Part shown: piece by piece, positions 1 to 64,000 of the stretch
How the letters are laid out: the number at the start of each line of letters is the position of its first letter
Numbering within the stretch: position 1 is the first letter of the stretch
Assembly (NCBI RefSeq): GCF_021083645.1
Contig: NZ_JAJNRQ010000004.1
Coordinates: 1 to 64,000, forward strand
Source of the DNA: Schaalia sp. lx-260
GTDB lineage: Bacteria > Actinomycetota > Actinomycetes > Actinomycetales > Actinomycetaceae
Reading direction: 5' to 3'
Length of the DNA: 64,000 bases
Program-made: the position numbers and the translations under genes
The notes under the pieces: model-generated
Told to the model about the DNA's origin: nothing
What the model saw: only the letters and a program-made list of their open reading frames with translations
Databases searched by the model: none

Positions 1-3000
1 AACCACACGACCATCCATCCTGTACACAACACCCTCAGTCAACGGAATCGTCACAAAAGGCGCAACCACACACGAAGAAGGATCCGACGCAAAAGGAGCA
101 ACCGGAGCAACACCCACCACTGGCTCAGACGCGCCACCCGACTGCGGCACATCGCCAGACTGCGGAGAATCGCCAGACTGCGGTAAGTCGCCAGACTCAG
201 GCATATCACCAGACTGCGGCATATCGCCGGACTGTGGCATATCACCCGGCTGCGGCTGAGGCTGCGGCTGAGGTTGAGGGGTTGGGGTTGGTTTCGCAGT
301 GAAAACCCACGTACCAACAAAAGCCACATCCTCAACCCCAATAGTGCGAGCATTCTCATCCCAACCCTGGAAAGACCACACACCGTCAGCCACAGCAACC
401 ACGGCCTCAGCAGGAGCCGGAGCAGTCACCTGATCGCCCTTCACACCACTCACAGGCGCAGGCGCAGCAAGTGAAGCAGGCAAATCCATCCCCGCAGTAG
501 CACTACGATACGTGAAGGTCGCGGCGTGCTGATTACTCGCGAAAGTCCACGTACCAACAAAAGCCACATCCTCGGTATCAATAGTCTGGCTCTCGTGATC
601 CCAGCCGGTAAAGGTCCATACACCATCATTATCAGCATCAGCCACAGTAGCCGACTCAGGGGCCGGAGCATTCACCACGGTTCCTTGAGAACCACTCTGA
701 TTATGCTGTATGACCAAAGAAGCAGGAAGATCCTTGCCTTCTGTTCCTGAGCGGTAGGTGAAGGTAGCAACGTGAGCATTCAACAAGTACGTCCACGTGC
801 CAACAAACGCTAGGTCCTCGCCAGCGAAAGTCTGACTCTCGTGATCCCATCCAGTAAAGGTCCATACACCGTCATCTTCAGCAATCTTGTTCTGCTCAGG
901 CATCGGCGCGGTCACGACTTTACCCTTCGCGCCTGTCACAGGTGCAGGGGCGGTAAGTGAAGCAGGAAGATCTTTACCTTGCGTCCCACTACGGTAGGTG
1001 AAGGTCGCGGTGTGCTCATTGCTCACAAAAGTCCACGTGCCAACAAACGCTAGATCCTCGCTAGCGAAAGTCTGGGAATCGTGATCCCACCCGGTAAAAG
1101 ACCACGTGCCATCAGCCACAGCCAGCACGGCCTCAGCAGGAGCAGGAGCAGCCACCTGATCGCCCTTCACACCACTCACAGGCGCAGGAGCAGTAAGTGA
1201 AGCAGGCAAATCCTTACCCTGCGTACCCGACCGGTAGGTGAAGGTCGCGGTGTGCTGATTACTCGTGAAAGTCCACGTGCCAACAAACGCTAGGTCCTCG
1301 CTAGCGAAAGTCTGGGAATCATGATCCCACCCGGTAAAAGACCACACACCGTCATTATCAGCATCAGCCACAGTGGAGTGTTCAGGGGCCGGGGCGTTCA
1401 CCACGCTTCCTTGAGCACCAGTTTGATTTTGTGGATGAACCAAAGACGCAGGAAGATCCCTACCCTGTGTTCCTGACTGGTAAGTGAAGGTCGCGGTGTG
1501 CTGGTTTTCCGCATACGTCCACGTACCCGTGAATGTCAGGTCCCCGTCAGTGAAAGTCTGGGAATCGTGATCCCACCCAGTGAAAGACCACACGCCATCA
1601 CCCTCAGCCACAGTATTTGGCACAGGAACAGGCGCACTCACCACGCTACCCTTCACACCAGTCACAGACACAGGCGCAGTAAGTGAAGCAGGAAGATCCT
1701 TACCCTGCGTCCCCGACCGGTAAGCGAAAGTCGCAGTATGCTGATTGCTCGCGAAAGTCCACGTACCAGCAAAAGCAAGATCCTCAACACCGAAAGTACG
1801 AGTGTTCTCATCCCACCCGGTAAAGGTCCACACACCATCAGCCTCAGCATCAGCAACCACGGTTTCAGCAGGAGCAGGAGCGCTCACCACGCCGCCCTTC
1901 ACACCCATCACAGACACAGGCGCAACAAGTGAAGCAGGCAAAACCCTACCCTGCGTACCCGACCGGTAAGCAAAAGTCGCAGTATGCTCATTGCTCGCGA
2001 AAGTCCACGTACCAACAAAGGCTATATCCTCAGTACCAATAGTCTGGCTCTCGTGATCCCAGCCGGTAAAGGTCCATACACCATCATTATCAGCATCAGC
2101 CACAGTAGCCGACTCAGGGGCCGGAGCATTCACCACGGTTCCTTGAGAACCACTCTGATTATGCTGTATGACCAAAGAAGCAGGAAGATCCTTGCCTTCT
2201 GTTCCTGAGCGGTAGGTGAAGGTAGCAACGTGAGCATTCAACAAGTACGTCCACGTGCCAACAAACGCTAGGTCCTCGCCAGCGAAAGTCTGACTCTCGT
2301 GATCCCATCCAGTAAAGGTCCATACACCGTCATCTTCAGCAATCTTGTTCTGCTCAGGTGTCGGCGCGGTCACGACTTTACCCTTCTCGCCTGTCACAGA
2401 CGCAGGGGCGGTAATTGAAGCAGGCAAGTCCCTACCTTGCGTCCCCGACCGGTAGGTGAAGGTCGCCTGATGAGTGGCTGGAGCAAAAACCCACGTACCT
2501 GTGAAAGTAACGTTGCTTTCCTCCACAGTCTTGGTGTTCTCATCCCATCCTCGGAAAGTCCACGTACCATCAGCCACAGCATCCTGTACGGACGTTGTCG
2601 AGAGTGCGGGAGCGTTGATTTCGTCGCCCGTGCGCTTACCGTTTTCGGTTTCCGGAAGAAGCTGAGTGATTTCCGCAGGAAGGGTGCGTCCTGCTGTCTG
2701 AGAAGCTGTGTCTGCTTCAAAAGCGTAGGAAACCGCGTAGGACGGACGAGCGTAACGCAGGGTAAGGGTGACAGGGTTTTCCCAATCGTAGGTTCCTGTC
2801 AGTTCCTTATTATCTTGAACGTTAACGAAGGAGTACCCTTCCTTTGCAGGTGGGGTGACCGTCCATGTAGCGGCGCGGTTTTGTTCACTTTCCGCTTGGG
2901 CCTTATTCAGGGCACGGCCGTACATGACGACGCTGCTCTCGCCGTTAATTTCCAAAGGCTGTGAAGTGTCAGCGTCCACGTAGTTCACCGTTACCTTACC

Positions 3001-4194
3001 GGTGGGGTGCAGGTGAGCGTACTGCGCAGGAGCTTCCTTATCCGTGGTACTCAGCCGAGTCAAATTTCCCACGATGCTAGCGAGCTTCGGGTTGTACCCC
3101 ATACGAGCGACGCTAACTGAGGCATCAAAACGAATACCACCGGCAAAAGTGACAACAGGGTCAGATCCTGTGGCAATTTCGTTGTATTTATCGAGGCTGA
3201 GGTAGGAGTTCAGACCATTTCCACCCTCAGGCGTGTTCAGGGTCATTTCCGACATGAAATCGTCGTAGTTCATGGGAGCAATGACGGAAGCAGGCTGAAG
3301 AAGCAGAGGAAGGTTAAGTTCCTTGTAGGTTTTACCGCCGGCCTGAACATCAGTTAATCCTTCAGTATTAATAGTGAAGGTCCACTCACCGGGTTTGTTT
3401 TCCACTGGTGTTTCGGCAAAAAGGGGCGGGTTTGTCTGTGTGAGATCAGGTTTGAGCCAGCGAGACTTAAAGACAAGAGTGACTTGAGGTTCCAGTGTGA
3501 GACGCGAGTCGATGCGCGCTTTAACGTAACCGGAAGAACCATCAACCAGTCCAATACGTCCCCACAGAAGCGCAAGAGTATTGCGCAGCTTCTCGTAGTC
3601 GTAGCTCATTTTAAAAGCTGCTGGCTGCCCTTTATCAAGATTCAGAGGCTGCGATTCAGTGTAATCGTGAGAGTTGTTGAGCCACACCTTTGGCTCAACG
3701 GTTGCCAAAGCGGTGGCGGTAGAAGCGACAGAAGTCGGAGAAATCCACTGCTGGTACAGATCGAGTGTGGTGTTTCCTTCGGGAATATCGGTTTCACGTA
3801 GAACCTGGGTACCGCGATACCACTTACCACCGCCGGTGACGTAATTCTTCTGTGTGTACCAGGCGATGGCTTCTTTAGCACTCAGAACGTCAAGGGCTGC
3901 CATCCAACCGCCGTACCCGTAGGATCCTTGGTGTTTCCAAGCATTTCCTCCGGGAAGGCCAGAAGTAACCTGGTCATTCGCGTCGATACCTTCAAGGGAA
4001 TCTCCGACGTGATACACCTTGGTGACAACAGTCGTGTCAGAAGCATTGTAGTTACGGTGGTAGTTCACCGTAAGAGTTCTTTCTTCATCCGCGAGGGCCG
4101 CAGCGACGGGAGGAAGGAATCCTGCGATGACGAGAGCCGCCACAGTAATAAGCGCAGAGCCACGCTTCAAAAGGGATTTTCCAGGTTTCTGCAT
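1..4194 (-). CDS. Giant SHIRT-repeat surface adhesin, C-terminus beyond window
   Basis: The frame is open from an ATG at 4194 to the left edge (1398 codons, no stop found), so the C-terminus and any sorting signal are missing. A strong Shine-Dalgarno (AAGGA) precedes the ATG. The N-terminus is a signal peptide with a Lys/Arg head, a hydrophobic core (LITVAALVIAG) and an Ala-rich end. Residues about 40-165 resemble a Listeria/Bacteroides (Flg_new-like) beta-repeat ending LDLYQQW. A folded non-repeated region follows. About ten SHIRT-like repeats of 81 residues come next, recognised by YRSGTxGxDLPASL, WxFTGWDxxSxT and FVGTWTF. A Pro/Gln stalk and a six-residue PQSGDx repeat close the visible part. 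SHIRT arrays form rod-like stalks in streptococcal 'periscope' proteins whose length varies with repeat number (family knowledge). A role as an extended adhesin is inferred. The promoter holds a 10-G tract. The family call is strong; the ligand is unknown. Confidence 0.88.
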   Translation of the reverse strand, partial: MQKPGKSLLKRGSALITVAALVIAGFLPPVAAALADEERTLTVNYHRNYNASDTTVVTKVYHVGDSLEGIDANDQVTSGLPGGNAWKHQGSYGYGGWMAALDVLSAKEAIAWYTQKNYVTGGGKWYRGTQVLRETDIPEGNTTLDLYQQWISPTSVASTATALATVEPKVWLNNSHDYTESQPLNLDKGQPAAFKMSYDYEKLRNTLALLWGRIGLVDGSSGYVKARIDSRLTLEPQVTLVFKSRWLKPDLTQTNPPLFAETPVENKPGEWTFTINTEGLTDVQAGGKTYKELNLPLLLQPASVIAPMNYDDFMSEMTLNTPEGGNGLNSYLSLDKYNEIATGSDPVVTFAGGIRFDASVSVARMGYNPKLASIVGNLTRLSTTDKEAPAQYAHLHPTGKVTVNYVDADTSQPLEINGESSVVMYGRALNKAQAESEQNRAATWTVTPPAKEGYSFVNVQDNKELTGTYDWENPVTLTLRYARPSYAVSYAFEADTASQTAGRTLPAEITQLLPETENGKRTGDEINAPALSTTSVQDAVADGTWTFRGWDENTKTVEESNVTFTGTWVFAPATHQATFTYRSGTQGRDLPASITAPASVTGEKGKVVTAPTPEQNKIAEDDGVWTFTGWDHESQTFAGEDLAFVGTWTYLLNAHVATFTYRSGTEGKDLPASLVIQHNQSGSQGTVVNAPAPESATVADADNDGVWTFTGWDHESQTIGTEDIAFVGTWTFASNEHTATFAYRSGTQGRVLPASLVAPVSVMGVKGGVVSAPAPAETVVADAEADGVWTFTGWDENTRTFGVEDLAFAGTWTFASNQHTATFAYRSGTQGKDLPASLTAPVSVTGVKGSVVSAPVPVPNTVAEGDGVWSFTGWDHDSQTFTDGDLTFTGTWTYAENQHTATFTYQSGTQGRDLPASLVHPQNQTGAQGSVVNAPAPEHSTVADADNDGVWSFTGWDHDSQTFASEDLAFVGTWTFTSNQHTATFTYRSGTQGKDLPASLTAPAPVSGVKGDQVAAPAPAEAVLAVADGTWSFTGWDHDSQTFASEDLAFVGTWTFVSNEHTATFTYRSGTQGKDLPASLTAPAPVTGAKGKVVTAPMPEQNKIAEDDGVWTFTGWDHESQTFAGEDLAFVGTWTYLLNAHVATFTYRSGTEGKDLPASLVIQHNQSGSQGTVVNAPAPESATVADADNDGVWTFTGWDHESQTIDTEDVAFVGTWTFASNQHAATFTYRSATAGMDLPASLAAPAPVSGVKGDQVTAPAPAEAVVAVADGVWSFQGWDENARTIGVEDVAFVGTWVFTAKPTPTPQPQPQPQPQPGDMPQSGDMPQSGDMPESGDLPQSGDSPQSGDVPQSGGASEPVVGVAPVAPFASDPSSCVVAPFVTIPLTEGVVYRMDGRVV
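130..256 (-). repeat. 18-bp tandem repeat encoding PQSGDx
   Basis: About six or seven units of 18 bp encode six-residue PQSGDM/L/S/V variants just after a Pro-Gln stalk in the SHIRT adhesin. Such short hydrophilic repeats usually span the cell wall or act as a spacer. Unit number may vary between strains. Confidence 0.8.
583..928 (-). repeat. Recently homogenised SHIRT block, copy A (mate at 2041-2386)
   Basis: Read base by base, 583-900 is identical to 2041-2358 over 318 bp. The match then continues to 928/2386 with two substitutions. The offset is 1458 bp, exactly six 243-bp units, so the copies are in register within the array. Synonymous sites match too, which points to recent duplication or gene conversion rather than selection on protein. 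Confidence 0.9.
2041..2386 (-). repeat. Recently homogenised SHIRT block, copy B (mate at 583-928)
   Basis: This is the second member of the near-perfect 346-bp pair described for 583-928. It encodes parts of the second and third repeats counted from the N-terminus of the adhesin. Confidence 0.9.
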
Positions 4195-4253
4195 GAATCT
4201 TTCCTTAGGAACACCTGCTTCAATACAGCGGGCGCAATGATACAAACACTCCT

Positions 4254-4283
4254 AAGTTACCCCCCCCCCAACCGATCCTACAA
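4254..4283 (-). promoter_or_regulatory. Predicted promoter of SHIRT adhesin with 10-G tract
   Basis: On the coding strand a run of ten G (complement of 4260-4269) lies 66-75 bp before the adhesin start. Two readings are possible. In one, TTGTAG (4278-4283), an 18-bp spacer containing the tract and TAACTT (4254-4259) form a weak -35/-10 pair. In the other, the better -10 TATCAT (4237-4242) has the G run at its -35 position. In both, a change in tract length would alter the promoter. The similar position in the MucBP adhesin promoter supports function. Confidence 0.55.
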
Positions 4284-4579
4284 AAACAGGGAAAATACGC
4301 CGTTTTCCGGGAGCATCCAGGTCAGGCATAAAGAAATATCTCCGCAAAACAGCAGGTCACAGGCCATTAAGCCCCAAATCTGCTCAAGCGAGAAAAATAC
4401 GCCCCCCCCCCGCTACAGAGCGTGATATTAGCTACAATTCCATAATTCCTGCGCGCCTAACCAATGGGATGCCCCACTTGGACCCTTGTGCCATGACTGG
4501 CGGGCTTGTACTTGCCGGGCGATAGCGGGCCGGGGCAAGTGATTAGCGCTTTGCTCGTTGCCCTTCCTCTGACATGTAC

Positions 4580-4661
4580 CCACGCAAGCTAGGAACACAA
4601 TTTTTCGGCATAATTTAGCCGGTCGGTGAAAATGTGTGCTCCACGCAAGCTAGGCACACAA
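4580..4661. repeat. Pair of 21-bp direct repeats, 61 bp apart
   Basis: Copies at 4580-4600 and 4641-4661 share the core CACGCAAGCTAGG followed by A/C and ACACAA, with one mismatch. They lie 156-237 bp upstream of the YagU-like gene. They may be tandem regulatory sites; the sequence gives no stronger clue. Confidence 0.6.
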
Positions 4662-4816
4662 AGTGGAGTGTCGTACCAGAGCAGTCAAACGCTTCACAAT
4701 CCCCCGTAAGCCACGCATGTGGAGCGCTACTAAAATAAGGATTCTCCGAATGGTGCAGCACGGAATATTCTGCATATTCTCCGCGCGGCTCCAACAGTTC
4801 AGGAAAGAGGGGCGCA

Positions 4817-5323
4817 GTGTCATATTCACAGGGTAAGAAGGTGCGTGCAAAAACTTCAGGGACTTTTCGAAAGCTCGGGGTTGGCATTGTGGCGGGACTT
4901 GTCGGCGGGATGGTGAAAATTGGTTGGGAAGCCGCGCTGCCACCACGTACTCCCGCGCGCGATAACCCTAATCCGCCGATGCATCTGCTTGAACAAGTGG
5001 GGCTGTCGGAAAATCTGCGTCAGGCAACCCTTACCTATAACGAGAATAAGGTTCCCGTTACCGCACTCGCTATTCATCATGCGTTTTCTGTGGGCGCCGC
5101 TATTCCCTATTGCTTTGCCGCGCATCGTTACCCGTGGATAACAAAGTACGGTGGAGCTATTTTAGGTACAGGTGTTTGGGTAGGTTTTCACCTGTTCCTC
5201 CTCCCGGCGATAAAGACGATTCCAGCCGCTTACGACCAGCCAGCACAGGAGCATTTCTCTGAAGCACTCGGGCATCTTGTCTGGTCAGGGACTATTGAGG
5301 CCGTGCGACATTCGCTCAGCTAA
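4817..5323 (+). CDS. YagU-like inner membrane protein (DUF1440)
   Basis: This 168-residue membrane protein resembles Escherichia coli YagU, which has been linked to acid tolerance. It starts at GTG with a GAGGGG ribosome site four bases upstream. Features shared with the family are an early glycine-rich membrane segment followed by KxGxExxLPPRxP (here KIGWEAALPPRTP), a central His-containing helix (IHHAFSVGAAIPYCF), a third helix, and the C-terminal EALGHLVWSGTIEAVR block. It is monocistronic, with an adhesin on its left and a sortase substrate on its right. Its function in Gram-positive bacteria is not established. Confidence 0.8.
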   Translation: MSYSQGKKVRAKTSGTFRKLGVGIVAGLVGGMVKIGWEAALPPRTPARDNPNPPMHLLEQVGLSENLRQATLTYNENKVPVTALAIHHAFSVGAAIPYCFAAHRYPWITKYGGAILGTGVWVGFHLFLLPAIKTIPAAYDQPAQEHFSEALGHLVWSGTIEAVRHSLS

Positions 5324-5333
5324 AACACAAGTG

Positions 5334-5371
5334 CGCCCCCACATTCCACGCGTGGCGCGGATGTGAGGGCG
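5334..5371. terminator. Strong hairpin between convergent genes
   Basis: The arms CGCCC-CACAT-CGCG and CGCG-ATGTG-GGGCG pair around a TGG loop, 11 bp after the YagU-like stop. No T run follows on either strand, so the structure may serve as a processing or convergent-transcription barrier rather than a textbook intrinsic terminator. Confidence 0.4.
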
Positions 5372-5435
5372 ACCTTAAGGTTAATGCCGGGAAGTGAACC
5401 CGGGCTTATTGTGCTGACATTTGTTCAGCGACTGC

Positions 5436-6512
5436 CTATTTTTGAATACGGCGACGAGTCAGAGTCAGTGCAGCTCCAGCTACAAGAGCCGTCATAACAG
5501 CACAGGCAGTTGCTCCGGTGGCAAAGCCAGTGTGAGCAAGTAAGTGACTTCCCTTGGGGTTGTGAGCTTTACCTGTTTCTTGATTATTCCCGCTCTGAGC
5601 TTTGTCGGAGCCAGCACCGGAATTGCCAGAAGCGCCACCAGTATTATCAGCAGCGTTCGTAGTAGCAGCATCATTATTCACAGCAGTCCCGCTGCCCGCA
5701 TTACTAGCAGCACCGGTATTCGCAGCACCGGCATTGTTCGTACCTGCACCGGCATTGTTCGTACCTGCACCGGCATTGTTCGTACCTGCACCGGCATTGT
5801 TCGTGCCTGCACCTGCATCATTCACGCCCGCACCGGTATTGTTCGTGCCTGCACCAGCAGTATTATTAGCCGAACCTGCGGAATCCGAGGCAGTGCCATT
5901 ATCAGTACTATCCGAAGCATTACCGTTATCCGCGCTACCCGACGCAGTGTCGTTATCAGTAGCACCTGAGGCGTTCTCCTCATCATGAGTATCTGCTGGT
6001 TCTGGATCTTTCAGAAGCAAGATATAGAAAGACCGGATAACGCGGGGATTACCCTCCGCTAAGTCAATAGTTTCACCGGGCTGACGATAAGGGTATCCTG
6101 AACCCGTAGCACCTTGCCCCACGTGATAACCCGCGATAGGCGCAAATTCTACCGTGTAGCTGCCAGCCGGTATTTCACTAAACTTTGGCCTAAAACCCTC
6201 CATAATTTCTGTTGGGCGATAAACCTTACCGGCTTTATTTTTCAGCACAAGGCCCATTGAAGCCGTTTGTTCCTCGGTAGGATACTCTTGCCGCGCATCA
6301 CTGGACTCTTTGAGGTGCACATTAAACAGAGCAGTCACCTTAACGGTTGATTCAGGAGGATCTGCTTCTATGCTCTCTGCGGGCAAAGGTGCAGCAACCG
6401 TTTCAGCAGGAGCATCTGACTCATTGGATGCTGCCAGAGTAGGATAAGCAGCAATTGGCGCAGCGCATAAAGTAATTGTTGCTGCCAACGTGAATATTTT
6501 TAGCGATTTCAA
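5436..6512 (-). CDS. LAHTG-anchored cell-wall protein with prealbumin-like domain
   Basis: This 358-residue surface protein starts at TTG, supported by GAGGAG five bases upstream. A signal peptide (residues 1-28) is followed by an acidic linker. A domain at about 58-150 ends in IPAGSYTVEFAPIAGYHV, typical of SpaA/Cna-B prealbumin-like pilin domains. A low-complexity Asp/Asn/Ala/Gly stalk follows with AGTNNAG repeats. The C-terminus carries LAHTG, a hydrophobic helix and an RRR tail, a class E-type sorting signal. It is probably a small wall-anchored adhesin or pilin-like protein. The stalk is encoded by a 21-bp tandem repeat whose copy number could vary. It diverges from the subtilase gene across a shared intergenic region. 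Confidence 0.85.
   Translation of the reverse strand: MKSLKIFTLAATITLCAAPIAAYPTLAASNESDAPAETVAAPLPAESIEADPPESTVKVTALFNVHLKESSDARQEYPTEEQTASMGLVLKNKAGKVYRPTEIMEGFRPKFSEIPAGSYTVEFAPIAGYHVGQGATGSGYPYRQPGETIDLAEGNPRVIRSFYILLLKDPEPADTHDEENASGATDNDTASGSADNGNASDSTDNGTASDSAGSANNTAGAGTNNTGAGVNDAGAGTNNAGAGTNNAGAGTNNAGAGTNNAGAANTGAASNAGSGTAVNNDAATTNAADNTGGASGNSGAGSDKAQSGNNQETGKAHNPKGSHLLAHTGFATGATACAVMTALVAGAALTLTRRRIQK
5725..5871 (-). repeat. 21-bp tandem repeat encoding AGTNNAG
   Basis: Four nearly perfect 21-bp units start at 5725, 5746, 5767 and 5788, followed by about three decayed units. All are in frame within the LAHTG protein stalk. Gain or loss of units keeps the frame and changes only stalk length. 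Confidence 0.85.
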
Positions 6513-6878
6513 TGTTTCTCCTCACTGCGCGATGCGCAGACTGGGGGACTGAGGACTTTTACACGCTAGCAAATATTTTAATTTTTATATACAAGTATCT
6601 GCATACTGACATGAAGTAACGAGGCCGGAACGTATTTCAGCGATTCACACCTTCCACTTAAGAGTTCCCCCATTCCGGTGACACGCAAAGAAAAGGGGCA
6701 TTAGGTCCCCCATTGGAATAGCGAATTGAAATAAATCCACATCTTATGCGCCATACGCACTCATGGGCCTTATAGAAGAAGGCAAAGGCCATTGATTTAT
6801 AAGGTTAGGCAAAGCTAAGATAAAACTGCTCATGCTATTAACATGACGTATGTCAACGATACTACGGAGAAATCCCTA
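6513..6878. other. Divergent intergenic region between two surface-protein genes
   Basis: This roughly 360-bp region has an AT-rich stretch at 6570-6600 that probably serves the minus-strand gene. A plus-strand promoter candidate is TTGATT (6792-6797), an 18-bp spacer, and TAAGAT (6816-6821), ahead of the subtilase. A short direct repeat TCCCCCATT occurs near 6666 and 6706. No small gene was recognised. Confidence 0.45.
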
Positions 6879-9800
6879 ATGCATCAAACACATGCACGCG
6901 GCCCAGAAAAGCCGCTTCCCCCACCCCTACCCGACCAACAGCACAGGCGCGGTAACTCGGGTTCACGATACTCTCGCCCTCGCGCGAACACAATCATCAT
7001 TTCATCACTCCTCACTGTTGGACTCGCATTACCAGCTCTGAGCGGACTCAATGGGCTGGTCAGCGCCACCCAGCACGCCCCACATACAGCAGACGCGCAA
7101 GCCGTTCCCGCTTCTATCCAACAAGAACCAGGTACAAGCCGCGTAATCGCACGTTTTGCACCAGAAGACCGCGAAAGCATAAAAACCGCAATCGAAGCTC
7201 TCGATGGCGCTCGTATCATCTACGAATACGACCTCGTATTCACTGGCCTGTCCCTAGACATTCCCACAGACAAAATCGAAGCACTCACACAGATCCCCCA
7301 GATCACAGCAGTTGAAGACGCTCCGATTTCACGAGCCCAAAGCGTATCCGCCTCACAACTACGCGCAGCTTTACCTGCCAGCAATAACTTCAGCGCTGAC
7401 GGACGCGGAATGGTGATCGCAACAATCGACTCCGGCGTGGATATACGACACCACGACCTACGACTCGATGAAGGCTTCACACCGAAAATCACCGAAATCA
7501 CCGCCACACAACCCAGCGATGACCAATTCACACTTAAAGTACCCCACGGCTACAACTACATTGACAATAACCATGTCCTCAAAGACGATGTTCCCGGCGA
7601 ACAACACGGTATGCACATCGCGGGCATTTTAGCGGCCAATGCAACAGATGAAGCAATAGCTAAAGGCGAAGGAATCGACGGTGTAGCTCCAAACGCACAG
7701 CTACTTGCCTACAAAGTTTTTAGTGGGACCTCCCGTGCGGTACGCGAAGACGCGGCATACATGGCTATGGAAGATGCCATCAAACACGGGGCCGACGTTA
7801 TCAGCCTCAGTATCGGCTCCAATGGAACCGGACGCCCCGGCGACACCTATCACACAGCTGTTGAAAACGCTAAAGCTCACGGCGTCATTGTCGTAGCAGC
7901 TATGGGCAACGGTGCCGCGTCCTCATCTTCAACAACATTCGACAACATCGCCGATAACGCTTTCGGACAAACAGACACCGCAACAACAGTGTCAGTTGCC
8001 GCAACAGATAACGCAATCGGCGTAGGCGCAGCCCAAACACCCACCCTCCGCAATAAGTCGCTTTCCATTGGCGGCAAGGAATACCGTTACCTGCGCTTCG
8101 GCGACAAACGCGACCTGCCCACCGAAGCCACCGAATACGAATTCGTTAACGTGGGATTTGGTTTTGAGGCAGACCTGCAAGACAAAGACCTCACCGGCAA
8201 AGTTGCCGTGGTCAAACGTGGCGGTGAAAACATCGTCAAAAAGATCACGCGCGTTTCAGAAAAGAAACCAGCCGGCATGGTGTTCATCAACAATATTTCA
8301 CAGTCATCACGCGACACCTACCACGTGAAAATCCCCACCGAACTTGAACCATACGACAAACTCACGCACGGCTGGTCAGTAGCATTAGCCCACGACGAAG
8401 GCGACGAACTTCTGACACGCATTGCGCAAAACCCACGTATGACCATCAAGAAAAACACTAATAAACACATTGACCTGGATATTCGTCCAGCTCAAGAAAT
8501 CGGCCCCGCCGGTTTCTCAAGCTGGGGGCCTACTGTCGATCTTGAACTCAAACCCGACCTCATTGCCCCGGGCGAAGAAATCTACTCCCTAGCAAATAAT
8601 GACGATTACTCCGTCATGACTGGAACATCAATGGCTGCACCATACATCGCAGGCGCATCAACATTGCTGCTCCAAAAACTTGCCGGCACAGCACTTCCTC
8701 AAGACATTAATCGCGTTGATCTTGCACGTATTCTCCTCATGAACACGGCACTGCCCCTGCGCGACATCCACGCTGATGGAAGCAACCCAGAATATTCACC
8801 ACGCCAGCAAGGGGCCGGTCTGGTTCAAGTCGAGCACGCACTAGCAAACCGTGTACTGCTCACACATAACGACAAGGGAGCCGCCGCCCTCAAAGAAATC
8901 AACGAACAACAGCGGACATTCACACTGACCGTCCGTAACTTCGGTACTCAGCCCGCATCCTACGACGTGACCACTTCTCGCGTACTGACCTCAACAACGA
9001 AACGAGTTGAAAAAGAGGACGGGACAGACACCAAACCCGTCGTCAACGAGATTCACTCAACTGCCGTCCCCGGCGCATCTGCGACAGCATCAACAACACG
9101 ACTCACAGTTGCTCCCGGACAAACTGAAACTTTCGAGGTCACGTTAGATAAAGGTGAAGCCCACGAACAGTTTGTTGAAGGCTACGTTTACCTCACATCA
9201 GCTAACGACACGAATGCATCCCTATCCTTGCCTTTCTTTGGCTTCGCCGGAGACTGGGGGAAAGAAGCACTCGTTGATGCTCCTATGTGGGAAAAAAACT
9301 CAAAACTCAAGCTCACCACGCTTCTGGGTAACCGTAATCTTTCAACCCCTCAGTTCAAAGAATTAGGTCGCACAGACTTTGAGGAAGGCGTTAACCCTGA
9401 CAAGATTGCTTTCACTCACCAGCGTGACCGTGAAGGTATTCTCGAAGTCGCACCTCGTTTAGCAGTGCTACGCGACATCCTCGATTACCGCATTGATATT
9501 GTCAACAAACGCGACGATAACGTTGAACCCATTAAGGGCTTAACAAATGCGAAGTACATGAAACGCCTCCTGTACGGCGAATACTCCTACTTTGACTGGG
9601 CGAAAGAAGAAGCCGGATACCCGCTCGAACAGTACAAGTGGGATGGGAAAGCCTTTAACCCACAAACCGGCGAATATGATTTCGTTGCCGACGGTCAGTA
9701 TTACTACCGTATGAAATTCCGTAATAAAGCGGAAGGCCCCTGGCAAATCATCTACTTGCCAGTCAAGTTCGATAATCAGAAGCCCACTGCAACGGCAAAA

Positions 9801-12794
9801 CTTGAAGAAACCCCTGATGGTAAACACCGTGTCGTGATTTCATCAAAGGATAATTTCTCGCTCAAGTCCGTCAAGGCAACCCTAGATGGTGAGCCTCTGA
9901 AGGTTTCTAAAGTGAGTGAGCGGGTCGAAGCAGATGGCACAGCCGAAGAATTTGTCATCGACGACATCACATTCAACCCATTAACAAATAATGAGTTGCG
10001 CGTACATGTCATCGACATTGCAGGCAATGACAATGAGGACATCAACGGTAAGCCTCTGGTGCAGTCACTCCATAACCCTGACGTGTCCATTTCTGGCATA
10101 TCTGAGCTAACAAAGAAGAATGTCACCGAACTTCGTGGCACTGTCTCTGAGCAGGTTCAAGCACTCACCTTCCAGATCAATGGGCAGGACGTAAATGCCG
10201 CAATTGACCCGCAAGACCGCACTTTCCTTGCAGATCTGTCAAATGACCTGATCGAAGGTGATAACACGCTCGTTGTGAAAGTTTCATTCACTGATGGCCG
10301 TTCGCAAGAATTTACTCATGAATTTGTCCGTGACTTTACTGCGCCCTCGGTTGATTGGGATGTCACATGGGCTGATGAAGATGAGGAATATGTCAAGGTT
10401 GAAAATGACGGAACTGCACAAATCTCGGGCACAAATGTTCACGATAACGTGTCAGCGGCTTCGGATATCACTGTGCGTTACTGCACCTCGGACGAATATC
10501 CAAGGAAAGTCAGTGATTGCCCGATAGCTTCACTGGTTGATGGGGCTTTCCATGTCAGTGTTCGCGCCAAAGATTATCCTGATGGTATCTACTTTGTGGT
10601 AAGTGACGAGGCAGAACGTCAAACAGTGCGTTACTACGAGTTTGAGGAACGCGACGACACTGCTGAGGAAGATACTTCCTCACAGCCATCTGTTCCGTCT
10701 GCGCCTTCTGCCCCCTCTGTTCCTTTGTCTGTGCAACTTTTCGATTATCAGGTTTTCAACTCTGAATCAGCTGCACATGCGAGCCAGTCTCGGGCTTTCC
10801 TGCCGAATTACTTTGGCCCAGGAAAGCACGCTATCCAGTTCGAGGTGGTCGCGCCTGGAACCGGCTGGAAGATTTCACTCAACGACGGAAAACTTGAACC
10901 GTTGGCTCAGCGTGGAAGTAATTTCCCTATTGCGCCAATCAGTGAAGGCTACTCAGGTTTTAACGTCAAAATTTACAACAGTGAAGGCACGCTTGTTTTC
11001 AACCGCGGATATTCTGCCTATGTTGATATGAAAGAACCAACAACGGATGTCTTTGATTCACTTGACACCACAAATGAAGGGGCAGATGATTCTCGTGACA
11101 TTGTTGGAACGATCTACGCAAATAAAGCAGGGAAAATCCGTTTGCGAGGCAAAGTCAGTGATGCCGGTACCGGTTGGAGTTTCTACGTTAATGGGAATGC
11201 CGTACTGTCACGTTCACTTGACGGTGAGATAGGAAAGAACGAAAGTTCTGTCGATCACACGGTAACTTTGTCTGAAGGAAGCTACCTCAACGTCAAGGTT
11301 GCGGATATTTCCGGTAACTCTAACGAGGAGCACGGCGAAAACTACATCGTTGCCTACGACAAGGAAGACCCTCAGGTTGCCGTTGAGAATCTTGACGAAA
11401 ACCAGGCGTACCCGGCAGGGCACATCCCCGCTTTCCGTGTCACTGATAATCGTGAGGTAGGGCTTGTTGAAGCGTATCTGGACGGTAAGCCATTACCGTT
11501 GTCGCGCGCTGATGATGATGCGGCCCTTTTCCGCCCTGAGCAGCCTCTGAACGAAATTGGACATCATGCCCTGATGTTGCGCGCCCTAGATAAGGCGGGC
11601 AATGAGGTTATGGTCCGTCGTTCTTTCACAATCGGTGATCTCCCAGTTGCGCAAAACCTTGACGAAGCGATTGCGCAGCACCTCAAGATCGAAAGCGAAG
11701 TCACGAAAGCTGAAAATGATATTGCTGAGGCACGTGCGCTCGTAGAGGATCTTGAAGCGCAGATCGCTGCCGACGAGATGGACCACGATCATCGTCTTAA
11801 GGCCCTCAATGATCGTGATGAAGCTGTACGCGCTCTTGCAGCATTGGAGAACGCGCACGCTAAATTGCTGAAGGATCAAGAAAACGCGGCAGCTCGTGTA
11901 GAGGAATTGCGTGCAGCGAAGGCGCGTGCAGGGTACTTGTACACGCTTATTGACGGGAAGGTAGCGGATGTTACGTTCCAGTCAGATATGACAGGTTACG
12001 TTTTCCATGCTGTTCCTCATGAGGATTCTGAGATTGTGCAGGCTTTACGGGATCGTCATGGGGATGTCATCGTGGCCCTGTATGACCTGTACTTAACAAG
12101 GGATGGTCAGCGTGTATCAGCGGAAGGAACACGTACTGTCACTCTTCCCGTTCAGGGCTTGACTAATCCGCGTATTTTCAGCGTTGGTCAGGATAAAAAG
12201 GCGTATCCAGTGGAGGTGACGGTGGCTGATGGTCGAATCAGTTTCGACACGGATCACTTCTCTATCTGGGCGCTTGTGTCGGATCCTGAAAATCCGGATC
12301 CCTTGGTGAATGCGAAAGCTCAGGCTCTGACTGAGCTGGCGAATGTGGCTGAGGGAGCAAAAACACAGCTCGGGATGAATAGCGATTTAACGGAAAGCGA
12401 AAAGGCTGCTGCTATTGCAGCAGTTGAGGAAGCCGCACGTGTCGCAGCTGCGAAGATTTCTGCCGCTCCCAGTATTGAGGATGTCACGGCTGAGCTGAAT
12501 GCAGGTAAAGCAGCGATTGAGCAGATTCTTGCTCATCCGCATACGCCTAGCGGTGACGTTTCCGTGCCGGAGGGAAGCCCTCAGCAGCCCCCCGCTGGGC
12601 AGGATCCTTCCGACGAGCAAGGTGCTCCGTTGTCTCAACAGAGCGGGCTTGAGCAGCCTATGAATCCGCAGACTTATGTGGGTAAGGGGCGTCAGCTTGC
12701 GACAACAGGTGCTCAGGTGTTGCCTTTGGCTTTGGCAAGTGTGCTTGTCATGGGAATTGGAGGTGTGTTGGCGCTACGTCGCCGCGAACAGTAG
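6879..12794 (+). CDS. Wall-anchored C5a-peptidase-like subtilisin protease
   Basis: This large S8 serine protease has 1971 residues from the chosen ATG, which has GGAGA eight bases upstream. An in-frame ATG at 6843 lacks a ribosome site. After a long basic leader and a hydrophobic signal segment comes an inhibitor-like propeptide. The peptidase domain follows with the triad Asp184 (IDSGVD), His243 (HGMHIAG) and Ser584 (GTSMAAP). A protease-associated (PA) domain is inserted between His and Ser at about 393-475, as in streptococcal C5a peptidase and lactocepin. Fn3-like and several Ig-like domains come next, then a coiled coil near 1590-1685, a beta domain ending DTDHFSIWALVS and a helical Ala-rich region. 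An LATTG sorting signal begins at residue 1940, followed by a membrane helix and an RRRE tail. It likely cleaves host or nutritional proteins at the cell surface; the substrate cannot be read from sequence. Confidence 0.93.
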   Translation: MHQTHARGPEKPLPPPLPDQQHRRGNSGSRYSRPRANTIIISSLLTVGLALPALSGLNGLVSATQHAPHTADAQAVPASIQQEPGTSRVIARFAPEDRESIKTAIEALDGARIIYEYDLVFTGLSLDIPTDKIEALTQIPQITAVEDAPISRAQSVSASQLRAALPASNNFSADGRGMVIATIDSGVDIRHHDLRLDEGFTPKITEITATQPSDDQFTLKVPHGYNYIDNNHVLKDDVPGEQHGMHIAGILAANATDEAIAKGEGIDGVAPNAQLLAYKVFSGTSRAVREDAAYMAMEDAIKHGADVISLSIGSNGTGRPGDTYHTAVENAKAHGVIVVAAMGNGAASSSSTTFDNIADNAFGQTDTATTVSVAATDNAIGVGAAQTPTLRNKSLSIGGKEYRYLRFGDKRDLPTEATEYEFVNVGFGFEADLQDKDLTGKVAVVKRGGENIVKKITRVSEKKPAGMVFINNISQSSRDTYHVKIPTELEPYDKLTHGWSVALAHDEGDELLTRIAQNPRMTIKKNTNKHIDLDIRPAQEIGPAGFSSWGPTVDLELKPDLIAPGEEIYSLANNDDYSVMTGTSMAAPYIAGASTLLLQKLAGTALPQDINRVDLARILLMNTALPLRDIHADGSNPEYSPRQQGAGLVQVEHALANRVLLTHNDKGAAALKEINEQQRTFTLTVRNFGTQPASYDVTTSRVLTSTTKRVEKEDGTDTKPVVNEIHSTAVPGASATASTTRLTVAPGQTETFEVTLDKGEAHEQFVEGYVYLTSANDTNASLSLPFFGFAGDWGKEALVDAPMWEKNSKLKLTTLLGNRNLSTPQFKELGRTDFEEGVNPDKIAFTHQRDREGILEVAPRLAVLRDILDYRIDIVNKRDDNVEPIKGLTNAKYMKRLLYGEYSYFDWAKEEAGYPLEQYKWDGKAFNPQTGEYDFVADGQYYYRMKFRNKAEGPWQIIYLPVKFDNQKPTATAKLEETPDGKHRVVISSKDNFSLKSVKATLDGEPLKVSKVSERVEADGTAEEFVIDDITFNPLTNNELRVHVIDIAGNDNEDINGKPLVQSLHNPDVSISGISELTKKNVTELRGTVSEQVQALTFQINGQDVNAAIDPQDRTFLADLSNDLIEGDNTLVVKVSFTDGRSQEFTHEFVRDFTAPSVDWDVTWADEDEEYVKVENDGTAQISGTNVHDNVSAASDITVRYCTSDEYPRKVSDCPIASLVDGAFHVSVRAKDYPDGIYFVVSDEAERQTVRYYEFEERDDTAEEDTSSQPSVPSAPSAPSVPLSVQLFDYQVFNSESAAHASQSRAFLPNYFGPGKHAIQFEVVAPGTGWKISLNDGKLEPLAQRGSNFPIAPISEGYSGFNVKIYNSEGTLVFNRGYSAYVDMKEPTTDVFDSLDTTNEGADDSRDIVGTIYANKAGKIRLRGKVSDAGTGWSFYVNGNAVLSRSLDGEIGKNESSVDHTVTLSEGSYLNVKVADISGNSNEEHGENYIVAYDKEDPQVAVENLDENQAYPAGHIPAFRVTDNREVGLVEAYLDGKPLPLSRADDDAALFRPEQPLNEIGHHALMLRALDKAGNEVMVRRSFTIGDLPVAQNLDEAIAQHLKIESEVTKAENDIAEARALVEDLEAQIAADEMDHDHRLKALNDRDEAVRALAALENAHAKLLKDQENAAARVEELRAAKARAGYLYTLIDGKVADVTFQSDMTGYVFHAVPHEDSEIVQALRDRHGDVIVALYDLYLTRDGQRVSAEGTRTVTLPVQGLTNPRIFSVGQDKKAYPVEVTVADGRISFDTDHFSIWALVSDPENPDPLVNAKAQALTELANVAEGAKTQLGMNSDLTESEKAAAIAAVEEAARVAAAKISAAPSIEDVTAELNAGKAAIEQILAHPHTPSGDVSVPEGSPQQPPAGQDPSDEQGAPLSQQSGLEQPMNPQTYVGKGRQLATTGAQVLPLALASVLVMGIGGVLALRRREQ

Positions 12795-12875
12795 GCATGT
12801 GACGACGGTTTCATGCTGTTTACTTCCTGAGCGTCGCAGAGGGCATACTTCCGCGCGTCGCCTGTGAAGATCATT

Positions 12876-12917
12876 CAGGCGAGGGCTGGTGGAATTCCAT
12901 CAGTCCTCGCCTGTTTT
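12876..12917 (+). terminator. Intrinsic terminator after subtilase
   Basis: A 13-bp stem (CAGGCGAGGGCTG with CAGTCCTCGCCTG) has a 12-base loop and is followed by TTTT. It ends the subtilase transcript. The remaining sequence to 13121 shows no gene. Confidence 0.85.
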
Positions 12918-13121
12918 GTAAAGCAAAAAGCCTGAGCACACGTAGAGGACGGGCACTCGCCTAACACGACCTCATTTACCACACTAAAATCCTGACCGCG
13001 CATAGACACCTACCCTAGCGCGGCCAAGCCTAGGGCCTTCACTTATTGCCGGGTCAAGGCGTTTTGTCAATTGTGCTATTCCATATCGGTTTCAGCACGC
13101 ATCATAGGGAAACCGCAACGG

Positions 13122-14117
13122 TTACACGAAAGTAGCGACTGTTTTCCCTGGGCCAGTTTTCTTCTTGCCAAGTTGAGGTAGTTCTTCAGTAAGTTTTTCG
13201 GCCGGGAAGCTCTGGGCTATAAGGGGGCGAATGGCTCCGCTTTCAATAGCGGGTGTGATGTCTGCGAGTTGTTGGCCGTTGGCGCGCATAAAAAGGAATT
13301 TGTATGTTATCCCCTGTTGGCGCGCGGCCTTTCGTTCTTTACGTCCAGCCCACCACATTAATGGTTTCATGATGGGTTTACCTAGTTGGTCAGCAAAATC
13401 AGTATCTGGCGACCCGATCACACTGACTAAAGTTCCGCCTGTTTTGAGTACTTTCATTGAGCGGAAGGTTTCGTTTCCTCCCAGTGTGTCAAGGACAACG
13501 TCAAAGTTTTGTACGTAGTCTTCATATTTTTGTGTGCGGTAGTCAATCACAATATCGGCACCTAATGTGCGAGCTATTTCAACATCGTGAGTGGAAACAG
13601 TGGTTGCAACGGTAGCGCCTAGATGTTTTGCCACTTGAATTGCGACTGAACCTAAACCGCCCGCTCCTCCTTGAATAAAGACTTTCATTCCGGGTTTCAC
13701 GTGGGTTTTCTCAGTAAAAGCCTGAATTGCGGTTAAGGTGACTAAGGGAAGGGCCGCAGCCTCAACCATTGTGAGGTTTCGCGGCTTGTGGGCGACATCC
13801 TCAGCTGAAACTGCTACGTATGTGGCAAAGGCACCTAAATGGTGAATATCTGGTCGGGTAAATACTTCGTCCCCTACCTTAAATTTCTTCACTCCTGTTC
13901 CTATAGCTGTCACTACTCCTGCAAGCTCATTGCCCATAACTTGCGGCAGGCGGTATGGGAAAAGGAGTGCAAATTGTCCGCGAGCGATCATATTGTCGAG
14001 GGGGTTCAGCCCTGCAGCGTGGACTTGTATTACGATTTCGCCCGCGCGCGAGGTCGGTATTGGCATGTCATTCCAGACGAGTGGCTGATTGTATTTGCGA
14101 AGGGTTAAGGCTTTCAT
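13122..14117 (-). CDS. NADP-dependent MDR oxidoreductase (quinone reductase-like)
   Basis: This 331-residue medium-chain dehydrogenase/reductase has an N-terminal GroES-like domain (AAGLNPLDNMIARG, VMGNELAGVV) and a Rossmann domain with IQGGAGGLGSVAIQ. The structural and catalytic zinc ligands of alcohol dehydrogenases are absent, which fits zinc-independent quinone or enone reductases. It is divergent from an HxlR-family regulator 65 bp away, a common pairing in which the regulator senses electrophiles or quinones and controls the reductase. The substrate is inferred only from family and context. The ribosome site (AGAAAG) is weak. Confidence 0.88.
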   Translation of the reverse strand: MKALTLRKYNQPLVWNDMPIPTSRAGEIVIQVHAAGLNPLDNMIARGQFALLFPYRLPQVMGNELAGVVTAIGTGVKKFKVGDEVFTRPDIHHLGAFATYVAVSAEDVAHKPRNLTMVEAAALPLVTLTAIQAFTEKTHVKPGMKVFIQGGAGGLGSVAIQVAKHLGATVATTVSTHDVEIARTLGADIVIDYRTQKYEDYVQNFDVVLDTLGGNETFRSMKVLKTGGTLVSVIGSPDTDFADQLGKPIMKPLMWWAGRKERKAARQQGITYKFLFMRANGQQLADITPAIESGAIRPLIAQSFPAEKLTEELPQLGKKKTGPGKTVATFV

Positions 14118-14148
14118 TTGCGTAACTTTCTTTTGAAGAATAAGCTGA

Positions 14149-14176
14149 GTTGAGAAAATAAACTTAACTTGTTGAG
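14149..14176. promoter_or_regulatory. Putative HxlR operator half-sites
   Basis: GTTGAG (14149-14154), CTTAAC (14163-14168) and GTTGAG (14171-14176) form alternating inverted half-sites with one mismatch, in the 65-bp divergent intergenic region just ahead of the regulator. HxlR dimers bind inverted repeats in such positions, so autoregulation and control of the reductase are plausible. Confidence 0.4.
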
Positions 14177-14182
14177 GTTACT

Positions 14183-14671
14183 ATGTCAAAAGATGACAGC
14201 ACCGCTTATGACACGACAGACCCATGCCCCATAGCCCGAACATTACAGATCGTCGGAGAAAAATGGACCCTGCTGATTTTGCGCGACATATTCCGCGGAA
14301 AACATCGTTTTAACGAAATCTACGAAAACCTCAGATGCCCCAAAAACCTACTCAGCAGCCGACTACACGCACTCGAAGAAACAGAAATTATTACACGCTA
14401 CTCATACAAAGAACAGGGAAAACGCACCCGAGCAGCCTACCAACTCACTGAGCGGGGCCTTGCACTTGCTCCCGTATTGATTGCCTTAGGTAACTGGGGC
14501 ACAACCTACCTACCTCACAACAGCGCAGAGGCTCCCACGCTTATACACAACGAATGTGGGGGCAAGCTCATCACACGTATCACCTGCGAAAACAGTCACG
14601 ACATACCGTACCCGCTTCCAGCTCACCATGAGGAAAAGCCAGTATCACCTCTCACTGACATGAACCCGTAA
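14183..14671 (+). CDS. HxlR-family transcriptional regulator
   Basis: This 162-residue winged-helix regulator has the HxlR signature: CPIARTL, GEKWTLLILRDIFRGKHRFNE, and LSSRLHALEETEII followed by the beta wing. Cys15 sits at the position used for redox or electrophile sensing in YodB/QorR-type members. The C-terminus extends about 40 residues beyond the usual HxlR core. GAGG lies five bases before the ATG. Its divergent neighbour, a quinone reductase-like enzyme, is the likely target. Confidence 0.88.
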   Translation: MSKDDSTAYDTTDPCPIARTLQIVGEKWTLLILRDIFRGKHRFNEIYENLRCPKNLLSSRLHALEETEIITRYSYKEQGKRTRAAYQLTERGLALAPVLIALGNWGTTYLPHNSAEAPTLIHNECGGKLITRITCENSHDIPYPLPAHHEEKPVSPLTDMNP

Positions 14672-14810
14672 AACACAGCCCCATACACCGGGACATTAAA
14701 GTAGGGCAACAAAAGAAAGATGGCAGCCACACATAACGTATGACTACCATCGGCATAGCACCAACCCCAACCAAGATTAGGAGCAGGGACAAGACCCGAA
14801 ACAGATCACA

Positions 14811-15647
14811 TTACTCACCAGAGGAAGCAATAACATTTCCCGCATCATCAAGCATACGAACCTGAATTTTCGCATCCTTTATTCGAGGAATCTCAGTCAG
14901 GTCAATACTGTCAGCCAGATGATTCAGATTCTCTTTCAGTTCAGCGCGCGCGCTTTCTGGCATTTCATCTGCCACCAAATCCGGGTTAATAAAGTCAATA
15001 CGCAAGGTCGAATCACCCACAGCCGAAATGGTGACCTTATCAGCATTTTCGCCTGCCCCTTGCTTTACACCATCAACGAAAAGGTGACCTTCAGCGGTTT
15101 CAAGCCATTCATTCACATTCATATGTGCGGATTCCTCAGGATCTTCCTGCCATACCCGAGCAGCATCACCCAAAAGTTTTTCCGTATCATCATCAGAACG
15201 TAAAGCACTCTGCTCATTCATAAAAACATGAGGATTTGCTTCAAGCCCCTGCTGTAAGTGCGAAAACACTTTCAGCATCATCACGATCATCACAATTGAC
15301 AAAATCATGGAGATAACGCTGACAACAATGCTTGAAATTGCAAGACCGCGACCTTTTTCACCGCTTGACTTTAACTTCACTAAAGCAATAATGCCGATAA
15401 TTAAACCCACTGGCGGAACAAAGAAAGCCAAAATCAGCGCAACAATTGCCAGAGCACTTGTTTTTTGCACTGCGGCCTGCTGATACATGAATTGTTGCCC
15501 GTAATGGTCTGAAGCCGGTGGCATCTGTGAAGTAGTGTCAGCGGGATACGCGCCATTTTCTTCAGCTACCGGAACAAAAAATCCAGACTGCGACTGCTCA
15601 CCATCAGAGTGGACTGGGGTATTTTCCAGATCATTCGGATTACTCAT
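14811..15647 (-). CDS. DUF4190-type membrane protein, function unknown
   Basis: The hydrophilic N-terminus (about 60 residues, Gln/Pro-rich) is cytoplasmic. Two close membrane helices (ALAIVALILAFFVPPVGLIIG; GLAISSIVVSVISMILSIVMI) flank a LVKLKSSGEKGRG loop, the DUF4190 layout. An extracellular C-terminal domain of about 130 residues follows. The chosen ATG has AAAGG seven bases upstream; an ATG at 15662 is in frame but poorly supported. This is a common architecture in actinobacteria with no assigned role. Confidence 0.75.
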   Translation of the reverse strand: MSNPNDLENTPVHSDGEQSQSGFFVPVAEENGAYPADTTSQMPPASDHYGQQFMYQQAAVQKTSALAIVALILAFFVPPVGLIIGIIALVKLKSSGEKGRGLAISSIVVSVISMILSIVMIVMMLKVFSHLQQGLEANPHVFMNEQSALRSDDDTEKLLGDAARVWQEDPEESAHMNVNEWLETAEGHLFVDGVKQGAGENADKVTISAVGDSTLRIDFINPDLVADEMPESARAELKENLNHLADSIDLTEIPRIKDAKIQVRMLDDAGNVIASSGE

Positions 15648-15867
15648 GTACTTACCTTTCATTGATTTGCAGGGCTAAGCTTAGCGAAACATAGTATTCA
15701 ACGCCTTTTTACTCCACAAAAGAAATACATTCACTCACACAAAAGTTACTATCTGCACACAAAAACTGAGCTATAGGCCAAAAATAGCGCAAGAGAAGAA
15801 CAGGCGCAGTGACAGGTGGAGGCGCAAGCTAGCAAAAACCCACACAGCACGAAGCATCCACTCAGCC

Positions 15868-15909
15868 AAAAAACTCAGGGTGCCTTTCACATTCCCGCAA
15901 AAGGCACCC
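15868..15909 (-). terminator. Intrinsic terminator of the pan-lysS operon
   Basis: Read on the minus strand, a GGGTGCCTTTT/AAAGGCACCC stem is followed after CTGAG by six T. It lies 30 bp past the lysS stop. Confidence 0.85.
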
Positions 15910-15939
15910 CGTAAACGTTTGAAACCTGCGACCTGGTAT

Positions 15940-17577
15940 TTACAGGCGCTTCACTAACGGGAAAGTAATAGTTTCACGGATCCCTTGACCTGTCAGGGCC
16001 ATCAGCAAACGATCCAAGCCCATACCCATACCACCTGCCGGCGGCATACCGTATTCCATTGCCATCAAGAAATCTTCATCCAAAACCATGGCTTCAGGAT
16101 CACCATTAGCCGCAGCCAACGCCTGAGATTCAAAACGCTCACGCTGAATCACAGGATCAACAAGCTCAGAATACGCCGTCGCTAACTCAAAGCCACGAAC
16201 ATACAAGTCCCATTTTTCCACCACACCGGGCTTTGAACGGTGACCACGAGTAAGCGGACTTGAATCCTCAGGGAAATCACGCACAAATGTCGGCTCCCAC
16301 AAAGAATCCCCCACTGTGGCCTCAAAAATAACCTCAGCGATCTTGCCATTCACCCAGTGATCGGGAATATCTTCCCCTAAGCCCTCAGCGATCCGCACCA
16401 GATCTTCACGTGAAGTTTGCGGGCTAATCTGCTGACCTAAAGCCTGCGAAGTCGCTTCATATAGGCTGATTTCTTTCCATGAACCAGACAAATCATATGT
16501 GGACCCATCCGGTAAGGTCACAACCTCTGTTCCCAAAGCGTCACGAGCTGCTTTCTGAATAAATTCACGGGTGCGACGAGCCATCGTGTCATAGGAACCA
16601 TATGCTTCATATGCTTCAAGCATTGTGAATTCAGGTGAGTGTGAGGAATCGGCACCCTCATTACGGAAATTCCGGTTAATCTCAAAGACCTTATCCACAC
16701 CGCCCACAACAGCGCGCTTCAAGAATAATTCCGGAGCAATACGTAAGAATAATTCCGTATCATACGCATTCATATGCGTACTAAAAGGCCGCGCAGCCGC
16801 GCCACCATGCAAGTTCTGCAGCATAGGTGTTTCAATTTCAACGAAGCCTGCCTCGTCAAAATAATCACGCAAAGACTTCACCACGCGAGCGCGCATACGT
16901 ACCATGTCACGTGCCGCCGGACGAATAATCATATCGAGGTAACGCCGACGTACCCGCATATCCTCCGAAAGAGAAACCTCGGTTCCATCCTGTGCGATAT
17001 AAGTCTTTGGTAAAGGACGTAAAGATTTCGCAGCAAGTTGCCATGCCGGAACCGGCGAGCCAGGCTCAATACCTGGCGTAAATAAGCCCTCAGGAGCAGT
17101 CCCCGTGCAAGCCAGAACAGATAATTCACCTCTGCGGGACGAAATAACGCGACCGTGAACAAATAAATGATCGCCCAAATCAACATCTGCTTTGTATTGA
17201 GCTAAGGATTCTACGCCCACTTCCGCTGCTGACAGCATGACTTGGATACGTGTCCCTGCCCCATCCATGAGGGTTGCGAAACACAATTTTCCACTGTTAC
17301 GTGCCAACACGACGCGGCCAGCGATACCCACATAGTCCTGCGTTTCGTCATTTGCAACAAGGTGCGCGTATTTTTCACGTATCTCAGCAATAGATGATGT
17401 AATCGGCAAGACAACCGGATAGGCTTCTTGCCCATCAGCCAACAGGCGTGCGCGTTTATCAGCACGAACACGGACTTGTTCCGGTGTTTCCTCACTATCG
17501 GGGGTAACAGCCAGCCCAGCCGTCACCGAATTTTCGTTTTCACTATGGGAATCAGATGTATGCGTCGCTTCAGTCAC
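15940..17577 (-). CDS. lysS: Lysyl-tRNA synthetase, class II
   Basis: This 545-residue enzyme charges tRNA-Lys. An N-terminal OB-fold anticodon-binding domain ([21 protein letters not shown]) is followed by the class II catalytic core. Motif 2 is visible at [20 protein letters not shown] and motif 3 at [16 protein letters not shown]. The N-terminal 30 residues are acidic and variable. It is the last gene of a minus-strand block with panC and panD, an order common in Actinomycetales. A strong terminator follows. Confidence 0.96.
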
Positions 17578-17685
17578 AGAGCAAGCCTACCAATGACAAC
17601 GACCTCTGCCCTAGTCATATACAACCTGTGATACCGATAGCTATTCGATTATCACGACACGCATATGCATAAAACAGCGCAGAAT

Positions 17686-18126
17686 CTAGCTCTCGCCCCC
17701 TGAGGATTGAATACCTAATTCTTGGGCGCGAGGATTTTCTTCAGGCACATACCCCGGGTGATTTCCTACCTCAATTATCCGATTGTTTGCATCCACGAAA
17801 ACTACGCTGGGCTTCCAAGTGGCGACCTGTGACTGCGGAACATGGCAGTACGCCATGATAATGACCAGATCTCCCACATCCACCAAATGAGCTGCTGCCC
17901 CGTTCAGTTGGATGATACCCGACCCCCGAGGACCGGCTATTGTGTAGGTCGTTAAACGATTCCCGTTAGTAATATCAGCAATATCAACCTGCTGGCCTGC
18001 GACAATATCAGCGGCATCAAGTAAATCTGCGTCAACCGTAACAGAGCCTACATAGTGCAGGTCAGCAGCCGTTACTGTTGCACGATGAATTTTCCCCTGA
18101 ATCATGGGGCGCATTACTTCACTCAT
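17686..18126 (-). CDS. panD: Aspartate 1-decarboxylase precursor
   Basis: PanD makes beta-alanine from aspartate for pantothenate synthesis. The [21 protein letters not shown] block is canonical; self-cleavage between Gly and Ser in YVGS creates the pyruvoyl cofactor. The ATG at 18126 is chosen because AGGA lies five bases upstream and the protein then starts close to the family N-terminus. The C-terminus has a longer tail than the E. coli enzyme. It starts 25 bp after panC, whose product uses beta-alanine. Confidence 0.95.
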
Positions 18127-18151
18127 TTTCATCCTGTTCACATGACGTACA

Positions 18152-19093
18152 TCAGCCAAGCAGACAATTATCAATTAAACGTGTGCTGCCCACACGAGCC
18201 GCAACCAACAGTCGATATAGCCCATCAGCGCTATGAGCCCTATGACCTTCTAACTGATCGAAGCATACGCCCTCATGCGAATCTTTCACTACCGTCATAT
18301 TTTCATCTGCTGATTCATTTCCTTGGACGCGGCAGAGCACGCGGAAAGTTGTTTCTTCCACCAGTGCTACATAATCAACGTCAACGCTTTCTTCAGCTAA
18401 TAAAACCTGATGAGCAGCTTGAACAATTTCATGCACCCCAGCTCCCGTGCGTGCCTTTTGTTGTCCTACACGTAGGCTACGCGACAAAGCCCGCGCGTGG
18501 ACGCGCTGTTCCTGCGTCAAATATTGATTCCGACTGGATAATGCTACTGCGTCTGTATCGCGCACAATCGGCACACCAATAATTTCAACCGGAATATCTA
18601 AATCAGCCACAACTGAACGAATCACAGCTAACTGTTGCGCGTCTTTTTCACCAAATAAAGCAACGCTTGGTCGAATAATATTCAAAGCCTTCGTGACAAC
18701 TAAGGCGACTCCCGCAAAATGAGTGGGACGTGTAGAGCCCTCTAAAGAATGGGCGACCGGTCCTGGATCTATCGTGATATGCGGCGCGGTTATGTACATG
18801 TCCTCCACACGCGGTGCCCATACAAGGTCAGCGCCTACACCTGCGAGAGCCTGCATATCAGCTGCCAAAGTACGCGGATACGCTTCGTAATCCTCGCCCG
18901 GAGCAAATTGTGTAGGATTCACAAAAATCGTCACTATCACATGGTCAGCAACCTTATGCGCTTCACGTACAAGCTGAAGGTGCCCCTCATGTAAAGCGCC
19001 CATCGTCATCACTAAGGCCGTGCGTCCACTCAAGGCGGCGCGGGCTGTTGTGAACTCGTCACGTGTATGCGTCAGGAGCGGCTTTCGTGTCAT
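18152..19093 (-). CDS. panC: Pantothenate synthetase
   Basis: This ATP-dependent ligase joins pantoate and beta-alanine. Signature elements are [15 protein letters not shown] (ATP-binding HxGH type), [30 protein letters not shown] and SSRNQYL. The ATG at 19093 gives the usual short N-terminus; a TTG 30 bases upstream is in frame but has no better ribosome site. The gene is followed directly by panD. Confidence 0.94.
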
Positions 19094-19307
19094 AGGAATA
19101 TTGTCTACCCCCACGGGCAACACAGGGGTGACAGTGCGCTATATATCACGGTTTCAGTTTCATTCAAGGACAGCAAAGCAGTCTGCGTTTATGAAACACT
19201 CAGGCGCTGACGCGGTTACATGACGAGGCCGGCTACTCCACTAAGCAAAATTCACGGTGTCACAGGTCAAGGCGTACCAAGCGCATACGAACGTCACCTG
19301 AGGCAGG

Positions 19308-20258
19308 TCACATAAGCTCAGGAGGCCCCTCAAGTAGATCATCTTCATGTAAGGCCGCAAGGATTTCATCGGCAGCAGTATCTGAGAGTCGCCCCGCATC
19401 ATGAAGCATCTGAACGGTGTGACGGGTCATTGAAGTGTAGGTGTCGCGGGCACTGGAAATAACAGGATTTTCCTGATCGTCACAGTGAGCGCGCACAGCC
19501 TGCCCTAAAACACGTGTATGAGTGGTGATGGTCCCTGAATCAGCACGCGGAATGGGACCAGAAACCGCGCTCAACCCTTCACGTAGGGCACGATCCAGAG
19601 CAGCTGAAAATAAGGGCTGCACATACGAACCTGAGTTTTCAATTCCAGCCAGGCGTAAAAGTTCAACTGATTGCAGGGCGATCGTTGTTAAAAAATTTGC
19701 CCCATGTGTGAGTGCCGCATGGTACAAGGCACGGTCTTTTTCAGCCACATCAACAGGTTCACCGCCCATTTCTAAAACAAGCGCATGGCCGATAGGTCTG
19801 GCAAGCATCGAAGCTGTGACTGCAAATGGTGTTCCCACCAAACGGGATACGTCTATAGAGGTACCTGTAAAAGTCATAGCTGGGTGAATAGCTAATGTGA
19901 TCGCACCGCAACGTGCTGCTGGTTCTAAAACTGATATGCCATGTGCGCCTGATAGGTGGACAACCATCTGTCCCGGATGCCACGCTTGAAGCTCTGCAAG
20001 GCCGCGAACAAGGGGACCTATAGCGTCATCAGGGACAGCAAGTATCACCACTTCACTGCGTTCAACGATGTCGGGGATTGCCAGAATCGGAATATTCGGC
20101 AGCATGTCCTGTGCTCGTTCACGTGAAGCCTCAGATGATGCTGAAACACCAATGATACTGTGGCCTGCTGCCCGTAAAGCTGAAGCAATGACCGGACCAA
20201 CATGCCCCATGCCAATAACACCAACCCCTAAACGATTGGGGTTTTCTATGCGCGTCAT
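19308..20258 (-). CDS. Rossmann-like and DUF2520 domain protein
   Basis: The N-terminal nucleotide-binding fold (GVGVIGMGHVGPVIASALRAAGH) and the VVILAVPDDAIGPLV strand-turn are followed by an all-helical DUF2520 domain containing the HPAMTFTG motif. The family resembles ketopantoate and pyrroline-carboxylate reductases and is regularly found beside panC in actinobacteria. A role in pantothenate synthesis is therefore plausible but unproved. The start at 20258 follows the preceding gene by 20 bp; an upstream alternative would overlap it. Confidence 0.85.
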   Translation of the reverse strand: MTRIENPNRLGVGVIGMGHVGPVIASALRAAGHSIIGVSASSEASRERAQDMLPNIPILAIPDIVERSEVVILAVPDDAIGPLVRGLAELQAWHPGQMVVHLSGAHGISVLEPAARCGAITLAIHPAMTFTGTSIDVSRLVGTPFAVTASMLARPIGHALVLEMGGEPVDVAEKDRALYHAALTHGANFLTTIALQSVELLRLAGIENSGSYVQPLFSAALDRALREGLSAVSGPIPRADSGTITTHTRVLGQAVRAHCDDQENPVISSARDTYTSMTRHTVQMLHDAGRLSDTAADEILAALHEDDLLEGPPELM

Positions 20259-20277
20259 GAGCTTATTCTCTGGTTTC

Positions 20278-22044
20278 TCAAGAACCTGAGGGCGCGGATA
20301 CGGCAGGAGCACCACCCTGCTCGTCCTGTTGACTTTGCGTAGCCTGCCCTGTCACATCAGGGCCGCCAGCGGGCGTAGCGCACGTAGGGTCTTGCGTATT
20401 TTCCATCTCAGTGTGGAAAGGTGATACTGCAACTCGAAGCATCCATTTTTCTGGCGGTTCACTTGCACGGCGTTTTCGAGCGCGTTCAGTTAATTCGGGG
20501 ATAATGGTGGCCGCAATTTCACGATCAACATGGTAAGCGTGAGCCTGAGCGATGCCTTGTACTGTATGTACGTGCACATTCACAATCCCTAAAGAGCGCA
20601 ACCATGGCCCATGTTCAACTGTGATGGATTGAAGCCTTTCAATCGGCAGGAATGTTATCTCACGGTTCAGCCATCCGTCACGGATAACAAACATGCTGTC
20701 TGTTAAGGCGAAAGCGCGGCGCTTATATGAGAAAGGATCCAGACGTTTCACACATTCAGGAATGGCAGTGAAATAGTGTCCTTCGCGTTGCCCGTTGAAT
20801 GCTTCTTCAAGGAATGCCTGCGGGTCATTCACGCCGAGGTCACGAATAATCAGCCATAAAGCCAGTTCTGCGTCTTGACGGTTGCCTGCGGGCAGCAACA
20901 CTGTTGGATCACCCGTGTGGTTTTGCGAGTCGCCACCACCGTAACCTGCTTGACTGGAATTGACTCGATATAAGCCAAGGAAGCGCCACAGTAGCGGTTG
21001 CGAGATACGCACCGTGTGTACTCGTCGTGGAGGAATGGTTTGCGCTCGTGTTTCTGTGAGCCCACTCCGCACACGAATACCATCCGGTGATACTGCCGCG
21101 CGGAAGTTGAATTCCCCAGCAAAACGGGACCACAGGTACGTTGCGACAGCGGAAAATGGCACGATTATCGAGAATATGCTGGATAGGCCCGCCCATCCGT
21201 ATGCGTAGATCAAAATACCTACCGCGATGAAGCCAGCAAGGATCATGAGGATCCCTACAATAAAAACACCGGAACATAGCAGCGACATCATCAGTGTTTT
21301 TGGTGAAAGGGCGTACAGTTCGCGTTCAGGTGCTTCAAGAGCAGGAGTCGTCATTTGAGGGCTGCGGGCAGGGATGCTACGTGTTTCCTGCAAGGCAACA
21401 CCATTGTCAGCGAGCGTTCCCTGTTCTTGCTGTGAGTGCTGGTCTGGTGTCGCATTTTTTTGAGAGGGCAAAAGGACTCCTGCTGCTCGTGCGAGGATTT
21501 CTGCCCGTGCTTCTTCTAATTCATGTGTGCGGAGGAAACCGAATGTGAGGTTTGAATTAGCCCCACCAGCAACCTCAATATTGAGGCGGCCGAGGTCAAA
21601 AATCCGACCAAGCAGAGGATGAGTAATGTCAACTGCTTGGATACGGTCAAGACGCGCATGACGTTGTGAGCGCATAAGTATGCCACTGCGGAACCACACT
21701 GCCGTATCTGTGATCGCCCATGAGGTTGCTCGCCACGACAGCCACGAGACAAGAATAATGAGAAAGAGAATACCAAGCAGCGTCACTGCTACGATAATAA
21801 TGAGCCGTGAAATATTGCCTTCGCGGATCGCAGAGCTTTCCATAATGTCCTGCAGGACTTCAGAGTTCTTGTATGTAACAAAAGCTATGAGGGCTGCAAT
21901 TGCGCTCCACGCATTAAAAACTAAAGAAAACGGGTGAACCTTACGCCATTGTTCGGGCGGAACGCCTGCGTCCACTGCGTGCACGGTAGTGCGCGATTTT
22001 TTATCATCGCGCGTGGTCTCGTTGTTGTTTTCTGTCACGATCAC
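20278..22044 (-). CDS. Membrane protein with bPH2 domains (YdbT-like)
   Basis: This 588-residue protein has two pairs of membrane helices (about residues 40-110 and 255-315) alternating with bacterial PH domains of the bPH2 type. Examples are the TSWAITDTAVWFRSGIL, RHARLDRIQAVDITHPLLGRIFDLGRLNIEVAGG and RRAFALTDSMFVIRDGWLNREI segments. The GTG start overlaps the TGA of the upstream gene (GTGA), showing translational coupling with the single-PH YdbS-like partner. In Bacillus the YdbS/YdbT pair has been tied to antimicrobial peptide tolerance; the role here is unknown. The C-terminal 45 residues are low complexity. Confidence 0.85.
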   Translation of the reverse strand: MIVTENNNETTRDDKKSRTTVHAVDAGVPPEQWRKVHPFSLVFNAWSAIAALIAFVTYKNSEVLQDIMESSAIREGNISRLIIIVAVTLLGILFLIILVSWLSWRATSWAITDTAVWFRSGILMRSQRHARLDRIQAVDITHPLLGRIFDLGRLNIEVAGGANSNLTFGFLRTHELEEARAEILARAAGVLLPSQKNATPDQHSQQEQGTLADNGVALQETRSIPARSPQMTTPALEAPERELYALSPKTLMMSLLCSGVFIVGILMILAGFIAVGILIYAYGWAGLSSIFSIIVPFSAVATYLWSRFAGEFNFRAAVSPDGIRVRSGLTETRAQTIPPRRVHTVRISQPLLWRFLGLYRVNSSQAGYGGGDSQNHTGDPTVLLPAGNRQDAELALWLIIRDLGVNDPQAFLEEAFNGQREGHYFTAIPECVKRLDPFSYKRRAFALTDSMFVIRDGWLNREITFLPIERLQSITVEHGPWLRSLGIVNVHVHTVQGIAQAHAYHVDREIAATIIPELTERARKRRASEPPEKWMLRVAVSPFHTEMENTQDPTCATPAGGPDVTGQATQSQQDEQGGAPAVSAPSGS

Positions 22045-22523
22045 AACCCCGCTAATTCGGCGCTGCCTCGCTCGGCTAAGAGGTCACGTAGTCGTGAGGC
22101 TTCCTTAGCTGGGACTCCATCTAAGGTTGCGCTTGTTTCAGGTGAGGCCGTGTGAAGGGTGATCGTTGTGATGCCGTAGTGCCGCGCAATCGGTCCTTCT
22201 TTCACATCGACGTATTGGATCCGACCGTAGGGTACGAGGGTGAGGGAACGGAACATGATTCCTTTACGAATCATGAATTCTTCCTTGCCTTCAGCCCAGC
22301 CCAGTGCGCGGACCTGGCGGCGAACAAGCCATATTTGCCAGGTAGCAAGGAAAAAGAAAATGCCTGTTGCAATAAAAATCCAATATGAAAACAGGAATCC
22401 AGTGGCAACTGATCCGCTTAACAGGATCATATATGTAATGAGGAGGGCAATCGATCGCACTTTGATGAGTTCGCGTGAAACAGGGGTAAAAACTACCCCT
22501 TCAGGGGCGAAGGGATCCGACAT
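22041..22523 (-). CDS. Membrane PH-domain protein (YdbS-like)
   Basis: This 160-residue protein has two membrane helices (about 25-70) followed by one bPH2 domain with FMIRKGIMFRSLTLVPYGRIQYVDVKEGP and RHYGITTITLHTAS, the consensus core. AGGAGG lies four bases before the ATG. It is the first gene of the minus-strand block leading through the YdbT-like gene, the DUF2520 gene and panCD to lysS. Confidence 0.87.
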   Translation of the reverse strand: MSDPFAPEGVVFTPVSRELIKVRSIALLITYMILLSGSVATGFLFSYWIFIATGIFFFLATWQIWLVRRQVRALGWAEGKEEFMIRKGIMFRSLTLVPYGRIQYVDVKEGPIARHYGITTITLHTASPETSATLDGVPAKEASRLRDLLAERGSAELAGL

Positions 22524-22683
22524 AATGCCTCCTGTGATGTACGTATTTATACGGAACGTAACATATACACTTTATATGATCTTTACTTATCCGTACCTTA
22601 TTTCATTCACATCGAGCCACCCCGAAGAATACATGCGCTATTTTCTCAGGTAACTTTCAGGATCATGGAGAAGAATACATCTC

Positions 22684-23400
22684 ATGGGAATCAATGGAAC
22701 CGAATCCTCCGGCGAAGCAAAACTCCTCGTCGTTGACGACGAACCGAATATTCGTGACCTCCTCGCATCCTCATTACGTTTTGCAGGTTTCGATGTTGTT
22801 TCAGCCGAGGACGGCGCAAGCGCCTACCACTTAGCTGTGGAAGAACGACCCGACTTGATTGTTCTCGATGTCATGCTGCCGGATATGGATGGCTTCACTG
22901 TCACTCGACGTTTACGCGAAGCAGGTATCCGAATCCCCGTTCTTTTCCTCACTGCCCGCGACGATATGCGCGACAAAATCCAAGGCCTTACTGTCGGCGG
23001 CGATGACTATGTCACTAAACCATTCGGCTTAGAAGAAGTCGTTGCCCGTATTCGAGCTATTCTCCGTCGCACCATGATTGATAACGCAGATGATGGCAAA
23101 CTGCGCGTATCTGATCTCGTGATTGACGAGGACGCTCATGAAGTGACTCGTGCCGGCCAACTCGTTGATCTTTCCCCTACAGAATTTAAGCTCCTACGCT
23201 ACCTCGTTATTAATCAAGGGCGAGTGGTATCAAAAATGCAGATCCTCGATCACGTGTGGGAATACGACTGGGATGGTGATGTAGCTATTGTGGAATCATA
23301 CGTGTCATATTTGCGGCGAAAACTCGCGGTCGATGGGGCTTGCGGTGAACTCATCCACACGAAACGAGGAGTCGGCTATATCTTACGTGAGGAAAACTAG
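22684..23400 (+). CDS. OmpR-family response regulator
   Basis: This 238-residue regulator has a receiver domain (VDDEPNIRDLL; phospho-acceptor Asp62 in VLDVMLPD; KPF switch Lys) and a C-terminal winged helix (LSPTEFKLLRYLVINQGRVV; SYLRRKL; IHTKRGVGYILR). GGAGAAG lies about 11 bases before the ATG. The kinase gene follows after three bases, so the two form an operon. Sequence style matches actinobacterial TcrA/MprA-like regulators of envelope functions; the signal is unknown. Confidence 0.95.
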   Translation: MGINGTESSGEAKLLVVDDEPNIRDLLASSLRFAGFDVVSAEDGASAYHLAVEERPDLIVLDVMLPDMDGFTVTRRLREAGIRIPVLFLTARDDMRDKIQGLTVGGDDYVTKPFGLEEVVARIRAILRRTMIDNADDGKLRVSDLVIDEDAHEVTRAGQLVDLSPTEFKLLRYLVINQGRVVSKMQILDHVWEYDWDGDVAIVESYVSYLRRKLAVDGACGELIHTKRGVGYILREEN

Positions 23401-23403
23401 GAC

Positions 23404-24981
23404 GTGTTTCCTTCACGTATCCGGCAAATTTGGGAAGCTAAACCTCTAGCAACTCGACTCGTTACTCTCATAGTTGTTCTGTTAGCATCCGGGCTTTTGC
23501 TTACCGGAACAATCATGATTGGCTTACTCCAACGTCACCTTGTCAGCCAAATCGATGAACAATTGGTCACTTCCGCACGGAGCATGGCCGAACAAACCTC
23601 ACGAATTAGCGACTCACATGACGCGATGTTGCCTTCTCTTTTCTACATTCGCCGTTCAATCGTAGGCCGTACGGATGAAGAACATTATTCACCTGACACT
23701 TTAGAGCACTCAGGAACCCCAATTATTCCCACCCTCCTACAACCTGGTGAAAGAGCGGAAACAGCAAATGGGTGGACCTCTCCTGTAACCGTTGAATCCA
23801 CACATGAAGGAACACCGTGGCGAGCTATCGCTGTTCCTTTAGTTACCAGTGGAACCCATTCTCCCGTCGGAGTAATGACAATCGCCTTGCCTTTAGCTGA
23901 TGTTCAACACACCTTGCGTAATACCGCGCTTTATATTATCTACACGTCGCTGGGGATCATCATATGCGGAGGCGCTTTGGGCCGTTACCTTGTGCGTCGC
24001 ACTTTCCTTCCTCTGCGTGAAATTGAGTCCACTGCCGGGAAGATTGCAGCCGGTGATCTCACACAACGCATACGTTCACAACCTTCCACAACGGAAGTAG
24101 GGTCTTTAGCGCTTTCGCTCAACACCATGTTGTCCCAAGTTGAACAGTCATTTAGTGCGCGTAAAAGAACTGAACGAAAAATACGTCGATTCGTGTCCGA
24201 TGCTTCACATGAGCTACGTACCCCTCTTGCTGCTATCAGTGGGTACTGTGAGCTTTACGCGATGGGTGGGGTCTCGCAAGAACGCACTCCTGAAGTGATG
24301 GGACGTATTCAGTCAGAATCAGCACGCATGGCTTCTCTGGTTGAAGATCTGCTGACTTTGGCACGTTTAGATGAAGGCCGCGCACTTGAGTTTACTTCTG
24401 TTGACCTGCGTAAAATGGCTGATAATGCGGCTTTTGACTTACAGGCTCTTGATCCTGAACGATCTGTTTCGCTCATATCATTCAAGTCAAAAAACCCGCC
24501 CATGTCATTAGTTGTTGAAGGTGACCGTGACCGCCTCCAGCAAGTATTTACAAATCTTGTCGGCAATATCATTCGTTACACGCCACAAGGTTCACCCGTT
24601 GAATTAGCTTTGGGATTACACGATGACTATGCGGTAGTGGAATTTCGAGATCACGGTCCAGGTATTGCCTCACAAGAACGCGACAAAGTTTTTGAACGTT
24701 TTTATCGGACAGAAAACTCACGTTCACGTTCATTAGGCGGCTCAGGTCTTGGCTTAGCTATTGTTTCAGGGATTCTGAATGCTCATCATGGAACGGCGGC
24801 CCTATCAAAAACGCAAGGCGGTGGCCTGACTGTGCGAATCACACTTCCTTTAAGGCAACCTGTGAAGCATGGGGTTTCTGCTGACAATGCGCGTACCCCT
24901 GCACAGGCTTCATCCATGCCTTCACTAAGCGTGCCCCCAGCGACCTCACGCGGACCTGACACAGACATGAAATTTACGTGA
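23404..24981 (+). CDS. Sensor histidine kinase
   Basis: This 525-residue kinase starts at GTG. Two membrane helices (about 20-45 and 175-197) flank an extracytoplasmic sensor of about 130 residues. A HAMP linker follows, then HisKA with His269 in SDASHELRTPL and a HATPase domain (QVFTNLVGNIIRYTP, RDHGPGI, GGSGLGLAIV). The C-terminal tail is low complexity. It pairs with the response regulator just upstream. Confidence 0.95.
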   Translation: MFPSRIRQIWEAKPLATRLVTLIVVLLASGLLLTGTIMIGLLQRHLVSQIDEQLVTSARSMAEQTSRISDSHDAMLPSLFYIRRSIVGRTDEEHYSPDTLEHSGTPIIPTLLQPGERAETANGWTSPVTVESTHEGTPWRAIAVPLVTSGTHSPVGVMTIALPLADVQHTLRNTALYIIYTSLGIIICGGALGRYLVRRTFLPLREIESTAGKIAAGDLTQRIRSQPSTTEVGSLALSLNTMLSQVEQSFSARKRTERKIRRFVSDASHELRTPLAAISGYCELYAMGGVSQERTPEVMGRIQSESARMASLVEDLLTLARLDEGRALEFTSVDLRKMADNAAFDLQALDPERSVSLISFKSKNPPMSLVVEGDRDRLQQVFTNLVGNIIRYTPQGSPVELALGLHDDYAVVEFRDHGPGIASQERDKVFERFYRTENSRSRSLGGSGLGLAIVSGILNAHHGTAALSKTQGGGLTVRITLPLRQPVKHGVSADNARTPAQASSMPSLSVPPATSRGPDTDMKFT

Positions 24982-25064
24982 CTCGCGCCACCTAACATGA
25001 AATGTCATCTTTTGTGGCTTAAAGTGGCTCGGTACGTACCTATCATCTCGACAGGAGCAATCAC

Positions 25065-26042
25065 ATGGGTGCTCAAGCACCTCAGTGGCTTTTCACTGCT
25101 TTCGTTGAAGCCATGACACAAATAGGCGCCACTGCACCTGCACCAACACTGTATGCAGAGGCTAGGGATCTCGTGTCACGCTGGAATGAACCAGGTCGTC
25201 ATCTGCATAATTCTCAGCACCTCATCAATGTTCTTGCGCATATTGACGAGTTGTCGCTGGTTGCTCATGATCCTGATATTTTACGTATTGCTTTCTGGTA
25301 TCACGGAGCTTTCCTCAATCGCGCACTTGAGGTACGTATTATTGGCGCAGATCCTGAACTCATTTGCCGCCCATGCATTGACCACACCACTGAGCGTTTA
25401 ACGACTCTTGGTGTCAGTGACGATGTTGTTTCACGTATTCATGAGCTTCTTCACGCACTGGTGACGCATCGTGCTTCACGTTCAGATTCCGATGCTCAGG
25501 TTCTCATTGATTCAGATTGCGCACTTTTAGCTTCCCCGCCGCAGATTTATAAGAAGTACCGCGCCTCATTACGTGAGGAGTTTTCGGACTTAGATGACCT
25601 CACGTATTGGCGAGCACGTCGTCGCGCTATTTGTCGTTTGTTGTCTTTAGATTCCATTTACCGTTCACCGCTTGGCCGTGAATGGGAAGATCTTGCGCGT
25701 TCTAATCTTGAAGCCGAAAAAACGAAACTTGATTCTTTAATTGCCAATCAAGATCCGGATAATCCTGCTGAAGATGAAACTGACCCTGCTGATTCTGCTG
25801 TTGCTCTCCCTGTGTTTGAAGGGGAGCTGAGCGAAACAGGTACGTTAATTATTCGGCGCCGCCCATTAAAAAAGAACGCGTGTGTTACTTCATCGGATGA
25901 GCCGACGACCACGGGCACTTTACCTGTGATTCACCCTCATGAAAATAACCGGCGCAGCCACGATGAAAGCGAAGAAGATTCCGCTTCCTCTTTAGAAACT
26001 GCGATTGATACGATGGATATACCTCCGGCTCCTGCTGAATGA
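25065..26042 (+). CDS. HD-superfamily-like protein with degenerate HD dyad
   Basis: This 325-residue protein resembles predicted metal-dependent HD phosphohydrolases (COG4339 type). Recognisable parts are RHLHNSQHL, LRIAFWYHGAF, a helix with HALVTHRA, and LIDSDCALLASPPQIYKKY. The dyad that normally reads H-D is His80-Gly81 here, and the following acidic residues typical of the family are also missing, so catalysis in the usual way is doubtful. The last 110 residues are acidic and disordered. No operon partner; a GGAG ribosome site lies before the ATG. It could be a scaffold or a nucleotide-sensing relic. Confidence 0.65.
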   Translation: MGAQAPQWLFTAFVEAMTQIGATAPAPTLYAEARDLVSRWNEPGRHLHNSQHLINVLAHIDELSLVAHDPDILRIAFWYHGAFLNRALEVRIIGADPELICRPCIDHTTERLTTLGVSDDVVSRIHELLHALVTHRASRSDSDAQVLIDSDCALLASPPQIYKKYRASLREEFSDLDDLTYWRARRRAICRLLSLDSIYRSPLGREWEDLARSNLEAEKTKLDSLIANQDPDNPAEDETDPADSAVALPVFEGELSETGTLIIRRRPLKKNACVTSSDEPTTTGTLPVIHPHENNRRSHDESEEDSASSLETAIDTMDIPPAPAE

Positions 26043-26255
26043 TCTGTTCACTTACATGCTCATAGGCTTACGAACCGTATTGGATGTAGGTTTATAAGCT
26101 GATAGGCAGCTTTTGCGCACACTTTCCACAGCACTTTCTTCAGTGTCGCACTACGTCCACATGTGCGCTCAGAACTGGGTTTTCCGTTACTTTTTCGCTC
26201 TAATCTTCCTTTTACTGTGAGCCATAAAAAGTGGCTCTGACTTAGTGGAGGAAAT

Positions 26256-26543
26256 ATGGCAATTTTTACAGTAGATTCCGAACGAGTTGCTCAAGCAGCC
26301 GCACAAGTGAGTACAACCAGCGAACGCATACGCGCTGAAGTATCTGCAATGCTCGCACAGCTCATTGATTTACAGGCGTCCTGGTCAGGTATCGCTCAAT
26401 CACAGTGCGCACAAGCGGTAGAGCAATGGCAGGGCACTCAAATACATGTGGAGCAAGTACTTGACACCATCAGTCAGCAATTACTGAGTGCTGCTCATGT
26501 GTACTCTGATGCCGAGTCGCGTTCTGCTGCGCTTTTTAGTTGA
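26256..26543 (+). CDS. Orphan WXG100/ESAT-6-like protein
   Basis: This 95-residue all-helical protein has the WXG turn at Trp43-Ser44-Gly45 and a C-terminal YxxxE element (Tyr83 to Glu87), the type VII secretion signal pair. GTGGAGGAAAT precedes the ATG, giving a very strong ribosome site. A short hairpin GAGCCA/TGGCTC (26219-26237) lies just ahead and might modulate expression. No second WXG partner, EccC ATPase or toxin domain is nearby, so it must use a secretion machine encoded elsewhere or act alone. Confidence 0.85.
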   Translation: MAIFTVDSERVAQAAAQVSTTSERIRAEVSAMLAQLIDLQASWSGIAQSQCAQAVEQWQGTQIHVEQVLDTISQQLLSAAHVYSDAESRSAALFS

Positions 26544-26899
26544 AGGTAGCGCTAAGGAAAAGTGGGCGTGTCATGGTAAGGCCACTGTGAAAGCCCGTTC
26601 ATTTTGAAAGCACAGCAACACACAGTTCACAGCAACATATGCGTTCGTTCACTTCTTTTGAAGGCGCATATGAGGGTGCGGCGCGTATCGCCTATGAGCC
26701 TGCACGTAGGAGCCGGACAACTCTGGCGGCTGCGACATGTCAGCAGGCATACGGAAACTAACGCATGGCGCATACAGAGGCTGACACATGGCGCATACAT
26801 AAGCTGTGGGACTGGCTTAATAGCCAGTCCCACAGCCCTCACTCAGTATTCCCGTAGCCACATTATTACATGCATATGCAGCTACAGGTTCGAGTTTTC
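26544..26899. other. Convergent intergenic region, no gene seen
   Basis: This region lies between the WXG100 gene and groEL. It contains a duplicated CATGGCGCATACA (26764 and 26788, 24 bp apart) and the strong hairpin at 26803-26836. Open frames here lack ribosome sites and protein-like composition. Confidence 0.5.
26803..26836. terminator. Perfect 15-bp hairpin between WXG100 and groEL
   Basis: GCTGTGGGACTGGCT pairs perfectly with AGCCAGTCCCACAGC around a four-base loop. It probably ends the groEL transcript coming from the right and may block read-through from the left. T runs on both sides are weak. Confidence 0.7.
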
Positions 26900-28612
<1,713 letters not shown>

Positions 28613-28630
28613 TCACCACACCCGGATGTT

Positions 28631-28657
28631 TTGTCACTCAGCCGAGGCGAGTGCTAA
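28631..28657 (-). promoter_or_regulatory. CIRCE operator 1 (HrcA site) upstream of groEL
   Basis: TTGTCACTC, nine bases, GAGTGCTAA. Against the consensus TTAGCACTC-N9-GAGTGCTAA the right arm is perfect and the left arm has two mismatches. HrcA binding here represses groEL at normal temperature. Confidence 0.8.
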
Positions 28658-28664
28658 TGCAAGT

Positions 28665-28691
28665 TTGGCACTCTCACCCTGTGAGTGCAAG
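28665..28691 (-). promoter_or_regulatory. CIRCE operator 2 (HrcA site) upstream of groEL
   Basis: TTGGCACTC, nine bases, GAGTGCAAG. There is one mismatch in the left arm and two in the right arm against consensus. It begins seven bases after operator 1, so the centres are 34 bp apart. Confidence 0.75.
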
Positions 28692-28759
28692 ACGAAAGCG
28701 GGCTGCTGACCAAAGTCACGCAACCCGCTTCACATTCACAGAAAGAAAATAAGCGCGCC

Positions 28760-29398
28760 CTACCGCAAAAGCACAGCGATATCTGGCTCTCCAATATTGC
28801 CCGCGTGGACCTCAGTAATCCCCAACACATTGGCAATTTCACGCGCAGTTGATTCCATAGCGGAATCTTTGTAGTAAACCGTGGTGACTGTAGCAGCCCA
28901 GTTATCCGCGTTACCTGCAGACGTATTGGTAAAGCCTTCCCCACGCAATTGCTCTGCTTTGCCGGTAGCTAAACCATTACGTCCTGTCCCATTCAGCACT
29001 GAAATGCGTGCATCTTTACGAACAGGAGCAGGTGCCGACGCTGACTGTGATCCTGATGCTGGTTCAGATTGCTGAGTTTCAGCACGCGAAGCTACGCTTT
29101 GAGCCGATTGTGCAGATTGAGCTGCATTTGCGCTCTGCGCTGTTTGGCTTGTTTGCGTTGACTGGGCGGATTGTGTTTGCACAGGCTGTTCAACAGTAGC
29201 CGTAGTCCCATTATTTTGAGCAATGACTCCGCGAGAGGTCAGAAGTGTACTCACACCCCAGCCTAAAAGTGGGGCAAGAACGAGGATGGCAAGGAAAGGC
29301 CACACTGAGCGCCACTTTGAAGGCCGTGGACGATGGATTCCAACCGGCATGTCCTCGCCCGCATAGTCAAATTCGTCTTTAGGGTATTGTGAACTCAC
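28760..29398 (-). CDS. LytR_C domain membrane protein
   Basis: This 212-residue protein starts at GTG. It has a short cytoplasmic N-terminus, one membrane helix (VWPFLAILVLAPLLGWGVS), a Gln/Ser/Ala-rich linker (about 70-130), and a C-terminal LytR_C domain beginning ISVLNGTGRNGLA and ending EPDIAVLLR. The domain is often attached to LytR-CpsA-Psr enzymes that ligate polymers to peptidoglycan, or stands alone as here. An envelope role is inferred. Confidence 0.85.
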   Translation of the reverse strand: MSSQYPKDEFDYAGEDMPVGIHRPRPSKWRSVWPFLAILVLAPLLGWGVSTLLTSRGVIAQNNGTTATVEQPVQTQSAQSTQTSQTAQSANAAQSAQSAQSVASRAETQQSEPASGSQSASAPAPVRKDARISVLNGTGRNGLATGKAEQLRGEGFTNTSAGNADNWAATVTTVYYKDSAMESTAREIANVLGITEVHAGNIGEPDIAVLLR

Positions 29399-29530
29399 GT
29401 GGACAGACTAACTGTTCTCACGCTTTTCAGCATGGTTTCAGACGGGCGAGCCGAATTTCATTCGGGTTTTTCACCCTATTTTCCCCGTTTCTTTCCACGA
29501 TGTGACACATTTTTCCGGCACACTTAAGCT

Positions 29531-30229
29531 ATGACTTCTTCACCGCGCCCGCTAGCAGAACTTATTGATTCCGGTTGGGCTCAGGCTTTAGCGCCTGTTG
29601 AACCTCTCATCCATGATCTTGGCATTATGCTGCGTCAAGAAATAGCTGCAGGACGCGGTTACCTTCCCGCAGGTACAGATGTTTTACGTGCTTTTACTTT
29701 CCCATTTGACCAGGTCAAAGTTTTGATTGTGGGTCAAGATCCGTATCCCACGCCGGGTCATGCTATGGGGTTAAGTTTTTCTGTCACTCCAGGAACGCCT
29801 CTGCCGAAATCTTTAATCAATATTTTCACTGAATTACAGCAGGATTTGGGGGTGCCTGCGCCTTCCAGTGGTGATTTATCACCGTGGTGTCACCAAGGGG
29901 TGTGTTTACTCAACCGTGTTCTTACAGTTCAGCCGGGACAACCTGCTTCACACCGTGGTCGAGGGTGGGAAGAAGTCACTTCACGCGCAATCGACGCATT
30001 GGTGGCGCGTACAGATGAGGCTGGCCGTCCTGTTCCGCTGGTGGCAATCTTGTGGGGACGCGACGCACAATCGTTGAAATCTCAGCTTGGCGCTATTCCC
30101 ACTATTGAATCAGCTCATCCGTCACCTTTGTCGGCTTATCGAGGTTTTTTTGGGTCACGACCTTTTAGCCGCGTCAATGAGCTGCTTCAGCAGCAGGGCG
30201 CCTCCCCTATTCACTGGCAGTTGCCGTAA
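29531..30229 (+). CDS. ung: Uracil-DNA glycosylase
   Basis: This 232-residue family 1 enzyme removes uracil from DNA. The catalytic water-activating Asp70 lies in [18 protein letters not shown], and the His loop reads [18 protein letters not shown]. The stop codon lies inside the left 37-bp direct repeat bounding the island. The protein end matches the family, so the insertion did not damage it. Confidence 0.95.
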
Positions 30230-30253
30230 AAACTGTGGCTTATAAAAACGAGA
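30217..30253 (+). repeat. Island boundary direct repeat, left (att-like)
   Basis: The repeat begins GCAGTTGCCGTAAAAACTG. It is identical to 41006-41042 except at one base (C at 30249 versus T at 41038). It covers the last codons and stop of ung. Confidence 0.85.
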
Positions 30254-30517
30254 TACTTTCTCGACAATTTGGATACAAGGAAACGCCCTGTTGAGCCCGC
30301 TCTTTAAGCCGCTTTTCGCTTGATAATGGGGGAAATGATACTCGGTTCGCCTGCCGCGAGTCGGTGGTTCCGGCCACTTCACAGTGACTCGATGGCGCCT
30401 GATGTGATGAGACGAACCCAACGATCCAGTTGGGCAGGTGGGTCACTGGCTGCGTTTCGGGGTTACTTTTGCGCTGAGTACATGTTTGCCAGCACAAAAT
30501 AACTTCCGGGCCTTAAT
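30254..30517. other. Left island edge, no gene seen
   Basis: This stretch of about 265 bp lies between the repeat and the small membrane gene. No promoter, terminator or coding sequence could be supported; it may be remnant DNA. Confidence 0.4.
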
Positions 30518-30673
30518 CTACTTTGGCCAAGCAAGCCAAATAGTACAAGCGAAGCTTAAAACCCCAGCCAGTAAAGCAAAAAGCCAGAGTTTGTTTTCTT
30601 TAGCCTTTAATGCACCTAAAAGAATCAAGGTCACTCCTACGATGGCAGAAAGCACCATGACTGCAAAACCCAT
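30518..30673 (-). CDS. 51-residue two-helix membrane peptide of the bacteriocin operon
   Basis: The ATG at 30673 shares one base with the TGA of the ATPase gene (TGATG) and has AAGGA six bases upstream, so it is translationally coupled. The product starts MGFAVMVLSAIVGVTLILLG, has a charged turn (KAKENK), a second helix (LWLFALLAGVLSF), and ends WLAWPK. As the last gene of the cluster it could be the immunity protein or a transporter accessory subunit. No family was recognised. Confidence 0.75.
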   Translation of the reverse strand: MGFAVMVLSAIVGVTLILLGALKAKENKLWLFALLAGVLSFACTIWLAWPK

Positions 30674-31341
30674 CAGATTTCCTTTCGTTGAAGTGTAATG
30701 ACACGATCATGCTGTTGAGCAACGTAAAGATCATGAGTAACCGTAATAATGGTCGCCCCATTTTCTTCATTAAGTTTGAAAATTAATTCCATTATTCTGT
30801 CTTGATTTTCAACGTCTAGGGAAGCAGTAGGCTCGTCAGCAAGAACAAGTTCTGGATTCATCACGATTGCCCGCGCGAATACAGCTCTCGCTTTCTCACC
30901 GCCTGAACAATCCAATGGTTTCTTTCCGAGAATTGAGTTGATCCTTAGAGCAGTTACTACTTCATCAAATCGCTCGGATAAATGCCGCTTAGATTCTCTG
31001 GCATAAAGGAAAGGTAATTTGATGTTGTCCGCTAAACTCAGTGAGTTTATGAGTGCTGATTCCTGCAGCACGAAACCAATTTTTTGGTTCCGCGCAGCCG
31101 CCAATTCTCGATCAGAAAGCCCCGCTACAAATCTGCTTGAGAGATGGTAAGTTCCAATATAGTCGCGGTCAATTAAGCCAAGGATGTTTAACAGCGTACT
31201 TTTTCCAGCACCAGACTTCCCTACGATCGCAATTTTTTCCCCTTCTTGGACATTCAATGAAAAATTTTGCAGTAGCGTAACACTTGAAGTGCGCTTTTTG
31301 TATATCTTCTGTTCGATATCTAGATTGATGATTTCGTTCAT
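30673..31341 (-). CDS. ABC transporter ATPase, lactococcin-972-type export
   Basis: This 222-residue ATPase starts at MNEIINLDIEQK. Walker A is VGKSGAGKSTLLN, the signature is DCSGGEKAR, and Walker B is ELVLADEPTASLD, with the switch His in VTHD. It belongs to the MacB/LolD-like group paired with FtsX-type permeases; members next to lactococcin-972-like peptides are treated as bacteriocin exporters. Its ATG overlaps the TGA that would end the intact permease frame, evidence for their original coupling. Confidence 0.88.
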   Translation of the reverse strand: MNEIINLDIEQKIYKKRTSSVTLLQNFSLNVQEGEKIAIVGKSGAGKSTLLNILGLIDRDYIGTYHLSSRFVAGLSDRELAAARNQKIGFVLQESALINSLSLADNIKLPFLYARESKRHLSERFDEVVTALRINSILGKKPLDCSGGEKARAVFARAIVMNPELVLADEPTASLDVENQDRIMELIFKLNEENGATIITVTHDLYVAQQHDRVITLQRKEI

Positions 31342-32567
31342 CACTGCAATACTCCCACTGAGATCGGCACGCGTTTTATACGCCGCATGAGTACTTGGAC
31401 AATAATCAAAGAAAACAGTAAATTGCTTAATAAAGTGACTAGTAATGCGACTCAATCCATCATGATTAAACCGCCAGCAAAACCACAGGTGATAAACAAG
31501 GGATCTTTAGAAATCCAACTCTGATATCGATAGCATGTCGCTACCGCACAAATGCCCGCCAAAGAAATCGACGATAGCATCACATAATAGCCATAGAAAA
31601 TTTTACGAATTCCACGATAACTCAAGCCCACTAACAAATTGATAGTGAAATCTTTTATCATCAATTTCACCGCTACAAGCGAGCTCCAGATGGATACAAG
31701 TACAATAATCGCCAGTAAAATAGCGGCTACGATAAACAAAAACCATAGTGACGAGACAAAATACTCATTATAGAAATCAATGTTTTCTTGTTGACTAAAG
31801 AAATTTAGTTTAATTCCTACCGTCTTGTAAATACAGTCAGCTAATTTGGATATGCCTTCCTTGTTCGTATCTGTCACTACAAGATCCATCAATCCATTAA
31901 TTTTGAATGGAATACCAGCTTGTTTGATAAACGTTTCATTGACAGGTACAACTATCGAAAAATTGTAGTACTGCTTGGAATCAAGAGCATACAGATTAGA
32001 ATGGGCTGAATTCTGTCTAAGTATCCCAGAAACTCTGAACTCAATATTTCGATCTAATACCGGATCATGAACACTAAATTGTGCGCCAACTGGATATTCC
32101 TCAGCTAATCCTTTTCCAACTAAAACCGGTAGCACTGTCTCAGTTTCTAGTGAATATTGAAATGTCAGTCCACTACCATCCACATACTCAAAAGGGTTGA
32201 GATCTGCATACTTTTCATTCATGTATGCCACTGGCACTTTGATGCCGTTACGATTCCTGAGATCAACAATATAACCATCCGTAAATAACCCATACTGGTA
32301 ATTGTTATTCAGACGATCATATACATCCTGCATAGATTGCGCCGCGATGCTGTCGATATCAATATCTGATTTTGGGTCCAAATTAGCAATATAAACGCCC
32401 GCAGAATTTAGCCTGCTTACTTGACTGTATCCCTCGTTGGTAGAAACAATAGTGCGAGTCGTTGAAAACGCAATGTAGTTCGCCATTAACAACAATACAA
32501 GCATAGTCACTGCAACAATAGGTTTCTTGAAAAATATGCGAACTAGAAAAAATCTAAAAACTTTCAT
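31341..32567 (-). pseudogene. FtsX/MacB-like permease interrupted by in-frame TGA
   Basis: From ATG 32567 the frame encodes an N-terminal membrane helix, an extracytoplasmic MacB-like domain of about 230 residues, and helices near the C-terminus. A TGA at 31452-31454 stops it after GGLIMMD. The same frame continues for 36 more sense codons (VALLVTLLSNLLFSLIIVQV, then MRRIKRVPISVGVLQ) and ends in a TGA that overlaps the ATPase ATG. A single TGG to TGA change best explains this. Without the last helix the 371-residue product may be non-functional. It overlaps the upstream membrane gene by four bases. Confidence 0.8.
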
Positions 32568-33013
32568 TTTGCCCTCAGTAATAATGAACTAAGCAAAATA
32601 TAAGTAACTAAAACAGTCGATAAGTAGAAGCAGTTCTTTAGAGAATATGAAAATATATAGAATAAGAAACTACACATGACAAAACAGGCAGTCAGAACTA
32701 CTGAGCATGCAATAGCATATCTTAACCTTATTAACCGCAATCTATCCCCCACGATTATTCTGCATTTCACCTCGTCCTTAGCTTCATTTACGAGCTGATA
32801 ATGGAAAATCATGACAATTGCTGAAAAGGCTAGAATAAATACGACTTGGTGCTCTATTAAAAACCGTAAAAATCTCATCATCACATAGGAGTGATTTGAT
32901 TTATGTTCAACAAAAAGCAGAAAACCTGACAGCGAAAAACATCCAATATACAAAAACCCCAGTTTCAGGAGCCTCATCATTCTTAGCGGAGATTTTGCGA
33001 ATAGGCTTTTCAT
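32564..33013 (-). CDS. Four-helix membrane protein of bacteriocin operon
   Basis: This 149-residue hydrophobic protein has helices at about 15-33, 50-68, 97-115 and 126-145 and a basic N-terminus. Its stop overlaps the permease start by four bases (ATGA). In related clusters a long 'bacteriocin-associated integral membrane protein' occupies this place; here the membrane functions are divided between this gene and the permease. Base composition is AT-rich. Export or immunity is inferred from position. Confidence 0.7.
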   Translation of the reverse strand: MKSLFAKSPLRMMRLLKLGFLYIGCFSLSGFLLFVEHKSNHSYVMMRFLRFLIEHQVVFILAFSAIVMIFHYQLVNEAKDEVKCRIIVGDRLRLIRLRYAIACSVVLTACFVMCSFLFYIFSYSLKNCFYLSTVLVTYILLSSLLLRAK

Positions 33014-33114
33014 AAAGGCAACTCTCGTACCAAAGTTCGATATATGCTTTTAGCTCATGTGTAAGAAGCACTAGACTCGCGCCAAAACAATAAACATGGA
33101 CTATTTAATTGGTT

Positions 33115-33438
33115 CTATTTACTGTGTCCCCAATTGAACTTCGTTGTTTGGTTCCTGCTCCAGTCCCAAAGGTTATCCCAAACGGAACCGGTAACACGGC
33201 CTCGATTTACAGTCTTGTACATTAGAGTTTTTCCGTTACGCGAGTACTTAAACCACGCGTTCTTATAGCCTGAATCAGCATAGTTCCAAGCCGCTCCATT
33301 GTACTTAACTTGCAATACCTCAACCGAAGATGCACCGTTCAGATTGTTCCCAAAGGTAACAGCGTGAGCAGTGCCCGCACCTCCCAAAACTAGAGTTGCA
33401 ACGAGTGCTACGGAAGTAATCTTTTCTTTAAGCTTCAT
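33115..33438 (-). CDS. Secreted lactococcin-972-like bacteriocin precursor
   Basis: This 107-residue precursor has a clear signal peptide (MKLKEKITSVALVATLVLGG, then AGTAHA cleaved near residue 26). The mature 81-residue peptide has no Cys and is rich in Trp, Tyr, Asn and Lys (AAWNYADSGYKNAWFKYSR, WDNLWDWSR). Lactococcin 972 is a Sec-secreted, cysteine-free peptide that blocks septum formation by binding lipid II. Spacing of W-Y and aromatic pairs is similar, but the C-terminal half differs, so the assignment relies partly on the ABC/permease neighbours. AGGAGGTGA precedes the ATG. Confidence 0.6.
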   Translation of the reverse strand: MKLKEKITSVALVATLVLGGAGTAHAVTFGNNLNGASSVEVLQVKYNGAAWNYADSGYKNAWFKYSRNGKTLMYKTVNRGRVTGSVWDNLWDWSRNQTTKFNWGHSK

Positions 33439-33735
33439 TGGTTCACCTCCTTTCCCGTCACCTATGACGCGAATATAGTGCTCCCGCTCGTAAATTAGCG
33501 AGCCTTAGTAAATATATCAAACAAAATTAAAGATTTCAAATAGGTAATCCATTCGCTTCAACTGAAGCTATGTAGGTATAGCAGGGTTCATAATAGGGGA
33601 AATATGTGTCGAGGATGACGTCTGGCAGGGCTGTCGTTAGTGGCATGAAGTGCCCGTGTTGGTGTGGAGTGTAGAAGCGTGGATACACATACCCCAAAAC
33701 CGGCGCGCTAACTTTTCACACGCCGGGATAGTTAG
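33439..33735. other. Intergenic region between defence operon and bacteriocin gene
   Basis: This stretch of about 300 bp is AT-rich near 33495-33545, the likely bacteriocin promoter area, and holds the terminator of the defence operon at its right end. No small gene was recognised. Confidence 0.4.
33695..33726 (-). terminator. Terminator of the methylase-helicase-nuclease operon
   Basis: On the minus strand CCGGCG, a 15-base loop and CGCCGG are followed by TTTT, nine bases after the GIY-YIG gene stop. Confidence 0.7.
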
Positions 33736-34941
33736 TCACTCACTCGCAGTCTGGTTTCCTGTCCATTTGAAGGACTGCGTAACTTCGTCATAGATGAAAT
33801 CTGTGATGTCGCCACTAATGATCATCTGCACGGCTTGGTCGATAACCTGTGCTGGAACGATGAACCATTCAGATGGGTTATAGGATTCACGGTCAGTGTT
33901 GATCTGTGTCATGTCTAAACGTACGTCTGCGAAGACTCGGTGTATAAGATTTTCCAGCCTTGAGGGGCGTACATTGTAGACACGGTAATCTGCAACAATT
34001 TCCACAGGTGCCATCAGATATGTGGGATCGTGTTGCGCGTTGGCAATGCGCTGTTCAACTGTTGTCGTACAAAATCCAATCTTATGCAGGTGCGGTATCC
34101 CTTTAATGGTTGGATCTTGGCTTAAGGATTTGAGTACGTAAATATGTCCAGTTTCAACGTCCGCATCACCCAGTTCTGTCATGTCGATGGTGTGGTTGGC
34201 CGGGGCTATGGCGCGCCCGTTTTGTTCTCCCATGCGGATCGAAAGAGATGTCTTGTACATGGCAGATTCTGTGCCGTTTTCAAAGATGACTCGCAGTCGT
34301 TCTTTAGGGCGCTCACGTCCACCGACGTGTTTGTATTCGACCTCGCCGATTTCCGCGATGAAGAGCATGACGCCACCGAGGATGAAAAACCTTCCTGGTT
34401 TTATTGTGGATACCCCTTTGAAGGGAAGGATGACGGCGTCACCAGCGGCTAGTTCTGCGTGTTTGGCTTTGAACAAGTGCTCAAATTTCTCGAAGTCCTT
34501 GGCTTTTTCTCGTACGGCAATTTCTACGTCATCGAGGTTGCGTTTGACCTCTGGCAGTGAGGAAACGTCGAAGATGTCCTCGTTATTATCGAGCAGATCA
34601 AGCTCGTCCGCTTCAAGCAGATCATCTAGGTTTTCTGGTGCGGCTGGTGGAGCAAGCAGACCGAAGTCATCTAGGTCAGCAACGGCTTCAGCTTTTGCTT
34701 CGTTCGCTCGGAAACCATCGAGTCTAGCGCCGAGCTTTCGTTCGCTGACGTCATGGGTCGTGGAACTGGGAACTCGTCCGCGATCACGGTAGAACTCCGC
34801 GATCTCCATGAAGGCCCGCTCTAAACGATCAGCAGAGGTGATAGGTTGAGGTTTTTCTGGAGCGTCCAGCAAACCCTCAGTGTCACTTTCGAGCAGTTTG
34901 GCAAAGGCTTCTTCAAAAGCATCGTTTCCTTGTTCGCTCAT
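33736..34941 (-). CDS. GIY-YIG nuclease (T5orf172 type) of defence operon
   Basis: This 401-residue protein has an acidic N-terminal third containing a helicase-associated-like segment (ERAFMEIAEFYRDRGRVPSS), a middle beta-rich region, and a C-terminal GIY-YIG domain of the T5orf172/MUG113 group. Visible motifs are GHIYVLKS (265-272), HKIGF with Lys287-Ile288-Gly289 as the YIG equivalent, Arg298, catalytic Glu330 in RLENLIHRVF, and the terminal EWF at 358-360 typical of T5orf172. It is preceded by GGAGGAG and lies five bases after the helicase gene. The likely role is the DNA-cleaving subunit driven by the helicase. Confidence 0.85.
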   Translation of the reverse strand: MSEQGNDAFEEAFAKLLESDTEGLLDAPEKPQPITSADRLERAFMEIAEFYRDRGRVPSSTTHDVSERKLGARLDGFRANEAKAEAVADLDDFGLLAPPAAPENLDDLLEADELDLLDNNEDIFDVSSLPEVKRNLDDVEIAVREKAKDFEKFEHLFKAKHAELAAGDAVILPFKGVSTIKPGRFFILGGVMLFIAEIGEVEYKHVGGRERPKERLRVIFENGTESAMYKTSLSIRMGEQNGRAIAPANHTIDMTELGDADVETGHIYVLKSLSQDPTIKGIPHLHKIGFCTTTVEQRIANAQHDPTYLMAPVEIVADYRVYNVRPSRLENLIHRVFADVRLDMTQINTDRESYNPSEWFIVPAQVIDQAVQMIISGDITDFIYDEVTQSFKWTGNQTASE

Positions 34942-34946
34942 GCGTT

Positions 34947-36932
34947 TTACTCCTCCTTCGCTTTCTGCTGCGCCACAGCCTGTTGACGCTCACGCTTCAG
35001 CTTTTGCAATACCAGCAGCGCTTCTGCGTATTTGCGTTCGGTAGCATCTTCAGAGCGCCGGTCAGGACGTTTACCACCATGGGTCTTTGACCATAGCTGG
35101 ATCTTGGGGAACAAAGCCAGTGCTTCATCCGGGGTGATCTGGATGCGAGTGGCAGCAATGCTGTCGGAAATGAGTCGTAGCACATTGGGAGTAACAGATT
35201 TCGACAGCACTTCAAAAGCACGTTGGAAGGGATTGACGCTATCAATCAGGTTGATGTGGATGTCGTCAATGTTGACGAATTTTTCACCCATACGCACGAA
35301 GCGTTTGTCCCCAACTTCGCGTACTTCACCATTTTTGATCACTGAGTCCACCACCACGTGTTGACGAACTTCTTCTACTTCTGTTTCGGTTAGGTCTGGG
35401 TAACGGTCACGAATAATCTTCGGGATGAGTACCTTGTTAGTGGTTTCGGCATCTAAGCTTCCGGCAGCAGCACGGACGAACATGTCGTCTTGAAGAATGT
35501 TTGCTTTCAAATCGTTCAAGTCAGCGGTGACGATTTGTCGCACACGGTCAGTGGAAGGCTCTTTGAACCCGCGAATCCGTAGCTTTCCTGGCTCATTCTC
35601 ATCATCGTCGCTGCGTTTGGTTTTGAACTCAAAGTTTTGTGCCAATACTTGTTCCATAAGTAAAGACGCGGTAATGGCTTTGAGCATGTTGTTGACTGTT
35701 ACCGTGACTTCAGCTTGTGAAGCGTCGGGTTCAGCGATAAGGTTCGTGAACTGTGCGCGGGGCTTGCCTTCGCAGTCACGGGTAACGCGCCCGATTATCT
35801 GAATGATTTCAGTTAGAGAAGCACGGTAGCCCACTGTCAGGGCATGCTCTGCGAAAGGCCAGTCGAAGCCTTCCTTGGCCATGCCCAGCGCAATGATGAT
35901 GTCCACCCCATCACGCTCTTGAGAAGCCACTGTGGAAAGGTAATGCAGCGTTTCAGCACGAGCTTTCTGGTCAGTGTCATCCACCAAGTCGGCGACCCGC
36001 AGGATTTGCCCGTTGTCGCGGCGGCGAACCTCAATGATCCCCGTATTCGGGTCGGTGCGTTCGACAACCCCAATGGCGTCTAGAAGGAAGCCTACTTCTT
36101 CCAGCTTGTCCTTGGTGGATTCACCGGAGTTCACATTCGGAATGTGAATGATGGTTTTCTTATCCAGATCCAGCACTTCATTGATGGCTTCGGTGTAGCG
36201 TCCTTGGTAGAAGTGGTGGCCGATCCCTAGAGCTTTGAGGAAGCGGTAGCCGTTGAGCTGGTCGTAATAGTTGAAGGTTACGGGGGTGAACTTCGCTTCG
36301 TCTGCCGGGGACAGCACCGGTACTGAGTCGCCCCGGAAATATGAGCCGGTCATCGCGACGATATGAGCATCGGAGCCGGCCATAATGTCATGCAGCAGCG
36401 TCCCTAGCCGGCTGGCTTCCAGATCAGCTGACACATGGTGAAATTCGTCGATCGCCAGTACTGTGCCGTTGAATGCCTCTGGTGCTAGTTTTTCGAATGC
36501 AAAACGTAGGGTGGCGTGCGTGCAAATGAGCACCGGGTCACTGCTTTGAAGGAAGTCAACGAATGCGTTAACTTTTGATTGTGACGAGCCTGGTGTGCAC
36601 AGATTATTCTTGTCTGGCACTTCCCAGTCAGCAAAAAATCCATGCTCGGTGAGTTTCGTGGGGGCAAAAGACGCACCGATGGAACGCTCTGGCACCGCCA
36701 CAATCACCTTTTTTCGCCCCTGGTTGTACAACTTGTCCAGGCCCACAAACATCAGAGCACGTGATTTACCCGATGCCGGTGGCGCCTTCACCAAAAGATA
36801 CTGGCGGGCACGTTGCTCAAAGACACGCCGCTGCATTTCACGCATGCCCATAGCGTCAGTATTTACCGAGGTACCGTCTTGGGCATACGACACATCAACA
36901 ATATTCGTGAATTCTTCAATTTTGGGGCTCAT
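34947..36932 (-). CDS. SF2 DEAD/DEAH-type helicase of defence operon
   Basis: This 661-residue protein has Walker A in KAPPASGKSRALM (Lys56), motif II DEFHH (Asp162-Glu163), motif III MTGSY and motif VI QIIGRVTRD. The C-terminal 250 residues are helical and may contact the nuclease or DNA. The ATG overlaps the methylase stop by four bases (ATGA), and the nuclease gene follows after five bases. The layout is analogous to ATP-dependent restriction systems such as CglI and NgoAVII, in which a stand-alone SF2 ATPase powers a separate nuclease; those use a PLD nuclease. Confidence 0.88.
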   Translation of the reverse strand: MSPKIEEFTNIVDVSYAQDGTSVNTDAMGMREMQRRVFEQRARQYLLVKAPPASGKSRALMFVGLDKLYNQGRKKVIVAVPERSIGASFAPTKLTEHGFFADWEVPDKNNLCTPGSSQSKVNAFVDFLQSSDPVLICTHATLRFAFEKLAPEAFNGTVLAIDEFHHVSADLEASRLGTLLHDIMAGSDAHIVAMTGSYFRGDSVPVLSPADEAKFTPVTFNYYDQLNGYRFLKALGIGHHFYQGRYTEAINEVLDLDKKTIIHIPNVNSGESTKDKLEEVGFLLDAIGVVERTDPNTGIIEVRRRDNGQILRVADLVDDTDQKARAETLHYLSTVASQERDGVDIIIALGMAKEGFDWPFAEHALTVGYRASLTEIIQIIGRVTRDCEGKPRAQFTNLIAEPDASQAEVTVTVNNMLKAITASLLMEQVLAQNFEFKTKRSDDDENEPGKLRIRGFKEPSTDRVRQIVTADLNDLKANILQDDMFVRAAAGSLDAETTNKVLIPKIIRDRYPDLTETEVEEVRQHVVVDSVIKNGEVREVGDKRFVRMGEKFVNIDDIHINLIDSVNPFQRAFEVLSKSVTPNVLRLISDSIAATRIQITPDEALALFPKIQLWSKTHGGKRPDRRSEDATERKYAEALLVLQKLKRERQQAVAQQKAKEE

Positions 36933-39679
36933 GCCTGCACCTTCCTGCTACGACGAGGCTTTTTAGTCGGTTTTACGGCTTCCAACTGAATCCGCTCTTC
37001 TTCAATCAACTGCTCATACAAAGCAAAAAGCATACTGAGCCGTTCTTCATCAGATTCAAAGGGCTTCTGACGGTAAATACGATCGACTGCTACATCGATG
37101 GCCGCGTGTGCTTCCCTGAGATCAAGTGGCATCCTATCTGGATCGTAAAGTTCAGCCAGCGTGCACTCACAGTAATATTCGCGAACATCCAACACCCGAA
37201 AGGCCAGCTCTGTCAGGTTCTGCTTAACGTGTTCGCTCAGGGGCGGGACGGGGAAATTGTTGTACACAATCGTGTTCGAATAGCGGTAGTCAGTCTTCAT
37301 TTTCCCGCCTACAGCGCGCGTCCACACCATGTGTATCCGAGACGTCAGCAAAGCAAATAGCCACGGCTGCGCGTCATAAACCGCATAAGCAGAATCCGAA
37401 ATAACAGTGTCTGAACCCAAATAGCCTATCGGAATATACTCGCGCCGCTCAGACGATACCCTCGGTACAATAATCGAATCAGTTGGCTTGTAGCGAGGCT
37501 CTGCAAACCTATAAGGCACATCTTCCAGAGCTTGGGTTGCTTGTTTCTTGCTTGCTAGCCGCGATTCGGATACCAGTTTAAATCTTCTTTTGAGTTCAGC
37601 AATTCCAGCTGCAGCAGATACCTCATCATCCTGAACCCAAATACAATGACGTAATTTTCCATTGATAAACTCATTTGAGCCACAATATTTTTTTATAAAA
37701 CGAGCAGCCTCAGGTTGCATGGCAAGCAAATCCCGACACTCTTGTTCCGAAAGTATTAGATGACCACCATCTGTTGGTTTTGAACCGAAAAGCATTTGAG
37801 GCATAAATCTAGCAATTGGTTTAGGACGAGAAGTCACAACAACATTAGAATTGTCAGACAAATACGGGCTAATGTTTTTAACCCTGACGCGCAAATCATC
37901 CTGGAATAGAAACTTTGCGGCGCTAGATGCGTTCCTTAAACTCATGACCACGACACTGACACCAGCATTGTGCTTGGCATTGTTTTGCCACTTAAATGAC
38001 GTGTAGGCGTAGCCAATTTCAATTCCCATTTCAAAAATTGAAGGAAATAATAGTCCGACATGCTCACCTTGAGTGATGGAGTTAGTTGTTACAAACGCCA
38101 GTCGCGCCTCAGTACCCTTGATATATTGAGCACCTTTAATAATCCAAAGTGTTACATAGTCGAGCTTTTTTGAGAATGGCTGATCTTTGAATACGTGAAT
38201 GAAGTCAGCTTTTTGAGTGGAATCCTGCATTGAACTTCCCACGTAGGGAGGATTGCCAATAAGGTAGAGCTCATCGCGTCCGTTGTTAGGGCAGACTTCA
38301 CTCCACTCAATGCGGGCAGCGTTACCGGCACGGATATGGCCGGTTTCTTTCAAAGGAATCAGAGGGATGGAGGTACCAAATTTCTCCTTGAACTCTTGAT
38401 TCATTTGATGCTTAGCAATCCACAAGGACAGAATTGCCACCTCAACAGCGAAATCATCAATTTCGATGCCGAAGAAGTTTTCAATGCTGATCTTAGAATC
38501 CGTGAACAATGTGGCGTATGCGGGGTTCAGGTCTGCTAATCGCTCTAAGATCGAATGCTCAAGTTTGCGAAGTTCCTTGTAGGCAATAACTAAAAAATTC
38601 CCAGATCCACACGCAGGATCGAAAACCTTGATTTGAGAAATGCGCTCTAATAGTTTTTCGAGTTGTTTTGCTTTGTCATAGTTTGCATCAAACTCTTCGC
38701 GTAATTCATCCAAGAAGAGGGGCTCTATGGTTTTGAGAATGTTTGGCACCGAGGTGTAGTGCTGTCCCAGGTCAGATCTTTTTCCCGGGGTAACGATTGC
38801 TTGAAACATAGAGCCGAAAATATCGGGGTTGATTTCCTGCCAAATCAACTTGCCAAGGTTAATAAGCATCGTGCGGGCCTGTTTCGTAAAAACAGGAACT
38901 GTAAGGGATTGATCTTTTGAAAACAAGCGCCCGTTGACGTAGGGGAAGGCTTGTAAATGTGAGGGCTTATCTTCGGGAGTTGCAGTATCAAGCGCTTCAA
39001 ATAGATCGGTTAAAAACTCTTGGGTATCAGAGCCGTCTTCTAAAGTTTGCGAACCAACTGCGTTGGTGAATTGATTTGGCGCGAAAATCCCCGTGTCCTC
39101 AGCGAAGTAGCAAAACAACAATCGGGTGAAGAATACGTTGAGACCGTGGCGACGTTCCGGATGATCCAAAAGCTCTGGGTTTGCGTGCAGTAGTTCATCG
39201 AAGAGTTTGCCCATCTGCTCTGCTGCTTTGACATCAGCGTGCGCTTCGGCCACATACTGGGTTTTTTCCATACCCGCCCACGGCAGGAAGAACGTGAAAT
39301 GCTTGGCGATATCTCGCAACGGAATAATCAAATTCTCGCCTGTTTTCATATCCCACGCGAGCATCTCGACATAATCGGTCACTATGATGAAACGCGGGGT
39401 ATAACGCTTCACGTGCGCTGCTGTGCGCAAACGTTCAATCTCCAACAATAGGTCTACGGAATCATCTGGCGACTCCTTAAAGTAGACTACATTCTTCTGG
39501 GCAACCTCACAAACCGGGTCTTCAGCAACATTGATAGCTCCAGAACGAAGCCGCGTAATACTGCTCTTCGGCTTTCCATAAGCGAGCAAGAGATCATAGA
39601 TGAACTCACGGTCATAATAGTCATGGTTACCCAAAGGTTTGACGCGTTCTTCAATCGCTTTAAGGTTTAGCCGAGCCAT
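36929..39679 (-). CDS. MmeI-family DNA adenine methyltransferase, nuclease motif not seen
   Basis: This 916-residue protein follows the MmeI (type IIL) plan: N-terminal domain, helical spacer, gamma-class methyltransferase with motif I FDPACGSGNF (Asp354) and motif IV NPPY (476-479), a target recognition domain, and a C-terminal MmeI-like region (IVPRVSSERREYIPIGYL; VGGKMKTDYRYSNTIVYNNFP; LYDPDRMPLDLREAH). In MmeI the N-terminal domain is a D-ExK nuclease; the corresponding strand here reads NVVYFKES with no ExK. It probably only methylates N6-adenine and sets specificity, while cleavage falls to the helicase and GIY-YIG partners. The basic tail is Lys/Arg-rich. Confidence 0.85.
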   Translation of the reverse strand: MARLNLKAIEERVKPLGNHDYYDREFIYDLLLAYGKPKSSITRLRSGAINVAEDPVCEVAQKNVVYFKESPDDSVDLLLEIERLRTAAHVKRYTPRFIIVTDYVEMLAWDMKTGENLIIPLRDIAKHFTFFLPWAGMEKTQYVAEAHADVKAAEQMGKLFDELLHANPELLDHPERRHGLNVFFTRLLFCYFAEDTGIFAPNQFTNAVGSQTLEDGSDTQEFLTDLFEALDTATPEDKPSHLQAFPYVNGRLFSKDQSLTVPVFTKQARTMLINLGKLIWQEINPDIFGSMFQAIVTPGKRSDLGQHYTSVPNILKTIEPLFLDELREEFDANYDKAKQLEKLLERISQIKVFDPACGSGNFLVIAYKELRKLEHSILERLADLNPAYATLFTDSKISIENFFGIEIDDFAVEVAILSLWIAKHQMNQEFKEKFGTSIPLIPLKETGHIRAGNAARIEWSEVCPNNGRDELYLIGNPPYVGSSMQDSTQKADFIHVFKDQPFSKKLDYVTLWIIKGAQYIKGTEARLAFVTTNSITQGEHVGLLFPSIFEMGIEIGYAYTSFKWQNNAKHNAGVSVVVMSLRNASSAAKFLFQDDLRVRVKNISPYLSDNSNVVVTSRPKPIARFMPQMLFGSKPTDGGHLILSEQECRDLLAMQPEAARFIKKYCGSNEFINGKLRHCIWVQDDEVSAAAGIAELKRRFKLVSESRLASKKQATQALEDVPYRFAEPRYKPTDSIIVPRVSSERREYIPIGYLGSDTVISDSAYAVYDAQPWLFALLTSRIHMVWTRAVGGKMKTDYRYSNTIVYNNFPVPPLSEHVKQNLTELAFRVLDVREYYCECTLAELYDPDRMPLDLREAHAAIDVAVDRIYRQKPFESDEERLSMLFALYEQLIEEERIQLEAVKPTKKPRRSRKVQA

Positions 39680-39723
39680 ATTTCAAATCTCCACATGCTT
39701 ATCTTCTACTGCTTTCCAAATCA

Positions 39724-40011
39724 TCAGATTCCCGAAGGCATATCGTGGCTGCATTGGGACGTATCCAAGCAAGTGCCTCTCGCTAGCGAATCAGGAGACT
39801 TGATGTCGGATGTTTCAAAAAGGTCTTCGACGCCGCATTCGAGTGCTGTGGCGATGCGTAGCAGCACTTCGGTGGTGACATTGTCCCCACGTCCAAGTTT
39901 GGCGATGGTGGCGGCACTTACTCCGGCGGTTTCTTGGAGTTGTGTCTTGTTCATTCCCTTGTCTATGAGGAGTTTCCATAGGGGGTTGAAGTTAAGAATT
40001 TTTGTGCTCAT
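39724..40011 (-). CDS. XRE-family HTH regulator of defence operon
   Basis: This 95-residue protein has a Cro/CI-type helix-turn-helix (WKLLIDKGMNKTQLQETAG, VSAATIAKLGRGDNV) of the HTH_26 group. Its ATG overlaps the upstream gene by four bases, and the methylase starts 44 bp downstream. It may act as a controller protein delaying nuclease expression, as in restriction-modification operons. The C-terminal 30 residues beyond the domain are poorly ordered. Confidence 0.85.
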   Translation of the reverse strand: MSTKILNFNPLWKLLIDKGMNKTQLQETAGVSAATIAKLGRGDNVTTEVLLRIATALECGVEDLFETSDIKSPDSLARGTCLDTSQCSHDMPSGI

Positions 40012-40586
40012 TGTGCTTCCTGTTCTAGCTTGTCGCGGAAATCGTCGTCTGTCATTCCGGGGATGAATCCGTATCGGGTGTCGTCTTGACGTTCGGTGAA
40101 GTGGATAAGGGTAGCCCGATCTTTCCAGGGGACTTCTTGGGCTTCTGTCTCATCGGCCTGCTTGAAGGCGTCGCGCAGGTTTTCTGGCACTGTTTGCTCA
40201 CACACTGGGCAAGTGGATAGCACCGGGTGCTGTCCGAACAGCATGCCGCCGTCACGAGCGAACTCTAGGCGCTCAAGTTTTACTGCCTCAATGCGGGTCT
40301 GGGCAAGTAGATCAGCAGGGAGGAACTCGTATTTATCAACTTGTTTTTTACGCTCCTCAAGGTTCTTGGCTGCATCCCGGTGCAGTTGCTGGTAGTAGTT
40401 TTGCAGGACCTTGTTTTGGGCTCGCTTGTTATCCGTGGCGGATTCTGCACGTTCTAAAACAGCAACCGTGTCATCTTTCAGACCCATGTCGAAGATCTCG
40501 CATGCGAACGTGCCCAGGTTTCGGGTGCCTTTCATGTTTTTCCTGAGCGCATCAAACACTTTTTTGAACCTTGCCTCGTAGGTCAC
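40008..40586 (-). CDS. Unknown CxxC protein, first gene of defence operon
   Basis: This 192-residue protein starts at a GTG preceded by AAGGAGGG; an in-frame ATG 36 bases upstream lacks a ribosome site. Residues 40-110 are highly charged and probably coiled coil (LQNYYQQLHRDAAKNLEERK). A single CPVC (Cys126-Cys129) could bind zinc on dimerisation. The C-terminus is acidic. No family was recognised. Tight coupling to the regulator and methylase suggests a role in the same system, for example an antirestriction guard or a sensor. Confidence 0.65.
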   Translation of the reverse strand: MTYEARFKKVFDALRKNMKGTRNLGTFACEIFDMGLKDDTVAVLERAESATDNKRAQNKVLQNYYQQLHRDAAKNLEERKKQVDKYEFLPADLLAQTRIEAVKLERLEFARDGGMLFGQHPVLSTCPVCEQTVPENLRDAFKQADETEAQEVPWKDRATLIHFTERQDDTRYGFIPGMTDDDFRDKLEQEAQ

Positions 40587-41005
40587 AGCACCCTCCTTCC
40601 CGGCTGATCCATCGCAATCCATCGCTACTCATCGGCAGACCACCGCTCAGCGACACCCACTTTTCTACCGTGGATATCGAAGCAAACAGCACAGCTAAAA
40701 CGAGAACCGTACTATCGGCCTCATTCTAGCTAAAATCTTCAGTTTCGCCGTGACTTTCTTCAGGAACACAAAACAGAACCAGGCGATGTCGAAAGGAGGT
40801 GTAAACGGGCTCTTCGGATTTGGGCGGGGTTTAGGGGTAGATAGTGTTGAGGATTCTCCAGAAGGAACTTGGCCTGGCGATAGTCCATCCGAGTTTGGAT
40901 TGTCAATAGGTTGTCGTATTTCATGGCCTCGGCTCCTGTCTTTGCGTCACGTACATGCACGCTCTAATCAGGGCTAATAGCAAGTCGTAGACGGCGGAGT
41001 CTTTA
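40587..41005. other. Right island edge and operon promoter region
   Basis: About 420 bp separate the first defence gene from the right direct repeat. The promoter of the operon must lie near 40590-40740. A 66-codon minus-strand frame (40760-40960) is Gln/Arg-rich but lacks convincing support. No integrase remnant was recognised. Confidence 0.4.
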
Positions 41006-41042
41006 GCAGTTGCCGTAAAAACTGTGGCTTATAAAAATGAGA
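41006..41042 (+). repeat. Island boundary direct repeat, right (att-like)
   Basis: This 37-bp copy matches 30217-30253 with one mismatch. Its last base is the discriminator position of the minus-strand tRNA-Thr gene, so the repeat abuts the tRNA 3' end. Confidence 0.85.
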
Positions 41043-41114
41043 GCCACCTGTGGGACTCGAACCCACGACCGTCCGCTTACAAGGCGGGTGCTCTACCAAC
41101 TGAGCTAAGGTGGC
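41042..41114 (-). tRNA. tRNA-Thr (anticodon TGT)
   Basis: The 73-nt cloverleaf has the acceptor arm GCCACCT/AGGTGGC, D arm TTAGCTCAGTTGGTAGAGC, anticodon stem CCGCC/GGCGG-type pairing with loop CTTGTAA reading TGT, and T arm GTGGG-TTCGAGT-CCCAC. CCA is not encoded. It lies directly beside the right island repeat, a usual integration landmark. Confidence 0.96.
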
Positions 41115-41182
41115 GCGTCCCATAGTCTGTCATGAACAGACCACGGGAAACAAATTGAAACCCCTCTATGAGACGAGTTTCA

Positions 41183-42004
41183 TTATTTTTTGACCTCAAG
41201 GGCAGCGCGAACAGAATCCAATAATTCCGCACCAGTCTTACCTTGCAGCTTCACAGCTTTTCCGTGAGCAACAAATTCTGGTGTACCTAAACCAGCGCGG
41301 CCTTCTACCGTTGCTTCACGCCATGCTTGCGAAGCCACATCCAGATAATGGTCAGCCACAGACCCATAGGGGAAGGTACCGATCACATCAGCGGAAATCC
41401 CTACTTGCTCAGCGATTTTTTTCACCTGCTGGTAGGAGGCATCAGCATCGTTTACTACATGCCCTTTACCGTTGTCATACTGCGACTTAAAGTAAGCCAT
41501 TAAAGCATGGTGGAAATCAGCCCAACGCTCAGGAGCCTTTTGTGCAACTACTAACGAAGCAGCAGTTGCCGCATGTTGATAGGCCATATCGACTGTGCGA
41601 ACTGAGCGATACTCAATGTTATATTCCCCTTTATCGGCGCCTTCAGTTAGTTCTTTACCGAAAAGAGCATCCACGTTAACGCAAACGTGGCAGGAATAGT
41701 CGAAATATTCCACAAGAGTAGGAATAGAATCATCCACCTGACCTACGCCTTTATGCGAGTAAAGGATAGGCTCACCCTCGGCAAAAGTACCGAAAACTGA
41801 CACGGGGTCCACATTACGTGCCGCACGCTCAGCAGATACTTTCTGGCCGATGACAACAGCTACCGCAGCAGCGATACCTAAAACCACAACAAGCACAACG
41901 GAAATAATCGTTATCTTGATTCGGCGATCTTTACGTGCTTGTTCTGCGCGCATTTGTTGCGCCTTCAAACGCACGGAATCTTGTGAAGAAGTCTCTTTTG
42001 CCAT
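41183..42004 (-). CDS. Membrane-anchored DsbA-like thioredoxin
   Basis: This 273-residue protein starts at the ATG with AAAGG eight bases upstream. A basic N-terminus precedes one membrane helix (about 30-53). A DsbA/Thioredoxin_4 domain follows with the active site C105-H-V-C108 in FDYSCHVCVNVD and the cis-Pro loop GTPEFVAHGKAV. It probably forms disulfides in exported proteins, or is a related oxidoreductase outside the membrane. Confidence 0.9.
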   Translation of the reverse strand: MAKETSSQDSVRLKAQQMRAEQARKDRRIKITIISVVLVVVLGIAAAVAVVIGQKVSAERAARNVDPVSVFGTFAEGEPILYSHKGVGQVDDSIPTLVEYFDYSCHVCVNVDALFGKELTEGADKGEYNIEYRSVRTVDMAYQHAATAASLVVAQKAPERWADFHHALMAYFKSQYDNGKGHVVNDADASYQQVKKIAEQVGISADVIGTFPYGSVADHYLDVASQAWREATVEGRAGLGTPEFVAHGKAVKLQGKTGAELLDSVRAALEVKK

Positions 42005-42078
42005 GACAAACACCTTTAATCAGATGAGTGAAATATAGATAAACAGTAGCGGCCCTTGTAAGGAATCGCGCGATAACA

Positions 42079-44019
42079 TCAGCCGCCTGTTATCACCATC
42101 CATAAAGCTCCTGTGGCAAGGATAACTAAAATAACAGCTATGGCTCTGGCCCACCATGCAGGTAGGAAAAACTGGAAAACGCAAGCTGATCCGCGTCGCA
42201 GGTGGCGTGAGGTAGGGAAAACCCACAGCAGGAAAAGGAAAAACCACACTAAGAAAACGATGATAAGGAACATCGGCGGTGCGCTCACCCACGAATCTGT
42301 CCCTAGGTTTCCTTGCGCCGATGTCACCACATCCCACGGCCACGTGATTTCAGGCACATGCAGGATTTTCCATTGTCCTATGTGGATAACTCCTATCCCG
42401 CGTGCATGTGTGCGCAGATATTCATAGATGAGGCGCCACAGCCCAGCTGTCACAATCCCCGATATTAAAGCTGCCGCACTTAAAGAGAGGACGACCTCCA
42501 CCAATTTCAGCGGTGACATGAAAAAAAGTGCCCACATGTCATTCCAACGCAATACCCCGTGACGGGCGCGACGACGTTCTCGACCATCGTGGATGGCCCC
42601 CATCATTCCCAGGCACACAAGAGCGCAAACGACAACGAATAATCCTGCGGCCCCAGCTATGACAGGAACCGTCGCAATAAGCAGTAACGATGCCACGCTC
42701 AAGGCATGTGCTGGCCGTGGAGCACGGGGAGTATATGGTTGTTCGTTTTCCTGCGGTGTAAAAATACTTTCCTCGTAGGATCCCCCCATTGCCCTGTCAT
42801 TGCTATACACGCCTTTGTTGTCGCTATGCGTATCCTGTAATAGTTCCTGAGGCGGATACGTTCCTTCCACCGGCAAGGCGGCTGTAGGCAGCAAGGGCCT
42901 CTCGTGCCTGTGCAGGGTTTCCGTGGCCCCCATGATACTTGCAGGGTCTGTGCCTTCCTTAGGGTTTGTGGCTCTTGATTCAGCTGTTTGTGACGCTCTG
43001 TAGTCCTCTTGGTGAGTTCTCTGGGGATTTTCGAGGAGCGGGGTTGTAGCCCCAGCAATCTCATAGGGCGATGATGAGTGAAGGGCAACGGTGGCTTCTG
43101 ATCTTGAGTCCGGTTCTGGAATTTGCGTCCTATCATGAGGGTCAGGGGTACGTGTCTCATACGCATCTAAGGGGGCACTCATTGGTAATGCGAGCGTTTG
43201 AACGACAGAGGAAGGCGCAGGGTGCGGGCATGTACGCGCGTATTTTTCTATAGCTTCAACAAGGGCGTGCGGCGCTGGGCGTGTCCTCAGTTCTGGCGAT
43301 AATGCTTCCATGAAATAAGGGACCAATTCCGTAGGTAGCCCCCGCACATCTGGTGTTCCTTTCATGACTTGAGCAAGGACGTGCGCTGAATTTCCGCGAC
43401 CAAAAGGAGGTTGCCCTGATAATGCGTATAAAAGAGTGGCGGCGAAAGCCCACCAATCGCTTGCAGGGTTCGCAGGTTGCCCGCGCAGAAGCTCAGGGGC
43501 CGTAAAACCAGCCGTCCCTGAGATTAAACCTGTTTGTGTGAAGCGAGTATCGTCCTCACTCAATGCGATACCAAAATCAATAAGAACAGGTCCGTGTGGC
43601 GAATAAATAATATTTGAGGGCTTCACATCGCGGTGAACAATTTTGGCCGTGTGGATACGGCATAAAGTGTCATAGAGGCCCCGGCTCAGTGCAGCAACAT
43701 CAGTGACAGGTAGCGGTCCTCGCGTCAATATTTCAGCAAGGGAAGGACCTTCGATCAGTTCAGAAACCACGAAAGGCTGGTAGTCATCCACCTCAATGTC
43801 GAGCACATGAGCAACCCCGCCACCGCGTACAGCATTGACCAGACGTGCTTCACGTACGAGGCGCGCCCGTGCTTCGTCCGTGGCTGCCAAAGCCGGATGC
43901 AGCATTTTGAGGGCGACTTTTTGGCCGCCTTCATCTTCGGCGCACCACACTGTACCTGCGCCGCCTATGCCTAGGCGATGCAACAGGCGATAGCCTCCTA
44001 CATACTGCGAAACACTCAC
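42079..44019 (-). CDS. Membrane Ser/Thr protein kinase (Hanks type)
   Basis: This 646-residue kinase has an N-terminal domain with a glycine loop (LGIGGAGTVW), Lys38 (VALK), catalytic Asp131 (HRDVKPSN), metal-binding Asp148 (DFG) and APE. A long disordered linker at about 275-430 is rich in Pro, Thr and Ser. The C-terminus has four predicted membrane helices and no PASTA domains, so it is unlike PknB and cannot sense muropeptides in that way. It is a single gene followed by the DsbA-like gene. Confidence 0.92.
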   Translation of the reverse strand: MSVSQYVGGYRLLHRLGIGGAGTVWCAEDEGGQKVALKMLHPALAATDEARARLVREARLVNAVRGGGVAHVLDIEVDDYQPFVVSELIEGPSLAEILTRGPLPVTDVAALSRGLYDTLCRIHTAKIVHRDVKPSNIIYSPHGPVLIDFGIALSEDDTRFTQTGLISGTAGFTAPELLRGQPANPASDWWAFAATLLYALSGQPPFGRGNSAHVLAQVMKGTPDVRGLPTELVPYFMEALSPELRTRPAPHALVEAIEKYARTCPHPAPSSVVQTLALPMSAPLDAYETRTPDPHDRTQIPEPDSRSEATVALHSSSPYEIAGATTPLLENPQRTHQEDYRASQTAESRATNPKEGTDPASIMGATETLHRHERPLLPTAALPVEGTYPPQELLQDTHSDNKGVYSNDRAMGGSYEESIFTPQENEQPYTPRAPRPAHALSVASLLLIATVPVIAGAAGLFVVVCALVCLGMMGAIHDGRERRRARHGVLRWNDMWALFFMSPLKLVEVVLSLSAAALISGIVTAGLWRLIYEYLRTHARGIGVIHIGQWKILHVPEITWPWDVVTSAQGNLGTDSWVSAPPMFLIIVFLVWFFLFLLWVFPTSRHLRRGSACVFQFFLPAWWARAIAVILVILATGALWMVITGG

Positions 44020-44468
44020 CTGAACAGACTAACGCAGGAAAAGCTTCCGGGCCGGTGACACGTGCATGAAAGGGTACTCCTTGTGTTTGCCCTGAGTGCT
44101 CCTATGCATATGGGCCGATGCATCGACGAAGCTGCTACAGCTAGAGCCAAAGATGACTGTTCCTATGCATATGGGTCGATGAGTCAGTATGCCCCCTTTC
44201 TGCGTCATTCTGTCTTGCGTCAAAATTTCACGATCTATTCCCGGCATCTTTTATTGACGCACCTCACCCCGTGCGGCACCGGCGACACCGGCAACACCGG
44301 ATGTAGCACTCATTCCACGATTATGGGTGGCTTTTCAGGGAAACAAATGATAGATTCACTATGTACGTGTGCAGACAATATCGTTTACGCATGTTCCACA
44401 TTGGTGAAGACGCTAATGTGTCCCCACTCGGATCGTCCGGCACGTACCTGCCGGTGGAGGAGAACGTT
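44020..44468. other. Upstream region of sugar ABC ATPase with repeat pair
   Basis: This roughly 450-bp region between the divergent kinase and the ABC ATPase contains the 21-bp repeat pair at 44100-44181, a short ACCGGCGAC/ACCGGCAAC iteration near 44278-44301, and the ATPase promoter. No gene was recognised. Confidence 0.5.
44100..44181. repeat. Pair of 21-bp near-palindromic direct repeats, 61 bp apart
   Basis: TCCTATGCATATGGG, C or T, CGATG occurs at 44100-44120 and 44161-44181. The core TATGCATA is palindromic, as expected for a dimeric repressor. The position 290-370 bp upstream of a carbohydrate-ABC ATPase suggests tandem operators for a regulator elsewhere. Confidence 0.6.
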
Positions 44469-45593
44469 ATGGCAACCGTAACTTTCGAGAAAGCAACCCG
44501 TATTTACCCGGGTTCTGACAAACCCGCTGTTGATAGCTTGGATCTTGAAATCGCCGATGGTGAATTCCTTGTCCTTGTTGGCCCATCTGGATGCGGCAAA
44601 TCCACGTCTTTGCGCATGCTCGCAGGTTTAGAGGACGTGAACTCTGGTCGTATTTTGATTGGCGATCGTGATGTGACTGATGTTCAGCCAAAGAACCGTG
44701 ACATCGCTATGGTTTTCCAGAACTACGCGCTGTACCCGCATATGACTGTCCGCGAAAACATGGGCTTCGCACTGAAAATTGCTGGTACTCCGAAAGACGA
44801 AATCAAGCGTCGCGTCGATGAAGCAGCAAAGATTCTTGACTTGGAACCCTATTTGGATCGTAAACCTAAGGCGCTTTCTGGCGGCCAGCGTCAGCGTGTC
44901 GCTATGGGACGCGCTATCGTGCGTAAGCCGCAAGTGTTCCTTATGGATGAGCCTTTATCGAACTTGGATGCGAAGCTTCGTGTGCAAACCCGTACTCAGA
45001 TTGCTTCTTTGCAGCGTGAACTCGGTGTCACAACCGTGTATGTTACTCACGACCAAACGGAAGCTCTGACTATGGGTGACCGTATCGCGGTTCTTGCTGG
45101 CGGTATTTTGCAGCAGGTCGGCACGCCTCAGGAAATGTATGAACGTCCCGCTAATGAGTTCGTTGCAGGTTTCATTGGTTCGCCTGCGATGAATCTTGGG
45201 AAGTTCGATGTGGAAGGTAACGTCGCAAAGCTTGGTCCTGCTCGCATCCCGTTGTCAGAGGCCACTTTAGCCGCACTCACACCTGAAGATGGTGGGCAGA
45301 TCACCATTGGTTTCCGCCCTGAAGGACTTGAAGTTGTTCCTGAGGGAACAGAGAACACCATTCCAATCGAAGTTGATTTCGTTGAGGAACTGGGGTCTGA
45401 TGCCTACGTGTACGGTCACCTTGCAGGTTCTGCTGAGGGCTTAGGTTCTGGTAGCGAGGGGAGCGCTAAGCAGCTCATCGTGCGTGTTCCTCCGCGTACA
45501 GCTCCTGACCGTGGTGGCGTTATTCATACGCGTATTCGTGAGGGACAGCAGCACAACTTCAGTGCAGCTACCGGTGTGCGTTTACCTGAGTAA
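44469..45593 (+). CDS. Carbohydrate ABC transporter ATPase (UgpC/MsmK family)
   Basis: This 374-residue ATPase starts at MATVTFEKATRIYPG with GGAGGAG upstream. Walker A is GPSGCGKST (Lys44), the signature LSGGQRQRVAMGRA, Walker B VFLMDEPLSNLD, and the C-terminal TOBE regulatory domain (ITIGFRPEGLEVV; VDFVEELGSDAYVYG) is typical of MalK-like proteins. It stands alone without permeases, which fits a shared ATPase serving several sugar importers, as MsmK does in streptococci. A strong terminator follows. Confidence 0.94.
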   Translation: MATVTFEKATRIYPGSDKPAVDSLDLEIADGEFLVLVGPSGCGKSTSLRMLAGLEDVNSGRILIGDRDVTDVQPKNRDIAMVFQNYALYPHMTVRENMGFALKIAGTPKDEIKRRVDEAAKILDLEPYLDRKPKALSGGQRQRVAMGRAIVRKPQVFLMDEPLSNLDAKLRVQTRTQIASLQRELGVTTVYVTHDQTEALTMGDRIAVLAGGILQQVGTPQEMYERPANEFVAGFIGSPAMNLGKFDVEGNVAKLGPARIPLSEATLAALTPEDGGQITIGFRPEGLEVVPEGTENTIPIEVDFVEELGSDAYVYGHLAGSAEGLGSGSEGSAKQLIVRVPPRTAPDRGGVIHTRIREGQQHNFSAATGVRLPE

Positions 45594-45637
45594 GTATTTC
45601 CAGTAACCTGCACGCATGTCGGGTTATACATATTCGC

Positions 45638-45680
45638 AGCGTCGGCTTTATCTACGGGTAGGGCCGACGCTCGTTATTTT
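45638..45680 (+). terminator. Intrinsic terminator after ABC ATPase
   Basis: AGCGTCGGC and GCCGACGCT form the stem around a 16-base loop, followed by CGTTATTTT. It lies 45 bp past the ATPase stop. Confidence 0.8.
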
Positions 45681-45758
45681 CTGGTTGAGGGTGAGCTTTT
45701 CTTTTCTCCCACATACGCACATACTGTCCGCCGCCCTCAAAAATGAGAGAATAAGCCC

Positions 45759-47162
45759 ATGCTTCACGCTTTGGAGATTACGGCTTCCACCGTTGATCCA
45801 GCACTCCTTGATCTTCCGTGGGAACTTCCATTAGAGGACTGGCCTGCTGATATCCTCGCAGCCTTGCCACGTGGATTATCACGACATGTGGTACGTTTTG
45901 TTCATTTATCTGACCGAGTGATCGCTGTCAAAGAAATCGGTGAAACGGTAGCTCATAAGGAGTATGAGCTCCTGCGTGATCTGTCGCGCCTACAAGCCCC
46001 CTCAGTCCTACCAACTGCGGTTATCACCGGGCGAACAGATGCGCAGAATGAGGAGCTTCCCGCAGTCCTAGTGACAGAGCATTTGCAGTTTTCTTTGCCT
46101 TATCGCGCTCTTTTTAGCAAGTACATGACTGAGGACACGGCGACACGTCTCATTGACGCGCTTGCGGTCCTATTGGTGCGTTTGCATCTGCTTGGCTTTT
46201 ATTGGGGCGATGTTTCTTTGTCGAATACTTTGTTTCGTCGTGATGCGGGTTCTTTTTCTGCGTATCTTGTTGATGCGGAAACCGGGGAGCTTCACCCTGA
46301 AGGCCTCACAGAAGGCCAACGCACTTATGACGTTGATCTGGCGCGTATCAACATCATTGGGGAGCTTATGGATTTGCAAGCAGGGTCCTATTTTCCTTCA
46401 GAGGATGATCCCATTGAGGTCGGTGACCGCATCCGAACTCGTTACAATGAACTGTGGAATGAGCTTACCGCAGAAGAATCTATTTCTGTGGATCAGCGTT
46501 GGAAAGTTCAAGACCGCATTGAACGCTTGAATCGTTTAGGTTTTAATGTCGGTGAGTTGCAAATTAAGTCTGATCGCGATGGTCGCCATATCGTTATCCA
46601 GCCGAAAGTTGTGGATGCAGGTCATTATCATCGTCGCCTCATGCGTTTAACTGGTTTGGATGTGGAAGAACAGCAAGCTCGGCGCATGTTAAATGATTTA
46701 AAAACTTACCGCGCAGTCACTGAGCAATTGGATAGGCCTTTGGAACTGGTTGCGCATGAGTGGATGCGACATGTGTATGAGCCGGTTATTTCCGCTATCC
46801 CACCGCAGCTTGCCGCTAAGCTGTCGCCCGGCCAAATCTTTCACGAGTTCTTAGAGCACCGCTGGTTTCGCGCACAAAATGCCGGTCACGATTTACCTTT
46901 GGAAGATGTGATTTCCTCATATGTGAATTCTGTGCTCCCAATGAAACGTGACGAAGCTGTGCTGCTTGATTCTGGCGCTGATACGACTTTTGAGATGTCA
47001 GCTGTTCACCTTGAAGATGAACCGATTGATGGAATGCTTGGGCACGCTGATGCGTCAAACGATCCAGAGGCTTCACCTGATTCAGGTTCGTGGGCGCAGG
47101 AAGCCCCTCAACCGCGTATGCGTTTTGTTCCCGGTTTAGGCCTGTTACCCGTATATGAGTAA
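45759..47162 (+). CDS. DUF4032 kinase-like protein
   Basis: This 467-residue actinobacterial protein has an N-terminal lipopolysaccharide-kinase-like fold. An invariant Lys-type strand (VIAVKEIGETVAHKEYELL) is followed by the catalytic-loop analogue GFYWGDVSLSNTLFRRDAG and the metal site AYLVDAETGE. A DUF4032 C-terminal region follows, containing HRWFRAQNAG, and the last 50 residues are disordered. It could phosphorylate a small molecule or sugar; the substrate is not known for the family. It is a single gene, followed by a glycerophosphodiesterase gene. Confidence 0.85.
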   Translation: MLHALEITASTVDPALLDLPWELPLEDWPADILAALPRGLSRHVVRFVHLSDRVIAVKEIGETVAHKEYELLRDLSRLQAPSVLPTAVITGRTDAQNEELPAVLVTEHLQFSLPYRALFSKYMTEDTATRLIDALAVLLVRLHLLGFYWGDVSLSNTLFRRDAGSFSAYLVDAETGELHPEGLTEGQRTYDVDLARINIIGELMDLQAGSYFPSEDDPIEVGDRIRTRYNELWNELTAEESISVDQRWKVQDRIERLNRLGFNVGELQIKSDRDGRHIVIQPKVVDAGHYHRRLMRLTGLDVEEQQARRMLNDLKTYRAVTEQLDRPLELVAHEWMRHVYEPVISAIPPQLAAKLSPGQIFHEFLEHRWFRAQNAGHDLPLEDVISSYVNSVLPMKRDEAVLLDSGADTTFEMSAVHLEDEPIDGMLGHADASNDPEASPDSGSWAQEAPQPRMRFVPGLGLLPVYE

Positions 47163-47236
47163 AGACCCAAAACCACTTACTTGACAGTTGCACCGCGTGT
47201 GACAATGATAATTTCCACTGTTGAAAAGGAGTTTTG

Positions 47237-47986
47237 ATGACTAGCTATCCACGTATTTTTGCCCATAGAGGAGCTTCCTCCCTAGCCCCAGAAAACACTA
47301 TTGCCTCCTTTGCGAAAGCTATGGAGATCGGTGCTCGCCGTTTTGAATTTGATGTTGACGTGATGGGTGATGGCACGTTGTTAGTCATTCACGATGACAC
47401 GTTAGATCGGACAACAAGCGGCACAGGCGGATACTACGACAAGGGCTATTCTGATTTGCGTCGTTTAGATGCTGGCCGTTGGTTCTCTGACGTGTATCGT
47501 TTTGAGCGTGTCCCTGAGTTGGCTGATGTGCTCACTTTCGGGCAGCGCCAATCAATGATGATGAATATGGAGATTAAGCCCTGCTTTGGTGGTATGGCTT
47601 TGCGTGATAAGTTGCTGGAAAACTTAGTTGTTGCGGTTAAAGATGTTGATGTTGAGCATTTCCTTGTGTCCTCATTTGACCATGACATGCTCGCGCGTTT
47701 CCATCGTGAGCGTCCTGATATTGCTCTTGGCTGGCTTTTTGCTCGTGAAAATCAGCCTGGCCCTACGTGGCAAGAAGGTGCGGCAGAGCTGGAGTGCCGT
47801 GCTATTCATCCGGATGTGAATGGTTTAACGCAGGCTGAGGTGCATGAAATGCATGAGGCAGGTTTCCAAGTGAATGTGTGGACTGTGAATACTCTTGAGA
47901 AGGCTGCGGAGCTTGCCTCGTGGGGGGTTGATGGTATTTTCACTGATCGTCCGCAAGATTTTCCTGCTGAGGCACTTGCACGCTAG
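47237..47986 (+). CDS. Glycerophosphodiester phosphodiesterase
   Basis: This 249-residue GDPD enzyme hydrolyses glycerophosphodiesters to glycerol-3-phosphate and an alcohol. The TIM-barrel signature includes AHRGASSLAPENT (His10, Arg11), EFDVD, HDDTLDRTTSG, EIKP and the final VDGIFTDRPQ. No signal peptide, so it is cytoplasmic and UgpQ-like. AAGGAG six bases before the ATG decides the start over a TTG one codon upstream. Confidence 0.92.
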   Translation: MTSYPRIFAHRGASSLAPENTIASFAKAMEIGARRFEFDVDVMGDGTLLVIHDDTLDRTTSGTGGYYDKGYSDLRRLDAGRWFSDVYRFERVPELADVLTFGQRQSMMMNMEIKPCFGGMALRDKLLENLVVAVKDVDVEHFLVSSFDHDMLARFHRERPDIALGWLFARENQPGPTWQEGAAELECRAIHPDVNGLTQAEVHEMHEAGFQVNVWTVNTLEKAAELASWGVDGIFTDRPQDFPAEALAR

Positions 47987-48262
47987 CTGCTGCGGTAAAG
48001 CAAGGGAACTTTACCTTTCAGCGTAACCCCGTGTTATTGGGGCGCGTCGTTGATTACACCTAGCTGATTGCGCATAGTTGGCTATATCTTGCTGGCTGCG
48101 CGCAATTCTTACGTGATAACAACCGCCTAGGTATCAATCTCACTGTTGCTCAGCAAATGTGGCATATATGCGAAAAAGCGGGTGGTTACCTTCCATGTGG
48201 AAGGTAACCACCCGCGGTATGCCTAGACAAGATCATGTATGACTTGTCAGAGCAGGGGCTTT
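47987..48262. other. Convergent intergenic region, no gene seen
   Basis: About 276 bp between the glycerophosphodiesterase and MucBP genes. It contains only the strong terminator at its right end. Confidence 0.5.
48173..48215 (-). terminator. Intrinsic terminator of the MucBP adhesin
   Basis: A perfect 17-bp stem (GCGGGTGGTTACCTTCC with its complement) around a four-base loop is followed on the minus strand by TTTTT. Confidence 0.9.
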
Positions 48263-51200
48263 TCAGCTATCAATGCGGCGACGTCGCACGATGCTGACAC
48301 ATGCCATTCCGAGCAGCGCAAGGCTCAGGCTGAGTAGTGTCGAGGCTGGTGATACACCTGTCCGAGCCAAAGACTTGCCGCCTTTACCATGAGTGCTTGG
48401 GGCAGGGGGTTCCGGTACGGGTGGTGTTGGCACCTGAGATTCTTCCACCAGCTTGTAGATGTACGTCACGTTAGTGTCGCCTTCTACAATCGTGCCGGTT
48501 TCCTTATCGCCTTCTTTGAGCCTGACCAGCTCGTACTTCTTACCGTTCTTCTCGATGATCTTCCGACGACGATCATTGGTGTCATAGGATTCGCCTACAG
48601 GCTTATCCATTTCGTCGGTGACATCCTCAGCAATCGGATTACCGTTCTCGTCAACGTAGTGAACGATTACGTTACCCGTTGGAACCAACTCGTAGATATA
48701 GGTGACCTCGGTAGTACCTTCAACAACTGTGCCGTTTTCTTTACCGACAGTTCGTTCAGGGATGAGCCTGTACAGCTTACCTTCGGAACGAATCGTACCC
48801 GGCTTGTGATCGTCAGTGTTGTAGGTCGTACCTGTGGAAACCAGAGGCATATCTTCCTCATCCTCAGCAATGGTTTTGCCGTCGGTGTCTTTGTAGTGAA
48901 CGATAACGTTACCTTTGACTTCTTGATAGATGTAGACAACAGTCTGGAAGCCTTCTTTGACCATGCCGGTGGCAGGATCAGAGGATTCAAGGCGACCGTT
49001 TTTATCTACTGGGCCAACGGTGTAGTCGCTGCCAGCGGGCACGATCTTGTAGGTCTTGCCCTCAGGTGTGGTGATTTTCTCCAGACGATTATCAGTCAGG
49101 GTATCGTACTGCTTGCCAATCGGAGCATTCTTTTCATCGACAACTTCACGACTGATCTCATTGCCTTCAGTGTCCTTGTATTGGACGGTGACGAAACCAA
49201 CTGGATCAGCAGGCTGAGGAGCGAGCTTGTACTCGTACGTTACCTCAGTGGTCCCTTCAGTGACGGTGCCTTCTTCCGGTTTACTGTCGGCTTTCAGGCC
49301 CACCAGCTCGTAGAGTGACTTTTCGCCGCTGACTGGATCGGTGTAGACGATCACCTCTGGCTTATGGTCTTTGGTGTCGTAGCCGGTACCAACGTCAGAT
49401 TGTGGAGTGTCGATCACCTTGGCAGAGATAACCTTGCCAGTGCCTTGTTCAACGTAGTTGATGATGACGTCGCCTTGCGGTTTCACCTCACGGTAAATGT
49501 AGGTGACTGTCTGCTCGGTTTCCTTTACTTCACCAACGATCGGATCTGATTCCTTGAGGTGGTTGTTACTATCAACCCCACCTACCTTGTAGGTGCCTGC
49601 TGGAACCAGCTCGTACTTCTTGCCGCCCTTTTCAAGGGTTGCTGGCTTGAGTTCTTCCGTTGTGGCGTTGTAGGAATTACCTACCGGTTGTTCTTGAGCA
49701 GCAAACTTCGGATCAGCAATTTCATTACCGTCAATGTCCTTGTATGTGACCTTGACAGTTCCTTTTATTACTGGCTTTCTCAGCTTGTACACGTAGGTAA
49801 CGGTTTGTTCATTTTCAGTGACTTTACCGGTTATCCCAGCGGAATCAACCTGATGACCGTCCTTATCGACCAAGCCAACAGTGTAATTACCGGCGGCAAC
49901 CAGGTCGTAGGTGTTACCTTCCTTTTCAAGGGTTGCTGGCTTCAAAGTGTCGCCGGTTGCGTTGTAGTCGCTACCAATGGAGGCATCTGTGGCCGCGTTC
50001 TGTGGAGCGTGAATTTCAACGCCTTCCGTGTCCACGTAGGTGACCTTCACGTTGCCTTTGATTTCCTTGTAGACGTAGGTAACGGTCTGATCCTTTTCGG
50101 TCACTTTACCGGTTACCGCAGCGGATTCTTTCTTGTGACCGTTTTCTTCAACGTCACCTACTGCTGGGAAATTACTGGCTTCTGTAACGATCTTGTAGAC
50201 CCTGCCATCGTCACCTGTGATTTTTTCTGGTTTCAAGGTGTCGCTGGTCGAGTTGTATTCGCTACCGATGGAGGCATCTGCAACTACGTCCTGTTTCGGT
50301 TTGATTGGAGTCCCCTCAGTACTGACGTAGGTGACTTCAACTTTGCCTTTGACTTCCTTGTAGACGTAGGTGATGACGGTTGTTCCTTCTTTCACCTTGC
50401 CGTCTTCAGGTCCGTCAGTTCGTGCTGAGACGAGTTCGTACACTTTGCCTTCAGCGGTGGTGATTTTATTTGGCTTGTTATCTGTGGTGTTGTATGCCGC
50501 ACCTACCGAGGAAAGCGGCGTATTCATCACAGCTGCCGGATAATTCTGGTCTGCTGGGTCCGCGGTCTTATCGGCAGAAAGCTCACCGATCGTCAGGGTC
50601 CTCTCGGAACCGTCGAAGGTGCCGGTACCTGGGAGCGGATTGCCTTCAGTGTCGGTGTAGCGAACGATAACGTCGCCTTTCACTTCTTCGTACACGTAGG
50701 TAACGTCAAGAGTGCCTTCAGCTACGGTACCGGTTTCGTTGGCTGGTTTGGAAAGGAAACCAGTGGTGTTTGCCGGATCAGCAGTGGTCAGACGACCTGT
50801 TGCGTCGACAGTGCCAACGCCTGGGAGGTTACCCGCTTGTGCTACGCGCTTGTACACTTTACCGGTCTTGAGGTCGGTAATGGTGGGTTGCTTGTATTCG
50901 GTTGTGTCGTAATCGCTATCGAGTGCAGCGCCTGTGATGGCGGGGACCTCTTTGGCGATCACATTTCCTGCGGTGTCAACGTAGTGGACGACCACGTTAC
51001 CTGTCTTTGCGGGTGTTTCTTTCACCTTGTAGTAGTAGGTGACAACGGTTGTGCCTTCAGCAACTTCACCGTTTGGCATACCAGCGGTGAGTGCTTCAAC
51101 ACGCTCATAAACTTTACCGTCTTTTTCAATGGTGGTTGGCCAGTTATCAGCGGTGTCATATGCTGTGCCGACAGATGAAGTTTCCGTGTTCTTTACTGCT

Positions 51201-53785
51201 GCCGGATAATCAGAATCTTTATCGGTGGTGCTGAGCGTATTGTCAGCCGATACTGTACCGATGGTGAGGGTCCTGTTTGATCCGTCGAATTTACCTACGC
51301 CGCCGCTGAGTGGGTTTCCGTTGTTGTCCATGTAGCGAACAACGACATCGCCTTTCACTTCTTTGTAGACATAGGTGACTTCTGTCAGAGGCTTTCCGAC
51401 GGTACCGGATGGGGCGCCACCGGTAGCAGCGTCTGCACCAATCACGCCGTCTTTAAGGGAGGTTGTGAGGTTGTTGTCCGCGCCTACGGTACCCACAGTG
51501 TAGGTATCAGCTGGGGCGGGGCGGTAAACCTTCTTTTCCTTTGTGATTTTGTCTGACTTTGCTTCAGCAGTGTTGTATGGGGTTGTGTAAGACGCACCCG
51601 TGGTTGCTGTGAAGTCTTCGTTTATTTTGTTACCTTCAGTGTCAACGTAATGAACGATGACATCACCTGTCACCTCTGTATAAACATAGGTGACGACGCG
51701 ATCGCCTGTGACAATGGCACCGTCAGGTGCAGCACCTGTTGGGTCGTTTTGGGCGATGATTTCTTTGATCCGCGAGATGGTGAGGTTGTGTTTTTCGCCG
51801 ACTTCACCTACTGGCTGCGTGCCTTTTTCAACGAGCTTGTAGACTTTCCCGCCAGCGGTGATAGTAGCTGGACGCTTGTTGTCAGCGTCTGCGGTGGTGT
51901 CGTAGGCAGTGTCGATCGCTGCATTAACAGTGTCTTTGACAGGTTCTTTGATCTTATTGCCGTTGATGTCTACATAGTTGATTGTTACGGAGCCTTCAGC
52001 GCGTTCGTACACGTAGGTGACATGGTACGTGCCTTGAAGTACTTGACCTGTGGGGGTGGTGCCGTCGACGGCGTTGGCTGGCTTCAAAGTAGCTGCGTTC
52101 GCGTTGCTTTCTTTTACGGATAGCAAGTTGCTTTGCGCTAGAACGGTACCGAGGTTGTACTCACCTTCAGCAACACGTGTGTAGGTTTTGCCGTCTTTGG
52201 AACCGTTTGTGCCGTCGATTCTGGCGGGACGGTGCTGTGCGATAGTGTCGTAGGGTGAGCACACGTTACCTGCAGCGGCAGGAGTGCTCACGACTTCATC
52301 TTTGATGATGTTGCCGTCAGTATCGACGTAGTGAACAACAATTTCGCCCTGCTTGAGCACCTCAGGATTTCCAGCATTTGCCGGTGAAGCCTTGTATAGG
52401 TTGTTGGCCCCGTATTGCGCATTCCCACTGTTGGTGGGGTTTGGCATATTCAGTTTGTAACCGGTGTCAGATATTGTCGCAGTGGAGTTCTCGTTTGCAT
52501 CCACAATGATGGCTTCATTGTATCCTTGGGCTCCTACATTCGTGCGGCTCCATTCTGTGACGCCACGATCGAAGTTGATGCCAAAGGTACCCATTTTTCC
52601 TTCAGGAACCTTAGAAGGGTTAAGTGTCCCCATGACAATGAAACCGGGTTGCGAGTAGTCACCGACGAATCGAACTGTCGCAGTTCGCTTATCGGCGCTG
52701 ATGCGCTCGATGATGGCATACATATTGTCTGGGGTGACAAAGGCTGTGTGATCCGTTGAGTTACCGGTTTGTGCAGCATTGTTGAGGTCATAGGGCATGT
52801 AGTAAACCGGAAGCTTAGAGCCAACAATGTTGGAGTCAGCCCATGTCCATTGATTCGGGTTGGTTGTCTTCGGAGAAATCGTCGCAACAAAACCTTTGGG
52901 TAGGCCGCCGACTTCACCGTTGAACACGAGGACGCCATCAGAGTTGAAGTCCTTCATAAATTTGCGGTCGTTAATGTCTGTACTGAGCGTACGCGCATCG
53001 TATGAAAAGACATTCATACGAGCATAGGAACCGCTCCCATTGTTTCTGTCTGTGCGGGCGTAGCTCCTACTTGCTCCAACGCCGCTATTCCACGCTGGAA
53101 CGTCGATGTTTTGCTCGGCCTGAGTCACTCCGTTAACCTGCACCAGGAATTTAATGGTTGTGTTCTTGGTATAGGCAATTGACTGCTGCGCATTAGCTAG
53201 AGTCGTCGTGATGTGTATATCTTTTAGGCCTTCAACGTTTTGGTTGAAGGTGATTTTGTATTTGAAGCCTTTGATTACTGGGTTATTGTCAGCAGAGATG
53301 TTAAAGCGTGTAGGATCGTCGGAATCCATTGCGCGGTAGTAATCACTGACATATTCTTCGCGTTCAACTGTTGCAATTGGAATCTGTTCACCGTTGACAT
53401 CCACAGTAACAACGCGAGCGAATTCAATCGGTAGGTTCTGGCTGTAGACGTAAAGCCAGTCTCCAGGATGAATGGCATTCGCACCTTCTCCGGTGAATAC
53501 CATTTCCATTGAGGCAGTTTTTGGCCTATTGACAGTAGGTGGCGTGTTCGTCGCTGTCGTTTCAAACCGCACTGTCGTTGTGGGTGTAATCTCTTTTGGC
53601 TGGTAAGCAGACAGGGGGTTACCTGCCGCGCAGGTCGCAGTAGGATCGCTATCGCTAGAGGCAGCAAATGTAACACTGCTTGCAGGTAGCACTAAAGAAG
53701 CGCCCAACAGCGAAGCTGTGAGCGCTGAAACTACGCCAACTCTAGCCGATCTATGCGAAGTATGGCGAGCTTTTTTGTTAACCAT
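48263..53785 (-). CDS. Giant MucBP-repeat surface adhesin with LARTG anchor
   Basis: This 1840-residue protein starts at MVNKKARHTS because GGAG lies six bases upstream; an ATG 12 bases earlier has no ribosome site. After a signal peptide comes an adhesin-type N-terminal region of about 430 residues. Next are 13 MucBP-like modules, each opening with a strand such as GDVIVHYVDTEGN and closing with VTYVYKEVK. The C-terminus has a Pro linker, LARTG, a hydrophobic helix and an RRRR tail. MucBP modules in lactobacilli and listeriae bind mucin or form stalks. Modules 4 and 6 share an extra insert of about 40 residues (FDGSxRTLTIG), a sign of internal duplication. Expression is probably phase variable through the 12-G promoter tract. 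Mucin binding is inferred, not shown. Confidence 0.92.
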   Translation of the reverse strand: MVNKKARHTSHRSARVGVVSALTASLLGASLVLPASSVTFAASSDSDPTATCAAGNPLSAYQPKEITPTTTVRFETTATNTPPTVNRPKTASMEMVFTGEGANAIHPGDWLYVYSQNLPIEFARVVTVDVNGEQIPIATVEREEYVSDYYRAMDSDDPTRFNISADNNPVIKGFKYKITFNQNVEGLKDIHITTTLANAQQSIAYTKNTTIKFLVQVNGVTQAEQNIDVPAWNSGVGASRSYARTDRNNGSGSYARMNVFSYDARTLSTDINDRKFMKDFNSDGVLVFNGEVGGLPKGFVATISPKTTNPNQWTWADSNIVGSKLPVYYMPYDLNNAAQTGNSTDHTAFVTPDNMYAIIERISADKRTATVRFVGDYSQPGFIVMGTLNPSKVPEGKMGTFGINFDRGVTEWSRTNVGAQGYNEAIIVDANENSTATISDTGYKLNMPNPTNSGNAQYGANNLYKASPANAGNPEVLKQGEIVVHYVDTDGNIIKDEVVSTPAAAGNVCSPYDTIAQHRPARIDGTNGSKDGKTYTRVAEGEYNLGTVLAQSNLLSVKESNANAATLKPANAVDGTTPTGQVLQGTYHVTYVYERAEGSVTINYVDINGNKIKEPVKDTVNAAIDTAYDTTADADNKRPATITAGGKVYKLVEKGTQPVGEVGEKHNLTISRIKEIIAQNDPTGAAPDGAIVTGDRVVTYVYTEVTGDVIVHYVDTEGNKINEDFTATTGASYTTPYNTAEAKSDKITKEKKVYRPAPADTYTVGTVGADNNLTTSLKDGVIGADAATGGAPSGTVGKPLTEVTYVYKEVKGDVVVRYMDNNGNPLSGGVGKFDGSNRTLTIGTVSADNTLSTTDKDSDYPAAVKNTETSSVGTAYDTADNWPTTIEKDGKVYERVEALTAGMPNGEVAEGTTVVTYYYKVKETPAKTGNVVVHYVDTAGNVIAKEVPAITGAALDSDYDTTEYKQPTITDLKTGKVYKRVAQAGNLPGVGTVDATGRLTTADPANTTGFLSKPANETGTVAEGTLDVTYVYEEVKGDVIVRYTDTEGNPLPGTGTFDGSERTLTIGELSADKTADPADQNYPAAVMNTPLSSVGAAYNTTDNKPNKITTAEGKVYELVSARTDGPEDGKVKEGTTVITYVYKEVKGKVEVTYVSTEGTPIKPKQDVVADASIGSEYNSTSDTLKPEKITGDDGRVYKIVTEASNFPAVGDVEENGHKKESAAVTGKVTEKDQTVTYVYKEIKGNVKVTYVDTEGVEIHAPQNAATDASIGSDYNATGDTLKPATLEKEGNTYDLVAAGNYTVGLVDKDGHQVDSAGITGKVTENEQTVTYVYKLRKPVIKGTVKVTYKDIDGNEIADPKFAAQEQPVGNSYNATTEELKPATLEKGGKKYELVPAGTYKVGGVDSNNHLKESDPIVGEVKETEQTVTYIYREVKPQGDVIINYVEQGTGKVISAKVIDTPQSDVGTGYDTKDHKPEVIVYTDPVSGEKSLYELVGLKADSKPEEGTVTEGTTEVTYEYKLAPQPADPVGFVTVQYKDTEGNEISREVVDEKNAPIGKQYDTLTDNRLEKITTPEGKTYKIVPAGSDYTVGPVDKNGRLESSDPATGMVKEGFQTVVYIYQEVKGNVIVHYKDTDGKTIAEDEEDMPLVSTGTTYNTDDHKPGTIRSEGKLYRLIPERTVGKENGTVVEGTTEVTYIYELVPTGNVIVHYVDENGNPIAEDVTDEMDKPVGESYDTNDRRRKIIEKNGKKYELVRLKEGDKETGTIVEGDTNVTYIYKLVEESQVPTPPVPEPPAPSTHGKGGKSLARTGVSPASTLLSLSLALLGMACVSIVRRRRIDS

Positions 53786-53847
53786 TACTTGCTCCATCTA
53801 ACATGTACGTTTTCTGTCTGGGATTCAGCAGAAATACAATATTTGAC

Positions 53848-53877
53848 TCTATAAGAACCACCCCCCCCCCCCGTCAA
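53848..53877 (-). promoter_or_regulatory. Phase-variable promoter of MucBP adhesin (12-G spacer tract)
   Basis: On the coding strand TTGACG (complement of 53872-53877) and TATAGA (complement of 53848-53853) are separated by 18 bp. The spacer has 11 of the 12 consecutive G residues, the twelfth being the last base of the -35. Gain or loss of one G shifts spacer length between 17, 18 and 19 bp, which would change promoter strength. The ATG is 63-76 bp downstream. Such spacer tracts control adhesins and porins in Haemophilus and Neisseria. Confidence 0.75.
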
Positions 53878-54115
53878 ATTTTTTGGGGATTTTGTACAGA
53901 AAAATTCTTTTCTTTCAAGCGGAAAATACTATTCATTGTAAAAATCACATATTTTTATCAAAAGTAATTAAAGAATTATTCATAAATACAAAATATAAAT
54001 ATAAAATACCTGTGCCCCACCAACACTCCATCACACAAATAAACACACAACAGAAAAAACACCCTCACGCACCACAAACGGTGCGTGAGGGTGACGCTAC
54101 ATGCCCTCGCTTGAA
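53878..54115. other. AT-rich region upstream of the MucBP promoter
   Basis: The stretch 53878-54010 is very AT-rich compared with the surroundings and lies directly upstream of the -35, like an UP-element or H-NS/Lsr2-type target. The rest holds the terminator of the next gene. No coding sequence was seen. Confidence 0.5.
54054..54093 (-). terminator. Intrinsic terminator for the 54116-55309 gene
   Basis: A perfect 14-bp stem (CACCCTCACGCACC with its complement) around a six-base loop is followed on the minus strand by TTTTTT. Confidence 0.9.
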
Positions 54116-55309
54116 CTAGGAACGATCAACACGTTGTCGCACATACTTCGCTAAAAACAATTCAGCAACAGAATCCACCAACATAGCTGTTCCCGCTAAA
54201 GCTCCCACAACACTCCATACAGAACGCGGCTTACGGCTACGAGCAGCCCACGCAACCAAGCCAGCCCCTACAACAGCTTCCGCAGCCGCACCCGTCCGCA
54301 CAATCCACGGGCGATCCAAATCTAAAGCACGATACGCAGCAAAACCTGGATGCACTACCGCTTCACGATCTTCCAACATCATGTCAACGCTACGACCAAT
54401 TGCTTGCGAAATCCGCCGCGCCTCATAAACCCGCGCATCAGGCACCTCATCAAGAACAGACTCCCCTAAAAGGAAAGACGCAATCCCCCGCGGCAAGCCC
54501 AAAGCGCGCACCACCGCATACACAGATTCATCCCCACGCATACAAGCTGTCCTACGCAAAGCCTCAGCATCCGCATCTGGAACAAAAGCAGCAATCACAT
54601 CAAGATCTAAACCATCACCGACCAGATCACGAATATCCACCGGAATAGAAGCAGCCTTACCTGCAGGAACACCTGTCAACACATGCTCCATACCCCACGT
54701 ATAACTCACAGTACTTTCAAAATGGTCATCAAAGACGACGGAAGCATAAAGAGCGCCCTCACGTAAGGAAAGCGAAACAAGGGGCAGGGAACCAAAATTC
54801 CATCCAACTTTGTCCACAGGCATTTCCGTCAGCAAAGCACGACAATCCGAGCCCAGCTCAACAACACCCACATCACAGCCTTCAAGAGCCGCCAACACCG
54901 GAACAGAGGACAGCGGGGTACGCCCCACTTCGACAACACGAGTCCCCTCAGGCTCTATCCAGCCTTCATCATCCTCATCAAATAATTCAGGCATGTTGAT
55001 TATCGGTTCGACTAAATAATCTGAACGGTAATCACCCGCGCGAACCTCAGCCTCAAAAAATTCAGCTAATTCATTCACGAACTGTTCGACAGGAGCACCA
55101 GCCTGCAAATCCTGCCCATCCGGTGTGACTACCGCGATCGCGCGATCTGAATTTTGAGCAAAACACACACCTAATAATTGCGGGGAAATCGGATACCACT
55201 CAATCTGTGAAAGGATGTGACGCTCATTAAGATACTCCACAACCATCTTCGGATCAGCGTGACGGCCGATCATGACACCTTCCACACGTTCCCAATTGTT
55301 CTCGGTCAT
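54116..55309 (-). CDS. Actinobacterial membrane-linked protein, function unknown
   Basis: This 397-residue protein starts at MTENNWERVEG with AAAGGA five bases upstream; an earlier ATG gives 26 unsupported residues. The first 130 residues form an acidic domain reminiscent of a bacterial sensory-transduction (YbjN-like) fold. The middle is mixed alpha/beta. The C-terminus has two hydrophobic helices (about 330-380) and a basic end. No family is assigned with confidence. It is a single gene with its own terminator. Confidence 0.65.
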   Translation of the reverse strand: MTENNWERVEGVMIGRHADPKMVVEYLNERHILSQIEWYPISPQLLGVCFAQNSDRAIAVVTPDGQDLQAGAPVEQFVNELAEFFEAEVRAGDYRSDYLVEPIINMPELFDEDDEGWIEPEGTRVVEVGRTPLSSVPVLAALEGCDVGVVELGSDCRALLTEMPVDKVGWNFGSLPLVSLSLREGALYASVVFDDHFESTVSYTWGMEHVLTGVPAGKAASIPVDIRDLVGDGLDLDVIAAFVPDADAEALRRTACMRGDESVYAVVRALGLPRGIASFLLGESVLDEVPDARVYEARRISQAIGRSVDMMLEDREAVVHPGFAAYRALDLDRPWIVRTGAAAEAVVGAGLVAWAARSRKPRSVWSVVGALAGTAMLVDSVAELFLAKYVRQRVDRS

Positions 55310-55407
55310 CGTCGTCCTTTCAGAACATTCACTCATGCGACAACCCCAGCGTATCGGACTTGCCCCATGAATCACACTCTTATGCACAAGTGTTCACAGC
55401 CACATAA

Positions 55408-55443
55408 CATAAGGCCCGCCGCATATGCGCGACAGGCCTTATG
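55408..55443 (-). terminator. Hairpin after aldolase gene
   Basis: CATAAGGCC pairs with GGCCTTATG across an 18-base inner segment, 40 bp past the fba stop. The T run is weak. Confidence 0.6.
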
Positions 55444-55482
55444 ATACGTTGCATCACAACACGTCTAAATGACGTGCATAGA

Positions 55483-56508
55483 TCACATCTTGGTGCCGGT
55501 GGAGCCCAAACGTTCACACGCTTCAACCACGCGAGCAGCCATACCAGCTTCAGCGGACTTACCCCATGAACGTGGGTCGTACATCTTCTTATTGCCGACC
55601 TCACCATCCACTTTGAGCACGCCATCGTAGTTACGCAGCATGTGCTCAACAACAGGACGAGTAAATGCGTACTGAGTATCCGTATCCACATTCATCTTGA
55701 TGACACCGTTAGCAACAGCCAAAGCAATCTCCTCAGCAGTTGAACCGGAACCACCATGCATCACCAGATCGAATGGGCGATCATTGTGCCAACCAACCTT
55801 CGCCGCAACTTCTTCCTGAATGGTGCCAAGAATTTCAGGACGCAGCTTCACATGACCTGGCTTGTACACGCCATGAACGTTACCGAAAGTCAAAGCGGTC
55901 AAATAGCGGCCATTTTCACCAAGACCCAAAGCCTCAACGGTCTTCAAAGCATCTTCGGTGGTGGTGTAGAGCTTCTCATTAATTTCGCCGACAACACCAT
56001 CTTCTTCGCCGCCAACAACACCGATCTCAACTTCAAGAATGGTGTTAGCTGCACGGGACAGAGCCAGCATTTCCTTTGCAATTTCCAGGTTCTCATCAAG
56101 TGGAACAGCAGAACCATCCCACATATGCGACTGGAAGATCGGTAAACGGCCGGCCTTTACTTCCTCAGCAGACAGCAGCAGCAAAGGACGCAGCCATGAA
56201 TCAATATTCTGCTTTGCGCAGTGATCTGTATGCAAAGCAATGGTCACGTCATAGTTCTTCGCGACCTCGCGAGCATAAGCTGCAAGAGCCAGAGAACCAG
56301 TCACACGATTCTTAATGGTGGAACCTGATGCGTATTCAGCGCCACCAACAGAAACCTGAATAATGCCATCCGAACCTGCTTCAGCGAAGCCCTGAATAGC
56401 AGCGGTCACCGTCTGAGAAGACGTGATGTTAATGGCGGGGTATGCGAACTTGCCAGCTTTGGCGCGGTCAAGCATCTCAGCATAGGTTTCGGGGGTTGCG
56501 ATGGGCAC
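55483..56508 (-). CDS. fba: Class II fructose-bisphosphate aldolase
   Basis: This 341-residue glycolytic enzyme interconverts fructose 1,6-bisphosphate with dihydroxyacetone phosphate and glyceraldehyde 3-phosphate. Zinc-binding and catalytic blocks are ALHTDHCAKQN, LEVEIGVVGGEEDGV, FGNVHGVYKPG, VMHGGSGS and MNVDTDTQYAF. It starts at GTG with AGGAGG seven bases upstream. A hairpin terminator follows. Confidence 0.96.
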   Translation of the reverse strand: MPIATPETYAEMLDRAKAGKFAYPAINITSSQTVTAAIQGFAEAGSDGIIQVSVGGAEYASGSTIKNRVTGSLALAAYAREVAKNYDVTIALHTDHCAKQNIDSWLRPLLLLSAEEVKAGRLPIFQSHMWDGSAVPLDENLEIAKEMLALSRAANTILEVEIGVVGGEEDGVVGEINEKLYTTTEDALKTVEALGLGENGRYLTALTFGNVHGVYKPGHVKLRPEILGTIQEEVAAKVGWHNDRPFDLVMHGGSGSTAEEIALAVANGVIKMNVDTDTQYAFTRPVVEHMLRNYDGVLKVDGEVGNKKMYDPRSWGKSAEAGMAARVVEACERLGSTGTKM

Positions 56509-56688
56509 AATTGCCTCCTAATCGACACAACATACTGTCAGTACTCATTGTCCCACATTTACACGCAAAGGACGAGGTAAGAAGTCCCGATCATTAACTG
56601 CAACACACCACAACGAAAACACACAGCTCACAGATCAGCGGTTTTTCAGCACAACACACCAACCCCAGCTGCACTCATCATCCGGACC

Positions 56689-57357
56689 CTATTCTTCTGT
56701 ACAAGTGTGCGCATCCACCCACGCCCACATCGCAATCGCCGCCGCATGTCCAACATTCATTGAACGTGTCGAACCCCTCTGCGGAATATAAAAAACACGC
56801 GAACACAACTCGATCATGCGTTCACTTAAACCATCCGATTCACCGCCGAAAACCATACACACAGGGTTAGGCATATCAGCCGCACGTAAAGGAACAGAAC
56901 CGGGCACATTATCAATACCCACCAAAGTCACACCGCGCGCCGCACAATCATCAGCTAAAGCCTGAGCATCCTCCATATGGTCCACCCTCAAGTAGCGATC
57001 CGTCACCATAGCTCCACGCCGATTCCAGCGACGACGACCAACAATATGAACCCTGCTCACGCCTAACGCATTCGCGGTTCTCACAATCGAACCAATATTA
57101 AAGTCATGCTCTAAATTTTCAATCGCCACTTCAAAAGGCACACTACGTCGCGCAATATCCTCACGGATCGCCTCCATACGCCAGTAACGGTAACGATCCT
57201 CAACATTACGATGATCCCCATACTGCAATAAGTCGTGATCCCAGTGATCTCCCTCAGGAAAATCCCCTTGCCACGGTCCTACACCTGCTGGCACATCCTG
57301 CGGCAAAGGACCCACATCACTCACAGATTCACCAACACGCCCATCATTTTCATTCAC
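56689..57357 (-). CDS. SpoU/TrmH-family RNA 2'-O-methyltransferase
   Basis: This 222-residue SPOUT enzyme has motif 1 NIGSIVRTANALGV, motif 2 VCMVFGGESDGLSERM and motif 3 YIPQRGSTRSMNVGHAAAIAMW, forming the trefoil knot that binds S-adenosylmethionine. The N-terminal 50 residues are acidic and variable. It starts at GTG. The target (tRNA or rRNA) cannot be told from sequence. Confidence 0.92.
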   Translation of the reverse strand: MNENDGRVGESVSDVGPLPQDVPAGVGPWQGDFPEGDHWDHDLLQYGDHRNVEDRYRYWRMEAIREDIARRSVPFEVAIENLEHDFNIGSIVRTANALGVSRVHIVGRRRWNRRGAMVTDRYLRVDHMEDAQALADDCAARGVTLVGIDNVPGSVPLRAADMPNPVCMVFGGESDGLSERMIELCSRVFYIPQRGSTRSMNVGHAAAIAMWAWVDAHTCTEE

Positions 57358-57475
57358 GTCTTTACTTTAGCCTTTCCCCTCGCACACACAATTGCCACAC
57401 AACACACGGCACGTCAATAGGATAAGGAACGCGCATAAAGAGAATTTCCTGCAACAGAACGACTACATTGGAGAT

Positions 57476-58297
57476 ATGACGCAAACACATGAAACACCTA
57501 TTGCATTACATGAACTTCCACCAGTCACCGCGTGGCTTTCCGACATGGATGGCGTACTCGTCAAAGAAAACCGAGCATTACCAGGAGCACAGCAATTCCT
57601 GAACACACTTGAAGAAAACAACGTACCTTTCCTTGTCCTGACAAATAATTCAATTTTCACTAACCGTGATTTATCAGCCCGTTTAGAACGCTCAGGTTTA
57701 CACGTACCCGAAGAACGTATCTGGACTTCAGCAAATGCCACGGCCTCTTTCCTTTCGCAGCAATCCCCTGAATCTACCGCTTTCGTTATTGGCGAGGCCG
57801 GTCTGACAACAGCGCTTCACGGAGCCGGCTACGTTATGACCGACCAAGATCCTGAATACGTGGTCCTCGGTGAAACACGTACCTACGATTTCAATGCCCT
57901 GACCCGCGCAATCCGCCTTATTGAAGGCGGAGCAAAATTTATCGCAACAAACCCTGATGTGACGGGGCCTTCAGATGAAGGGACGCTGCCAGCAACAGGT
58001 TCAATCGCCGCCATGGTCCAATCAGCTACAGGAAAACGCCCCTATTTTATTGGCAAGCCCAATCCCGTGATGATTCGGGCGGGTCTAAACAAAATCGGTG
58101 TCCACTCAGAAAATGCTGCAATGGTCGGTGATCGTATGGACACTGATATTCAAGCAGGTGTCGAAGCTGGTTTACGTACACACCTTGTGTTATCCGGATC
58201 GACTTCACTCGATCAAATCGAAAACTTCCCTTTCCGTCCTTTCGGTATTCATGAAGGTATCGGCGAATTAATTGAACTGGTCGAGGCCGCACACTAA
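57476..58297 (+). CDS. HAD-IIA (NagD-like) phosphatase
   Basis: This 273-residue phosphatase starts at MTQTHETPIALHE with a GGAG motif close upstream. HAD motif I is SDMDGVLV, motif II FLVLTNNS, the C2 cap lies in the middle, motif III is YFIGKPN, and motif IV MVGDRMDTDIQAG. NagD-type enzymes hydrolyse nucleotide monophosphates or glycolytic by-products. It is divergent from the SpoU gene and followed by a terminator. Confidence 0.9.
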   Translation: MTQTHETPIALHELPPVTAWLSDMDGVLVKENRALPGAQQFLNTLEENNVPFLVLTNNSIFTNRDLSARLERSGLHVPEERIWTSANATASFLSQQSPESTAFVIGEAGLTTALHGAGYVMTDQDPEYVVLGETRTYDFNALTRAIRLIEGGAKFIATNPDVTGPSDEGTLPATGSIAAMVQSATGKRPYFIGKPNPVMIRAGLNKIGVHSENAAMVGDRMDTDIQAGVEAGLRTHLVLSGSTSLDQIENFPFRPFGIHEGIGELIELVEAAH

Positions 58298-58320
58298 TCG
58301 CGCTTCACTCGCCCGTTCAC

Positions 58321-58350
58321 AGGTGCTTCTCATCATGGGAAGCACCTTTT
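58321..58350 (+). terminator. Intrinsic terminator after HAD phosphatase
   Basis: AGGTGCTTC pairs with GAAGCACCT around a short loop and is followed by TTT, 24 bp past the stop. Confidence 0.8.
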
Positions 58351-58370
58351 CATATGAGGTTACGGAGCAG

Positions 58371-58426
58371 CCCTGTGAGTTATCCGTACAGACCGAGGGC
58401 GGCAATGTATCCCTGTGACTTATCGG
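58371..58426. repeat. 16-bp imperfect direct repeat upstream of pyrE
   Basis: CCCTGTGA, G or C, TTATC, C or G, G occurs at 58371-58386 and 58411-58426, 40 bp apart, ending 48 bp before the pyrE start. It may be a pair of regulator sites; the function is not visible. Confidence 0.45.
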
Positions 58427-58474
58427 ATTATCCACATGCGATGCTCCCCACTCAGCCCAGCAAGAACCTAGACT

Positions 58475-59056
58475 ATGCTGATAGGTATGACACATGACTC
58501 TCACAAAGCCCGTCTTGCCGAATTGGTGAAAACTCTGGCAGTAATCCATGAGAAAGTTACCCTTGCCTCTGGCCGAGAGTCAGATTTCTATGTCGATATG
58601 CGACGCGCTACCTTGCATCACGAAGCAGCGCCGCTCATTGGTCACGTCATGCTTGATTTGCTGGAAGAATCTGGCTTTGCTCCCGGTGAAGACTATGTCG
58701 CTGTCGGCGGTTTAACTATGGGCGCTGATCCTGTTGCTGCCGCTATGCTGCACGCTGCTTCATCACGTGGCCTTGACCTTGACGCTTTCGTTGTGCGTAA
58801 AGCGGCAAAAGATCACGGCATGAAACGCCGCATTGAAGGACCCGATGTGGCCGGACGCAAAGTTATTGTCCTTGAAGACACTTCCACGACCGGTGGCTCA
58901 CCTTTAGAAGCTGCACATGCTCTGCGTGAAGCTGGAGCTGAAGTTGTCGCTGTTGCTGTTATCGTTGATCGTTCCACAGGTGCACAGGAAAAAATTGAAG
59001 CCGAAGGTTTCCCTTACTTTTACGCTCTCAGTTTGGAGGATATCGGTCTGGCCTGA
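58475..59056 (+). CDS. pyrE: Orotate phosphoribosyltransferase
   Basis: This 193-residue pyrimidine enzyme makes orotidine 5'-phosphate from orotate and PRPP. The PRPP loop is VIVLEDTSTTGGSPLEA; ASGRESDFYVDMRRATL and the flexible-loop AFVVRKAAKDHGMKRRIEGP match the family. It stands apart from other pyr genes. An in-frame ATG at 58487 is an alternative start; neither has a clear ribosome site. Confidence 0.94.
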   Translation: MLIGMTHDSHKARLAELVKTLAVIHEKVTLASGRESDFYVDMRRATLHHEAAPLIGHVMLDLLEESGFAPGEDYVAVGGLTMGADPVAAAMLHAASSRGLDLDAFVVRKAAKDHGMKRRIEGPDVAGRKVIVLEDTSTTGGSPLEAAHALREAGAEVVAVAVIVDRSTGAQEKIEAEGFPYFYALSLEDIGLA

Positions 59057-59364
59057 CGTGGGCCTACCTCAGTCATTGGCTGCCCTGCTAGTCCCCTCAT
59101 TCTGTCAGGTGATGAATTTTCATCTGAGTATGCGTGGGGGCACGTAAGTGCGGGGAAGCATATAACGGTAACACCATGTGGGGCGAAGGAAAGTCACTTT
59201 CTATCCCCTCAGATATGAGAACTGTGCAGGCGCATCAGTCGGATATGTAAAGCGCGCACAATCCCCTCGTTCTTGGGTTGAACTGATCTTCGTTCCGGGC
59301 GCGCGCCGACGAAAACGTGTAATCCCCGCACTTTTAGGCCAAGCACACTCCAGCTTTAACCTGC
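59057..59364. other. Convergent intergenic region, nothing recognised
   Basis: About 308 bp between pyrE and the oppositely oriented SDR gene. No convincing gene, RNA or terminator with a T run was seen. Confidence 0.4.
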
Positions 59365-60147
59365 TCACATATGCGGAATATTCTTCACAACTGCCCGCGT
59401 CACCCAACGCGGAGCCAAACGCATAGCTCCCATCAGGACCTTATTTAATGGGTCAGGCGTTACCAAAACACGGCCACGACGCACTGCCGCTAATGTCTGC
59501 GAAACCACGCTTTGCGGATGGGACCACGCCCATGAAGGCAAATCATGTACTGCCACACCTGCATTCTCAAAGAAAGCGGTACGTGTCGGTCCAGGCATAA
59601 CGCATGTCGCACTCACGCCTGTTCCAGATAATTCCATACTTAAACCTTCAGTGAAAGCTTTCACCCAAGCCTTATGAGCACTGTAAGTTCCCGCACCCGT
59701 TTCTGAGGCAACAGACGACACATTCACAATTGCCCCATGTCCGCGCTGAATCATTTGCCGCGTCGCGTGGTACGACAACACCATGACCGCATGAACCATC
59801 AGATCTAAAGCCCGCGTTTCACATTCAAGATCATTACTGACAAATGCGCGCCCTAAACCGTGGCCCGCATTATTTACCAGTAAATCCACAGGCTGATAGT
59901 TAATATCATGCGAGCGCTCCGTCAAAGTAAGGCGTTGGGCCACACGTGCAAGGTCCTTTGGGTCAGTAAGGTCTGCAACTATCACTTGTGTGCGCACACC
60001 TGCATGTTCATGCAGTTTGAGCGCAAGGTCGTGTAAAAGATTTTCACGTCGCGCCACAAGGATCACATCATGTCCCGCACGCGCTAATTGCCAACAGAAT
60101 TCTTCACCTAATCCAGAAGTAGCTCCGGTTACAAGTGCTGTTCCCAT
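59365..60147 (-). CDS. Short-chain dehydrogenase/reductase
   Basis: This 260-residue SDR has the cofactor loop TGATSGLGEEFCWQLARAG, the VDLLVNNAG strand, catalytic Ser in VNVSSVASETG and the YxxxK pair in TYSAHKAWVKAF. The ARR after the second strand suggests NADP preference. The C-terminus has a RAVVK-type basic helix often seen in the COG0300 group. The substrate is unknown. Confidence 0.9.
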   Translation of the reverse strand: MGTALVTGATSGLGEEFCWQLARAGHDVILVARRENLLHDLALKLHEHAGVRTQVIVADLTDPKDLARVAQRLTLTERSHDINYQPVDLLVNNAGHGLGRAFVSNDLECETRALDLMVHAVMVLSYHATRQMIQRGHGAIVNVSSVASETGAGTYSAHKAWVKAFTEGLSMELSGTGVSATCVMPGPTRTAFFENAGVAVHDLPSWAWSHPQSVVSQTLAAVRRGRVLVTPDPLNKVLMGAMRLAPRWVTRAVVKNIPHM

Positions 60148-60321
60148 ACTTTTAGGATAGGCAGACTCGTGTGAATACGCGCTTTGAATATGCGGGTACA
60201 GAGTTCACGCCCGCATAACGTGACGCATAGCGTCAGGGAACAGCCTTTTATCTCGACTCGGCAGTGCGACAACCCCCACACTTAGGTGCCGCATAACAGA
60301 AGCAGAGGTTAGGCTGAAGGC

Positions 60322-61140
60322 ATGAGAATAGCAACGTGGAATGTGAACTCCATTCGCACCCGAGTAGATCGTGTCCTCGCTTTTCTAGAACGTTCACACA
60401 CCGATATCCTTGCCATACAAGAAATTAAATGCCGTCCCGATCAGTTCCCCAGCCAGCCTTTTGAAGAAGCAGGTTACTCTGTCGTTGCCCACGGCTTGAA
60501 TCAGTGGAATGGCGTAGCGGTGCTTTCACGTTTGCCCATTATGAATGTGGAGACTTCTTTCCCGCATCAGCCAACTTTTGGCGAACCTCCCTGTGTAGAA
60601 GCACGCGCCCTTGGGGTGACAGTAAATATCGCAGGACAGACAGAACACGCAGGTCAGGAAAAACTTTTCACCATATGGAGCTTGTATGTTCCGAATGGCC
60701 GTGAATTGACGCACCCGCATTATGAGTACAAATTGCAGTGGTTGGCTGAGCTTAAACGACAAGGGCAATTATGGTTACATTCGCAACCTGATGCTCATAT
60801 TGCGCTGGTTGGAGACTGGAATGTAGCGCCTTACGATGAGGACGTATGGGATATGTCAGTTTTTGCGGGAGCAACTCATGTTTCCCCTGCAGAACGCGCA
60901 GCATTTCAAGCTTTTACTGAGGATGGTTGGGTTGAAGTGACTCGTGGGCGTGCAGATAATTACACGTACTGGGACTATCAAAAACTACGTTTCCCACGAA
61001 ATGAGGGGATGCGTATTGACTTCGTATATGCTTCTCCTGCTCTTACCAAGAAAGTAACGGGCGCACAGATTGATCGTGATGAACGCAAAGGAAAAGGCGC
61101 GTCCGATCATGTTCCTGTCATTGTTGATATCTCCTTGTAA
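60322..61140 (+). CDS. xthA: Exodeoxyribonuclease III
   Basis: This 272-residue AP endonuclease/3'-exonuclease of the EEP fold starts MRIATWNVNSIRTR. Metal-binding Glu lies in ILAIQEIKCRPDQFP; further motifs are SLYVPNGR, GDWNVAPYDEDVWD, MRIDFVYAS and the final GASDHVPVIVD. It functions in base-excision repair, downstream of enzymes such as the uracil glycosylase found earlier in the window. GAAGG lies just before the ATG. Confidence 0.96.
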   Translation: MRIATWNVNSIRTRVDRVLAFLERSHTDILAIQEIKCRPDQFPSQPFEEAGYSVVAHGLNQWNGVAVLSRLPIMNVETSFPHQPTFGEPPCVEARALGVTVNIAGQTEHAGQEKLFTIWSLYVPNGRELTHPHYEYKLQWLAELKRQGQLWLHSQPDAHIALVGDWNVAPYDEDVWDMSVFAGATHVSPAERAAFQAFTEDGWVEVTRGRADNYTYWDYQKLRFPRNEGMRIDFVYASPALTKKVTGAQIDRDERKGKGASDHVPVIVDISL

Positions 61141-61224
61141 AAGGAGTGTGTCAAAGGTTTTCAGGCGCGTATAAGGGTCTGGGCTTGTCTTGATCTTTCA
61201 TATGGTGACGGGAAGTTCATCCAC

Positions 61225-62085
61225 CTACAGGGCGCTGGCATAGGACAGGAGCACTGTGTTCATCTGTGACCAGTGCTCTTTATGCCATGCTCCGAAAGGC
61301 TCTGCCCCTAGGAAAACAGCTGCCACCTGATGGTCAGGGTCGATCCACATAAAGGAACCTGATACACCGAAATGACCGTATGAGTTTTCGCTGGCATTCA
61401 GCGGCATCCAGTGGGGGGTTTTCTGGCCTCGTATTTCTACGCCCAGTCCCCACGGGCATGGCGTGTGGCGGCCATATCCGGGAACAATCCCTGCAAGTTC
61501 AGGGAACTGGATGCTTGTTGCTTCACGGAATAGATCTGTGCTCAACAGCTGTGAGTCCCCTAATTCGCATGCGAAAAGTGTCAGATCTGTAATATTTGAC
61601 ATCCCTGAATGTGCGGGGCTGCCATCAACACGTGATTGGCTCATACCTAGAGGATCAAAAATATTCAGGTCAATCCAGCGTGAGGTGTCCACTCCTGCGC
61701 AGGCTTCCACATGTTCACATGCTTTTTCAATTCCAGCATTGGAATATATGCGACGTTTAAGCGGCTCTAATTGTGCAGTAGTGGAATCGAAAGGCAAGCC
61801 TGAGGCATGTGAAAGCAGATGCCGCATAGTTGCACCTTGGGGTCCTACTTCATCGTCCAGATGACACATTCCTCGGTCAACTGCGATCAGGCAGGCCCAT
61901 GTTGCAATCAGTTTTGTCACCGAAGCCAAGGGGTAGACGTGGTTCACGTTGCCTGCTTGTGCGACTACCTGCCCTTGGCGTACCAGTGCCCACGTGTGGT
62001 CGAAAGGTGGAATCAGGTGGGCAGGAAGCAGGTCAACAGATTGCATATGTACATCATGGCGCACATAGGGCGGTTCCGCATACAT
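61225..62085 (-). CDS. Serine beta-lactamase-like/esterase protein
   Basis: This 286-residue class C beta-lactamase-fold protein has the SxxK motif Ser55-Val-Thr-Lys58 in YPLASVTKLI, Tyr-x-Asn in RRIYSNAG and HFG near the C-terminus (YGHFGVSGSFMWID). No signal peptide, so it is a cytoplasmic hydrolase or esterase rather than a resistance enzyme. The ATG at 62085 overlaps the TGA of a small upstream frame (TGATG) with AGGGTGG ahead, suggesting coupling. A GTG three codons upstream is a weaker alternative. Confidence 0.82.
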   Translation of the reverse strand: MYAEPPYVRHDVHMQSVDLLPAHLIPPFDHTWALVRQGQVVAQAGNVNHVYPLASVTKLIATWACLIAVDRGMCHLDDEVGPQGATMRHLLSHASGLPFDSTTAQLEPLKRRIYSNAGIEKACEHVEACAGVDTSRWIDLNIFDPLGMSQSRVDGSPAHSGMSNITDLTLFACELGDSQLLSTDLFREATSIQFPELAGIVPGYGRHTPCPWGLGVEIRGQKTPHWMPLNASENSYGHFGVSGSFMWIDPDHQVAAVFLGAEPFGAWHKEHWSQMNTVLLSYASAL

Positions 62086-62378
62086 CAGAACCACCCTATG
62101 AACATGCTCTTGGAAAGATCTGTAGTATCGCTCCCTAGTTTTCTCACAGGAACCTCAAGCCCCATTCTTGAAGCTTGCCGAACTGATTCAGGAGGGCCGC
62201 AGGTGTTATAGGAGGCGATCAGAACTGTTTCAGGTTTCCGCACGCTTATTTCCTTTATGTTGTTTTTGTCAGAAAAACAATGGGGAACGCAAGCGGAAAT
62301 AATGATGAGAGCAACCAGAGGCACGCTCAGGATTTCACTGTCGTACTTCCAGTGATAATGCCTGAGAGTCCTCAGCAC
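62085..62378 (-). CDS. Possible small lipoprotein between clpB and hydrolase
   Basis: This 97-residue frame has a basic head, a hydrophobic segment and a lipobox-like IISAC (LVALIIISACVPHC), then a short polar domain (SYNTCGPPESVRQ). Its TGA overlaps the ATG of the beta-lactamase-like gene, and its start would overlap the end of clpB by 44 bases or, from GTG 62324, follow it by ten bases. It fills an otherwise empty gap. No family was recognised. Confidence 0.4.
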   Translation of the reverse strand: MLRTLRHYHWKYDSEILSVPLVALIIISACVPHCFSDKNNIKEISVRKPETVLIASYNTCGPPESVRQASRMGLEVPVRKLGSDTTDLSKSMFIGWF

Positions 62379-64000
62379 GTGTCACCACGATGGTATCGCC
62401 TTCTGTGACTTTATTTGCCAGTAGCAGACGCGCTAATGGGTCACCGATTTCGCGCTGAATAAAACGCTTCAACGGTCGTGCTCCATACGCCGGGTCATAA
62501 CCACGTGAGGACACATATGCTTTCGCCGCGTCATCCACGTGTAGGGTAATCCTACGATCAGATAAACGTTTACCTAGATCAGCGACCATCAGATCAACGA
62601 TGCTGTTGATTTCTTGAAGTGATAATGGGTCAAAGAAAACAATCTCATCCAGCCTATTCACAAATTCCGGTTTGAATGAGTGGCGAACGATAGCCATTGT
62701 TTGTTCGCGTTTTTCTTCTTCACCTAGTACGGGGTCTGCTAAGTATTGCGAACCCAGATTCGAGGTCAAGATGAGTACAACATTACGGAAATCAACGGTA
62801 CGCCCTTGACCGTCCGTTAAACGCCCATCATCAAGGACTTGAAGCAAGATATCGTAAACTTCCGGGTCAGCTTTTTCTACCTCGTCAAGAAGGACTACAC
62901 AGTACGGGCGACGACGCACAGCTTCAGTGAGCTGCCCACCTTGTTCGTAGCCTACATATCCCGGAGGGGCACCGACCAGACGCGACACAGAGTGTTTCTC
63001 TGAATATTCACTCATGTCGATACGAACCATTGCACCTTCATCGTCAAAGAGGAATTCTGCGAGCGATTTTGCCAGCTCTGTTTTACCGACACCTGTTGGC
63101 CCAAGGAATAAGAATGATCCTGTTGGACGGTCAGGATCTGCGATACCGGCACGTGAACGCCTCACCGCATGTGACACTGCGGCAACGGCTTTTTCTTGTC
63201 CTATCAGCCGTTGAGCGATTACTTTTTCCATATGGAGCAATCGTTCTGTTTCTGTTTGCAATAGTTTCCCTGTCGGAATACCTGTCCACGCTTGAACAAC
63301 TTCAGCAATTTCAGTGGGACCAACTTTTTCAGCAATCATTGGTTCTGTTGCATCTGTTGTTCGCATATCCGTTGTATGCGCTTCATGTTCTTGCGCTTGA
63401 GCGATTTGACGCTCCACTGCGGGAATCTCACCATTTTGTAGGCGGCCTGCCTCGTCCCAACGGTTTTCACGAATCGCAAGGTCAAGGGCTGTACGCAGTT
63501 CATCGAGTTGGACACGTAAATCACCTACACGGTTATGTCCGGCCTTTTCAGTTTCCCATCGGGCAGTAAGGGCAGCGAGTTCTTCTTGCTCATCAGCAAG
63601 GTCAGCACGCAGTTTCATTAAACGTTCTTGTGTGGCGTTGTCTTTCCCATCTGGGTCAGATTGCGTCAGATATGATTCTTCCATCCGCAGACGATCAACG
63701 CTGCGGCGACGTTCGTCAATTTCAACGGGGCTGGAATCAAGTTCCATACGTAGACGTGAAGCTGCCTCATCAATAAGGTCAATTGCTTTATCAGGTAACT
63801 GCCTGCCTGTAATGTAGCGGTGTGACAACTGAGCAGCCGCCACGAGCGCACCATCAGAAATTGTCACTTTATGGTGCGCTTCGTATTTCGGCGCGATTCC
63901 ACGCAAAATAGCAATCGTGTCCTCAACGGATGGTTCATCGACAAATACTTGTTGGAAACGCCGTTCTAAAGCAGGGTCTTTTTCGATATTTTCTCTGTAC
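62335..64000 (-). CDS. clpB: ATP-dependent chaperone ClpB, N-terminus beyond window
   Basis: The visible 555 codons run from the end of the first AAA+ module to the C-terminus. The reading frame continues to the right edge (YRENIEKDPALERRF, VFVDEPSVEDTIAIL). Present are the coiled-coil M domain (about 63350-63750), second Walker A GPTGVGKTELAKSL, Walker B VVLLDEVEKA, arginine-finger region and the RRITLHVDDAA small domain. ClpB disaggregates proteins with DnaK. The stop is followed by the small lipoprotein frame and hydrolase gene. Confidence 0.96.
   Translation of the reverse strand, partial: YRENIEKDPALERRFQQVFVDEPSVEDTIAILRGIAPKYEAHHKVTISDGALVAAAQLSHRYITGRQLPDKAIDLIDEAASRLRMELDSSPVEIDERRRSVDRLRMEESYLTQSDPDGKDNATQERLMKLRADLADEQEELAALTARWETEKAGHNRVGDLRVQLDELRTALDLAIRENRWDEAGRLQNGEIPAVERQIAQAQEHEAHTTDMRTTDATEPMIAEKVGPTEIAEVVQAWTGIPTGKLLQTETERLLHMEKVIAQRLIGQEKAVAAVSHAVRRSRAGIADPDRPTGSFLFLGPTGVGKTELAKSLAEFLFDDEGAMVRIDMSEYSEKHSVSRLVGAPPGYVGYEQGGQLTEAVRRRPYCVVLLDEVEKADPEVYDILLQVLDDGRLTDGQGRTVDFRNVVLILTSNLGSQYLADPVLGEEEKREQTMAIVRHSFKPEFVNRLDEIVFFDPLSLQEINSIVDLMVADLGKRLSDRRITLHVDDAAKAYVSSRGYDPAYGARPLKRFIQREIGDPLARLLLANKVTEGDTIVVTRAEDSQALSLEVRQ

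What the first reader, a model, noticed from the sequence alone, without database searches (positions are those of the whole stretch)
53848..53877. 12-G tract fills the promoter spacer of the MucBP adhesin
Seen directly: TTGACG, then 12 G (one shared with the -35), then TGGTTC and TATAGA, giving an 18-bp spacer, with the start codon 63-76 bp downstream. A homopolymer of this length in a spacer is prone to slipped-strand change and would move the spacer through 17-19 bp. This is the classic phase-variation design of Haemophilus fimbrial and Neisseria porin promoters, but is not something I know to be described for MucBP adhesins in Actinomycetaceae. The conclusion that expression switches is inference.
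Basis: partly seen in the sequence, partly recalled or inferred. Interest (0 to 1): 0.82.

Follow-up and report, generated by a model that had tools for sequence, protein, structure and literature searches.

The report
G-run switch before surface adhesin
A run of twelve Gs sits inside the likely promoter of a cell-surface adhesin gene, one of many such runs placed before surface genes in this bacterium, which suggests a slippage switch that varies the cell coat; the switching itself has not been measured.

Summary
In detail: twelve C (12 G on the coding strand) at 53861-53872, TTGACG before them and an AT-rich -10-like stretch after, ahead of an 1844-aa MucBP protein with a sortase-type LARTG tail. 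The spacer is 18 bp if the -10 is TATAGA, or 20 bp if it is TAGAGT, which better fits the TAnnnT form of relatives. A terminator (54093-54060) closes the gene upstream, so the adhesin needs its own promoter here.

The tract is one of many. The 1.93-Mb genome has 24 G/C runs of 9 or more (about 5 expected) but 3 A/T runs (about 30 expected). Fourteen of the 24 lie just upstream of same-strand genes; 10 of those 11 genes look secreted. TTGAC-G-run-TAnnnT occurs in 18 of 200 family genomes. One such promoter, in two close genomes with 98-99.7% identical flanks, has 8 versus 10 G.

Phase variation by slippage in the promoter spacer is the best explanation. Length change at this very site and any effect on expression are untested. 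The principle is known, also in Actinobacteria (Cutibacterium, Bifidobacterium, Gardnerella); my searches found no description for Actinomycetaceae.

The parts
53861..53872 (-). 12-G homopolymer tract (C on the + strand) between the -35-like and -10-like boxes
   Evidence: one of 24 G/C runs of 9 or more in the genome
53872..53877 (-). -35-like box TTGACG, sharing one G with the tract
   Evidence: TTGAC is the box used to find the promoter form in relatives
53848..53853 (-). -10 candidate TATAGA (spacer 18)
   Evidence: sequence; inferred
53846..53851 (-). -10 candidate TAGAGT (spacer 20), fits TAnnnT
   Evidence: inferred
48263..53797 (-). MucBP adhesin gene, 1844 aa, secretion-type N-terminus, LARTG sortase-type tail; likely start at 53785
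54060..54093 (-). intrinsic terminator of the gene upstream, separating it from the adhesin
4260..4269 (-). 10-G tract upstream of the other tract-bearing surface gene of the window (SHIRT/MucBP protein, 1415+ aa, running off the contig start)
4402..4411 (-). second 10-G tract upstream of the same gene

Best explanation
A transcriptional contingency locus. The G tract fills the spacer of the adhesin's own promoter. Replication slippage adds or removes G residues, which changes the distance and helical phase between -35 and -10 and so how well RNA polymerase starts the gene. A clonal population would then hold cells with different amounts of this MucBP adhesin. About a dozen surface-protein genes of this genome carry the same kind of tract, so their combinations would diversify the cell coat. 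Shown: the tract, its place, the surface-protein target, the genome-wide enrichment, and length differences in related promoters. Inferred: slippage at this tract, use of this promoter, the effect on expression, and which length is the active one.
For: Tract and boxes; terminator between the upstream gene and the adhesin. 24 G/C runs of 9 or more against about 4.9 expected, and 3 A/T runs against about 30. 14 of 24 lie within about 210 bp upstream of same-strand genes; 10 of those 11 genes have secretion-type N-termini, 7 show sortase-type tails. Promoter score summed over all 24 tracts is 173 against 154.2 (sd 4.6), 0 of 500 shuffles. TTGAC-G8-TAnnnT in 18 of 200 family genomes against 2 hits of the reversed pattern; 10 of 21 sites precede sortase- or pilin-type proteins. 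Two genomes with flanks 295/301 and 299/300 identical have 8 and 10 G. Orthologs of a 195-aa gene carry G13, G9, G8, G10 or a C9 run at the spacer in 5 of 10 genomes. Spacers at 21 family sites run from 14 to 22.
Against: No read data, no second strain and no relative of this adhesin, so no length change is shown at this site. Start site and expression unknown; a weak upstream promoter could put the tract in the leader. Draft assemblies can miscount homopolymers, which also touches the 8 versus 10 comparison. 5 of 10 genomes with the 195-aa gene have no run. 4 of 13 sortase-type ORFs in the stretches examined have no run, and 6 of 9 anchor-profile matches in the genome are away from G/C runs. 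In Cutibacterium acnes such tracts follow clades, which its authors read as slow accumulation rather than active switching (PMC4746626, passages).
Confidence: 0.74

Rival explanations
1. The tract lies in the transcribed leader of an upstream promoter (TTGAAA-18-CAAAAT ending at 53889). Its length would act on mRNA structure, stability or translation, not on a promoter spacer.
For: The strict scan lists that upstream site and not the tract-spanning one. Other runs of this genome, such as L049, lie at or past a possible start codon, so not every run fits a spacer.
Against: The upstream site is at chance level (2 sites found, shuffle mean 1.2). Box scores round the tracts beat all 500 shuffles together, and TTGAC-run-TAnnnT recurs in the family above its control.
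Confidence: 0.13
2. The run is an ordinary, stable part of the promoter: a spacer or a binding site for a regulator that recognises G runs, without switching.
For: Runs recur on the coding strand before surface genes. C. acnes tracts look slow-changing (PMC4746626).
Against: Run length differs between near-identical promoters (8 and 10 G) and spacers scatter from 14 to 22. An ortholog has a C run in the same place, which a G-run reader would not recognise in the same orientation.
Confidence: 0.1
3. Chance or assembly artefact: a long run without function.
For: 2 of 24 runs face no gene and one is in a phage portal gene. Numbers of G9 matches vary from 0 to 744 among 35 genomes of the genus.
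Against: G/C runs are about fivefold in excess while A/T runs are about tenfold depleted. The window has no G/C run of 7-9 but three of 10-12. Placement and box scores exceed shuffles.
Confidence: 0.03

Closest known systems
Neisseria meningitidis opc promoter poly-C switch (PMC6389960, passages; porA poly-G recalled, no call)
   Same: Homopolymer in the promoter of a surface adhesin-type protein; 11C to 12C or 14C shifts were seen in 5 of 17 clones there
   Different: Gram-negative; length change and expression were measured there, not here; the target here is a sortase-type MucBP protein
Bifidobacterium breve G-tract pilus switch (PMC9187656, abstract and passages)
   Same: G-tract slippage governing sortase-dependent surface structures in an actinobacterium; the authors also mention tracts within promoter spacers
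   Different: The tracts studied there are inside coding sequence; this one is upstream. The interrupted pilin gene of this genome (L032:15706) resembles it more
Gardnerella homopolymer tracts (PMC11287997, passages)
   Same: About 70% of G/C tracts of 8 or more lie upstream of ORFs, many for surface proteins with GA, FIVAR, Rib or LPXTG features; one tract shown to vary in length
   Different: Another family; promoter boxes round the tracts are not analysed in the passages I saw
Cutibacterium acnes homopolymeric tracts, HPT_37 (PMC4746626, passages)
   Same: A C run between -10 and -35 whose length goes with a twofold expression difference; 96% of variable tracts are G/C
   Different: Tract of only 5-7; lengths follow clades; that gene is metabolic

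Membership tests
Homopolymer promoter-spacer contingency locus (opc/porA type) | Homopolymer long enough to slip (9 or more), beyond chance | tested here: met
   12 G
Homopolymer promoter-spacer contingency locus (opc/porA type) | Tract lies between -35 and -10 of the gene's promoter | tested here: inconclusive
   Boxes present (5 of 500 shuffles reach the score), -10 ambiguous, start site not mapped, rival site upstream
Homopolymer promoter-spacer contingency locus (opc/porA type) | Tract length differs between close relatives with conserved flanks | tested here: inconclusive
   Met for the promoter of another gene of the same form (8 versus 10 G); no second copy of this locus was found
Homopolymer promoter-spacer contingency locus (opc/porA type) | Expression depends on tract length, reversibly | not testable with these tools
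   Needs reads and expression data
Homopolymer promoter-spacer contingency locus (opc/porA type) | Target is a surface-exposed product | tested here: met
   MucBP repeats and LARTG tail; exposure itself inferred
Intragenic G-tract frame switch (B. breve pilus type) | Tract inside the coding sequence | tested here: not met
   Tract ends 63 bp upstream of the longest ORF start
Sortase-anchored MucBP adhesin | MucBP repeats plus C-terminal sortase signal | tested here: met
   Nine MucBP stretches; LARTG, hydrophobic stretch, RRRR. Mucus binding not tested

The most novel reading that the evidence does not exclude
Actinomycetaceae carry a recurrent class of promoters in which a G (or C) run separates TTGAC from TAnnnT. 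Through it they phase-vary a large part of their sortase-anchored surface, together with a conserved 195-aa non-secreted protein whose promoter keeps a run in four genera. In this species about a dozen surface genes switch independently, giving a combinatorial coat.
Probability: 0.5. Interest if true: 0.72.

Novelty: new member of a known kind. Interest (0 to 1): 0.58.

Why it matters
If right, cultures of these bacteria are mixtures of cells with different surfaces, which would affect adhesion, immune recognition and the meaning of any single reference genome. It gives a defined, testable list of switching genes in a family for which my library searches listed no paper on such switches; the library lacks most subscription journals, and one search showed 20 of its 54 papers.

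Tried and rejected
Relatives of the adhesin itself: none in the other 37 genomes; none by tblastn among 43 pattern matches of one genome-contig scan; plasmid hits are distant Firmicute MucBP proteins at 33.1% identity or less (8 records). So no orthologous promoter could be compared. Synteny: one search kept 80 aldolase loci; I compared 33 of them (L050-L082) and none matched the adhesin within the bases held (at most 10 kb each side; L062, L066, L072 and L076 hold less). It looks lineage-specific.

Chance was rejected. A G-specific binding site is less likely because one ortholog has a C run in its place. The C-run promoter form matched 8 of 200 family genomes, 11 rows, against 2 control hits; three rows are one repeated sequence in one genome, so I lean only on the ortholog.

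Single-tract tests are weak: of 24 tracts only 4 (window 53861, L035, L041, L046) fall below p = 0.05 alone; the sum is the evidence. The other minus-strand promoter-like site is kept as a rival. An inverted repeat ATTTGAC/GTCAAAT flanks this promoter; I saw no consistent match in relatives by eye and did not test it. The promoter form is not family-specific: 12 of 273 genomes of the order outside the family have it, against 2 control hits. G/C runs are not the only ones: 2 of the 3 A/T runs also lie upstream of surface-type genes.

Full report
Observation. The minus strand of the window reads TTGAC, 12 G (53872-53861), TGGTTCTTATAGAGT, and the MucBP ORF begins 63 bp further on, with a better-placed ATG 76 bp on. 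The spacer is 18 with TATAGA and 20 with TAGAGT; the second has the A and T of TAnnnT. The gene upstream on the same strand ends in an intrinsic terminator at 54093-54060, so the adhesin should have a promoter of its own in the roughly 260 bases between. The strict promoter scan does not list this promoter and lists a weak one upstream at chance level.

Target. The protein has 1844 residues, a secretion-type N-terminus (by eye), nine MucBP stretches (Pfam E 1.8e-80) and the tail LARTG-hydrophobic-RRRR. It has no relative at E 0.001 in the other 37 genomes searched, and none beside the aldolase gene in 33 loci examined of 80 fetched. The nearest named aldolase neighbours are Schaalia- and Actinomyces-type Actinomycetaceae; the species itself is not named.

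Genome-wide setting. The genome (1,925,904 bases, 12 contigs) has 24 separate G/C runs of nine or more: 9 of length 9, 8 of 10, 4 of 11, 2 of 12, 1 of 13 (my collapse of the 50 rows; 24 recounted). From neighbour frequencies in the window about 4.9 are expected, while about 30 A/T runs are expected and 3 are found. My reading of the 24 places: 14 lie within about 210 bp upstream of a same-strand gene (11 genes, three with two runs each; in one, L049, the run lies between two possible start codons); 3 lie about 260-500 bp upstream of a same-strand gene (proline dehydrogenase, an M16-type peptidase named from its motif by recall, a lactococcin-972 bacteriocin), the first two in divergent gaps where the run is about as near or nearer to an opposite-strand ORF; 4 are in coding sequence with G on the sense strand (pilin, sialidase, Eco57I-type methylase, phage portal), plus 1 probable (L032:6279); 2 face no gene (L033, L048). 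Of the 11 genes, 10 have secretion-type N-termini by eye. Sortase-type tails are seen in 7 (LARTG, LAETG, LATTG, LAKTG, LASTG, LAHTG, LSHTG) and 3 are cut by contig ends. The eleventh is a 195-aa protein without a signal peptide.

Results against. Of 13 sortase-type ORFs in the 314 kb examined, 4 carry no run of six or more near their start. That sample was chosen round the runs, so no genome-wide fraction follows. A search of the whole genome with the anchor profile gave 9 matches, 2 over the cut-off; 3 of the 9 are genes with a G/C run and 6 are not. One of those 6 has an 11-A run upstream, and another A/T run adjoins the G run of L043.

Promoter boxes. Scoring a TTGACA-like box before and a TAnnnT box after the run at 15-20 bp, the 24 tracts sum to 173 against 154.2 (sd 4.6) for flank shuffles, none of 500 reaching it. 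Four tracts alone fall below 0.05, the window's at 0.010. TA follows the run directly in 10 of 24, against 1.6 expected and at most 7 in 2000 draws.

Family. The pattern TTGAC-N0-14-G8-N0-9-TAnnnT occurs in 18 of 200 genomes of the family (23 rows, 21 distinct sites), against 2 hits of the reversed pattern. Of the 21 sites, 10 precede sortase-type or pilin-type proteins (read by eye), 5 precede the 195-aa family (one copy frameshifted), and 6 precede other or unclear genes, one of them in a 73% GC stretch and probably chance. In the order, 12 of 273 genomes outside the family have it, against 2 control hits. One of these, G464, has four near-identical such promoters with runs of 10, 10, 10 and 9; for two of the four I saw the surface-type protein downstream. 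With C in place of G, 8 of 200 family genomes match, against 2 control hits.

Length change. In genomes G100 and G181 the promoter of the 195-aa gene has 8 and 10 G, while 300 bases on each side align at 295/301 and 299/300. Of 200 family genomes, 10 hold the gene by protein search; 5 of these carry a run at the spacer (G13, G9, G8, G10, C9; four genera) and 5 carry none. An eleventh, decayed copy with a 10-G run was found by pattern only (L141). Spacers over the 21 family sites, taking the first TAnnnT after the run, range from 14 to 22, mean 17.2, sd 2.4. Such scatter is what slippage would leave; a fixed spacer would not show it.

Mechanism. Most likely the run slips in replication, changes the -35 to -10 distance and so sets the adhesin's transcription in each cell. 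The promoter, slippage at this site and the effect on expression are inferred. I cannot say whether the sequenced 12-G allele is an active or an inactive form.

Known kinds. Poly-C in the opc promoter of meningococcus is the closest model (PMC6389960, passages). In Actinobacteria, Cutibacterium acnes has a C run placed between -10 and -35 with a twofold expression difference, but its authors read tract lengths as clade-bound and slow-changing (PMC4746626, passages). Bifidobacterium breve switches pili by intragenic G tracts, and its authors mention tracts in promoter spacers (PMC9187656, abstract and passages). Gardnerella has many G/C tracts upstream of surface-protein ORFs (PMC11287997, passages). 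Searches pairing phase variation, poly-G, homopolymeric or slipped-strand with Actinomyces, Schaalia, Trueperella, Arcanobacterium or Mobiluncus listed no paper on such switches in this family (listings only, 20 of 54 seen). I therefore file the locus as a new member of a known kind; the genome- and family-wide set is the more interesting part.

Noticed in passing
L032:15373-17969 (G000:C4, about 135370-137970): A SpaA/GramPos_pilinD1-type pilin gene with LPKTG tail is interrupted at a 9-G tract, with a sortase gene next to it; resembles the B. breve intragenic pilus switch.
   Followed up: partly
L040:4092-7796 (G000:C6, about 30090-33800): A LARTG-tailed protein with sialidase-type BNR repeats has a 9-G tract inside its open frame.
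   Followed up: no
L036:5885-10107 (G000:C4, about 466885-471107): An Eco57I-type DNA methylase has a 9-G tract inside its open frame and is followed by a ResIII-domain gene; a possible phase-variable modification system.
   Followed up: no
L038:6485-9228 (G000:C5, about 372485-375230): An 11-G tract lies about 500 bp upstream of a lactococcin-972-type bacteriocin gene and a following membrane-protein gene.
   Followed up: no
L039:1-2682 and L047:6375-9110 (contig ends of C6 and C7): Two related secreted-protein genes at contig ends each have two G tracts about 110 bp apart (12 and 10; 9 and 10), in alignable flanks.
   Followed up: partly
L179-L182 (genome G464, same order, another family): Four near-identical TTGAC-G-run-TATGTT promoters in one genome with runs of 10, 9, 10 and 10.
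   Followed up: partly
L035:6502-7086 and orthologs L169, L170, L174, L175: A 195-aa protein family of unknown function (no Pfam match) keeps a G or C run at its promoter spacer in four genera.
   Followed up: partly
L034:607-617 (G000:C4:238606-238616): An 11-A run, one of only three A/T runs of 9 or more in the genome, lies just upstream of a 1293-aa frame with a weak anchor-profile match.
   Followed up: partly
window 53844-53879: An inverted repeat ATTTGAC...GTCAAAT brackets the promoter, overlapping the -35 and lying just past the -10; perhaps an operator, perhaps chance.
   Followed up: no
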